This document shows, in pieces, positions 1 through 42,175 of a DNA stretch of 42,175 nucleotides. A model generated the notes under the pieces. The model was given only the letters and a program-made list of their open reading frames with translations, did not search any database and was not told the origin of the DNA. The stretch spans positions 1 to 42,175 of IMG/VR virus record IMGVR_UViG_3300036398_003854; one strand, given 5' to 3'. The stretch comes from a virus. Made by a program: the position numbers and the translations under genes. The first letter of the stretch is position 1; each line of letters opens with the position of its first letter.

Positions 1-1911
1 AGTAGGGAGTTCTTGGATAAGTATACTTTTTCACAAATCAAATCAATATTCAAATTGGCATACGCAAAGAAGTTTAGATTTCCCTCTTATATGAGTGCGT
101 TTAAATTTTATAACGACTATGCACTTAAAACTGATGACAAGAAGAAGATATTAGAAAGATATGAGGATAGGGTCTCTATAGTAGCTTTGTTTCTAGGAGA
201 TGGAGATTTTGAGCGAGCACAGGGATTAGTTGAGGTTCTTATTAATCAAGAGTTCCAACCCGCTACTCCCACCATGCTAAATGCTGGAAGAGCTAGAGGA
301 GGAGAACTAGTATCTTGTTTTCTTCTTGAAGTTAATGATACCCTCAATGATATTTCAAAAGCCCTAGATATGTCTATGCAGCTTTCTAAAGTTGGTGGAG
401 GTGTAGGATTAAATCTTTCCAAGATTAGAGCTAAGGGTGAGCCTATTAAGGGCATTAAAAATGCAACTAAAGGTGTAGTCGGAGTTATGAAGCTTTTAGA
501 TAATGCTTTTAGATATGCAGATCAAATGGGACAAAGACAGGGTAGCGGAGCTGCCTATCTGAATATATTTCATGCAGACATAAATGATTTTCTTGATACT
601 AAAAAAATTCAAGCTGATGATGATGTTCGAGTAAAAACACTATCTATCGGAGTCGTAATTCCTGATAAGTTTATTGAGCTAGCTCGTGAAGATAAAGATA
701 TGTATATCTTTTATCCATATACAGTATACAAGCAATATGGGGTTCATCTAGATGATATGAGCATTACAGAGATGTATGACCAGTTAGTAGATAATCCAGA
801 GGTCAGAAAAGATAAAGTTAATGCTCGTAAGCTATTAGAAAAACTGGCAGTAATGAGATATGAAAGTGGATATCCATATTTAATGTTTGAAGATAACGTT
901 AATCGAGTTCATGCAAATAACAGTATCTCGAAAGTCAAGTTTAGTAATTTGTGTTCAGAAATTTTGCAAGTATCAAAAGTATCTCAATATGCAGACTATG
1001 GTCAGACTGATGATGTAGGAATGGATATTTCTTGTAATCTAGGCTCGATCAACATAGTGAATGTTATGGAAAATAAATCTATAGAGCGAGCTGTAAAACT
1101 AGCAGTAGATGCTCTCACAACTGTCACTAATAAAACCAATATTAAAAATGCTCCTGCTGTTGCTCGTGCTAATAAAATGATGAGATCTATTGGACTGGGC
1201 GCAATGAATCTACATGGATATCTTGCCAAGAATCAAATCCAATATCAGAGTGAAGTAGGCCGAGACTTTGCAAATACATTCTTTATGATGATGAACTACT
1301 ATTCTCTTATTCGCTCAAATGAAATAGCAAAAAGCACAGGAGAAAGATATCATGGGTTCGAGCAGTCCACCTATGCGACAGGACAATACTTTGAAAAATA
1401 TATAAATACTGATTTCTCTCCTGCCTTTGACAAGGTTAAAAAGCTATTTGAAGGAATGAGTATTCCTACTCCTGCAGACTGGGCTCATCTAGCCGAACAA
1501 GTTAAAGAGTATGGATTGTATCACAGTTATAGATTAGCTATTGCTCCAACAGGCTCCATATCCTATGTTCAATCTGCTACTGCTTCTGTTATGCCTATAA
1601 TGGAAAAGATAGAACAACGTACCTATGGTAACTCAAAAACATATTATCCAATGCCTTATTTGAATTCTAAAACATGGTTCTTTTTTACAGAAGCTTATTA
1701 TATGAATATGTTTGATGTTATAGATATGATTTCTACTGTTCAGCAACACGTCGATCAGGGCATTAGTTTTACTCTATTCTTGACAGATAAAATGTCAACA
1801 AGGGATTTATCAAGAATTGATTTATATGCTCACCACAAGGGCATTAAGACACTTTATTACGCAAGAACAAAAGATACTACCCAAGAAGATTGTTTATCTT
1901 GTTCGGTATAG
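1..1911 (+). CDS. nrdE: Class Ib ribonucleotide reductase, alpha subunit (5' end cut by window edge)
   Basis: Large subunit that reduces ribonucleoside diphosphates to deoxyribonucleotides, partnered with the beta subunit encoded next. The reading frame is open from base 1, and the first residues visible match the inside of NrdE, so the first 60-80 residues lie outside the window. The TTG at 13 is not the real start. All expected cysteines are present: the redox pair in LVSCFL and SCNLGS, the thiyl-radical cysteine in NLCSEI (codon 952-954), and the C-terminal pair in the ending CLSCSV. The substrate-binding stretch APTGSISY is also present. The stop codon overlaps the SD of nrdF, so the two genes form an operon. 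No nrdI is visible; it could be upstream. Confidence 0.96.
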
Positions 1912-1921
1912 GAGGAAAAAT

Positions 1922-2890
1922 ATGTTGCACACTGCTGCAAATTGGGCACAGAAAGACGATAATTTTACACAAATATTTTATGAACAAAATATACGTCAGT
2001 TTTGGCTACCAGAAGAGATTAGCTTAAATGGAGATCTTCTCACTTGGAAGTCAATGAGTCATCAAGAAAAGGAAGTTTATAAGAAAGCCCTAGCTGGATT
2101 AACTCTGCTCGATACAGAGCAGGGTAATCTAGGAATGCCTTTAATTATGAATCACGTTAAGGGTCATCAAAGAAAAGCTGTTTTAAACTTTATGGGAATG
2201 ATGGAGAATGCCGTTCATGCAAAATCATATTCCAACATTTTTATGACTCTAGCAACTAAAGAAGAGATTCAGGCTCTATTTGCTTGGGTTGAACAGAACA
2301 AATACCTACAAAATAAAGCACAGATTATCACTTCTCTTTATAAAGATATTAAAGATAATGATGACGTATCACTTTATCAAGCTATGGTTGCATCTGTCTT
2401 ACTAGAAAGCTTCTTGTTTTACAGTGGCTTTTATTATCCACTTTTATGCTATGGTCAGGGTAAGTTAATGCAGAGTGGTGAAATCATTAATTTGATTATT
2501 AGAGATGAATCTATTCACGGAGTCTATGTAGGACTCTTAGCTCAAGAAATTTATAACAGTCAGACAGATATTAAAAAACTAGAACTAAAAAAATGGACTG
2601 AATATCTAGTGAGTACTCTTTATCACAATGAAGTTCAATACAGTCAAGATATATACGATCAGATTGGACTAACTCATGATGTTAAAAAGTTCATAAGATA
2701 TAACGCTAATAAAGCTCTTCAAAATCTAGGATTTGATGCTATTTTTCCAGAAGGAGAAGAAATTAACTCTGTAGTTCTTAATGGACTCAGTACAACATCA
2801 AAATCACATGATTTTTTCTCAATGAAGGGCAATTCTTATAAAATGGCTATCATAGATTCTATTAAAGATGAGGACTTTATTTTTAATTAA
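1922..2890 (+). CDS. nrdF: Class Ib ribonucleotide reductase, beta subunit
   Basis: Radical-generating small subunit of ribonucleotide reductase, 322 residues, the normal NrdF length. Metal ligands and the radical tyrosine can be placed: D64 (LLDTEQ), E95 and H99 with Y103 (ENAVHAKSY), E162 (LLESFLF), E196 and H199 (RDESIHG). The C-terminal acidic/aromatic tail that docks onto the alpha subunit is kept (ending DEDFIFN). The frame is open further upstream, but the start chosen is ATG 1922, 7 bases after TAGGAGG at 1908-1914, which contains the nrdE stop codon. The protein is strikingly similar to Bacillus NrdF as I recall it, which supports a Bacillota host or gene source. Confidence 0.96.
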
Positions 2891-2902
2891 GGAGAGAGTA
2901 TA

Positions 2903-3430
2903 ATGCCACTAAGAAAAGGTTATTCTGATAAAACGCTACAAAATAATATTGGTCAGCTAATTAAAGATGGATATCCACAAAAGCAAGCAGTAGCTATTGC
3001 TTTAGAAATTCAAAGAAAAGCTATGAAAGAAAAAGGAAAAACAGATTCTAGCTATGCCGTCATTACAGCTGAAGAAAAGTTAAAGGAAATTGACTTAGCT
3101 GCATTGGAACAAGCTCTAATGGAAACAGAGCCTATGCAAGATGAAGATGGACAGTGGAGTAAAAGATATACAATGGGCAATATTAGAGACATAGCTCCAA
3201 GTGGCAAGCATCTTATTTACTACACAACTGAATCAGATCCACAGCTTGTTGAAGATGTTAAATTTTGGAATATGTTTATGGATCAACTAGATTACTTTCC
3301 ACATGAAACCCATATTGAGAATGAAGAAGATCAGATTATAATTGTTTCAAATATGATGGAAGATGATGACTACGAAGAGCTTGAATCTGAGACAGAAGAA
3401 TTTGACCTAAAAAAAAAGACTTCGGACTAA
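2903..3430 (+). CDS. Conserved phage protein, zero-frame part of a probable frameshifted gene
   Basis: This reading frame gives 175 residues from ATG 2903, behind a good SD (AAGGAGAG). The N-terminus (PLRKGYSDKT...GYPQKQAVAIALE) is a small helical motif seen in many phage proteins of unknown function. The middle is acidic. The frame ends KKKTSD just after a run of nine A (3409-3417) followed by G. The -1 frame continues openly from there to 3846 with a second conserved phage domain, so the gene is better read as one 314-residue product with a -1 shift at 3412-3418. No function can be assigned. It lies directly downstream of nrdF and ahead of a terminator. A homopolymer sequencing error is the main alternative to programmed frameshifting. 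Confidence 0.8.
   Translation: MPLRKGYSDKTLQNNIGQLIKDGYPQKQAVAIALEIQRKAMKEKGKTDSSYAVITAEEKLKEIDLAALEQALMETEPMQDEDGQWSKRYTMGNIRDIAPSGKHLIYYTTESDPQLVEDVKFWNMFMDQLDYFPHETHIENEEDQIIIVSNMMEDDDYEELESETEEFDLKKKTSD
3412..3418 (+). other. Candidate -1 ribosomal frameshift slippery site A AAA AAG
   Basis: The zero-frame codons are AAA (3413-3415) and AAG (3416-3418), preceded by A. This is the same heptamer, in the same phase, as the E. coli dnaX slippery site. A zero-frame stop follows at 3428-3430, while the -1 frame stays open to 3846. A modest 7-bp stem with two G-U pairs (3434-3440 with 3462-3468) lies 15 bases downstream, farther than is typical for a stimulator. No strong upstream stimulatory SD is visible. 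Confidence 0.6.
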
Positions 3431-3846
3431 CTCAGTGGGCTACTAAAACTGGACAAGGGACGCCTGCTCCTAAGCGAGATAGAATCAAAGGTAGTGATGT
3501 CAATAAACCAGGAAGTGCTCAAGGCCCTGGTGGAGACATTGAGATTGATGAAAGTACAGAAGTGGGTCTAAGAAATAAAGTTTCTGAGCACAATGCGGAA
3601 ATGGAAAAACTCGATAAGCCTGTTTGGGCTAAAACTACTTTGGGACAACTGAAAGCTGTGTATCGTAGAGGTGCTGGAGCATATTCTACATCTCATAGAC
3701 CTGGTGTTACTAGAGCACAATGGGCTATGGCTAGAGTTAATGCATATTTATACCTTTTAAAAAATGGTAAGCCTAAAGATAAAAAATATGTAACAGACAA
3801 TGATCTTCTTCCAAAAGAGCATCCAAGATCTACAAGAACTAGTTAG
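3418..3846 (+). CDS. Conserved phage C-terminal domain, -1 frame continuation of the gene at 2903
   Basis: This stretch encodes 142 residues in the frame entered by a -1 shift at 3418. It has a Gly/Pro/Lys linker, then a domain with LGQLKAVYRRGAGAYSTSH, WAMARVNAYLYLL and the ending DNDLLPKEHPRST. I recall this pattern from many tailed-phage proteins of unknown function. The only canonical internal start, GTG 3562, has no SD and would cut away the linker, so independent translation is unlikely. The reading frame has no ATG start of its own between the previous stop (3403-3405) and the domain. Fusion to the upstream frame makes a 314-residue protein. A terminator follows 7 bases after the stop. 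Confidence 0.65.
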   Translation, partial: DFGLTQWATKTGQGTPAPKRDRIKGSDVNKPGSAQGPGGDIEIDESTEVGLRNKVSEHNAEMEKLDKPVWAKTTLGQLKAVYRRGAGAYSTSHRPGVTRAQWAMARVNAYLYLLKNGKPKDKKYVTDNDLLPKEHPRSTRTS

Positions 3847-3852
3847 TTATCT

Positions 3853-3888
3853 GGAGTTACTAATTATATATTAGTAGCTCCTTTTTTT
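3853..3888 (+). terminator. Intrinsic terminator after the ribonucleotide reductase unit
   Basis: A 12-bp stem (3853-3864 with 3870-3881, one G-U pair), a 5-base loop, then seven T. The T-tract runs directly into the -35 box of the next promoter. Confidence 0.9.
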
Positions 3889-3889
3889 A

Positions 3890-3918
3890 TTGACTAATTC
3901 ATTTAAAAATGATATAAT
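3890..3918 (+). promoter_or_regulatory. Promoter TTGACT-17-TATAAT for the glycosyltransferase-like gene
   Basis: The -35 TTGACT is at 3890-3895, the spacer is 17 bases, and the -10 TATAAT is at 3913-3918. Transcription would start near 3925, so the SD at 3926-3934 is almost at the 5' end of the mRNA. Confidence 0.88.
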
Positions 3919-3930
3919 ATTACTTAAGAG

Positions 3931-4668
3931 GTGATTTATATCAAGATTAATTTTTGTTGCTTTGCTAATTATAAATACTTTAATCAACAAAAAGCATTAG
4001 TAGAAAAGGCTCAAATGGATGGATTTGACTCTATATTTGCCTATACAGATAAAGATATTATAGGCACAGAATTTTATAAAGAAAATAAAGAAATTCTTAA
4101 TTTAGATCGTGGAGCTGGATACTGGCTTTGGAAGCCATATTTAATACTCAAGACACTAAAAGAAATGAATGATGGAGATGTTCTATTTTATTTAGATTCT
4201 GGAGATACTATTCTTAAAGGAACTAGAAGCTTTATTAGTAGAATGGTTTTAGAAGGAAATGATAAGATAATATCTACTTCTTTTTTTAGTCAAAAGGCTT
4301 ATACGAAAAGAGATTGTTTTGTCTTTATGAATTGTGATGGTCCTAAATATTGGGACTCTCATCAAGTAGAAGCTGGCATTATAGCGTTTCAAAAAACTTC
4401 AGAAAATATTAAGTTCTTAGAGGAGTGGTTTGAATTTTGTAAGAATAAATATATTGTTACAGATCTACCAAATACTTCAGGCTTTAAGAACTTTGATGAG
4501 TTTATAGATCATAGACACGATCAAAGCATATTAACAAATTTATGTGTAAAATATGGTGTGAAACTAGTTAATAAAATTAGAAAATATGCTGGTGTAAATG
4601 TTGATGATATAATGAGATATCCAGTAAATAGAGAATCGTCTTTTACTTCGGTTGACACGATCCTATAA
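3931..4668 (+). CDS. Glycosyltransferase-like protein (GT-A type)
   Basis: Predicted nucleotide-sugar-dependent glycosyltransferase of about 245 residues. The pattern GAGYWLWKPYLILKTL followed by DGDVLFYLDSGD resembles a family of GT-A-like proteins in phages and large viruses; the acidic LDSGD would take the metal/sugar-nucleotide role. The substrate is unknown: phage DNA bases, a virion protein or host wall polymers are all possible. It has its own promoter and a terminator upstream, so it is a separate unit. The start is uncertain. GTG 3931 overlaps the SD (AAGAGGTGAT, 3926-3934), while AUC 3940 lies 8 bases after GAGG and would give an N-terminus MKINF. The coordinates given use the canonical GTG. 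Confidence 0.7.
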   Translation: MIYIKINFCCFANYKYFNQQKALVEKAQMDGFDSIFAYTDKDIIGTEFYKENKEILNLDRGAGYWLWKPYLILKTLKEMNDGDVLFYLDSGDTILKGTRSFISRMVLEGNDKIISTSFFSQKAYTKRDCFVFMNCDGPKYWDSHQVEAGIIAFQKTSENIKFLEEWFEFCKNKYIVTDLPNTSGFKNFDEFIDHRHDQSILTNLCVKYGVKLVNKIRKYAGVNVDDIMRYPVNRESSFTSVDTIL

Positions 4669-4680
4669 AAATGGTATAAT
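4652..4680 (+). promoter_or_regulatory. Consensus promoter TTGACA-17-TATAAT
   Basis: TTGACA at 4652-4657, a 17-base spacer and TATAAT at 4675-4680. The -35 box lies inside the end of the glycosyltransferase gene. It drives the small gene at 4728 and probably the replication genes beyond. Confidence 0.92.
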
Positions 4681-4727
4681 TATCTTATAGAAATTTTTTA
4701 AATAAAATACTGAGAGGAATAACTTCA

Positions 4728-4931
4728 ATGACAGCTATTAAGAAAACTTTCTTTCAATGTTTTTCAATTAACTTTCATCGTTTTCTAAAAGCGAATGGTC
4801 TACACTCTATGAGCAAGGGCACGCATCCCAATGGCAAAACTTTTTGGGTTTATGAGCGAACTGAAAATTTTGAGAAATGTTTAAAGATCTGGCACGACAC
4901 TAAACCAGTTGACAAAATTCAACAAGTATAG
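4728..4931 (+). CDS. Small conserved phage protein, 67 residues
   Basis: Function not known. The sequence is rich in aromatic residues, with a pattern (FFQCFSINFHRFLKANG, then HPNGKTFWVYER and a short helix ending in W) that resembles small DUF5659-like phage proteins. That family match is from memory and is not certain. The start is ATG 4728 with AGAGG about 10 bases upstream. A second consensus promoter lies within its last codons, so the gene is bracketed by two strong promoters and is likely to be made early and in quantity. No signal peptide or membrane segment is seen. Confidence 0.75.
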   Translation: MTAIKKTFFQCFSINFHRFLKANGLHSMSKGTHPNGKTFWVYERTENFEKCLKIWHDTKPVDKIQQV

Positions 4932-4937
4932 TATAAT
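4909..4937 (+). promoter_or_regulatory. Consensus promoter TTGACA-17-TATAAT for the replication cluster
   Basis: TTGACA at 4909-4914 (inside the preceding gene), a 17-base spacer, and TATAAT at 4932-4937. It is 30 bases ahead of ATG 4967, whose SD is AAGGAG. Confidence 0.92.
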
Positions 4938-4966
4938 TATAATATATTGAATAAGGAGAAAACTAC

Positions 4967-5818
4967 ATGAAAAAAATGATTAATAAGAGTATGATTGAAG
5001 GAGTTTTACTAGAAAAAGAATTGCGTTCTGGTGTTACTAAGGCAGGAATTCCTTATGTTTCTGGTAGACTTCAAATTGAAACAGAGCCAGGCAATGTTAT
5101 TACTATTGATGTATTTGAACAGCAAAAAACATCTAAAGGATTGGACAATGCAAAGTTTGGAATTTTAAATGGTATCTATTTGAATGGTTCAGCTAAGCAA
5201 GATGGAGCAGCTAATCCAACTCGACTTCGTGTTAATTCAGCATTAGATTTAAATGACTGGACAGATAAAGATGGTCAAGCTCGTACAGCATTAATTAATG
5301 CAGGTGGATATATTAATATAGTTCCAACTGTAAACCCTAAAGCTGAGTTTGAAGTTGATATTGTTATTAAATCTGTACAACCAGAAATTAGAAATGAAAC
5401 AGAAACAGGTCGAGCTGTTGTTAATGGATTAATTTTTAACTATAGAAATAACGCCCTTCCAATTCGTCTTGTTGTTGAAAACAAAAAAGGCGTAGACTTC
5501 TTTTCTAATCTTGATCCAAATACTTTTACACGGGTTTGGGGAGTTCAAGTTAATAACACAGTAACAAATGAGAAGGCTGAGGAGTCAGCTTTTGGAGATT
5601 CAAAAGTTGTTCGATCATCGTATACTCGTAAAGAGCTTGTTATTACTGGAGCACAAACTATTCCATACGAAGAAGATCAATTGAGTCCTGCTGAATTAGC
5701 AGCTGCTGTTCAAGCTAGAAATATCGTAGTAGCTGAAAAGACTCAAGGTGTTAAACCTGCTGCACCTACAACTACTACAACAACTGCAAAGCCAGCTACA
5801 AACACATTTAATTTTTAA
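4967..5818 (+). CDS. Probable single-stranded DNA-binding protein
   Basis: 283-residue protein placed just before a Sak4-like recombination ATPase, the usual position for a phage ssDNA-binding protein. The first 60 residues (MIEGVLLEKELRSG, then a strand-rich stretch with EPGNVITIDVF) look like an OB-fold start. The main body is beta-rich with no catalytic motif. The C-terminus is a flexible Thr/Pro/Ala-rich tail ending in NTFNF. The aromatic last residue recalls SSB tails, but the acidic residues normally used to recruit partners are missing. The role is inferred mostly from position and general character. It has its own promoter and a strong SD. Confidence 0.6.
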   Translation: MKKMINKSMIEGVLLEKELRSGVTKAGIPYVSGRLQIETEPGNVITIDVFEQQKTSKGLDNAKFGILNGIYLNGSAKQDGAANPTRLRVNSALDLNDWTDKDGQARTALINAGGYINIVPTVNPKAEFEVDIVIKSVQPEIRNETETGRAVVNGLIFNYRNNALPIRLVVENKKGVDFFSNLDPNTFTRVWGVQVNNTVTNEKAEESAFGDSKVVRSSYTRKELVITGAQTIPYEEDQLSPAELAAAVQARNIVVAEKTQGVKPAAPTTTTTTAKPATNTFNF

Positions 5819-5836
5819 AACAAAAGGAGAAATAAT

Positions 5837-6811
5837 ATGTTAGATTTATTAAATTTGCAACCTCATCAAATCAGTAATGACCTTCGTGGTTACTCTGTAA
5901 TGTTTTATGGAGAACCAAAGTCGGGTAAAACTACGACTGCTAGTAAGTTTCCAAAGTCATTAATTTTAGCTTTTGAAAAGGGTTATGCAGCTTTACCTGG
6001 AGTTATGGCTGCTCCAATGAATAGTTGGTCAGACTTCTTGAAGATTCTTCGTCAATTAAAAGATGATGGTGTAAAAGAAAAGTTTGAAACTATTGTTATT
6101 GATACAGTTGATATTGCGTATGATTATTGTGAACAGTATATCTGTGCTCAAGCTGGAGTAGAATCAATCGGAGATATTCCTTTTGGTGGAGGCTATAGCA
6201 AAGTAGCAAAAGAATTTGATACTAAATTACGTGCAGTGGTTCAATTAGACTATGGTTTAGTTTTAATCAGTCACTCGACAGATAAAGTATTTAAAGATGA
6301 AACTGGTGTAGAGTATAATAAAATTATTCCTACTCTTCCAGCAAAGCCACGATTAATTGCAGGTCGTATGTGTGACATTATTGGTTATAGTCGTTCTGTT
6401 GATACAGCTGATGGCAGTAAAACAATGTTATTTATGCGAGGAACTCAGCGATTTGAAGCTGGCTCACGTTTTAAATATACTCCTGATTATATTGAATTTA
6501 GCTATGGAAATCTAGTTAAAGCAATTCAAGAAGCTGTAAAGCGTCAAACTGATGAAGATGGATCTGATATTGCTTCAGTTAAGTCAAATATCAACTCTAG
6601 CAATCTAATAGAGCATGACTTTGATGGACTAATGAAAGAATTTAGTACTATCACAGCTAAAATGATCGAGCAGGATGCAATGAAAAATGTTCCCAGGATT
6701 ACGGAGATTGTTGAACGCCATTTGGGCATTGGTAAAAAAGCTAGTGAAATGAGTCGAGCACAAGCTGATATTTTAGACATTATTGTTTTTGAACTAAAGC
6801 AATTAAAATAG
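5837..6811 (+). CDS. Sak4-like RecA-family ATPase (recombination)
   Basis: AAA/RecA-fold ATPase of 324 residues. The Walker A motif is GEPKSGKTT at residues 25-33, and the Walker B strand is TIVID near residue 89. A further beta strand ends in LISHSTDK, typical of the Sak4/RecA-like single-strand annealing ATPases of phages. The last 100 residues are helical and may make contacts with partners. It follows the ssDNA-binding candidate by 18 bases with SD AAAGGAG. The expected role is loading on or annealing ssDNA during recombination-dependent replication. A terminator follows directly, which separates this pair from the helicase-primase genes. Confidence 0.8.
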   Translation: MLDLLNLQPHQISNDLRGYSVMFYGEPKSGKTTTASKFPKSLILAFEKGYAALPGVMAAPMNSWSDFLKILRQLKDDGVKEKFETIVIDTVDIAYDYCEQYICAQAGVESIGDIPFGGGYSKVAKEFDTKLRAVVQLDYGLVLISHSTDKVFKDETGVEYNKIIPTLPAKPRLIAGRMCDIIGYSRSVDTADGSKTMLFMRGTQRFEAGSRFKYTPDYIEFSYGNLVKAIQEAVKRQTDEDGSDIASVKSNINSSNLIEHDFDGLMKEFSTITAKMIEQDAMKNVPRITEIVERHLGIGKKASEMSRAQADILDIIVFELKQLK

Positions 6812-6817
6812 TTTATG

Positions 6818-6843
6818 GGGGAGGATAATTTCCTCCCCTTTTA
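6818..6843 (+). terminator. Intrinsic terminator after the Sak4-like gene
   Basis: An 8-bp perfect GC-rich stem, GGGGAGGA (6818-6825) with TCCTCCCC (6831-6838), a 5-base loop, then four T. No consensus promoter is seen in the 20 bases before the next gene, so some read-through is probably needed. Confidence 0.8.
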
Positions 6844-6863
6844 TTCTTAACAAGGTGGTTAGC

Positions 6864-7343
6864 ATGAGACCAGTCAAATGTATATATTGTAGTAAACAGA
6901 TAGATAGAAATATAGAACCCTTTGTTGTTGTTAGTAAAAGATATGCCCATGAACACTGTGCTGATGAAGAAGATAAAGAACGACAAGATCGAGAAAGATT
7001 GAATGTGATATTATATGAACTTTTGGGAGAAAATGTAAACTTTGGAATGATTGGGCAACAAATAAAACAATTTAAATCACAGTATAGATATACTATAAGT
7101 GGTATAACAGGAACATTATATTATTGCTATAAAATTAAAAATATGCCTATAACCAAGAAAACTAATGGGATTGGAATCGTTCCATTTTTTTATAAAGAAG
7201 CTCGAGAGTATTTTTCTAGCGTTCATAGAGGCAGAGAGAATGCCCAGGGAGCAGTAGATATTCAAAAAAAGACAATTCATATTTCTTCTCCTCGAGCAGA
7301 AGGAATAAATAAAATAAGAGAGATTTCATTGGAGGATTTATAG
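6864..7343 (+). CDS. Small protein with N-terminal zinc knuckle, ahead of the helicase
   Basis: 159-residue protein of unknown function. Residues 5-8 and about 29-32 form CIYC and HEHC pairs, a likely four-ligand zinc site. A charged helix follows, and the C-terminal half is mixed and basic. I chose ATG 6864 because AAGGTGG (6852-6858) sits 5 bases before it; the in-frame GTG 6855 lies inside that SD. The stop codon shares a base with the start of the DnaB-like helicase gene, so the two are translationally coupled. A role as a helicase loader or replisome adaptor is possible, but this is inference from position only. Confidence 0.72.
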   Translation: MRPVKCIYCSKQIDRNIEPFVVVSKRYAHEHCADEEDKERQDRERLNVILYELLGENVNFGMIGQQIKQFKSQYRYTISGITGTLYYCYKIKNMPITKKTNGIGIVPFFYKEAREYFSSVHRGRENAQGAVDIQKKTIHISSPRAEGINKIREISLEDL

Positions 7344-8878
7344 TGTCTAAGTATTATGATGAAAAGACAGCTGAGCATGTATTATTAACTCTTTATAAAT
7401 TTCCATTTTTATTAGAGCAAGCAGATAAGTATTTTTTCTCAGCAGATGATTTTACAAGTAAGTTTAGTCGTGTTATTTTTGCATCTATATATAATCTAAA
7501 ATCACAAGGACTCAATACTATAAGCACTATGGATATAGAAAACTATTTATCTTCTCGTCCTGCCTATAAAGAAATATATTCAAATGGTCAAGGTTCAGAG
7601 TGGTTAGAACAAGATAAAAGTAGAATACAACTAGATTCATTTGACTACTACTTTAATAGATTAAAAAAGTTTACAATTTTAAGAGCATTTGATTCTTTTG
7701 GAATTGATGTTCACTGGCTATATGATCCCGATCAACAAGATCGAGCTCTCATACAAAAACAAAATGATTTTATAGATTCATTAGAAGTTGATGAGTTAGC
7801 TAATAAGGTAGATCAAAAGATAGAAGAAATTAAACTGTCTTTTCTAGGTAAGACGTGGTCCGTATCGAAGCATGCAGGCGATGGTTTAGTAGACTTAATT
7901 CAAGGACTAAAACAATCGCCAGAAGTTGGAATCCCATTATATGGCCCCCTCATTAACACAGTAACACGAGGAGCTAGACTAAAGAAGTTTTATTTAAGAT
8001 CAGCTCCTACTGGTGTTGGTAAATCTCGTATGATGATGGCTGATATGTGCAACTTTGCCTGTGATGAAATTTATAATCTAGAGAAGAAAGAATGGGTATC
8101 TATTGGTAGCTCTGAGCCCTCACTATTCATTACAACCGAGTTAGATATAGATGAATGTCAAACTATGGGACTAGCCTTTTTAAGCGGAGTTTCAGAAGAT
8201 AATATTCTGAATGGGGTATATTATGGAGATGAAGAAAATCGTGTTTTTAAAGCAGCTCACTTATTATCAAACTCGCCTTTATGGATTGAACATCTTCCAG
8301 ATTTTTCGCTTAGAGACATCGAGGCAGTTATTCGTAGGAATGTTCGTGATAATGGGGTCAGATATATCGCCTTTGATTATATACATACTTCATTAAAAAT
8401 TTTAGAAGAAATAACTCAACGAACTAGAGGAATGAAGCTAAGAGAAGATAATATTCTCTTTATGATTGCTATAAAAATAAAAGATTTATGTAATGAACTA
8501 GGAGTATTTATACTCTCTGGAACTCAATTAAATTCAGATTGGGAGAACAGAGATACTTCAAATCAGAACGTGCTTAGAGGTGCTAAAGCTATTGCTGATA
8601 AGATTGACTTAGGAATTATTACTCTTCCTGTTTCTGAGCAAGATAAAGAGGCTCTTGCAGGATATGTACAATCATCTTGTTTACCAATGCCAAATCTAGT
8701 ACATCATGTTTATAAGAATAGACGTGGACGATTTAAATCAGTAAAACTTTGGTGTTATGCTGATCTTTCAATTTGTAGAGTGAACCCACTCTTTTTAACA
8801 GACAATGACTATAAGCCTATTAGTATCGAAGACATAGATATTATAGTTGACAATTCTACTGAAACTGTGTTATTATAA
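7343..8878 (+). CDS. DnaB-like replicative DNA helicase
   Basis: Ring helicase that would unwind the phage replication fork. It is 511 residues long, a little above bacterial DnaB. The N-terminal 170 residues are helical, with a DnaB-like opening (hydrophobic helices, then FFSADDF). The RecA-like core starts about residue 200, with Walker A SAPTGVGKS at 220-228 and Walker B YIAFDYIH around residues 341-348. Later motifs include LSGTQLNSDW and the C-terminal pattern NRRGR. The start is GTG 7343, with GGAGG upstream and a one-base overlap with the previous stop. The primase gene follows, with a likely promoter inside the last codons of this gene. Confidence 0.88.
   Translation: MSKYYDEKTAEHVLLTLYKFPFLLEQADKYFFSADDFTSKFSRVIFASIYNLKSQGLNTISTMDIENYLSSRPAYKEIYSNGQGSEWLEQDKSRIQLDSFDYYFNRLKKFTILRAFDSFGIDVHWLYDPDQQDRALIQKQNDFIDSLEVDELANKVDQKIEEIKLSFLGKTWSVSKHAGDGLVDLIQGLKQSPEVGIPLYGPLINTVTRGARLKKFYLRSAPTGVGKSRMMMADMCNFACDEIYNLEKKEWVSIGSSEPSLFITTELDIDECQTMGLAFLSGVSEDNILNGVYYGDEENRVFKAAHLLSNSPLWIEHLPDFSLRDIEAVIRRNVRDNGVRYIAFDYIHTSLKILEEITQRTRGMKLREDNILFMIAIKIKDLCNELGVFILSGTQLNSDWENRDTSNQNVLRGAKAIADKIDLGIITLPVSEQDKEALAGYVQSSCLPMPNLVHHVYKNRRGRFKSVKLWCYADLSICRVNPLFLTDNDYKPISIEDIDIIVDNSTETVLL
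8847..8876 (+). promoter_or_regulatory. Candidate promoter ahead of the primase gene
   Basis: TTGACA at 8847-8852, an 18-base spacer, TATTAT at 8871-8876, with an extended -10 (TGT) directly before it. It lies across the end of the helicase gene, like the promoters at 4652 and 4909. The -10 is one base off consensus. Confidence 0.5.
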
Positions 8879-8896
8879 AATAAAAAAGGTGTTCTT

Positions 8897-9931
8897 ATGA
8901 TAGAAAGAAGAGTTATAAAAGATGCTTTATCAGATGACAATGTCATCGAGATACTTCAGGAACTAGGCTCTTCTTCCCCAGTGCGCGCAAATAATAGCTT
9001 AATATTTGATACGATCTGCCACAATTCAGCTGGTTCTGGAAGTCGTAAATTATATTATTATATGGACACTAAACTGTTCAGATGTTATACTGGTTGTGGA
9101 GAAGTGTTCGATGTCTTTGATTTAATCGCACGAGTATTTCGCCAGAGAAATATTGAGCTAAGCCTAACTCAATCAATTCTATGGACACAAAACCGCATAA
9201 AGATAGATTATTTCGCTGCTGCTCAATCTGAGGTGGCTTGTTCAGACATGGAGTTTAAGAGGGAGATCAATTTTTATGATGGTCAAATATTAAACTATCT
9301 GTCTTTTTATCCAGTGAAAGACTGGAAAGAAGAAGGAATATCAATAGACACTATGTTAAAATATAATATTAAATTTAATCCTGTCACTTCTGCTGTCGTT
9401 ATTCCTCATTATGATGTTGATAAAAATCTAATAGGAATAAGACAAAGAACAATGGCAGAAGATGAAGAAGTATTAGGAAAGTATAGACCTGCTTATATAA
9501 ATGGGAAAACTTATCCTCATCCACTATCATTTAATTTATATGGGATTGATCTTAATAGTGACAATATAAAAGAGCAGAAGAAGGCTATAGTATTTGAAGG
9601 TGAGAAGTCAGTTCTTAAGATGGATATATTTTCTAATAGTTGTGCGGTTGCATGCTGTGGATCAAATCTATCAGCTGTACAGGTAGAACTACTTCTATCT
9701 TTGGGTGTTGAGGAAATTGTAATAGCATTTGATAAAGAGTTCTTAGAAAGTGGAGATTCACTTTTTGAGAAACAAGTTAAGGCACTGCAATCCATACATT
9801 CCAAATTCAGCTCTAAAGTATTAGTATCATTTATCTTTGACAAATTTAATAAATTGGGTTATAAAGAATCTCCTATAGATAGAGGAGTCGAGACCTTTGA
9901 GTTTTTATATAAAAAAAGATTTAGCCTATGA
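8897..9931 (+). CDS. DnaG-like DNA primase
   Basis: Makes RNA primers for the phage fork. It is 344 residues, shorter than bacterial DnaG, as is usual in phages. A zinc-binding N-terminus is visible: C41, H42, C63 and C67 (ICH and CYTGCG). A TOPRIM catalytic domain follows, with the glutamate in VFEGEKS (E234) and the DxE pair in IAFDKEF (D279, E281). There is no C-terminal helicase domain. It lies between the DnaB-like helicase and the RecJ-like nuclease and is spaced 18 bases from the former. The SD is AAGGTG. Confidence 0.85.
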   Translation: MIERRVIKDALSDDNVIEILQELGSSSPVRANNSLIFDTICHNSAGSGSRKLYYYMDTKLFRCYTGCGEVFDVFDLIARVFRQRNIELSLTQSILWTQNRIKIDYFAAAQSEVACSDMEFKREINFYDGQILNYLSFYPVKDWKEEGISIDTMLKYNIKFNPVTSAVVIPHYDVDKNLIGIRQRTMAEDEEVLGKYRPAYINGKTYPHPLSFNLYGIDLNSDNIKEQKKAIVFEGEKSVLKMDIFSNSCAVACCGSNLSAVQVELLLSLGVEEIVIAFDKEFLESGDSLFEKQVKALQSIHSKFSSKVLVSFIFDKFNKLGYKESPIDRGVETFEFLYKKRFSL

Positions 9932-9943
9932 TAGGAGAAGAGT

Positions 9944-11683
9944 ATGAAATATCAATTAATAAATCCAATAGATAGAAGGCTGACTCCAACCGAGCAGATA
10001 TTCTTCAATAGAGGAATACCACTTGATTCAATCAGACAGTATATCTACCCTACTGACAGTGTTCTACATAGTCCATATCTGTTGAATAATATAGAACTTG
10101 CAGCACAGACTTTGCTAGAGCATTTAAATTCTGAGTCTAGAATCTTTGTTCAAGTTGATTCTGATTGTGATGGCTATACTTCGAGCGCCCTACTTTTAAA
10201 TTGGATATATATGTATAACCGAGAACTGTATCGAAATGTAGTATTTAGAATCCATCTAGGAAAAGAACATGGTTTATCCTCTAGTATCATTGATGAGCAT
10301 ATTCAATCTAAATTCGATCTAGTCATTATTCCAGATGCTGGGTCTGGTCAAACAGAGATTCATAGAAAATTATATGAGTCTGGAATAAGTTGTATTATTT
10401 TAGATCACCATGAGGCCAATGTAGATTCTGATTCAGCTACTATCGTAAATCCACAGCTAGATGACTATCCCAATAAACAGTTAAGTGGAGTTGGAGTTGT
10501 TTATAAATTTTGCAAGGTGCTAGATAATTTAGCAAATACAGATTTTGCTGACTCAATGCTCGATCTAGTTGCACTAGGAATGGTAGCAGATATGATGGAC
10601 ATACGTAGTTTAGAGACTAAGCGTTTAATTGATAAAGGGGTATCAAATATAAGAAATGCTTTTTTAAGCGCTCTGGTCGAACGTCAAGCGTTCTCAATGC
10701 AGTCTATGATTACTCCTACAACAATTGGTTTTTATATTGCTCCACTAATTAATGCAGTAGTACGAGCAGGAACAGATGAAGAAAAAGATATTGTCTTTAG
10801 ATGTTTTTTAGAAGAAAATCGTTCTTTAAAGGTCTCTTCTAAGAAGCGTGGAAATAAAGACCCTGAGGCAAAAGAACTTTTATTAGAACAAGCTTGTCGA
10901 ATTGTTAATAATGTCAAATCAAGACAAAGCAAAATTAGAGATGAAGGAACGCAAGAAATAGAAGACATCATTGTTAATAATAACCTTGATTCAAATAAAA
11001 TAATATTGGTTATAGTTGAAAAGACGATTGATAAAAATCTATCTGGGCTCATAGCAAATAAACTTATCAGTAAATATAAAAAGCCAGTAATGTTACTTCG
11101 TAGGACTCGAGATGGTATGCTTGAGGGATCATGTCGGGGCTATGAAAAATCTGAGCTCGTAGACTTTAAAACCTTCTTAAATGATAGTGGAATTGTTGAG
11201 TATGCTGAAGGACACGCTAATGCTTTTGGGGTTGGCATTAAAGAAGATCGGGTTGACAGTCTAGTCCAATATGCAAATGAAAAGCTGGCAGATATAGATT
11301 TTTCAGATCAGTTTATGCTGGACTATGTATACTCACCACTGGCTATCTCGGCGATAGAAGTTCTTGATATAGCTGGAATGAAACATCTGTGGGGCAAAGG
11401 ACTTGACGAACCTCTTTTCCTGCTCGAGCAAATAAAAATAAAGAACGAGGATATCGTACTACTATCTCCAGATAAATCTCCAACTTTAAAATTTAAATAT
11501 CGTGATATTACATTCATAAAGTTTGGCTCTTCTAAAGAAGAGGTTGAAGATTTAAAGAGCACTGCATGCGTGGTATTGGATTTAATTGGTAAATTTAGTG
11601 TTAATGAATGGAATGGTAACATAGAAGCTCAAATCATAGTGCAAGATTATCATATACTAGAGAGAATAAAATATTATTTCTAG
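9944..11683 (+). CDS. recJ: RecJ-like 5'-3' single-strand exonuclease (DHH family)
   Basis: DHH phosphoesterase that degrades single-stranded DNA 5' to 3' in recombination and repair. It is 579 residues, close to bacterial RecJ. The metal-binding motifs are in order: DSDCDG (D72, D74, D76), PDAGSG (D131), LDHHEA (D154, H155, H156) and GMVADMMD near residue 215. The DHHA1 region carries EGHANAFGVG (the usual GGH is EGH here), and a C-terminal OB-like region follows. The start ATG 9944 has SD AGGAG. Its stop codon is part of the SD for the next gene. Confidence 0.9.
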   Translation: MKYQLINPIDRRLTPTEQIFFNRGIPLDSIRQYIYPTDSVLHSPYLLNNIELAAQTLLEHLNSESRIFVQVDSDCDGYTSSALLLNWIYMYNRELYRNVVFRIHLGKEHGLSSSIIDEHIQSKFDLVIIPDAGSGQTEIHRKLYESGISCIILDHHEANVDSDSATIVNPQLDDYPNKQLSGVGVVYKFCKVLDNLANTDFADSMLDLVALGMVADMMDIRSLETKRLIDKGVSNIRNAFLSALVERQAFSMQSMITPTTIGFYIAPLINAVVRAGTDEEKDIVFRCFLEENRSLKVSSKKRGNKDPEAKELLLEQACRIVNNVKSRQSKIRDEGTQEIEDIIVNNNLDSNKIILVIVEKTIDKNLSGLIANKLISKYKKPVMLLRRTRDGMLEGSCRGYEKSELVDFKTFLNDSGIVEYAEGHANAFGVGIKEDRVDSLVQYANEKLADIDFSDQFMLDYVYSPLAISAIEVLDIAGMKHLWGKGLDEPLFLLEQIKIKNEDIVLLSPDKSPTLKFKYRDITFIKFGSSKEEVEDLKSTACVVLDLIGKFSVNEWNGNIEAQIIVQDYHILERIKYYF

Positions 11684-11697
11684 GAGGGATTGTCATA
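11682..11697 (+). promoter_or_regulatory. Strong SD pointing at a non-canonical start (AUA 11695)
   Basis: AGGAGGG at 11682-11688 overlaps the recJ stop. No ATG or GTG occurs at a usable distance. TTG 11690 would give only two codons before TAA. AUA 11695, 6 bases after the SD, is in frame with the long gene that follows. Confidence 0.55.
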
Positions 11698-13020
11698 ACG
11701 ATATTAAGCTCGAGCGAAAAGATAGATAACTATCCACCAAATAGTGCCTATATGATAGATACCAACAACCAGAGAATAGATATAGTAGATAGTACAAACC
11801 AGGCTATAAAGGTCGCTCTAGTAGGTGATGCTCAAGGAAGTTTTGCAGGCGATGCTTTTGGTAGATTAAGAATTTCTGATCCTAGGACTATAAATGATTA
11901 TAAGTTTGCATATATAGATGGAACAGATTTTACTGTGAATACTCAAGGTAGTGGAACTGTGTCCTATGACTTTAATCGCGCAGAATCAGTTCTTTCAATT
12001 GGAAGTTCGGCTGGTACAGCAACACAACAAACAAAAATGTATCACAACTATATGCCTGGGAAAAGCCAGTTGATTTTTGCTTCTTTCTGTTTTGGTCCTG
12101 CAGTTGTAGGAGCAACAAAAAGAGTAGGGTATTTTGGCAGTCAAAATGGCCTATATTTGCGGCAAAATGGAGATGGAACTTTAACATTTGTTGTCAGATC
12201 TGATACAAGTGGAACAGTAGAAGAAACTGAATACGATCAAGCTGATTGGAGTGGCGAAGACGTCAGCTGGTTTGATGCAACAAAAACCCAGATTCTCTTT
12301 ATAGACTTTGAGTGGCTTGGCGTAGGAAGAGTAAGATTCGGATTCAATAAAGATGGAAGAAATATAGTGGCTGGGGAAATATATCATGCTAATAATCTAG
12401 ATAAAGTGTATATGAGAACAGCAAATCTACCTGTGAGATATGAAGTTTCTGGAGCTGGAACTGCCTCAATAAAGCAAATCTGCTCTACTGTAGTAAGCGA
12501 AGGAGGCTATTTTGAGGTAGGTAGACAATTTTCTGCGACTACTCCGACGGCAAAAACAGTAACGACAGCGGGCCTTACTCCTATTCTATCTATCAGATTA
12601 AAAAATTCATTTAATGGATTTGAAAATAGAGTATATACACGATATGTAACAATAGATTTATTGGCCACTTCCAACAATGTAGTTTTTGAAGTAGTTAAAT
12701 TACCTTCTGCTTCTGCTCTATCAACCGCAAGCTGGGTTTCTGCAGGAAATATTTCGGCAGTAGAGTACGATATTTCAGCTACCACATATTCTACTAGCTC
12801 TGTTGAATTTATAGATAGTGGACTGGTTCCAGCAGGTGGACAAGGAACAGGAAATCAAGCACCTGGAACAGCTATTCTTACAAATGAATTGCAGCTTAGA
12901 AAAAATTTCATAGCTCAAAACTTTAATTCTACTGATAGTGAGGTTTTTGTAGTCTTAGCCAAATCTTTTAATGGAAACGCAACAGTTATCTCCAACATAA
13001 CCTGGAAAGAAGTTTACTAA
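11695..13020 (+). CDS. Phage virion structural protein (non-canonical start)
   Basis: Beta-rich protein of about 441 residues. The pattern AFGRLRISDP near the N-terminus, then YFGSQNGLYL, FIDFEWLGVGRVRFGF, YMRTANLPVRYE and IKQICSTVVSEGGY, is one I recognise from many phage virion proteins of unknown position. No catalytic motif is seen. The first ATG, 11752, has no SD, whereas the frame is open upstream to a strong SD at 11682-11688. The best-placed codon there is AUA 11695 (ACG 11698 is an alternative). The gene is odd in place: a structural gene within the replication cluster and on the opposite strand from the tail genes. A terminator follows its stop. Confidence 0.75.
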   Translation: MTILSSSEKIDNYPPNSAYMIDTNNQRIDIVDSTNQAIKVALVGDAQGSFAGDAFGRLRISDPRTINDYKFAYIDGTDFTVNTQGSGTVSYDFNRAESVLSIGSSAGTATQQTKMYHNYMPGKSQLIFASFCFGPAVVGATKRVGYFGSQNGLYLRQNGDGTLTFVVRSDTSGTVEETEYDQADWSGEDVSWFDATKTQILFIDFEWLGVGRVRFGFNKDGRNIVAGEIYHANNLDKVYMRTANLPVRYEVSGAGTASIKQICSTVVSEGGYFEVGRQFSATTPTAKTVTTAGLTPILSIRLKNSFNGFENRVYTRYVTIDLLATSNNVVFEVVKLPSASALSTASWVSAGNISAVEYDISATTYSTSSVEFIDSGLVPAGGQGTGNQAPGTAILTNELQLRKNFIAQNFNSTDSEVFVVLAKSFNGNATVISNITWKEVY

Positions 13021-13030
13021 TAGAATCGAT

Positions 13031-13056
13031 TTGCCCCTTTAATTAGGGGCAATTTT
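13031..13056 (+). terminator. Intrinsic terminator after the virion-type gene
   Basis: TTGCCCCT (13031-13038) pairs perfectly with AGGGGCAA (13045-13052) around a 6-base loop, followed by TTTT. The next promoter begins 8 bases later. Confidence 0.88.
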
Positions 13057-13064
13057 CTATTTTA

Positions 13065-13093
13065 TTGACAAATGTTCATAAAAAAGATATAAT
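13065..13093 (+). promoter_or_regulatory. Consensus promoter TTGACA-17-TATAAT for speD-dnaE
   Basis: TTGACA at 13065-13070, a 17-base spacer and TATAAT at 13088-13093, 23 bases before the GTG start of the SpeD-like gene. Confidence 0.93.
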
Positions 13094-13116
13094 ATATAAA
13101 TAAGGAGGAATTAATA

Positions 13117-13491
13117 GTGCAACAAAGTAGTTTTAATACATATGGCAAACACCAAATTGCCGATATCTGGGGATGCGACTCAGATACTATCGATAATTTT
13201 GCATTTATGAAAGCTCTATGTGAGCTGGCTGCAAATGCAACTGGAGCAACTGTAGTGGATATCATCTTTAAAGATTTCGAGCCACAGGGACTGACTATTC
13301 TAGTTCTTCTCGAGGAATCTCATTTAAGTATTCATACTTACCCAGAGTTTGGATTTATAGCATTTGATTGTTATACATGTTCAAATTATTGTTTTCCAGA
13401 TCGTGCATTAGATGTTTTTAAACAGATTTTAAAACCTAGCAAGGTTGTTGAGAGATTTCTTGAGCGAGGTATTCAAGGAGTAATAGAATAA
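13117..13491 (+). CDS. speD: SpeD-like pyruvoyl-dependent decarboxylase (S-adenosylmethionine decarboxylase family)
   Basis: Self-processing enzyme of the polyamine pathway, 124 residues, the usual length of the short bacterial/archaeal SpeD. The maturation motif LLEESHLSIHTYPE is complete: cleavage is expected between E67 and S68, turning S68 into the pyruvoyl cofactor. H73 and the catalytic cysteine C88 (CYTCS) are also present. The classic reaction is S-adenosylmethionine to decarboxylated SAM for spermidine synthesis, but some SpeD homologues decarboxylate ornithine or arginine, and this cannot be settled here. The start is GTG 13117 behind AAGGAGG, under its own consensus promoter and co-transcribed with the DNA polymerase gene 13 bases downstream. 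Confidence 0.9.
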   Translation: MQQSSFNTYGKHQIADIWGCDSDTIDNFAFMKALCELAANATGATVVDIIFKDFEPQGLTILVLLEESHLSIHTYPEFGFIAFDCYTCSNYCFPDRALDVFKQILKPSKVVERFLERGIQGVIE

Positions 13492-13504
13492 AAGGAGGAT
13501 TTCT

Positions 13505-16500
13505 ATGAGTTACGTGTCAGTACATAATCACACACACTATTCAAACTTAAGACTTTTAGATTGTATTATAAAGCCTGCCGAGCTCATAGATAGAGCCTAC
13601 CAATTAGGACTATCAGGAGTCGCTATTACTGACCATGAAATTTTATCTGCTCATGTTGAGGCAGTTCAATATTATAAAAAGAATTATAAAGATAAGTCAT
13701 TTAAATTGATTCTGGGAAATGAAATCTATTTAACAGAAGATCGTTCAATGGGGAGCCGCTATCCTCACTTTTTATTAATGGCTAGAAATAGTGAGGGTCA
13801 TCGAGCCCTCAGAGAATTGAGCTCATTAGCTTGGTCACAATCATACTTTGATCGAGGAATGGAAAGAGTTCCAGTTACAAAACAAGAGCTGCTATCTATC
13901 ACTAAAAAATACCCCGATACTCTAATTGCTACGAGTGCATGTATTGGTGGTGAGCTTCCACAGTATATATTAAAACTAGATCAAGCCGAGAAGAATGGAA
14001 ATCAAGCAGAGATTGTTCAACAGAAAAAAAATATTGTTGCGTTTGTTGACTTTTTAAAAGAGTGTTTTGGTCAGTATCTATTCTTTGAAATAGCTCCAAA
14101 TACAGCAGAAGAACAGAGAATTGTTAATAGGCGTATGCGCTCTCTCAGCAAATATTTCGGCATTCCACTTTTATTCGCCACAGATTCTCATTATACAGAA
14201 AAATCTGATCGAGAGATTCATAAAGCCTTTCTTAACTCTAAACATGGTGAGCGTGAGGTTGATGATTTTTATTCGACAGCCTATATAATGACAGAAGAAG
14301 AAGTATGGGAATATTTACAATTAGACTTTTCTAGAGAAGAGTTTGATGAGATGGTTCGAGTCTCCCAAACCGTCCTAAGCTGGGTTGAGGACTACGATCT
14401 ATTCACCCCTCAGCTCATACCTACTATTGAAGTTTCTCCTATCTATATTGAAAAGCCTCTCATTGGTGGATATCAGTATCTAATGAAGATGAGAATGAGC
14501 GAGTCCTTACAGGATCAGTATTGGGTGACAACCTGTGTTGAAAAGCTAAAAGAAAAGTCATTATTGAATGATACATATCTATCAAGGCTAAATCAAGAAG
14601 CACAAGAAATTTGGGGAATCAGTGAGACTCTAGGGTTGCGTATGACATCGTATTACAATACTATGGCTAAAATTATAGAGTTGGTATGGACAAAAGGAGA
14701 TAGTTTAGTTGGTGTAGCTCGAGGAAGTGCCACAGGATTTTTGTCTTGCTATCTTCTTGGAATCACACAGCTTGATCCTATAAAATGGAATCTACCACAC
14801 TGGAGACACCTAACTGCTACAAGACCAGAATTACCCGATATAGATTTTGATACTCAAGCCCTAAGAAGAGGTCAAATTCTACAAGCTATCAAAGACTTCT
14901 TCGGCGACCATAATGTTTTAAATATCTGTACATTTGGAACAGAGGGACCTAAATCAGCCATTCTAACAGCCTGTAGAGGGCTTGGAATTGATAGTGATGT
15001 AGGACTCTATTTAACAGGCATGATTCCTCAAGAAAGAGGGTTTACGTGGCCTCTGAGCGATTGCCTATATGGGAATCGAGAAAAAGATAGAGACCCTATC
15101 TATTCTTTAAAAATGGAAGTAGAAAAGTATCCAGGTCTCGAGCAAATGGTTTTAAAGATAGAAGGTCTTGTAAATAAGCGTTCAATTCATGCCGCAGGTG
15201 TTTATATATTCAATGATGGATTCTTAGAGCGTAATGCATTAATGAGGGCTCCAAATGGGCAGTATATTACTCAATGGGATATGAATGACTCGGATTATAT
15301 GGGTTGTTTGAAGTATGACTTTCTCACAATCGAAGCTTTAGATAAGATTAGAACTGCTATGGACTTGTTAGTTGAAGATGGCTTGATGCAGGATCAGGGC
15401 TCACTTAAAGCAAATTATGACCACTACCTACATCCCGACGTGCTGGAATATTCCAAGAAAATGTGGGAACCAGGTGGCAATGGTGAAGTTATAAATCTTT
15501 TCCAGTTTGATACTCTTGTTGGGGGTCAAGCTATTAAAAAAGTTCAGCCAGAATCTCTAGAAGATGCAGCCTCAGCTAATTCTTTAATGAGATTAATGCC
15601 CCTAGATAATGGAGTAGTTCCTGTTGATAAATATGTTCAGTTCAAAAATAATATTCAATTATGGTATCAAGAAATGCGTGAGAGTGGACTGACTCAAGAT
15701 GATATGACTCTACTTGAGCCTCATTATCTTCCAGTATATGGAGTTCCCAATACTCAAGAAGATATGATGGAAGTTCTCATGAATTCCCAGCTTGTAGGAT
15801 TTTCTTTGGAAGAGGCTAACTATGCTCGTAAAGTAGTTGGAAAGAAGAAGATGGATGAAATTCCAAAGTTGAAGAAGATGATTTATGATAAGAGTGGTGC
15901 GCGCAAGCAGTTACTAGATTATATTTATTCTACTGCTATCGAGCCGCAACTAGGCTACAGTTTCAGTAGAAATCACACTACTCCTTATACTGCCATTGCC
16001 CTTCAAGAATTGAATCTCTTTAATCGCTATCCAAGTCTATATTGGAACACTGCTTGTCTTTTTGTTAATGCAGGAGCAGAAGATGATAAGGCTACAGATT
16101 ATGCTAAGATAGCTGTTGCAATAGGGTATATTAAATCTAATGGGGTTAATGTTTCACTTCCCGATATTAACAGGTCTAAGTTTAATTTTAGTCCAGATCT
16201 AGAAGGAGATAGAATATTCTTTGGTTTGAAGGGATTAGCAAATATTGGCGATGATGTGGTTAACAAAATAATAGAAAATCGACCATATCTTTCGATGGAA
16301 GATTTTATTCAAAAGAATAATCCCTCTAAGTTAGCTATGGTCTCTCTAATAAAGTCAGGCGCTTTTGATCGAGTAGAACAGATAGATAGATACGACATTA
16401 TGAAGAAATATTTATTGTCTACTATTCCTGAGAAGACTAGAATATCTTTACAGACTGTTCCCACTCTGATAGCAAACAATTTAATTACAGAAGAGATGAG

Positions 16501-17281
16501 TCGAGAGCTTTCAATATTTGAATTCAATAGATATTTAAAGACGCACAAAAAGGGTGCATATTATAATCTAGATTATAGGGCTATGCAATTTTATTCACAA
16601 TACTTTAATATTGATCTGATCGAAGTACAAGCAGGCTCAGAGGTAATTAAGTGTACAGTCTGGGATAAACTTTATAATAAAGAAATGCATAGTTTGAGGC
16701 AATGGCTAACAAATAATTCTGACTCGCTAAAAGAAGCCCTTAATCGAGAAGCTTTTGAAGAAGAGTGGAATAAGTATGCTTATGGTAATTTAGCTTCATG
16801 GGAAATGGATTCAGTAAGCTTTTATCATTCATTTCACGAACTAGATAAAATTAGTGATCGTAGCTATGGACTCTCAAAATTCTATGACTTACCAAGCTAT
16901 CCAGAAGTAGAAAAAATATTAGAGTTCGGCAGAAAGCGCATTCCAATTTTTAAAACTAGTGTTATAGCTGGAACCATATTGGGCAAAGATAAAATGAAGT
17001 CTACTGTTTCTATATTAACTACTGATGGAGTAGTATATGTCAAATTTAGGCCTGAACAGTTTGCTCACTATGACAAGCAGACATCCGAAACAAGAGACGA
17101 TGGATCAAAGCGAATCCTTGATAGATCTTGGTTTAGTCGAGGCAAGAAGATATTGTTAACTGGATTTAGGAGAGGCTCAGAATTTGTTCCAAAGAAATAC
17201 TCACATACATCTACTGAAACTCTATACCTGATAGAAGATATAGATACAGAAGGTCAGCTAATCTTAAAAAGAGAAAGATAG
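13505..17281 (+). CDS. dnaE: Family C DNA polymerase III alpha subunit (DnaE type) with intact PHP domain
   Basis: Replicative DNA polymerase of 1258 residues. The N-terminal PHP domain keeps its metal-ligand motifs: VHNHTHYS (H7, H9), TDHE, GNEIY, ACIGGE and TDSHY, so a PHP-based proofreading or phosphatase activity is possible. In the palm, the catalytic aspartates are in PDIDFD (D445, D447) and KYDFL (D605). The stretch ARGSATGFLSCYLLGI is typical of the family. There is no inserted DnaQ-like exonuclease, so it is DnaE-like and not PolC-like. The start ATG 13505 has SD AAAGGAGG. It pairs with the phage helicase and primase to make a largely self-sufficient replisome; no clamp or loader gene is seen. 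Confidence 0.95.
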   Translation: MSYVSVHNHTHYSNLRLLDCIIKPAELIDRAYQLGLSGVAITDHEILSAHVEAVQYYKKNYKDKSFKLILGNEIYLTEDRSMGSRYPHFLLMARNSEGHRALRELSSLAWSQSYFDRGMERVPVTKQELLSITKKYPDTLIATSACIGGELPQYILKLDQAEKNGNQAEIVQQKKNIVAFVDFLKECFGQYLFFEIAPNTAEEQRIVNRRMRSLSKYFGIPLLFATDSHYTEKSDREIHKAFLNSKHGEREVDDFYSTAYIMTEEEVWEYLQLDFSREEFDEMVRVSQTVLSWVEDYDLFTPQLIPTIEVSPIYIEKPLIGGYQYLMKMRMSESLQDQYWVTTCVEKLKEKSLLNDTYLSRLNQEAQEIWGISETLGLRMTSYYNTMAKIIELVWTKGDSLVGVARGSATGFLSCYLLGITQLDPIKWNLPHWRHLTATRPELPDIDFDTQALRRGQILQAIKDFFGDHNVLNICTFGTEGPKSAILTACRGLGIDSDVGLYLTGMIPQERGFTWPLSDCLYGNREKDRDPIYSLKMEVEKYPGLEQMVLKIEGLVNKRSIHAAGVYIFNDGFLERNALMRAPNGQYITQWDMNDSDYMGCLKYDFLTIEALDKIRTAMDLLVEDGLMQDQGSLKANYDHYLHPDVLEYSKKMWEPGGNGEVINLFQFDTLVGGQAIKKVQPESLEDAASANSLMRLMPLDNGVVPVDKYVQFKNNIQLWYQEMRESGLTQDDMTLLEPHYLPVYGVPNTQEDMMEVLMNSQLVGFSLEEANYARKVVGKKKMDEIPKLKKMIYDKSGARKQLLDYIYSTAIEPQLGYSFSRNHTTPYTAIALQELNLFNRYPSLYWNTACLFVNAGAEDDKATDYAKIAVAIGYIKSNGVNVSLPDINRSKFNFSPDLEGDRIFFGLKGLANIGDDVVNKIIENRPYLSMEDFIQKNNPSKLAMVSLIKSGAFDRVEQIDRYDIMKKYLLSTIPEKTRISLQTVPTLIANNLITEEMSRELSIFEFNRYLKTHKKGAYYNLDYRAMQFYSQYFNIDLIEVQAGSEVIKCTVWDKLYNKEMHSLRQWLTNNSDSLKEALNREAFEEEWNKYAYGNLASWEMDSVSFYHSFHELDKISDRSYGLSKFYDLPSYPEVEKILEFGRKRIPIFKTSVIAGTILGKDKMKSTVSILTTDGVVYVKFRPEQFAHYDKQTSETRDDGSKRILDRSWFSRGKKILLTGFRRGSEFVPKKYSHTSTETLYLIEDIDTEGQLILKRER

Positions 17282-17310
17282 TTGACAATTATAATTAACT
17301 ATGATATAAT
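17282..17310 (+). promoter_or_regulatory. Consensus promoter with extended -10 for the small-gene/dUTPase unit
   Basis: TTGACA at 17282-17287, directly after the dnaE stop, a 17-base spacer, TATAAT at 17305-17310, and TGA just before the -10. It lies 27 bases ahead of ATG 17337. Confidence 0.93.
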
Positions 17311-17336
17311 AAAAATATAAAGAAAGGAGATGGATA

Positions 17337-17696
17337 ATGAGATTAGAGGATTTAGGTAAAAAGCTATTTGCAGATGCATCTCCGCTAGATAATGAATTAA
17401 TCTTACAGAAGTTTGAAGAATTTTTTAGTGAAAATCCAACTGCACAATACTTTATACTTCTCTCAAAAGAAGTTGACTACTATACTGTATTTAAGACTGC
17501 GGTCAATGGTGGCAATGCAGAATCTCTACTAGAATACTTTTCTAATAGTTGGTTTGGATTATTAAACGAGGATGTAATGGTTCCAATGAAAGATATTGTT
17601 CACTTAGAGATTAGAGAAGATGGCTCTTTAGAGATATGGATTCAGAGCGTATATTTTCACTTGGCTCCATTTGATTGGGGAGTAGAGCAATTATGA
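17337..17696 (+). CDS. Acidic unknown protein, 119 residues
   Basis: No recognisable family. By count it has about 21 Asp/Glu against 8 Lys/Arg, so it is strongly acidic, with a helical N-terminal half (FEEFFSENPTAQYFILL) and a strand-rich C-terminal half (DIVHLEIREDGSLEIWIQSVYF). It has no signal peptide or membrane segment. The start ATG 17337 has SD AAAGGAG, and it is the first gene after a consensus extended -10 promoter, so it should be well expressed. Its TGA overlaps the ATG of the next gene. A DNA-mimic or anti-defence role would fit the charge and expression but is only speculation. Confidence 0.8.
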   Translation: MRLEDLGKKLFADASPLDNELILQKFEEFFSENPTAQYFILLSKEVDYYTVFKTAVNGGNAESLLEYFSNSWFGLLNEDVMVPMKDIVHLEIREDGSLEIWIQSVYFHLAPFDWGVEQL

Positions 17697-17950
17697 GTTC
17701 AATGGTAGTAAATTGTTTTAATTTTACCCTTGGTGCTACTTGTCATATGGACAGTGGCATCAAGATTGAGATTTATAGAACTAGTGCAGAAGAAATTGTT
17801 AGAGTTGTTCAGGCTACAGGAACTCAAGCAATAACTTTAATAGGCCCTAGAGATTTTATTGAAAAAATCAGATTAGATATTTTAAAATTGATAGATATAG
17901 AAGTATTTACAATAGGAGGAACAAATGATGTATCAACTGAAGGTAACTGA
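17693..17950 (+). CDS. Unknown small protein, 85 residues
   Basis: No family recognised. The predicted order is strand-strand-helix-strand-helix-strand: a VNCFNFTL strand, IKIEIYR, the helix SAEEIVRVVQ, AITLIG, the helix FIEKIRLDILKL and IEVFTIGG. This suggests a small alpha/beta fold. The frame is open back to TTG 17675, but ATG 17693 overlaps the previous stop (ATGA) and is the natural coupled start. The 3' end overlaps the start of the next gene by 26 bases. Confidence 0.7.
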   Translation: MSSMVVNCFNFTLGATCHMDSGIKIEIYRTSAEEIVRVVQATGTQAITLIGPRDFIEKIRLDILKLIDIEVFTIGGTNDVSTEGN

Positions 17951-18137
17951 AGAATTTTTAACTCTTGATGAGGATCAAGCAGAGGGCTTAGTACAGGCTG
18001 CAAAAGAAGCTGGTCCAACAAAAGGCTATGAAGTGGTTGGATATTCAACTAGTAAAAAATCAAAAAAGATGAGCGATTATTATCTTGTTAAAATTATTAA
18101 AGAGTTTAATAAAGAGAAGGATCTGATTATTGAATAA
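17925..18137 (+). CDS. Unknown small protein, 70 residues
   Basis: No family recognised. A helical segment around LTLDEDQAEGLVQAAKE is followed by a strand (GYEVVGYST), a basic patch (SKKSKKM) and a strand (YYLVKII). It has no cysteines or membrane segment. ATG 17925 has SD AGGAGGA (ATG 17928 is an alternative). It overlaps the preceding gene, and its TAA overlaps the dUTPase ATG (TAATG), so translation through this unit is tightly coupled. Confidence 0.7.
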   Translation: MMYQLKVTEEFLTLDEDQAEGLVQAAKEAGPTKGYEVVGYSTSKKSKKMSDYYLVKIIKEFNKEKDLIIE

Positions 18138-18595
18138 TGCGAGGTTTTTATTATGTTAAAGACGAGTGTGCCGTTAGCAATGCTAAATCTAGGGCAATTC
18201 CTTTGCCTAGTCGAGGAACCACTAAAGCAGCTGGCTACGATTTTTATTCTCCTAATGATTTTGTAATTGAGCCTGGGCAGACATGTATGATTTGGACAGA
18301 TATCAAAGCATTATTTTCAGAAGATGAAGTCTTAAAAATTTATCCCCGATCAAGCATGTCGGTACAAAGAAATCTAGTGCTAAAAAATACTGTGGGAATA
18401 ATTGACTCTGATTACTATGGAAATAAAAGCAATGATGGCAATATAGGTATTGCACTATGGAACACTGGAAATATATCCCAAAGTGTAAAACAAGGAGAAA
18501 AAATAGCTCAAGGTATATTTGAAAAATATTACACGACTACTGAGGCTAATTTGATTTCTGAGCGACAAGGTGGATTTGGAAGTACTGGCCTATGA
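18137..18595 (+). CDS. dut: Trimeric dUTPase
   Basis: Hydrolyses dUTP to dUMP and diphosphate, keeping uracil out of phage DNA and supplying dUMP for dTTP synthesis. It is 152 residues, normal for the homotrimeric family. All five motifs are present: AAGYDFYSP, YPRSSMSVQ, TVGIIDSDYYG, GEKIAQGIF and the C-terminal RQGGFGSTGL that closes over the substrate. ATG 18137 overlaps the preceding stop, and the TGA overlaps the ATG of the resolvase gene. It works in the same pathway as the ribonucleotide reductase encoded at the left of the window. No thymidylate synthase is seen here. Confidence 0.93.
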   Translation: MRGFYYVKDECAVSNAKSRAIPLPSRGTTKAAGYDFYSPNDFVIEPGQTCMIWTDIKALFSEDEVLKIYPRSSMSVQRNLVLKNTVGIIDSDYYGNKSNDGNIGIALWNTGNISQSVKQGEKIAQGIFEKYYTTTEANLISERQGGFGSTGL

Positions 18596-19062
18596 TATAT
18601 TTTGCTATAGACCAATCTTCAAATATTTCTGGATATTCTGTTTGGAGAAATGCTGAACTGATAGAATTTGGAAAGGTTCAATTTGAGGGAGAGTTTATAG
18701 ACAGGGTTTTTGAGTTGAAGCTGTGGATGATATCGAAGATTGATGAGTATGAGGAAGAGCAAGTAGAGGTTGTAATTGAAGAAATTCAGGAGCAGTCTAA
18801 TATGCAGACCTTTAAGAAATTGGCTATGCTACAGGGAGCTCTTTTACTTTCTTTGCGAGAGCGTGAGATAAAATATCATTTAGTGTATGCCTCTCAATGG
18901 AAATCTAGTTCTGGTATTAAAGGCAAAAATCGTGGCGAACAAAAAAGAAATACCCAAGAATATGTGCTTCAAAAATATGGTAAGAAATGTACACAAGATG
19001 AAGCTGATGCTATCTGTATTGGTGAATATATAGCTACTAGAATAGAAAATTGGGGCCTCTAA
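18592..19062 (+). CDS. RuvC-like Holliday junction resolvase
   Basis: RNase H-fold endonuclease of 156 residues that cuts branched DNA. The acidic active site can be placed: D7 (FAIDQSS), E63/E64 (VVIEEIQEQ), and the final acidic pair in QDEADAICIGEY (D136, D139). The basic stretch SGIKGKNRGEQKR is typical of phage RuvC relatives that act before packaging. It is the last gene of the plus-strand unit, coupled to dut through ATGA, and its stop lies inside the terminator hairpin. Confidence 0.85.
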   Translation: MIYFAIDQSSNISGYSVWRNAELIEFGKVQFEGEFIDRVFELKLWMISKIDEYEEEQVEVVIEEIQEQSNMQTFKKLAMLQGALLLSLREREIKYHLVYASQWKSSSGIKGKNRGEQKRNTQEYVLQKYGKKCTQDEADAICIGEYIATRIENWGL

Positions 19063-19077
19063 GGGCCCCATTTTTTT
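19051..19077. terminator. Bidirectional terminator between convergent arms
   Basis: TGGGGCC (19051-19057) pairs with GGCCCCA (19064-19070), with a 6-base loop. Seven T follow on the plus strand and an A/T-rich tract ends the minus strand. It ends both the RuvC-like gene and the leftmost late gene. Confidence 0.9.
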
Positions 19078-21247
19078 ATATCTGTGGAGTAATTTTTATG
19101 GCATTCATCGACATAATTCCGTCATGTGATAAAGGAATAGAAAAAGATTGTAAATAATGATCTCCCTGTATTTGAGTATTAGAATCAGATAGGTTTATTC
19201 TATTATTTGGTTCTAAAAAATATAGTGGAACTGAATTAATGGAAACTGTTTCATTATAATTTGTATGAGTATAAAGAAGATTTTTGATATAAGAAAAGGC
19301 GTCATCTTTAAATTGAAAATTAGTATCATCTAGATTAGGAACCTGAGATTTCAACACACTAATATATGAAGTTCCTATTGCTGACAATTGATATTCAAGC
19401 TCTATGGCTTGCTCATTTTTTGCTTGGAATTGAGAAATTGTTTCAGTTGCAGTTTTATCTTCAAATATAATTATTTTTTGACTAAAATCTACAGTACTTG
19501 GATATAAAACCTGAATGCTATCGCTTTTATAAGACTTAACCCTTCTTCCTATTGAATTTACAGAAAACTTACCGACTGAAGTAGAGTCGTCTATTATATC
19601 AAAGAAATACTTCCAGGTATTTGGATTTCCATTTGGAAAAGAGGCATTAAATGCACCCGAACCACTAGATGTTGAATAATATCTCCAATATCCAGTAGTT
19701 GCAGTTATTTTTTTATATATACCAAGATTATCTTTTGAATTATATTGAAAAAATCGTTTAAGTTCTGGATAGTAATGATTTTCAATAGCACCTGGATTTT
19801 CTTGTTCGTTAAATTCTGTTACATCAATAATATATTGTTGCCATGGTTGGTTATAGTTAACCTCACTATTAGGATTCCACTTATCAAAATATACTGTTGT
19901 TGTAGAAAAATTAGCTTTTAATGGAAAGTCTAGTGTGATTGTTGTTCCATCAATATATGAAACTCTAGTATTGTATTCTAGATCTGTATCAACTGCAGTT
20001 GAAACATATGATCCTACAACAATATCTGCACTACTATCTACTGTAAGGGTATAGCTTCCAATTGTTCCAGTTCCAGTTCTAGTAATTCTTGTAAATCCAT
20101 AAAAAGTACTTGGAACTACTGGTATAGAATCTATTGCTACATGATACAATATATCTTTTCCATATACAAAGAAATCATTTTTAATACCTCTCCAATTCGG
20201 AGTATTAGAATATGATGATATAATTTCTTTATCTGAAAAATCATAAATATATGGTATTCCATCAAATCTTGAAGAATATTTTGCATTATTTTCATCTTGT
20301 AAAACACCTATTTCAGATATATTGCCAGTTAAATTTCTTTTTAGTTGAAAGATAAAATTCCCATCTATATTAAAAAAATACTCATATTGACCAGGTAATA
20401 CACCTTTTATTTGTTCTAATATATCTGTAACTTTATTATTTGCAGATACAGATATTTGTGAGTCAGACCCTAAAAGCTGTGGACTTAGTGGAACTTGTAA
20501 TGATATTATAGATCCACTGTTTAAAGTAACAGTAGTTACACTTGGACTACCACTTGCATATGGTGTTGCACTATTAAAATCAAATGATCTATTGTTTAAT
20601 GTATATAGGGTAATATTTGAATTTACGACTTCTGTAAGAGTATCTGCATAATAAGGAACATCTAAAACAATTACTTTTGACCTGTCTATTCCACCAAAAT
20701 ATGATACACTATCAATGATAATATCTCTATATGCCACTGCTTGATTTGTTAAAGAGCTAACAAAATTAGTATCATATCCAAGCTCACCAGCAATATCTCC
20801 ATTTAAAAGAACCATTTTATCTTGAGCTTCTACTGAAATGCTACTATCATCTGTGGTATGAGATAATCCTATTTGAGTAGGTACAAAAGTTCCTAGATTA
20901 AAATATATTATAGGCTCTGCTAGATATTTAAATTCTGATGAAACTTGATCTGGAAATCTACCATAATATGTATTATTAGATAAGCCTATTGAAATCTTTA
21001 TTTTTTTACTTATACTAATTTCTTCAGCAACCTCAGGAAGAAAATAGGTATTTGTATCTAGAACTAACTGAAGGCTTATAGTTCTCCTTATTATACTATT
21101 TCCATCAACATTAAGAGAGCCAGAGCGAACTAGCCCCTGGATCTCTTTAATCTTACTTTCTTCCCATGTTAAAAGTTCAATTTTTATATATATCTCTCTA
21201 TCTCGACTTAAAAATAATTCGTCTAAAAAAGCTCGATTAAATTGCAT
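19076..21247 (-). CDS. Tail tip/baseplate hub-type protein
   Basis: 723-residue beta-rich virion protein. The N-terminus and particularly the C-terminal pattern (PLYFLEPNNRINL, then DHYLQSFSIPLSHDG and MSMNAIKI) resemble DUF5048-like tail tip proteins of Firmicute phages, which sit at the distal end of the tail. Around residues 395-460 it carries a short Gly/Thr-rich beta module similar to inserts in other tail proteins of this phage. It is the last gene of the late operon, so it is far from the promoter. The start is ATG 21247, with GGAGG 9 bases upstream (a second AAAGGAG touches the ATG). Confidence 0.68.
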   Translation of the reverse strand: MQFNRAFLDELFLSRDREIYIKIELLTWEESKIKEIQGLVRSGSLNVDGNSIIRRTISLQLVLDTNTYFLPEVAEEISISKKIKISIGLSNNTYYGRFPDQVSSEFKYLAEPIIYFNLGTFVPTQIGLSHTTDDSSISVEAQDKMVLLNGDIAGELGYDTNFVSSLTNQAVAYRDIIIDSVSYFGGIDRSKVIVLDVPYYADTLTEVVNSNITLYTLNNRSFDFNSATPYASGSPSVTTVTLNSGSIISLQVPLSPQLLGSDSQISVSANNKVTDILEQIKGVLPGQYEYFFNIDGNFIFQLKRNLTGNISEIGVLQDENNAKYSSRFDGIPYIYDFSDKEIISSYSNTPNWRGIKNDFFVYGKDILYHVAIDSIPVVPSTFYGFTRITRTGTGTIGSYTLTVDSSADIVVGSYVSTAVDTDLEYNTRVSYIDGTTITLDFPLKANFSTTTVYFDKWNPNSEVNYNQPWQQYIIDVTEFNEQENPGAIENHYYPELKRFFQYNSKDNLGIYKKITATTGYWRYYSTSSGSGAFNASFPNGNPNTWKYFFDIIDDSTSVGKFSVNSIGRRVKSYKSDSIQVLYPSTVDFSQKIIIFEDKTATETISQFQAKNEQAIELEYQLSAIGTSYISVLKSQVPNLDDTNFQFKDDAFSYIKNLLYTHTNYNETVSINSVPLYFLEPNNRINLSDSNTQIQGDHYLQSFSIPLSHDGIMSMNAIKITPQI

Positions 21248-21264
21248 CTCCTTTATCCTCCATT

Positions 21265-23457
21265 CTAAAACTGACCTGGAATAGAATATCCAATAAAAGT
21301 ATACTGATATACTATGAGATTAGCACTACTTGCCTCAGGAATTACGCCGCTGTATACAGTGTCTGGATCTTGGCCTGTTGGAATTTCTCCTCCAGTTGTG
21401 CCAGATCGAGATACAAGATAGAATCTAGTACCATCTTCCCCATTAACAAAAAAGTATTGACCTTCTGGAAAGTATACCTCTCTATCCCATTCTATTGTAA
21501 AGTTATTAATATTACTAACAATATATAGATCTCTGTCCTCATATCTACTCTTTTTAATTCCATATTTTATCAAACTATCTAGATCAGTTGGGCCTATTTC
21601 TGTCATAGTACAGGAGAATGTATATATTATTCTTCCTGTTTCTACTACTGGTTCAAAGCTTATATCTGTTAATTTTACTAGAAACAATCCTTCTGTATCT
21701 GACTTAAATACTTTAGGATTTCCATCATAGAGCCACTCCATTAATTTTTTTCTAAATTGCTTTTCAATTATAAAATTATCGCTTCTATTGATATAGGTTT
21801 GTCTATTTATTTTTACTCGACCATTATCAGATAGTGTGACATAATCAGCAGGATTAGAAGTATTGAATAGAGCGCTACCATTTAATATAAAGTCTTCGTA
21901 TCGCTCATCTACAAAATTATTTTTAGCTTTTGCGCTTTTTATAAAATTATTAGTAGGATCTCTTTGAATTTTACTTAATAACTCAGAATATGTGAGCCCC
22001 TTAAGTGATCTAGTAGGATCTGATACATGGGTAATTATAGCTGAAAACTGAAATTGTTTATATCCAATATTAGAATTTCTTACTACAAAAGGATATTTTC
22101 CGCCAATAGTTTCAATTACAGCATCTTTTTTAACTTCTCTAAATCCATTAATAGCCCCATTATAAATAAAATTAACTTGAATATCTCCTTCGCCATATAG
22201 ATAAGATCCAGTAAAGTCTGGAATTATCTGAGGTTGTAGGTTCTCAGCAGTAGTTGCTCCTCTTGTAAGAATTACACTACTAGCACTGTTTTGCGTATTA
22301 GCTCCCTGAAACTTATAACGATATAGCATTCCAGGCTCTACTAGATAGTCATAAAAATATCTTGTATTATTAAATTGACTAGAATCAAACTGAGCTATGG
22401 TTTTAAAATTATCGTAACCTTCATCAAAGGAAGATTTTAATAGTAATATAGTGTTAATAGATGATTCAAAGGTTCCAGCATCTAATCCTGGATATAGTGC
22501 TGATGAGGATGTATTACCATCATTATTAAAGCCAGCTTTAAAAACTGTATAATTGGGAGACCAAGCTCCAAAATATGATCTAAAAGCATTACCATCGTCT
22601 TCATTATTAAAGTATAATGGTGGACTATTATTTATTTTTCCATAATCTAAATTCATTAAATCATATTCAAAACTCAAAGTAGTGTTTCCCATCAATCTAT
22701 TATTATAGACAGATGAAGTTCCAATTCCAGAGAGGTTTCCAGCTATCGATGAAGTATATATTCCAGAAGCTAGTGGCGCATCAATAATAAATGATGCTGC
22801 CGTCCCAGAAGCGGAGTTGATAGTCCAGGTTCCATTTAATACAGATGTAGTTCCCCAAGCAGTCTTAATAACTATCTTTGATCCAGTTGAAACAGTTGTT
22901 CCTGCATCTAAAACGACAACCGCACTTCCATCTCCAGTATAGGTAGGATTAATTTGTTGCTTATAGTTTGATACGCTTGTAGCTGTGAGAGTGCTAGCAT
23001 CTCCAGCAGTTGAAAAATAAATTGGAATATTTTTTTTAGTTTCCGATGCAGTAAGAGTATTTAAATTTAAGGTTACAATTTGACTTGTTGTATTTACACT
23101 TTGAACTCTTGCATTTTTTGGAATACCAGGACCAACCACTAGCTGATTAACAGAAACACTATTAATACTAGCTAGACTTCCAGTTATAGAAAAGCTAGTA
23201 GTTGATGCAGTTATAGCCTCAGCTATAACAAAAAATCTTTCTACGTCTGCTCGAAAAATATCTTGCTCAATTTTGATATAATCTCCACTTGTAATAGGTA
23301 ATAAATAAGCGTATTGAGTAAAAGGAATTGCGGCTTCTTTGGCCTGTGCATCATTAAAAGTGGCCCTAGCCAGCTTAGCCTCCTCTAAAGCTTGTGGAGA
23401 ATATGCCAATGAAGGAAAGAGTCTGGTAGATGCACTACCACTAAAGTAGGTAATCAT
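21265..23457 (-). CDS. Tail/baseplate structural protein with inserted modules
   Basis: 730-residue virion protein. The C-terminal third contains RKKLMEWLYDGNPKVFKS, then EGLFLVKLTDISFEP and IIYTFSCTMTEIG. I recall this pattern from distal-tail or baseplate proteins of phages with Gram-positive hosts. Near the N-terminus two short beta modules are inserted: residues 85-149 (with VGPGIPKNARVQSVNTTS) and 176-240 (with LNGTWTINSAS). Both recur in other structural proteins here. The start is ATG 23457 with SD AAGGAGGG. It likely assembles with the 723-residue protein downstream. Confidence 0.65.
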   Translation of the reverse strand: MITYFSGSASTRLFPSLAYSPQALEEAKLARATFNDAQAKEAAIPFTQYAYLLPITSGDYIKIEQDIFRADVERFFVIAEAITASTTSFSITGSLASINSVSVNQLVVGPGIPKNARVQSVNTTSQIVTLNLNTLTASETKKNIPIYFSTAGDASTLTATSVSNYKQQINPTYTGDGSAVVVLDAGTTVSTGSKIVIKTAWGTTSVLNGTWTINSASGTAASFIIDAPLASGIYTSSIAGNLSGIGTSSVYNNRLMGNTTLSFEYDLMNLDYGKINNSPPLYFNNEDDGNAFRSYFGAWSPNYTVFKAGFNNDGNTSSSALYPGLDAGTFESSINTILLLKSSFDEGYDNFKTIAQFDSSQFNNTRYFYDYLVEPGMLYRYKFQGANTQNSASSVILTRGATTAENLQPQIIPDFTGSYLYGEGDIQVNFIYNGAINGFREVKKDAVIETIGGKYPFVVRNSNIGYKQFQFSAIITHVSDPTRSLKGLTYSELLSKIQRDPTNNFIKSAKAKNNFVDERYEDFILNGSALFNTSNPADYVTLSDNGRVKINRQTYINRSDNFIIEKQFRKKLMEWLYDGNPKVFKSDTEGLFLVKLTDISFEPVVETGRIIYTFSCTMTEIGPTDLDSLIKYGIKKSRYEDRDLYIVSNINNFTIEWDREVYFPEGQYFFVNGEDGTRFYLVSRSGTTGGEIPTGQDPDTVYSGVIPEASSANLIVYQYTFIGYSIPGQF

Positions 23458-23468
23458 ATACTCCCTCC

Positions 23469-24491
23469 TTATTGGGTTGTATCAAACCATATATAGTTTT
23501 TACTTATTCCACCAATTGTAACAGCAGAAGGAGTAGAAGTACTCTCATATACTGCATATGCATTGGCATCTTGTATATAATATTGATCTGCATTATTAAC
23601 AAAACTCTCAACCTGAGCTTCTGTTACTGCGGCAATTTGTGGAAGATATTGTTTTAAGTATAGTTGAGTATTCATTACAGACTGCGCTAATGCATTATAA
23701 TCTTCATCTGTTAAAATATAGGCTTTAGCGTCAAAAGCTGCAGTATTTAAAAGAGCTAGATTTGCGGCACTAGGATCAGCATAATAATTAGTAAATGCTG
23801 TATAGTATGCTACTAGCTTTTCTTTTCCATCTGCCTCAGTTGAAAAATCTAGAATTTTTAAAACATCAATTTGCTCTGGAAAAGAACTTATGCCTAGAGG
23901 AACTGGATTAGTAGCTCCTGTAAAATAAGCTTGTGTTGCTAATCTAATAGCACTGCCTGCGCTCAATGTAGTGCTAGCTAGACTTCGAGTAGTAGTTGCA
24001 AAAGTCCATTCTTGATTATCTTGAATAGATATAATTAAATCAGCATTGGATTGAACTGTTGAACTTGCGGTTCCACTTGCTGTTCCAGCTATAGGAGAAT
24101 ACCAGCTAACAGAACTTGTGACAGAAGCAGTTTGATTTATTTCTACTGTCCATCTTCCGTTGAAACCTGTAGGGCTTGTTATATTGGCAATATTAATTTG
24201 TGAGTTTATTGGAAAGTTAGTTGACCCTGCATAAACTGCAGTAGCAAGATACACCCCACCAGAAGAAGTAACTGTAATTGATTGTATTGTTGATGTTGGA
24301 CCTGCTGGCTGTGGTTGAGGATTTATTTTTGTAGCTGTATTATTAAGTCTACGATAAATTCCATTTTCTGTGCTAGGATCTTGTTGAGTTAATAAAAAAT
24401 AGTCGCCATTTGCAACTAGCCCACTAGCTGTATAATTTCCTATATCTGTAATATCAGCTTGTGCTACTTTTTGTACATAAAAATAAGACAT
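23469..24491 (-). CDS. Tail-region structural protein, 340 residues
   Basis: Virion protein of unknown exact role. The N-terminus (ADITDIGNYT, DYFLLTQQDPSTENGIYR) resembles receptor-binding or baseplate appendage proteins that begin with a 'not ready/ready' beta turn repeat, but this is a weak similarity. Residues 68-145 hold one of the shared inserts (TGFNGRWTVEI, then SWYSPIAGTASG). The C-terminal half is helical (LLNTAAFDAKAYILTDEDYNALAQ). ATG 24491 has a good SD, and only 11 bases separate it from the next gene. Confidence 0.6.
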   Translation of the reverse strand: MSYFYVQKVAQADITDIGNYTASGLVANGDYFLLTQQDPSTENGIYRRLNNTATKINPQPQPAGPTSTIQSITVTSSGGVYLATAVYAGSTNFPINSQINIANITSPTGFNGRWTVEINQTASVTSSVSWYSPIAGTASGTASSTVQSNADLIISIQDNQEWTFATTTRSLASTTLSAGSAIRLATQAYFTGATNPVPLGISSFPEQIDVLKILDFSTEADGKEKLVAYYTAFTNYYADPSAANLALLNTAAFDAKAYILTDEDYNALAQSVMNTQLYLKQYLPQIAAVTEAQVESFVNNADQYYIQDANAYAVYESTSTPSAVTIGGISKNYIWFDTTQ

Positions 24492-24503
24492 TCCTTTTCC
24501 CCC

Positions 24504-26780
24504 TTATCGGTTTAATCTATCTATTATTTGCTCGGTAGAAGCAGTTGGATTTAAGTGTCTAGCATATAAAAACATTTTCCCATTTACTTCACCAAAGAAT
24601 AGGTAGTATTTATTGCTATCGTCTCCAAATCTTATTGTAGTACCATTATTTATTTGACTTATTATTGGTCGATTAACGATTACAAAGTCTGGTCCAATAA
24701 AATCTACAATACTAGCTGTATCAAATCTTTGAGTTCCACTGATTCTTACTGGATCAAACAAAGATATACTACTAGTGTTACTAACGTAAATAATAGTAGA
24801 GCCAGTACTTGCAGTTTCAGTTGCTGTTTTTTGTGTATCATATGAGCTATAAGGAGCATTTGAAGGACCAAAGCTATTTATTGAAGCATATCCTCCCAAG
24901 GTTCCGTCTGCCCCACTCATATATGCTGTATAAGTAGTAATAATTTCTGATTTTGCGCTTCCAGTTGTTAAGGCCCTACTAAATCCACCACTATTTATAT
25001 CATTAAAAGTTTTAAGTCCAGTTGAGTTATTAGCAACTTTTTTAATTAAATTAAACTCATTGTAGCTTCTAGTTAAACTTGCAGCCGTAACACTCGCAGT
25101 TCCTACTCCTATATAAGTTGGAACTGATTCTGAATAAGATACTGGAACTAAATAATATTGAAACTCGGGATTAGCTTCATCATCTATAAGTTTAAACATA
25201 AAATCTGACTCCATGCTATTTGTATCTAATGGTCCATTTGTTTTTGCTCTAACGCCACCTACTAGCATCTCTAAAGACCAACTATTAAAATCAGGATTAA
25301 AAATTAATGACTGCTTATTTTTCATTACTTCCGTGCCTATTACTTGAAGAGCATTTTGTTTAAAAGCTTCCGTACTAGAACTATAGCTAACATTGTTATC
25401 ACTATTGATAAACTGAAAAGTAGTATCATTATAAGTTCCACTAGAAGGAATAAATCTAACCTGTCTCCCTACAATTTGAAACTCAATTCTTCCATTTTCA
25501 TTATCACTACGAGCTTCAAAAGTAATACCAAGTGGATTTATGCTATATATAGGTGAAAACTGATATCTTTTAGTATATGTGAATCCAGTTACTGTTTGAA
25601 AAGTTATAGATAAAAAATAAGTGGCTCCATTATCTAGTTCCTTTTCATTTGTATAACTTACAGAAGTTTGAGATAGATATTGTTGAACCTCAATTGTACT
25701 ACTGTCCTCATATGCTGTCCCAAGATCAGATTCTTCAAATATTTGAAACCTATATGATTGAATCTTTTCTTCTGCATTTTTTGGATAGTTAAATTGAAAA
25801 CTATAAAACTGGGCATTTGCTTGATTTGTAGTTATTAGGTCTCCACTAGAAGTATTTCTACTCTGAAATGTTGAAATACCTACTTCGGAATCATTATCTA
25901 AATCTCCAATTACTACAGGTTTCATTAATATTTGAGATGACCATTCAGATATATTAGAAACAGAAGAAGTTGGATTTATAATTCCATTAGTTATTATTTT
26001 TGTCGAGCTAGCACTATAGGGCCCTTGATTATAAGTTATATATATTGGCGATTGAGATGGTATATCTTCTGAAAGCCCTCTACTAATAGTTATTGTACTT
26101 GATGTTGCTCCTAGTATATATGTATTTGGATATATACCAAAGCCAGAAATAGCTGCACCAGCAGACACTGTTGAAGTAGCTGATGAAATAACTAGTTGTT
26201 GTGTTCCTGCCGCATATCCAGTACTAGACTTAGCTGAAAATGTTTCGTACCAAGAAGATGCAAAACTTGGAGTTGAATTTGAAACTGAAGAAGTTGTTCT
26301 CGGTATTCCTGCTCCAAAATTTAATAGTTTAATTTGAGCTCTATAATATTCATTTAGTCCAATGCCATTCACACTTAAATCTACTAGATCTGAATATTCT
26401 AAATTAACATATGAAACTCCCTTTGTTGGAATTTTATATTGATTTATTGATACAGATCCACCAATTTTTATAAAAAAATGAGCAGGTATTTTAAAATATG
26501 TTCCATTATCATCTGATTCTTTTTGAGTTATATATACTCCAAGTGGATAAGATTTATCTAATAATGGATTTTTATTAGCATCTACGCTTAGAAATCTTAC
26601 AGCTATATGAGTATAATCATTTTCAGAATTTAGTGGAGAAACATTATAATAAATTTTTAATAAATTTTCTCTATCTAATAGTTGTGTTCCAAATGGATCG
26701 TCAGGGTTGTCAATATTTACTATTGGTAATGGATCAAAACTATCTATGCGCGAAGGCACAACGGGTAAATACAGTGTCAT
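24504..26780 (-). CDS. Large tail/fibre structural protein, 758 residues
   Basis: Beta-rich virion protein that opens the last block of late genes after a terminator. It has several fibronectin/Ig-like stretches (for example YSFQFNYPKNAEEKIQSYRF and TYFLSITFQTVTGF). At least one copy of the shared beta module lies around residues 190-250 (ISGFGIYPNTYILGATSSTITI), with a possible second near residues 665-720. The C-terminus (YYLFFGEVNGKMFLYARH) looks like a compact carbohydrate-binding or trimer-tip domain, which is inference. The start is ATG 26780 with SD AAGGAGG. No enzymatic motif is seen. Confidence 0.6.
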   Translation of the reverse strand: MTLYLPVVPSRIDSFDPLPIVNIDNPDDPFGTQLLDRENLLKIYYNVSPLNSENDYTHIAVRFLSVDANKNPLLDKSYPLGVYITQKESDDNGTYFKIPAHFFIKIGGSVSINQYKIPTKGVSYVNLEYSDLVDLSVNGIGLNEYYRAQIKLLNFGAGIPRTTSSVSNSTPSFASSWYETFSAKSSTGYAAGTQQLVISSATSTVSAGAAISGFGIYPNTYILGATSSTITISRGLSEDIPSQSPIYITYNQGPYSASSTKIITNGIINPTSSVSNISEWSSQILMKPVVIGDLDNDSEVGISTFQSRNTSSGDLITTNQANAQFYSFQFNYPKNAEEKIQSYRFQIFEESDLGTAYEDSSTIEVQQYLSQTSVSYTNEKELDNGATYFLSITFQTVTGFTYTKRYQFSPIYSINPLGITFEARSDNENGRIEFQIVGRQVRFIPSSGTYNDTTFQFINSDNNVSYSSSTEAFKQNALQVIGTEVMKNKQSLIFNPDFNSWSLEMLVGGVRAKTNGPLDTNSMESDFMFKLIDDEANPEFQYYLVPVSYSESVPTYIGVGTASVTAASLTRSYNEFNLIKKVANNSTGLKTFNDINSGGFSRALTTGSAKSEIITTYTAYMSGADGTLGGYASINSFGPSNAPYSSYDTQKTATETASTGSTIIYVSNTSSISLFDPVRISGTQRFDTASIVDFIGPDFVIVNRPIISQINNGTTIRFGDDSNKYYLFFGEVNGKMFLYARHLNPTASTEQIIDRLNR

Positions 26781-26804
26781 TATAATCCTCCTTATCGGCT
26801 CAAA

Positions 26805-26835
26805 TAAAAAAATGGGTAGGAATAATACCCTACCC
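26805..26835 (-). terminator. Intrinsic terminator after the tail fibre gene
   Basis: GGGTAGG and CCTACCC (26814-26820 with 26829-26835) form a 7-bp stem with an 8-base loop, followed on the minus strand by seven T (26807-26813). Confidence 0.85.
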
Positions 26836-26865
26836 TAAGTGAAATACAACCACATTCTTTTGCGG

Positions 26866-29800
26866 TTATTGAACCATTGTTTTTAATTGTTCTACTTCTA
26901 ATTTAAGAGTATTAATTTGTTCTTGTTGCTCTTGTATTGCACGAGTCAATATAGCAATTAAGTTGCCCTCAGCAATACCTAAAAATGGCTCATTTATTTC
27001 TTCATCATTTTCATTATAATAAGTTGTTTGATTTTGTTTCACTATACTATTTACATAAGGCTTATCTTTTAAAACCTCTTGCACTTCTTGAGCTATAAAA
27101 CCAACAGTTTTATTCTTTAAATCAAAATTATGAGTTGGATGTGATTTCCAATTAAAAGAAATTGGATTTAAAGAATTTACAATATTTAAAGCATCGATAA
27201 GTGGCTCAATATTTTCTTTATAATTTCCATCTGATGTTGCTATTGTTCCACTTGTAGCAAAAATTTGAGAATTAACTTGTAATTTATAGGAAGTTGCTGT
27301 TGTATTGGTAGTAGTGTAACCAATTAAAAGCTCACCAGGACCAGTAATTCTCATAGCTTCTGCTAATGATGTAGTTCCAGCATTAGTATTCGAAAAAATA
27401 ATATTTTGAGCACTTGCAGTAGTCGTTTGAGCACCATTAGTATTAAATGCTATTCTAGCACCATCTGTGGTAGGGTATGCAGTACCATTATAAGCTCTAC
27501 CAGCCAATATTAAAACGTTATTATTATTTGCGACTGCTGTTGGAGTGGCTAATGAGGTATTTGCTCTTCTTCCTATTACTTGGCTTGTTCCACCAAAAGC
27601 ATCAATCTCAAGTACATTAGAACTTGCATTTGCTCCAGTAACAATCAAATTGGCACTTGTTATTATAGTATATGCTGGACTTCCAGTATTTCTGTTGATA
27701 TGTAATTCTGTTAAAGGATCTGTTGTTCCTATCCCTACATTACCTATATTGTTAATTCGCATTGATTCTGCATAAGTACTTGACCCAATGCCTCGTTCAA
27801 AAACTAAACTTCCTGGAAAATCAGTGCTAGGATTGCCTTCATTTACAATTCTTGTCCCATAGCCTGATGACCCATAGCCTAATTTAATTGCTGTTCCAAC
27901 AATTGCTTCTGTTTGATTATTATTTAAAGACATTATCTCAACAGTGCCAGTTTCTGATTTTACAATATTCAATTTTGCATTAGGTGAACCTGTCCCTATT
28001 CCTATATTACCGCTGGAATCAATTCGCATTCTTTCTGCTGGACTTGCTGAGCTAGTAGGACTTGTAAAAAATGCTATTCTTCCAGGCATAACTGCTGAAC
28101 TAGGAGCGCTATCAACGCTCACTTGTATTCTAGCGGCTTCTCTAGCTTGACTTCCATCTGATCCACCAAATGAAAGTGATCCTAATTCATCACCAGAATT
28201 TACTATTACGTGCTGACCTATACTTGAAGTTCTACTTTTTGTAAATACTGTTCTAAATCCAACAGTATCATCACTAAATCTATTTAATCCCATACCTGCA
28301 GTGCTTAAAGTAGTACCAGCTATTTGTAATCTTGGAGAAATATTTGTATTAGAAGTTAGTCCAGTGAATGATGCAGTTAGTCCAATTAGTAATCTATCAC
28401 TGGCATCAATACGCATTACTTCCGTTCCACCTTCAACAAATGCCAAATTATCTGCTATAGGATTATATATTCCTGTATCTATATCTGAAGAAAAAGAAAT
28501 GGAAGGAGTTCCAAGTCCACCTGGGGCAAATAGTCCCTGTCCAGATAAACTCATATCTGTAGCAGAAAAACTACCTTGAGCAGTTCTAGCTATAATAGTT
28601 GAAGCTACATTAGAGCTTGTAGCATTAGATGTTACTGTAAACGTAGAATTTGAAGTTGTATTTGCTGTAAAAGTTGTACTACCAGAAATACCAAGTCCTG
28701 ATGTCGCAAGAGTAAGAGTTCCATCCCCAATTGTTGGAGAATTCGTTAAATTATTATAATTTAAGTAATATTCACTAGAAGATCCATCTAATAAATCAGC
28801 ATTTAGATTTGTAACTTTAGTATTTGAATCTACAATCAATGGTGCCGTTCCAGTGGTGACAGTTGATATAAGTTGATTACTAGATAGACTTCCAGCAACG
28901 GAAACTGTGCCACCAGAAATTCCCATATTTATAGATGTAGCAGAACCACCAAAATTTATAGTGGTTGTTTTAGTATTGTATAAGTCTAATGCCCTACTTG
29001 AAATACTGAGAGATGAGGTTCCAATATTACTAGTCTCTAATATCTCTGTTAATCCTGTTGTATCTAAAACAGTTAATGATGTCGACTGTGTTAAGTCATC
29101 ATAATTTGCACGCTCAGCCACTTTTAATGTCCAATGAACATTTTGAGGTGTGTCTGTTGAAATATATCCAATTTTTATAATATTAGAAGCAGTATCTTCA
29201 TAAACTTTTATATCAATGTTTAAGTTCATAATAAGTATTTGTTCTTTTAAAAGCCTCAATGCTTTTGATGGAAGAGTATTGGCTCGTATTCCTAAAATAA
29301 ATCTAGCAATTCCATTGCTTTGACTAGCTGTAACTCCTACCTCCCCAAAGATTGTAAAGTTAGAGCTATTGTTTTGTAAGTCTAATGTTGCTAATTCATA
29401 TAAAATATTTGCTGTATGTGTCGCATTATATCCACCAGCAAATTGTCTAATCGTATTTCCAGATATTAAATCTTTTGTAATCATTATTGATGAAGCAGTT
29501 AATAGGCTAGAGGAAAATCCTCCACTAGCATCCCTAGCAACAATAGTTGAAGCTACATTAGAGCTTGTAGCGTTGGAAGTTACTGTAAAGCTTGCATTTG
29601 AACTAGTATTAGCACTAAAATTAGCAGAGCCAGATAAACCAAGACCAGAAGTAGCCATAGTTAGGGTGCCATCATTGACTGTGCTAGTTCCACCACCACT
29701 TGCGGTAGTTAAAGCTTCTGCTACCTTAGGTTCCTTCATCAATATTATTTTTTTATTTGAAAATTGATTATCTGGAACCAATACCAAAACTGAATCATTT

Positions 29801-29994
29801 ACTGAATAAGATTCATTTGTAGAACTAAAAACATCATACTCGATTCCTTGATACAAAATTCTATATAAATTTTGACTTGGAGTTGGATGAGCAGTAATAG
29901 TTGCAATTATAGTTTTATCTAGTTGAATTTGTTCAATTTTTTTATCAGCCATTATATCTATAGTTTTTAAAATCTCTTTTTGAAAATCGTTCAT
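26866..29994 (-). CDS. Tail fibre with C-terminal S74 self-cleaving chaperone
   Basis: 1042-residue fibre. The N-terminal 95 residues form the virion-attachment part. Two near-identical segments (residues 108-163 and 424-479) carry DGTLTMATSGLG-type sequence. Four knob-like repeats of the form E-MRI--GN-GIG-- follow in the second half. The end is a Peptidase_S74 intramolecular chaperone: SDGNYKENI places the catalytic S921 and K926, IGFIAQEVQ-like sequence follows (GFIAQEVQEVL), and a C-terminal coiled coil (QEQINTLKLEVEQLKTM) drives trimer formation. Cleavage before S921 would release about 122 residues after folding. Start ATG 29994, SD AAGGAGG. Confidence 0.88.
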   Translation of the reverse strand: MNDFQKEILKTIDIMADKKIEQIQLDKTIIATITAHPTPSQNLYRILYQGIEYDVFSSTNESYSVNDSVLVLVPDNQFSNKKIILMKEPKVAEALTTASGGGTSTVNDGTLTMATSGLGLSGSANFSANTSSNASFTVTSNATSSNVASTIVARDASGGFSSSLLTASSIMITKDLISGNTIRQFAGGYNATHTANILYELATLDLQNNSSNFTIFGEVGVTASQSNGIARFILGIRANTLPSKALRLLKEQILIMNLNIDIKVYEDTASNIIKIGYISTDTPQNVHWTLKVAERANYDDLTQSTSLTVLDTTGLTEILETSNIGTSSLSISSRALDLYNTKTTTINFGGSATSINMGISGGTVSVAGSLSSNQLISTVTTGTAPLIVDSNTKVTNLNADLLDGSSSEYYLNYNNLTNSPTIGDGTLTLATSGLGISGSTTFTANTTSNSTFTVTSNATSSNVASTIIARTAQGSFSATDMSLSGQGLFAPGGLGTPSISFSSDIDTGIYNPIADNLAFVEGGTEVMRIDASDRLLIGLTASFTGLTSNTNISPRLQIAGTTLSTAGMGLNRFSDDTVGFRTVFTKSRTSSIGQHVIVNSGDELGSLSFGGSDGSQAREAARIQVSVDSAPSSAVMPGRIAFFTSPTSSASPAERMRIDSSGNIGIGTGSPNAKLNIVKSETGTVEIMSLNNNQTEAIVGTAIKLGYGSSGYGTRIVNEGNPSTDFPGSLVFERGIGSSTYAESMRINNIGNVGIGTTDPLTELHINRNTGSPAYTIITSANLIVTGANASSNVLEIDAFGGTSQVIGRRANTSLATPTAVANNNNVLILAGRAYNGTAYPTTDGARIAFNTNGAQTTTASAQNIIFSNTNAGTTSLAEAMRITGPGELLIGYTTTNTTATSYKLQVNSQIFATSGTIATSDGNYKENIEPLIDALNIVNSLNPISFNWKSHPTHNFDLKNKTVGFIAQEVQEVLKDKPYVNSIVKQNQTTYYNENDEEINEPFLGIAEGNLIAILTRAIQEQQEQINTLKLEVEQLKTMVQ
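28558..28725 (-). repeat. Fibre repeat, copy 2
   Basis: Encodes residues 424-479 of the tail fibre, about 950 bases from copy 1, with most residues the same. Homologous recombination between the copies would remove about 316 residues in frame. Confidence 0.85.
29506..29673 (-). repeat. Fibre repeat, copy 1
   Basis: Encodes residues 108-163 of the tail fibre and is closely similar at DNA and protein level to copy 2 at 28558-28725. Both contain the run SFTVTSNATSSNVASTI or a near match. Confidence 0.85.
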
Positions 29995-30024
29995 AATTAA
30001 CCTCCTTTTTTCTCTATATATAGA

Positions 30025-30060
30025 TAAAAAAAATAGGGGATAGATTTTTCATCTATCCCC
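30025..30060 (-). terminator. Intrinsic terminator after the lysis genes
   Basis: A perfect 10-bp stem (30036-30045 with 30051-30060), a 5-base loop, then a long T-tract on the minus strand. It starts 7 bases after the holin-like stop. Confidence 0.93.
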
Positions 30061-30066
30061 ACTGGA

Positions 30067-30441
30067 TTATTCTGACTTAGATAATACTTTTTGAATTGTT
30101 TTTATAATTAGCTCTTCATTTAGTGCTTCTGGATGTCCAAGCTTTTCAAGTGATGCCTTAACAGTTTTTTCAATTAACACAAGCTTCTCAGCTTCACCTA
30201 GATCTGGATTTTTGTCGTTAATAGCATTTACAGCAGTTTTAACGATATCAAGAATCTTAACTAGATTATCTTTATTTTTAGAAGGAGGAAGTAAAGCTAA
30301 TACAATATCAGAATATACTAGGGCTTCATCAAGTTCTTCAATTATTTGAGCTACAACCTTGCTTTTCTTTTTATAACGAACCCCCAAATAAATTGCAACT
30401 AGGGCCGCAGCAGGTAATACAATAGTCAATAAAATTTCCAT
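30067..30441 (-). CDS. Holin-like membrane protein
   Basis: 124 residues. One hydrophobic N-terminal segment (residues 2-22, LLTIVLPAAALVAIYLGV) is followed directly by basic residues (RYKKKSK), then a long soluble helical domain. This layout resembles the LLH-type phage holins, which have one N-terminal transmembrane helix and a cytoplasmic helical tail. It lies 20 bases downstream of the endolysin gene and before a strong terminator, so the two form a lysis pair. It could instead be another membrane protein of the lysis system. Start ATG 30441 with SD AAAGGAG. Confidence 0.6.
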   Translation of the reverse strand: MEILLTIVLPAAALVAIYLGVRYKKKSKVVAQIIEELDEALVYSDIVLALLPPSKNKDNLVKILDIVKTAVNAINDKNPDLGEAEKLVLIEKTVKASLEKLGHPEALNEELIIKTIQKVLSKSE

Positions 30442-30460
30442 TTAAACTCTCCTTTTTTTC

Positions 30461-31135
30461 TTATAAATTAATTTTTTGTCCTACAGAAATTATGTTAGCA
30501 TTTTTAATTTGTGGATTTTTCTTTAATAATTCATCTAGTGCTAATCCATTACTAGAAGCAATTTTACCGAGAGTATCTCCAGATTTAATTGTATAAGTTT
30601 GTCCTTCACTTACAGGAGCTTTAGGTTTTGGTGTTAGTTTTGAAATAAGTCCACTCTTAGCAGCTTGTACTCCATCAGGCTTTGATGGTAGCTTTTTACC
30701 AGCAAAGTATACTTCAGGATTAATTCTATCATTTTCACTTGGTGTCCAACCAAAGCTAGGACCTGATTTTTTACGAATCTCATAGTGTAGATGTGAACCT
30801 GCTGAAGCACCAGTGTTTCCTTGATTACCAATATGTTGACCAACTACAACCTCATCTCCAGTTTTAACTGCAACTGAATCTAGATGGGCATAAACATGAC
30901 AATAACCAGTTCCAGGTTCAACTATGGCAACTACATTTCCCATGTCTCCTAAACCTGTCCCCTTATCGCCCCAACCTGCATGAATAACTTTTCCTGCTGT
31001 AAAAGAAGGAAGAGGAGCTTTGTCTGCTGTAACCAAATCAATTCCTTTGTGAAATTCTTTGCCTCCTGTTAGGGGCTGAACTCTAGGTCCAAATACAGAT
31101 GTTACTCTAAAACCACTATCTTGAAAAACTCCCAT
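30461..31135 (-). CDS. Endolysin: M23 metallopeptidase with LysM wall-binding domain
   Basis: 224-residue peptidoglycan hydrolase. The M23 (lysostaphin-type) zinc endopeptidase domain spans about residues 5-145: H29 and D33 (FHKGID) and H117 (HLHYE) are the zinc ligands, and H84 (YAHLD) and H115 complete the active site. A Pro/Lys linker follows, then a LysM domain at about 180-224 (YTIKSGDTLGKIA, NPQI, ISVGQKINL) that binds the sugar backbone. There is no signal peptide, so release would need a holin, and a holin candidate follows. Being directly downstream of the tape measure gene, it could also be a tail-associated wall hydrolase. Confidence 0.9.
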   Translation of the reverse strand: MGVFQDSGFRVTSVFGPRVQPLTGGKEFHKGIDLVTADKAPLPSFTAGKVIHAGWGDKGTGLGDMGNVVAIVEPGTGYCHVYAHLDSVAVKTGDEVVVGQHIGNQGNTGASAGSHLHYEIRKKSGPSFGWTPSENDRINPEVYFAGKKLPSKPDGVQAAKSGLISKLTPKPKAPVSEGQTYTIKSGDTLGKIASSNGLALDELLKKNPQIKNANIISVGQKINL

Positions 31136-31170
31136 TTGATATCCTCCTCTAATTTGTTTTCATTTAGAGT

Positions 31171-31203
31171 AAAAAAGGAGAGGGATTGATTTTATCCCTC
31201 CAC
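31171..31203 (-). terminator. Intrinsic terminator after the tape measure gene
   Basis: GAGGGAT (31180-31186) pairs with ATCCCTC (31194-31200) around a 7-base loop, followed on the minus strand by six T (31171-31176). Confidence 0.75.
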
Positions 31204-31206
31204 CCA

Positions 31207-34200
31207 TTATGGATAAGATTTTGTCGATGATGCATATTGGCTTGCATTATTTGATAGGCCTTGAGTCCATGTCATAAATGCATATGAATCTACTATTCCT
31301 GGTAAATTTAAATTATTAATTGTTATATTTGTTGGATTTTGAGCTTGACTATTTGCTGTAGAGTTCGGTTGTATATTTAAATTTGCAGCAGTCACTCCAG
31401 GTGGTAATATTCCAGATGCATTAGGATTAACTTTTATTTTATCAGTTAATTCTTCAATACTATTTCCTAAAAGAGTATTTGATTGAATTAACGCATTTTG
31501 AGAAGATATTACTCCCGCAGTTGCATTTAAAGAGGACTCTTTAATATTTTTAATCTCTTGGGCGGATAGTGCCCCTTGTACTTGTGAAAGACTAATACTT
31601 CCTGCAGTCAACTGTGCAGCTAGTCCAACATTGCCCTTTGCAGCTAAAGCAGAGATAGTCTTTGCTTTTTCAATTTCTGGTTTTAAAGCATCTCTTTGAC
31701 TAATGAGACTTGATCTTAAAGATTTTAATCTACTACTATCTCCACCCTCAGATTCTACCTGAGCTATTTGTTGATCTAGAGTATATATTTGATTAACTAA
31801 ATCTGAATAAGAAGAAACAGTTTTACTTTCATATTCGGCAGCGGCAGTAATTGCTTTAGATTTATCTGTTTCTTGTCCTATTTGCCTAGCAAATCTAAAT
31901 CCACCACCAGAAGATCTTTGTAGAACCATTTGTGTTTGAGTTCTAGAAGACAATCCCTCTAATAAGCCTATTTGAAGTTTATATTGATCTATGCTTTGTC
32001 TAGTTAAAGTAGCGTCTCTAATTTTTAATTGAAGCTGTTTTAAATTCGTCTTATATGTTTCATCTGTACTATTATTAATTCTATCTTGAATATCTGCTTC
32101 CAAAGAAGCCTTTTCTATTATTTGTTCATGAGCATCAATAGTGTTTTCTAGGATTTTTTGTTGAATTTGATATGCGTCAGAAATAGATTTTAAAGCATCC
32201 ATTCTTTGCTTCGCAAGTAAATCGGCATCAGTTTCTGTATCTACTTGGTCATTATCAACTTCTCCAGGCTTACGAGCCCTCATTATATCCATACCAGTAG
32301 TTAAAAATAAATATGAAAACTGCTTATAAAAGGCTTCTGTAGCATCAGTTCTCTCTGTTTCATCTACAATATACTTTAAAGATTCAAATGCTTTTTTTAC
32401 AGCCTCATTTTTTTCTACTAAAGATCTAAATCCTGCCTGCTGAGCAGATTCTATATTGAAAGATTCTCCAGTGGATAGCTCAAGAGTTTCCCCTCTTTTC
32501 TCTGTAGAAATTACTCCTTCTACAGCTTGCTTCGTCATTCTGGTTATTTGAGCATCGTATTGACGACGTTTAATTTCATCTAACTTTTTTTCTTCTGGAC
32601 TTAAATATTCTTGAGCTGCCTTATATTCAAAAATACCAGGCAAGAATCCTTGTCCTAATATAGAGCCAAAAGATCTCATTCTATCAATAAAACCAACCGA
32701 TGTTTCTGGGCCAATTTCTTGTGCTGCAGTTATTTTTCCTTGAATCTGTAAAGCAAGAATATCTTTTTCAAGCTGTAGCTCTTCTTTTTTTAGCTCAATA
32801 TATTCTTTCATTGCTTCAGTAGTATCTAGTATTGCATTTCCATATTCATCTTGTCCTAAAGAAAGAGCTGGTAACAATTCAGCCAATCTATTTGCGGCAT
32901 CACGATAGGCCTGTGTTGTTTTATCTATATTTGAATCGCTAACAGTATCAAGAAGTTCTTCAATTTGTTTTAAGCTTGTAGAAATAGACTCATTTGCAGT
33001 TGTATTTAGCCTAGATAATTCTTCTCTAAAAGCAGCAGCATTTTTATCAACAGAAACAAATTGAATTCCTAGCCCTACTAAACTACCAACGAGTGTTCCA
33101 ATAGGACCAAAAGCTGATCCAATAGCTGGAGCTAATGCTGCCATAGATCCAGTAAATTTTTCCATATTAGTTAAATTTTGTTGAGTTGCAACATTAAGTA
33201 TTTGTCCCAATGCTGCAAATGATCCGACTCCAACACCAATAGCAGCTCTTCCAGCTTGACCCCTCAATGCTTGCTTATTGATGCTCGAAAGCTCACCTTC
33301 TTCAATATCTGTTAGCGTTTGTTTGCCTAATAGCTCAGTTCTTCTATCTGCTAATCCAGATGGAAGTACAGCAGCAGCTCCTCCTCCTAGAAGCTGACCT
33401 AAAAAGCCACCTCCACGACCGACTCCAATCCGCTGTCTTTGTGCTATTGATTGGTCTGCACCAGTTATACCACCTATACCAGTTATTTTTGTACCAATTG
33501 CACCTGCAAGAGAAGAACCACCCAATAAACTCATTGCAGTTATTGGGGCTAGATTATTTGCTATAAGAGCAACTACTCTTGCAAATCCATATCCACTTTC
33601 TATCATATTATTTAAATTAGATATAAGAGCAGTAGTAGTGTCTAGTAGGTCTTTGAATGCTTTTGTTTCTATTATATTTAAAGTAAAATTTTCCCATTCA
33701 TTAGAGAGTTGTTCAATTTTAGCTCCGATTGAATCTAAATATCTTGCATTAGCACGCTCTGCAGCTCCACTACTACTTTCTGCTTCTTGTAGTAATTGAT
33801 TATATCTGTCTTGATTTGTTATCAAAGCTATGAATCTATCTCGCTGCTCTTTTCCAGCTACAGCTTCTATTAAAGCATTTTTTGCAGCTACATCAGAAGT
33901 GCTGTTATAAAGTACTGCAATTTCTTCTAGCATAACTGGAACAGACTTCATCTGACCAGTGTTTCTATCTATTAGTTCAAATGTCAAATTAAATTGCTGT
34001 GCAACTTTTTGAAGTTGGTTGGTTATATTTCCAAAGTCTTCAGCACTATATTTAACCTCAGCTAAGTTACCAATTAATGTTTTAAATCCAGTACCAACCA
34101 TCTCTGCACTTTGACGAGTTGTTTCTGATACTGTTGCAATCATTGCAGCAGCTTCTTCTGCACTAAATCCAGCAGCAGCAAAAGATGATGCGGAACGTTT

Positions 34201-35022
34201 AAAAGCTGAAGCTATTTCATCTGCACTAGATCCTGATGCAGCATCTAAAGAAGCTAACATGTCAGCAATTCGTTGTCCAGCTCTAGAACCATCACTCTCT
34301 AATATCTTAAAAGAATTTGCTATTGCAGTAATATATTCTGCGGTATCTGAAGCATTAGCTCCAGTAATATTAGATAGTTGTATTGAGCTAGCTGCTAGAC
34401 TTTGAGCATAGTCCGCTGCTAATCCACCTTGTTGTAAGAATGTTAAAGAGGCGTCTGCAAAAGCTTTTCCAGTTACACCAAGAGCCTTTCCTGCGTCATT
34501 AGCATATCTAGCAAAGATCTCCATGCTTTGTGCACTTCTATCAGTTACTATTCCAATACGAGTCATTACTTTATCAAGCTGAATAAATTGTTGTACTGTA
34601 CTAGCTAATCCTGCCATAGCAGCAAAAGAAAGGGAATATAAAGGAGCCTCTAAAAATGATTGTCCTAAGGCCCTTTGGGTTCTCATTCCTATTGTATTTC
34701 TACGATCCTGAGTGCCAGTATTATATTTCCGCAAACTATCTTGAATCTTCTGCTCTTTAGTAAGCTTTTGTGTTGCTTGGGTGGTATTGTTAATTTCTTT
34801 TGTTAGTCTCTCTTGTTCTTTTCTTGCGGCAACAATGGAAGATTGAACGATTTGATATCTTTGTTTCAAATCAGAAAGTCTTTTTGCATCAGTATTTGCT
34901 ATAGGACCTTTTTCTATTTTTGATATCTCTCTATTAATTTTTCGTAATTCAGCCTCTGATCGTTTAAGCTCTTCATTATTTGTATTAAACTTTATTTGTA
35001 CATTATGTTTTACGTTAGCCAC
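31207..35022 (-). CDS. Tail tape measure protein
   Basis: 1271 residues, the longest gene of the late arm. It sets tail length and is ejected with the DNA. The N-terminus is a charged coiled coil (about 10-110). A TP901-type tape measure core follows (about 125-470), with repeated Ala-rich helices such as GKAFADASLTFLQQGG and AGFSAEEAAAMIA. Gly/Ala-rich hydrophobic stretches lie around residues 475-520 and 590-655, and long coiled coils follow to the end. At the usual 0.15 nm per residue the tail would be roughly 190 nm, an inference. Start ATG 35022, SD AAAGGAGG. The tail tube and chaperone candidates precede it. Confidence 0.9.
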   Translation of the reverse strand: MANVKHNVQIKFNTNNEELKRSEAELRKINREISKIEKGPIANTDAKRLSDLKQRYQIVQSSIVAARKEQERLTKEINNTTQATQKLTKEQKIQDSLRKYNTGTQDRRNTIGMRTQRALGQSFLEAPLYSLSFAAMAGLASTVQQFIQLDKVMTRIGIVTDRSAQSMEIFARYANDAGKALGVTGKAFADASLTFLQQGGLAADYAQSLAASSIQLSNITGANASDTAEYITAIANSFKILESDGSRAGQRIADMLASLDAASGSSADEIASAFKRSASSFAAAGFSAEEAAAMIATVSETTRQSAEMVGTGFKTLIGNLAEVKYSAEDFGNITNQLQKVAQQFNLTFELIDRNTGQMKSVPVMLEEIAVLYNSTSDVAAKNALIEAVAGKEQRDRFIALITNQDRYNQLLQEAESSSGAAERANARYLDSIGAKIEQLSNEWENFTLNIIETKAFKDLLDTTTALISNLNNMIESGYGFARVVALIANNLAPITAMSLLGGSSLAGAIGTKITGIGGITGADQSIAQRQRIGVGRGGGFLGQLLGGGAAAVLPSGLADRRTELLGKQTLTDIEEGELSSINKQALRGQAGRAAIGVGVGSFAALGQILNVATQQNLTNMEKFTGSMAALAPAIGSAFGPIGTLVGSLVGLGIQFVSVDKNAAAFREELSRLNTTANESISTSLKQIEELLDTVSDSNIDKTTQAYRDAANRLAELLPALSLGQDEYGNAILDTTEAMKEYIELKKEELQLEKDILALQIQGKITAAQEIGPETSVGFIDRMRSFGSILGQGFLPGIFEYKAAQEYLSPEEKKLDEIKRRQYDAQITRMTKQAVEGVISTEKRGETLELSTGESFNIESAQQAGFRSLVEKNEAVKKAFESLKYIVDETERTDATEAFYKQFSYLFLTTGMDIMRARKPGEVDNDQVDTETDADLLAKQRMDALKSISDAYQIQQKILENTIDAHEQIIEKASLEADIQDRINNSTDETYKTNLKQLQLKIRDATLTRQSIDQYKLQIGLLEGLSSRTQTQMVLQRSSGGGFRFARQIGQETDKSKAITAAAEYESKTVSSYSDLVNQIYTLDQQIAQVESEGGDSSRLKSLRSSLISQRDALKPEIEKAKTISALAAKGNVGLAAQLTAGSISLSQVQGALSAQEIKNIKESSLNATAGVISSQNALIQSNTLLGNSIEELTDKIKVNPNASGILPPGVTAANLNIQPNSTANSQAQNPTNITINNLNLPGIVDSYAFMTWTQGLSNNASQYASSTKSYP

Positions 35023-35043
35023 ATAAATCCTCCTTTAATCTTA

Positions 35044-36135
35044 TTATTGTGAAGATCTGACTGTTATTGTTCCTGTAAGATTTTCAAAATTTCCATTTGT
35101 TTTATTTACAATAGCATAAGGTAAAGCAAGAGTTCCATCTGCATATTTTTCGAATCTTTCAAATAAAAATTCTGAATTAGCAACTAAATTATTATTAGGA
35201 CCCTTTTTTATTTCTAGAAATATTAAAGCTCGATTATATGCGCCACCAAGAGCAATATCAGAAAGTATTGCAGCTAATATTCTTCTATTTATAAAATTCT
35301 CAGATGATTTATTAATATCTATACTATAAGCTAAAGATTTTAATAACGTATGAAACCTAGTAAGATTAGCACCTGTTGTTTGAATTGGAATACTATCTCC
35401 TAATTTATATGTTGCATTAGATAAATATGCTTTAATACTAATACCAAGAGTGGCCGTGTTTCCATTTATAACTGTAGAAATTTGAGCATCTCTTTTTGAT
35501 GTACGAGAAGATATATTTTGACCCTCTGTTAAAGATCCTTTTCTTTTTGATACACCAATGCCCCTAGGTCCTTTAGTAGGGGAAAGACTTGAAGTTAAAT
35601 TATTTAAATTAACAGTTAAGTCATTAAATGCATTTTCGCTTATAGCTTCTGTAACTGAAGAAAATATATTACTTAAAGAACCTCTAAGAGCACCAAGTCT
35701 TTTTTCTTCTTCTCTATTATTTTTATTAACAACTGCAACTAAATGATTTTCTAAAGAGCCTGGAGTTTTATATTTATCTTGTATATCTAAATCTTTTAAT
35801 GCATCGAAAAAATCTACAACCTGTTTAGAATTTTTATTAATAGCAGATGATATTGATGCTCTATCTATATTACCATCTATATTTTTTAATCCTTCTACAA
35901 CCTCGAGATAACCAGCACCAATTGGATCAAGCAGAATATTTATCCGAGTATTCATGTCACTAATAAATTTCTCTATAGTTTTTTTATTTACCCCTGGCAT
36001 TTTAGCCTTAGTTTCTTTCTTTACATCTCTAGCTAATGCATCATATATTTTTTCTATTTTTGTACTATTTATATTTTTTTCTTGTATCATATTTTGTCCA
36101 ATAACTTTGGCATAGTATAGTCTTTCTGTAAACAA
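35044..36135 (-). CDS. Unknown protein upstream of the tape measure
   Basis: About 363 residues; no family recognised. It is helical and basic at the N-terminus (KIEKIYDALARDVKKETKAKMPGV trimmed here to its pattern), with a lysine/serine-rich middle and a strand-rich C-terminal third (NGNTATLGISIKAYL, ALIFLEIKKGP). The start is uncertain. The frame opens at TTG 36159, but AAAGGAAG lies downstream of that codon, so TTG 36135 is the better candidate (GTG 36144 is too close to the SD). The position between chaperone and tape measure suggests a tail assembly or virion role. It lies just after a terminator with no visible promoter. Confidence 0.6.
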   Translation of the reverse strand: MFTERLYYAKVIGQNMIQEKNINSTKIEKIYDALARDVKKETKAKMPGVNKKTIEKFISDMNTRINILLDPIGAGYLEVVEGLKNIDGNIDRASISSAINKNSKQVVDFFDALKDLDIQDKYKTPGSLENHLVAVVNKNNREEEKRLGALRGSLSNIFSSVTEAISENAFNDLTVNLNNLTSSLSPTKGPRGIGVSKRKGSLTEGQNISSRTSKRDAQISTVINGNTATLGISIKAYLSNATYKLGDSIPIQTTGANLTRFHTLLKSLAYSIDINKSSENFINRRILAAILSDIALGGAYNRALIFLEIKKGPNNNLVANSEFLFERFEKYADGTLALPYAIVNKTNGNFENLTGTITVRSSQ

Positions 36136-36161
36136 TAAAAACACTTCCTTTCTTTCCAAAT

Positions 36162-36192
36162 AAAAAAACCCTCTTGTTATTTAAACAAGAGG
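36162..36192 (-). terminator. Intrinsic terminator after the chaperone candidate
   Basis: A 9-bp perfect stem (36170-36178 with 36184-36192), a 5-base loop, then seven T on the minus strand. Transcription must pass it to reach the tape measure gene. Confidence 0.9.
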
Positions 36193-36210
36193 ATAATTAA
36201 ATTACTATAT

Positions 36211-36651
36211 TTAGCTAGTTTTTTGTTCAGTAATGCCACTTAACATAGTCATACCTTTTGCATATGACTGATTATATAGATTCAAATTATTTTTAGCTCT
36301 TTCTGCAACACTAAAAATAAAATCATATTCTGAAGGTTTGATTGCTCTTATAATAGATTCTAGGATTCCAGTAGAATTAAGCTCATCAAAAATTCTAAAA
36401 ATATCAGCAATATCTTCTTCGTCAAATTTTATATTAGTATAGTTTTCAACAATAAACGTATGAAGATATGCATCCATTAAAGTTTCACTGACACAACCAT
36501 TAATTACAGAGCCAGTTGTAGCAAGCTCAATTATATTTGCTTTAACATCCACTGGAAGATATTGTTTTACTTCTACTTGAATCCCATTAATATCAACTAA
36601 CTTTACAGAGTCATCTGTCTTTAAATTTAAATCTTTATATAATACGAACAT
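36211..36651 (-). CDS. Tail assembly chaperone candidate, 146 residues
   Basis: Mostly helical acidic protein (KANIIELATTGSVING, DEEDIADIFRIFDEL) in the place where tailed phages encode the small chaperone that coats the tape measure, between the tail tube and tape measure genes. Sequence identity to a named family is not clear to me. No canonical slippery heptamer is in the correct phase near its end, and a terminator follows, so the usual chaperone frameshift is not evident. It is the first gene after a consensus extended -10 promoter. ATG 36651 has SD AAAGGAG about 10 bases upstream. Confidence 0.55.
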   Translation of the reverse strand: MFVLYKDLNLKTDDSVKLVDINGIQVEVKQYLPVDVKANIIELATTGSVINGCVSETLMDAYLHTFIVENYTNIKFDEEDIADIFRIFDELNSTGILESIIRAIKPSEYDFIFSVAERAKNNLNLYNQSYAKGMTMLSGITEQKTS

Positions 36652-36675
36652 AGTTTAAATCGCTCCTTTTTTTCT

Positions 36676-36704
36676 ATTATATCATATTTTTTATATTTTG
36701 TCAA
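36676..36704 (-). promoter_or_regulatory. Consensus late promoter TTGACA-17-TATAAT (minus strand)
   Basis: On the minus strand, TTGACA is at 36704-36699, the spacer is 17 bases, and TATAAT is at 36681-36676 with TGA before it (extended -10). It is the only consensus promoter seen for the 17.5 kb from here to 19076. Confidence 0.92.
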
Positions 36705-36705
36705 T

Positions 36706-36730
36706 AAAAAAAGCCTCCCGAAGGAGGCCT
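36706..36730 (-). terminator. Intrinsic terminator with UUCG loop after the tail tube gene
   Basis: GCCTCC and GGAGGC (36713-36718 with 36723-36728) close a UUCG tetraloop on the minus strand, followed by seven T that run into the next -35 box. Confidence 0.92.
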
Positions 36731-36734
36731 TTTA

Positions 36735-37565
36735 TTAGATTACACTTGTACTCGAATCAGAGATATCTAAAGTAAAGATTACTGATTTTGCTGTATCGAA
36801 TCTAGTGTATGATGGGAAAGCATCCATCATAAATGTAAATGTAGAAGGATCTCCTGTTGGAGCCATTGTAAATGTAAAGTTAGATTGAACTTTTGCTTTT
36901 GGAATTGTAAATTGAGCTGGATAGTCTTTACCATCAGTACCACGGAAAAGAGTGTTAGCTTCAATGTAGTAGTATCCAGCAAATTTTTCTGCAGTAACTT
37001 CTAGCTGCTTACCAGTTTGAGCACTATAGAAGTCAACTAAAACTTCTGAAGGAGTTGCACTTGCACCAGAAACTATAATTGTAAATGTTGAAGTTCCAGA
37101 AGCGCTAACAGCACCACTAACTAAACCTGTAATGTCTCCTTGGCCATCAAGAGCTAGGATTTTAACTAATGAACTTGAAGTTAAAGGAGCTCCATTGATA
37201 TTTGTTAAAGTAATAGTTGCTGTTGTACCAGAATAAACAGGAACTGCTTTTTCTGTTAAGTGAATATTTACAGTTTGACTGGTAGCTAGATCTGCTCCAG
37301 ATAATGCTGCAAAAGTAGTAGGAGAAATTAGAGCGTCTTCAAACATGAATGTTACTGTCTTATCTCCATCCCATGCTAATAGTCTAGGATTACCACGACC
37401 ACCTTGTGCATATACTGTTGCTACTGCTGATTCTACTGTTGAAGTTTTTGCAGAATCAAAGAAAAGAATTGGATCGTACTGGTCATAAGTAATTCCACCT
37501 AACTGTTGACCTGTTGCTGTTGCTTTGAAAACTACATCAGTTATCTCACGAACACCAAATTTCAT
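36735..37565 (-). CDS. Major tail tube protein
   Basis: 276 residues from ATG 37565 (SD AGGAGG; the frame opens earlier at 37601 without an SD). The N-terminal half (FGVREITDVVFKA, ILFFDSAKTSTVE, VYAQGGRGNPRLLAWDG, then FEDALISP) matches the major tail proteins that polymerise into the tube in phages of Gram-positive hosts. An Ig-like beta insertion (about residues 115-195, TATITLTNINGAPL) is of the type displayed on the tube surface. It is the last gene before a strong UUCG terminator, as expected for an abundant product of its operon. Confidence 0.8.
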   Translation of the reverse strand: MKFGVREITDVVFKATATGQQLGGITYDQYDPILFFDSAKTSTVESAVATVYAQGGRGNPRLLAWDGDKTVTFMFEDALISPTTFAALSGADLATSQTVNIHLTEKAVPVYSGTTATITLTNINGAPLTSSSLVKILALDGQGDITGLVSGAVSASGTSTFTIIVSGASATPSEVLVDFYSAQTGKQLEVTAEKFAGYYYIEANTLFRGTDGKDYPAQFTIPKAKVQSNFTFTMAPTGDPSTFTFMMDAFPSYTRFDTAKSVIFTLDISDSSTSVI

Positions 37566-37578
37566 TGTTTTATTCCTC

Positions 37579-38295
37579 CTATATTTGTTTTGTCCAATCA
37601 ACTAAGTTAACATCTTTAGCACCTTGCATTAAGGCTTTAATCTGTAACTCATATTCAGTGTATAAATTAAATCTTTTTAATATGTTATATATCTGAAAGA
37701 TTGTCATATTTAGACACTCTGATATATTTAAAGATTTGCTTCCAATAACTAAAATTGAAATAATATTTGAAAAAACACTGCCATGAGATTTCGGCTCATT
37801 TTTAGAAATCTTTTCTTTTCTTTTATTTAATTTATCTGCTATTTTTTTAGCAGCTTCATTAGCAGGATTGTATTCATTTGATTCTACACTAGAAAAATCT
37901 AAACAAAATATCTGCTTATAGGTCTCTTTTATAATCAAAAATTTTGGCTCATCAATTATACATTCATGACCCACGAACTTTAAGAGAATAAAGCTTTCAT
38001 AAAAACTAATTTTTTCTAAGTCTTGAATTGTTAGTATTAAAATATCAGAAACTTTTTTTTGTATATCTACATTTTGACTAATCATAAGCATGAAAAGATC
38101 AAAGTCAGATATATCTTGTTGTATAGACAATTTATCTTTAGAAATTAAAAAATAAGATAGGCCTGAGTAAAAATCTGATTCTCCAATATAAGAAATATCT
38201 TTTAGTGTTGGTTGTAATATACACAAATCTAGATTTTCAAAAACAAGAGGTGCTCCACTCATCAGTTTTAAATTATCAATCTTATTGTAGCTCAT
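37579..38295 (-). CDS. Phage tail-module protein upstream of the tail tube, possible chaperone
   Basis: About 238 residues. The C-terminal pattern LNISECLNMTIFQIYNILKR then EYELQIKALMQGAKDVNLVDW is one I recall from helical proteins in the tail module of Firmicute phages, sometimes annotated as tail assembly chaperone. A lysine-rich segment lies around residue 150-170. The start chosen is ATG 38295 (an in-frame GTG is at 38301). No clear SD is seen, and the gene overlaps the end of the preceding one, so coupling is likely. No enzymatic motif is seen. Confidence 0.6.
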   Translation of the reverse strand: MSYNKIDNLKLMSGAPLVFENLDLCILQPTLKDISYIGESDFYSGLSYFLISKDKLSIQQDISDFDLFMLMISQNVDIQKKVSDILILTIQDLEKISFYESFILLKFVGHECIIDEPKFLIIKETYKQIFCLDFSSVESNEYNPANEAAKKIADKLNKRKEKISKNEPKSHGSVFSNIISILVIGSKSLNISECLNMTIFQIYNILKRFNLYTEYELQIKALMQGAKDVNLVDWTKQI

Positions 38296-38812
38296 AGACA
38301 CTATAATATAGGCTATAGCCCATCAAATCTTCATTTATAACAAGTTGATTAGCACTTACAAAATTAATCGGGCCAAGTGAGTGAAGCTTAGACATATTAA
38401 ACATTGCATCTAACTCTTGCATTATTTTAAAGGGTCTTAACATATAGTCGTCCATTACCCAATTGTCGCTATGACATAAAATATCAAAACTTAAAATAAA
38501 AGACTTAAATCTTGTATCATCTGATTCACCAGGAGTAAATCTATCCATCTGAATCACAATATAATTTTTAACTTCAATATCTTTAGGTAGTCTCGGTACG
38601 ATTTTAATATAATCACCAATTAAAGCTACTTTTTGAGCATTTGTTAAATTTGGTTTTGCTGAAACATTGGAATCATTATAATACAATAATTTTACTAGGG
38701 TATCATTTGTTAGCATTTTATCTAGGACTCTTTTTAAATCATACCCTATGTCTGTAAAATTTAATCTAGGTATTAGTGAACCATTAGATCCATCAGCTTT
38801 ATAGATACTCAT
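38282..38812 (-). CDS. Tail terminator/connector candidate, 176 residues
   Basis: Alpha/beta protein. The pattern of an N-terminal helix with LVKLLYYN, a central strand pair (YIVIQMDRF, KSFILSFDILCH) and a helix ending in a short strand resembles tail terminator or head-tail joining proteins that cap the tail tube. This is fold-level reasoning, not a sequence match. Its place between connector-type genes and the tail tube fits. Start ATG 38812, SD GGAGG. Confidence 0.5.
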   Translation of the reverse strand: MSIYKADGSNGSLIPRLNFTDIGYDLKRVLDKMLTNDTLVKLLYYNDSNVSAKPNLTNAQKVALIGDYIKIVPRLPKDIEVKNYIVIQMDRFTPGESDDTRFKSFILSFDILCHSDNWVMDDYMLRPFKIMQELDAMFNMSKLHSLGPINFVSANQLVINEDLMGYSLYYSVYELQ

Positions 38813-38827
38813 ATTATCCTCCTTGCT

Positions 38828-40147
38828 TTACAGATTTCCCAATACTAAATTTTGAAATTGTACTATTGCATAATCTGTATTATCCGCTATTTGATTTCCT
38901 GTATCATCAATACTAGGATCTTGATAATCTTCTTGAAGTGCAAGTCTTAATATTTTTGTATTTTCCATGTTTCCAATAACAAAAATTTTCCAAGCTTTAT
39001 TATTTAATAATATTCGATTATATCTGATTAAATATTCAACACCAGGTAAGTTTCCTAAAAATAATTCTATTGTATCTTGTCCTGGATCAATTGCCATTCC
39101 TTCAATCTTTTTAAATCCACTTTCTCTTTCACCAGGTCCATTTACTACTACCCATTGAGAATATGTGGTGCCATTATATTGCCACTTTAATAACCATGTG
39201 CATATTCTCATAACGCCAGAAAAATATGCTTTCTGTGTATAATTTTGACCCATAATTAAATACTTTTCACCAGTTCTAATCCAATCAATAGTTTGGCCTA
39301 CTTGAGTGGCAGAAGAAAGAGGAAGAGCAATATTTTTATCATCTTTATTCCAGTCCACTTCGCCATTCTCAGTTATTAAAGCCAATCTAATAGCTTGAGT
39401 AGGATCTTCAATAATCTTGACTTCTTCAGAATTAGGAGAAGCTGCTAGAGCTGATTCAAAAGATTGTGCCATTTGATTAATACTATCTGTTGCTGGATTT
39501 CCAGTTAATCCAGAAGCTACAACTTTTCTTTTGAAAAGATTAAAACATTCATATACAGTATTTGTAAGAACTGTTTGATTTGGCTGAAAATAAAGAAACT
39601 GATTAGCTTCAATCGTGTTTAAAAAAGGAGAGGAAATAGTTATAATTCTGCTTGTTGTATTTACTGCAGATACTGTGGCTCCTGCCGCTATACCTGTTCC
39701 AAATACTACTCTTCCTACTGCGATATCGCTAACATCTGATAGCATTACTCGATTTTGACCTGAAAAGAAAATAGTTGAACTGGCGGTTGTTGCCGTTCCT
39801 ATTACAGAAGCTGACCACTGAACTATTGCTGTCGAACCAGTATAACTAGCCGAAGATATAGTAAAAGTTCCATTATATCCAGTAGTAGTTCCAACTCCTG
39901 TTAATGTAACTTGACTGCTGACTGGAAAGGGAATAGCTGACTGATTATTTAGGGTGACAGTAACTTGGCTTCCATTTCCAGAAATTGAAGTTGGAACCAG
40001 TACTGTAGAAATAGATACTGTTTTTGCAATACCAAATGGAGTGGTTTGCTTATATAATCTATCATTTATTAAGCTAATATTATCATTAATACAGTTTAAA
40101 TCATTTGTTGTAGAGGCAGTAGTCAATATAGGCTCACTCCAATCCAT
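38828..40147 (-). CDS. Head-tail region structural protein with two inserted beta modules
   Basis: 439 residues. Two short inserts lie between a short N-terminus and the main domain: residues 55-127 (TGYNGTFTISSAS, then WSASVIGTAT) and 131-188 (FGTGIAAGATVSAVNTTS). Both recur in tail proteins 15 kb away. The remaining C-terminal 240 residues (ITENGEVDWNKDDKN, YLIMGQNYTQKAYFSG, VEYLIRYNRILLNN) form a conserved phage structural domain whose place in the virion I cannot name. The start ATG 40147 overlaps the previous gene by 14 bases. Confidence 0.6.
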   Translation of the reverse strand: MDWSEPILTTASTTNDLNCINDNISLINDRLYKQTTPFGIAKTVSISTVLVPTSISGNGSQVTVTLNNQSAIPFPVSSQVTLTGVGTTTGYNGTFTISSASYTGSTAIVQWSASVIGTATTASSTIFFSGQNRVMLSDVSDIAVGRVVFGTGIAAGATVSAVNTTSRIITISSPFLNTIEANQFLYFQPNQTVLTNTVYECFNLFKRKVVASGLTGNPATDSINQMAQSFESALAASPNSEEVKIIEDPTQAIRLALITENGEVDWNKDDKNIALPLSSATQVGQTIDWIRTGEKYLIMGQNYTQKAYFSGVMRICTWLLKWQYNGTTYSQWVVVNGPGERESGFKKIEGMAIDPGQDTIELFLGNLPGVEYLIRYNRILLNNKAWKIFVIGNMENTKILRLALQEDYQDPSIDDTGNQIADNTDYAIVQFQNLVLGNL

Positions 40148-40424
40148 CTAGTATTGAAAGAGTTTCAAAAATTGTTTTTCTATAGACCATAAAATCTTGT
40201 ATTTGGTGAAGAGCTTCTAGCTTAGACATTATAGTTATTAATTTAACTTCATTACCAAGAGAATAAAATCCTCCAAGCTCAAGTAAAATTGTATCTAAAT
40301 GCTTCTCCCACTCAAGGCCCTCTTCTCTAAGAGGAAGAAGTTTAAATACATCATTCTTAATTTTTCTTATATATCTAATATAGTCTTCTTTTGATACTTG
40401 CTTATTGTGCTTTAGAACTATCAT
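40134..40424 (-). CDS. Unknown small helical protein, 96 residues
   Basis: No family recognised. It is almost wholly helical and charged (SKEDYIRYIRKIKNDVFKLL, LITIMSKLEALHQIQDFM). The start ATG 40424 overlaps the preceding stop (ATGA), and the 3' end overlaps the next gene, so it belongs to the connector operon. Its size and place would suit a small connector or assembly factor. Confidence 0.65.
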   Translation of the reverse strand: MIVLKHNKQVSKEDYIRYIRKIKNDVFKLLPLREEGLEWEKHLDTILLELGGFYSLGNEVKLITIMSKLEALHQIQDFMVYRKTIFETLSILDGLE

Positions 40425-41434
40425 ATTACAACATCTCTTGGATTAATAAGGGGGCCTGCTCCTCCAAGACCTGAAAGATATCCTTCTGTAAATGGATCAC
40501 CTGGAGAATAACCTCCATATATAGCACTTAAACCTTCTGTCCACCAAGCTCCACCAATAATAGGAGAGCCATAAAGCCAACCAGTTCCACTATAAGCAAG
40601 CTTCCATCTCTCAGTGATTGAAGATAAGCCGAGCACTGCGTAGTTAGGAACTATTTGTCCACTAGTTGTAAGGGTTCTACGCTGATACATTCTTTGCATT
40701 TTACGATTGTCATATTCAAGTTGTTTCTTTGTTGCTAATAATTTATCAATATGATTAGCTTGAGAAGTTAGTTGAAAATCTTTAGAAGAGTATTTCATTC
40801 TAGTTAAATTTACTGTTAATATTTGTCTTGATATCCACTCTAGCGTCATTAGGTCGCATAAAATATTAACTTCTTCTAGTGTTAAATCACTAAAATATTT
40901 TCCATAAGAAATTACTGATCCATCAGATCCTACTTGTCCTATTGCTTGAGTTGAAAAATCATAAAGTTTAAACTTTGGAAATTCAAATCTAGGAATTGCA
41001 TTTAATAATATAGCTTCTAAATTTTTAAAAGTATCTTCTAGTGTCCATTCTAAGTATAAATCATCTGTTATTCTCGATAAAAATTTACAATAAATTACAA
41101 AGAATGGAGTGCCAGGATCTCTCACATAGGCACTCTCGGTAATTACCAGTTGACCACTATCACTAGCTGTAACACTCCACTGCTTAGCATTAGAAGAAAC
41201 AAACCATAGTGGTACATATATTGGACTACTAGTATATTCTTTATCTACTAATTCTACATTTCCTGCCGCAGTAAGTCTTAGTGTATATTTTTCACTCAAC
41301 TGAATACTGTATATTCCTATGGCATTAGGATCTAAATTTTGAGCAATCACCATTGTACCAGTATTATTTACTGAGATATTATATACTGTTCTAGCTGTAT
41401 CTGGGGCAATAAGATTCAAGCTACTAACAATCAT
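40421..41434 (-). CDS. Neck/connector-type structural protein, 337 residues
   Basis: Virion-type protein with a beta-rich N-terminal half (NTGTMVIAQNLDPNAIGIYS) and a helical segment (LEEVNILCDLMTLEWISRQI, then MKYSSKDFQLTSQANHIDKL) that I recall from phage structural proteins near the neck. The C-terminus is Gly/Pro-rich (GLGGAGPLINPRDVV). The exact role is not known. Start ATG 41434, SD AAAGGGGG; second gene after the late promoter at the right edge. Confidence 0.55.
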   Translation of the reverse strand: MIVSSLNLIAPDTARTVYNISVNNTGTMVIAQNLDPNAIGIYSIQLSEKYTLRLTAAGNVELVDKEYTSSPIYVPLWFVSSNAKQWSVTASDSGQLVITESAYVRDPGTPFFVIYCKFLSRITDDLYLEWTLEDTFKNLEAILLNAIPRFEFPKFKLYDFSTQAIGQVGSDGSVISYGKYFSDLTLEEVNILCDLMTLEWISRQILTVNLTRMKYSSKDFQLTSQANHIDKLLATKKQLEYDNRKMQRMYQRRTLTTSGQIVPNYAVLGLSSITERWKLAYSGTGWLYGSPIIGGAWWTEGLSAIYGGYSPGDPFTEGYLSGLGGAGPLINPRDVVI

Positions 41435-41447
41435 TTGAATCCCCCTT

Positions 41448-42068
41448 TTATTCTGTAGCTACTTGATTCAGTGGCTCAGATGGCTTTAAAGGCTGAGTCT
41501 TTCTCTCTTTCTTTTTTACAACTTCTTCTTCGGCTACTGTAGTGCTAGCTCTGCGTTTACCTGGTTTAGCTTGTGTATCGTCTTCTCTCTCAAGACCATC
41601 TCTTAACTCTAAAATATTCATTGTGAATAATCTATTAAAGAAATTAATTTTATCAGAAGAATCTACATGTACAATTGCAAAATGCTTAATCATACTTGCT
41701 AAGCCTAATGGGCCAAACTCTAAAGCATCTAAAATCTGCTCCTTAGAACCCTCAATAACAAGTTTTTTAGCATCTTCTTCTGTGTATAAATATTCTGGAT
41801 CTACTGGTAACCCGATAGCCTGTCTTACTTTATTATCTCTAATTTGTAAGTTATTTACAAGTAAATACATGCCACCAGGATGATTTGCTAATTGATAAAT
41901 TTCATGAAATGTTAAAATTTTTAATTCACCAGGATTAAATGTTCTAGAAACCTTTGGATCTTGTAGTTCATAATGAACTCGACCGCCTCCAATAGCCCAA
42001 ACCTTAACCTCCATAGCTCCCGTAACTTCTGTGCCTAAAAATTCATATGGATCTTTTTTAATACTCAC
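41448..42068 (-). CDS. Unknown protein at the head of the right-hand late operon, 206 residues
   Basis: No family recognised. It has a mixed N-terminal domain (AMEVKVWAIGGGRVHYELQD, then ILTFHEIYQLANHPGG), a helical middle and a long basic/disordered C-terminal tail (KKKERKTQPLKP). The start is GTG 42068 with SD AAGGAGG. It is the first gene after a consensus promoter and just downstream of a terminator that probably ends the capsid operon. A virion or assembly role is inferred from place only. Confidence 0.65.
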   Translation of the reverse strand: MSIKKDPYEFLGTEVTGAMEVKVWAIGGGRVHYELQDPKVSRTFNPGELKILTFHEIYQLANHPGGMYLLVNNLQIRDNKVRQAIGLPVDPEYLYTEEDAKKLVIEGSKEQILDALEFGPLGLASMIKHFAIVHVDSSDKINFFNRLFTMNILELRDGLEREDDTQAKPGKRRASTTVAEEEVVKKKERKTQPLKPSEPLNQVATE

Positions 42069-42099
42069 TATATTTCCTCCTTATATATCCTTTAAGTCT

Positions 42100-42128
42100 A
42101 TTATATCATATTTATCTAAATTTGTCAA
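42100..42128 (-). promoter_or_regulatory. Consensus late promoter TTGACA-17-TATAAT (minus strand)
   Basis: On the minus strand, TTGACA is at 42128-42123, the spacer is 17 bases, and TATAAT is at 42105-42100 with TGA before it. It drives the connector-to-tail-tube operon. Confidence 0.92.
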
Positions 42129-42165
42129 TAAAAAAAAGGGAGGGGAGCGAAAGCTCCTCACTCCC
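42129..42165 (-). terminator. Intrinsic terminator at the right edge
   Basis: A two-part stem (42138-42142 with 42161-42165, and 42144-42148 with 42153-42157) around a GAAA loop on the plus strand (TTTC on the minus), followed by a long T-tract on the minus strand that runs into the next -35 box. It ends an operon lying outside the window. Confidence 0.85.
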
Positions 42166-42175
42166 ATGAGTACTT

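Follow-up and report, generated by a model that had tools for sequence, protein, structure and literature searches.

Organization of the locus and of the junction

The locus lies on the plus strand of a 42,175-nucleotide stretch of viral DNA (IMG/VR record IMGVR_UViG_3300036398_003854; the whole of this stretch is referred to below as the window) and comprises two overlapping open frames, here termed parts A and B. Part A (2903-3430) starts at an ATG at 2903, shortly downstream of a directly read SD-like GGAGAGA (ggagagagtataATG; 2891-2897), and specifies a 175-residue zero-frame product that ends at a TAA stop (3428-3430), likewise read directly. Part B (3418-3846) comprises 142 residues in the -1 frame. 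Directly 3' of its stop lies an intrinsic terminator with a 12-bp stem and a T tract (3853-3888), so that the two parts lie at the end of a single transcription unit.

Direct reading of the zero frame across the junction gives ...GAA TTT GAC CTA AAA AAA AAG ACT TCG GAC TAA, with a run of nine A's (A9; 3409-3417), the proposed slip site, which holds most of an A AAA AAG heptamer (3412-3418). As an earlier note on this DNA had claimed, the heptamer conforms to the X XXY YYZ slippery pattern in the -1 phase, the zero-frame stop follows closely, and the -1 frame is open to 3846; the distance to the stop codon is 9 bases rather than the 10 given in that note. The -1 frame is free of stops from 3406 onward, and its overlap with the zero frame is about 22 nt, with the A run as its core. 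A9 is the only run of at least nine A or T in the window and its longest run of any kind, all G or C runs being shorter than seven. Synonymous-codon shuffles of the called genes contain on average 3.2 sense runs of at least nine A's, against the single observed one at 3409-3417. The in-phase heptamer A AAA AAG occurs seven times in the called genes, and only the instance at 3412-3418 has a stop within eight codons. With nine A's at the junction, the run also has the length associated with transcriptional slippage (about eight or more), and a single inserted A converts the message to CUA AAA AAA AAA GAC UUC GGA, which enters the open -1 frame. The coincidence of A9 and a frame change at one place is far from random; an indel in a homopolymer would generate the same co-location, which therefore does not by itself prove a programmed site.

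Domain architecture of the two parts

Part A consists of an N-terminal helical hairpin (residues 1-45), an alpha/beta domain (approximately 56-150) and a disordered acidic tail (154-175) that bears the slip site. The hairpin is recovered by the phrog_2423 profile (E 2.7e-17; positions 1-45 of this 52-residue family), and the middle domain has no match among sequenced phages. Fold comparison of A as a whole yielded no confident match except for the small hairpin, a fold search with B found no solved-structure relative, and sequence searches found none for either part. In the AlphaFold models the A9 run falls in the disordered tail that separates the two folded parts, and such a predicted disordered linker is a tolerant place for a junction. 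The coding sequence of A also contains, 5' of the slip site, a strong (11/12) sigma-70-like promoter match (3315-3342).

The C-terminal half of part B is a DUF5824-like helical domain (PF19141; E 1.7e-10; 41.6 bits versus a curated cut-off of 25), the match being restricted to profile positions 70-126 of 127. This bears out the original proposal that the -1 frame encodes a second phage domain. All matches of B are phage proteins, some of them named prohead protease, XkdF or ChaB, and a literature search found no mention of DUF5824. The homology of B begins at a TPAP motif at 3460, and the first ATG, GTG or TTG in the -1 frame is the GTG at 3562, leaving the conserved beginning of B (TPAPKRDRIKGSDVNKPGSAQGPGGDIEIDESTE; 3460-3561) upstream of every such codon in its frame. 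The earlier view that the second part lacks a supported start thus holds, in that no ATG, GTG or TTG reaches the conserved beginning and the GTG at 3562 has a weak SD or none.

Recurrence of the split arrangement

Four further IMG/VR contigs (G001-G004, from datasets 3300044695, 3300034104, 3300034101 and 3300042542) match 19.4, 29.3, 6.3 and 10.1 kb of the window respectively, at 99.90-99.97% identity and with zero indels. An identical A9 is present in all four, and thus in five assemblies together with the window. The contigs are separated by SNPs and hence are not copies of one assembly, although the five source samples may not be independent. The arrangement in this freshwater-type phage is accordingly real and repeated in five assemblies. 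Random assembly error is rejected on this ground, and sequencing error in the nine-A run, which the earlier note had regarded as its weakness, is likewise unlikely.

Three SNPs fall within B among the five contigs; G004 carries all of them, each is synonymous when read in the -1 frame, and each lies 5' of the GTG at 3562. The chance of three synonymous SNPs is about 0.012 if they are independent; however, they cluster within 13 nt, might represent a single event, and are for this reason given little weight. They are spaced six bases apart (locus L085 of G004; window positions 3525-3537), possibly as the trace of recombination with a diverged strain outside this set.

A single-frame orthologue and other relatives

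A 92-kb contig (G005; locus L086) carries A and B in one frame as a 285-aa protein that is 70% identical to the joined parts of the window. It is colinear with the window and the upstream flank supplied by G002, with replication genes, DNA polymerase, tail and other genes in the same order, and it retains the downstream 61-67-aa gene (88% identical). In comparison with L086, the zero-frame similarity extends up to the acidic tail and the -1-frame similarity resumes at the FG immediately after the run; this switch, together with the 22-nt overlap, implies that the frame change must fall at the A run. The presence of a single-frame colinear orthologue indicates that A and B are one protein, and this is the outcome of the search for fused homologues that the earlier note had recommended.

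In L086 (5001-6484) the A-B fusion stands in tandem with an adjacent A-only paralogue (202 aa, 41-43% identical to A), as against the single copy of A in the window. This A-only gene beside the fusion is a precedent for the presence of both forms. B was also recovered at 80 other loci: wherever it is not cut by a contig end it lies behind an in-frame start codon, in most cases inside a large protein, and each complete copy is thus preceded by coding sequence in its own frame. Homologues kept as two separate genes, which had been named as evidence against a joined product, were thus not what the complete relatives displayed. The interpretation of A and B as two independent genes is rejected in view of the single-frame orthologue and the lack of a start for the conserved beginning of B. 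Protein and DNA queries of IMG/VR viral contigs and GTDB genomes found no diverged split-frame relative; the only diverged orthologue, L086, is single-frame, and the split frame and slippery site are not conserved across diverged relatives.

Two side observations concern these relatives. Within its colinear region (28547-36404; L128:8547-16404) G005 contains host-like metabolic genes for a FAD-dependent oxidoreductase, serine hydroxymethyltransferase, ferritin, a BMP-family lipoprotein, cytochrome b and a fusion of the cytochrome b C-terminal region with cytochrome c, the cytochrome genes being flanked by the 61-aa gene on one side and by the counterpart of window positions 4967-5818 on the other; these represent either unusual phage cargo or a chimeric assembly. 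At loci L073, L071, L068 and L078 the B module follows an N-terminal domain (TKAIGFHWNVKG...) that by eye looks Dps/ferritin-like.

Selection on part B

Relative to L086, part B shows a dN of 0.13 and a dS of 0.77 (dN/dS about 0.17), and part A a dN of 0.25 and a dS of 2.4. In the segment 3460-3561 the differences by codon position number 4, 4 and 14 (dN 0.14, dS 0.90), a pattern which shows purifying selection on this segment, translatable only after a shift; these measures span the whole time since the split from L086, and a very recent loss would escape them. Among 51 columns of B conserved in the other rows of the alignment the window breaks none and L086 two, and the window branch amounts to 0.22 changes per column.

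Proposed slippage and its mechanism

Four features are directly observed: the junction sequence, its presence in all five assemblies, an orthologue that reads in a single frame, and selection acting on B. The occurrence of slippage, its route, its rate and the use of both products are inferred. Usual translation of 2903-3430 would yield the 175-residue A with its acidic disordered tail. At A9 some expression events would slip, either through RNA polymerase adding one A to produce an A10 message or through a one-base backward step of the ribosome at A AAA AAG. By both routes the product would be ...EFDLKKK-DFGLTQW..., an A-B fusion of 314 residues whose frame closes at 3846, ahead of the terminator. 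Slippage is a known kind of event, and the gene probably slips to give two products. On the sequence evidence we consider it reasonably likely that slippage at A9 yields the A-B fusion beside A. The frames and lengths of both products predicted in the earlier note stand, with slippage itself probable yet unproven.

We think polymerase slippage somewhat likelier than ribosomal slippage, since in bacteria a run of nine A's needs no further signal to cause it and the ribosomal stimulators are absent. No downstream stimulatory RNA structure was detected, five folding windows being less stable than shuffles (z +0.64 to +1.63), and no SD-like stimulator hexamer is present 9-14 nt upstream, where there is only a weak GAAGAA (3395-3400). 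Hence, of the dnaX-type site originally described, the heptamer is present and the downstream structure and SD-like stimulator are not; the ribosomal -1 shift proposed there also left unconsidered that A9 is an equally good or better site for RNA polymerase slippage. Nine A's support efficient bacterial RNA polymerase slippage in vivo, and in Thermus dnaX the polymerase slips on a nine-base run (PMC5009743); homopolymers of at least eight are typical of transcriptional realignment (PMC3711429). Against slippage counts an E. coli reporter in which poly(A) slippage was weak, with none detected below eight A's and no deletion on the examined A runs (PMC6260861). The near-one-strain character of the contigs, the lack of a diverged split relative and the indel-prone homopolymer count in the same direction. 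A search for a single-subunit RNA polymerase gave no match, but its controls gave none either, so this negative carries no weight.

A strict ribosomal mechanism, in which a dnaX-type -1 shift takes place on a message that keeps its nine A's, is a sub-case of slippage rather than an additional alternative, and we regard it as possible, if on the unlikely side. It would account for the heptamer in exact phase with the stop 9 nt further on, and few -1 sites in E. coli are as prone to shifting as A AAA AAG, the heptamer used in dnaX (PMC5009743), but the poor folding of the downstream RNA and the missing SD-like hexamer tell against it. No tRNA genes were found in the phage sequence examined. The efficiency of a shift on A AAA AAG depends on a host with a single lysine tRNA.

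Alternative explanations

The main remaining rival, which we judge unlikely, is a young indel in one lineage: a recent frame-breaking event, or a phase-variable state, that became fixed, with A alone being enough and B unmade or produced by accidental leakage. The split copies are all at least 99.9% identical, which would fit a recent origin of the split; the A9 run is a hot spot for mutation, and the sole diverged orthologue is single-frame. The 'programmed' label used in the earlier note is consequently unproven, since only one near-identical lineage has the split and a recent indel is possible. Yet the run has the same length in five assemblies with none repaired, B shows no decay, and the SNPs in B, albeit clustered, are all synonymous. 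Even after such an indel, some fusion should still arise by leakage at A9.

That B is started internally as a stand-alone helical domain, from the GTG at 3562 or from an ATT at 3538 or 3544 after GGTGGAG, appears very unlikely. Initiation at 3562 would give 94 residues, nearly the whole predicted folded core (helices from residue 45), and a promoter-like match lies inside A; against this, the SD of the GTG is weak or absent, ATT starts are rare, the segment 3460-3537 would be left untranslated although selected in frame, and in the relatives examined every complete B is preceded by an in-frame extension. A systematic sequencing or assembly error, with a true run length that restores one frame, is the least credible explanation, for although homopolymers are error-prone, the run is equally long in all five contigs, which were assembled separately and come from several IMG datasets, and no indel occurs across the 29-kb, 19-kb, 10-kb and 6-kb alignments.

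Possible function and implications

The B module recurs in phage proteins encoded among the head genes and, in our reading of the IMG/VR relatives, together with a prohead-protease-like part. In Roseobacter phages it occurs in genes annotated as major capsid protein, adjoining portal and terminase; in the Actinomycetia phage DSL-LC01 it lies downstream of the portal gene. In a P22-like phage the phrog_2423 hairpin has a small gene to itself, next to the coat gene. It is therefore reasonable to guess that the fusion acts in the virion or in head assembly, but the guess is a weak one given that the gene in the window adjoins ribonucleotide reductase and replication genes.

If slippage is real, it adds a second product to a phage gene whose function is unknown, and the two lineages provide a natural pair in which a two-form protein comes from one slipping gene or from two genes. 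Standard annotation, which predicts a gene of 175 aa and a fragment of 94 aa, would miss this product. A broader conjecture, which we consider doubtful, is that this phage family makes both forms, the relative through adjacent paralogues and the present lineage through slippage at A9, such that recoding would replace duplication in a gene type previously undescribed as recoded. If only an indel is involved, the locus illustrates the tolerance of A-rich phages for homopolymer frame breaks.

Comparison with known systems

DUF5824, matched by B, elsewhere forms part of larger proteins and is in frame with the rest of them, frequently alongside a prohead-protease-like part; none of the loci checked for this family or for phrog_2423, matched by the first 45 residues of A, displayed recoding. 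As in Citrobacter rodentium tssM1, poly-A stands shortly 5' of a zero-frame stop, slippage leads into the frame that encodes the rest of the protein, a shorter and a longer form would result, and ribosomal stimulators are absent. In tssM1 an A11 tract just 5' of a premature stop yields two lengths, with about 20% frameshifted (PMC4256274); that case is an experimentally shown one in a secretion gene, whereas the present A9 in a phage gene is known from sequence alone. E. coli dnaX shares the A AAA AAG heptamer and the short and long products, and Thermus thermophilus dnaX, an instance of polymerase slippage, the nine-base run. In dnaX, however, tau, the long form, is the zero-frame product and the short form arises by the shift, the reverse of the order proposed here; the stimulators of E. 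coli dnaX are missing, and the proteins are unrelated. In the methyltransferase gene CPt10_0091 of Campylobacter phage CPt10 the reading frame likewise changes within a poly-A tract, and expression via transcriptional slippage was suggested for it, although there the change is described as a confirmed frameshift mutation near the end of a gene for a different protein (PMC2853527). Finally, while the gene, its position and the protein type differ, the lambda G/GT tail-assembly chaperone is comparable in that a -1 shift near the end of the upstream ORF gives a short and a long form.
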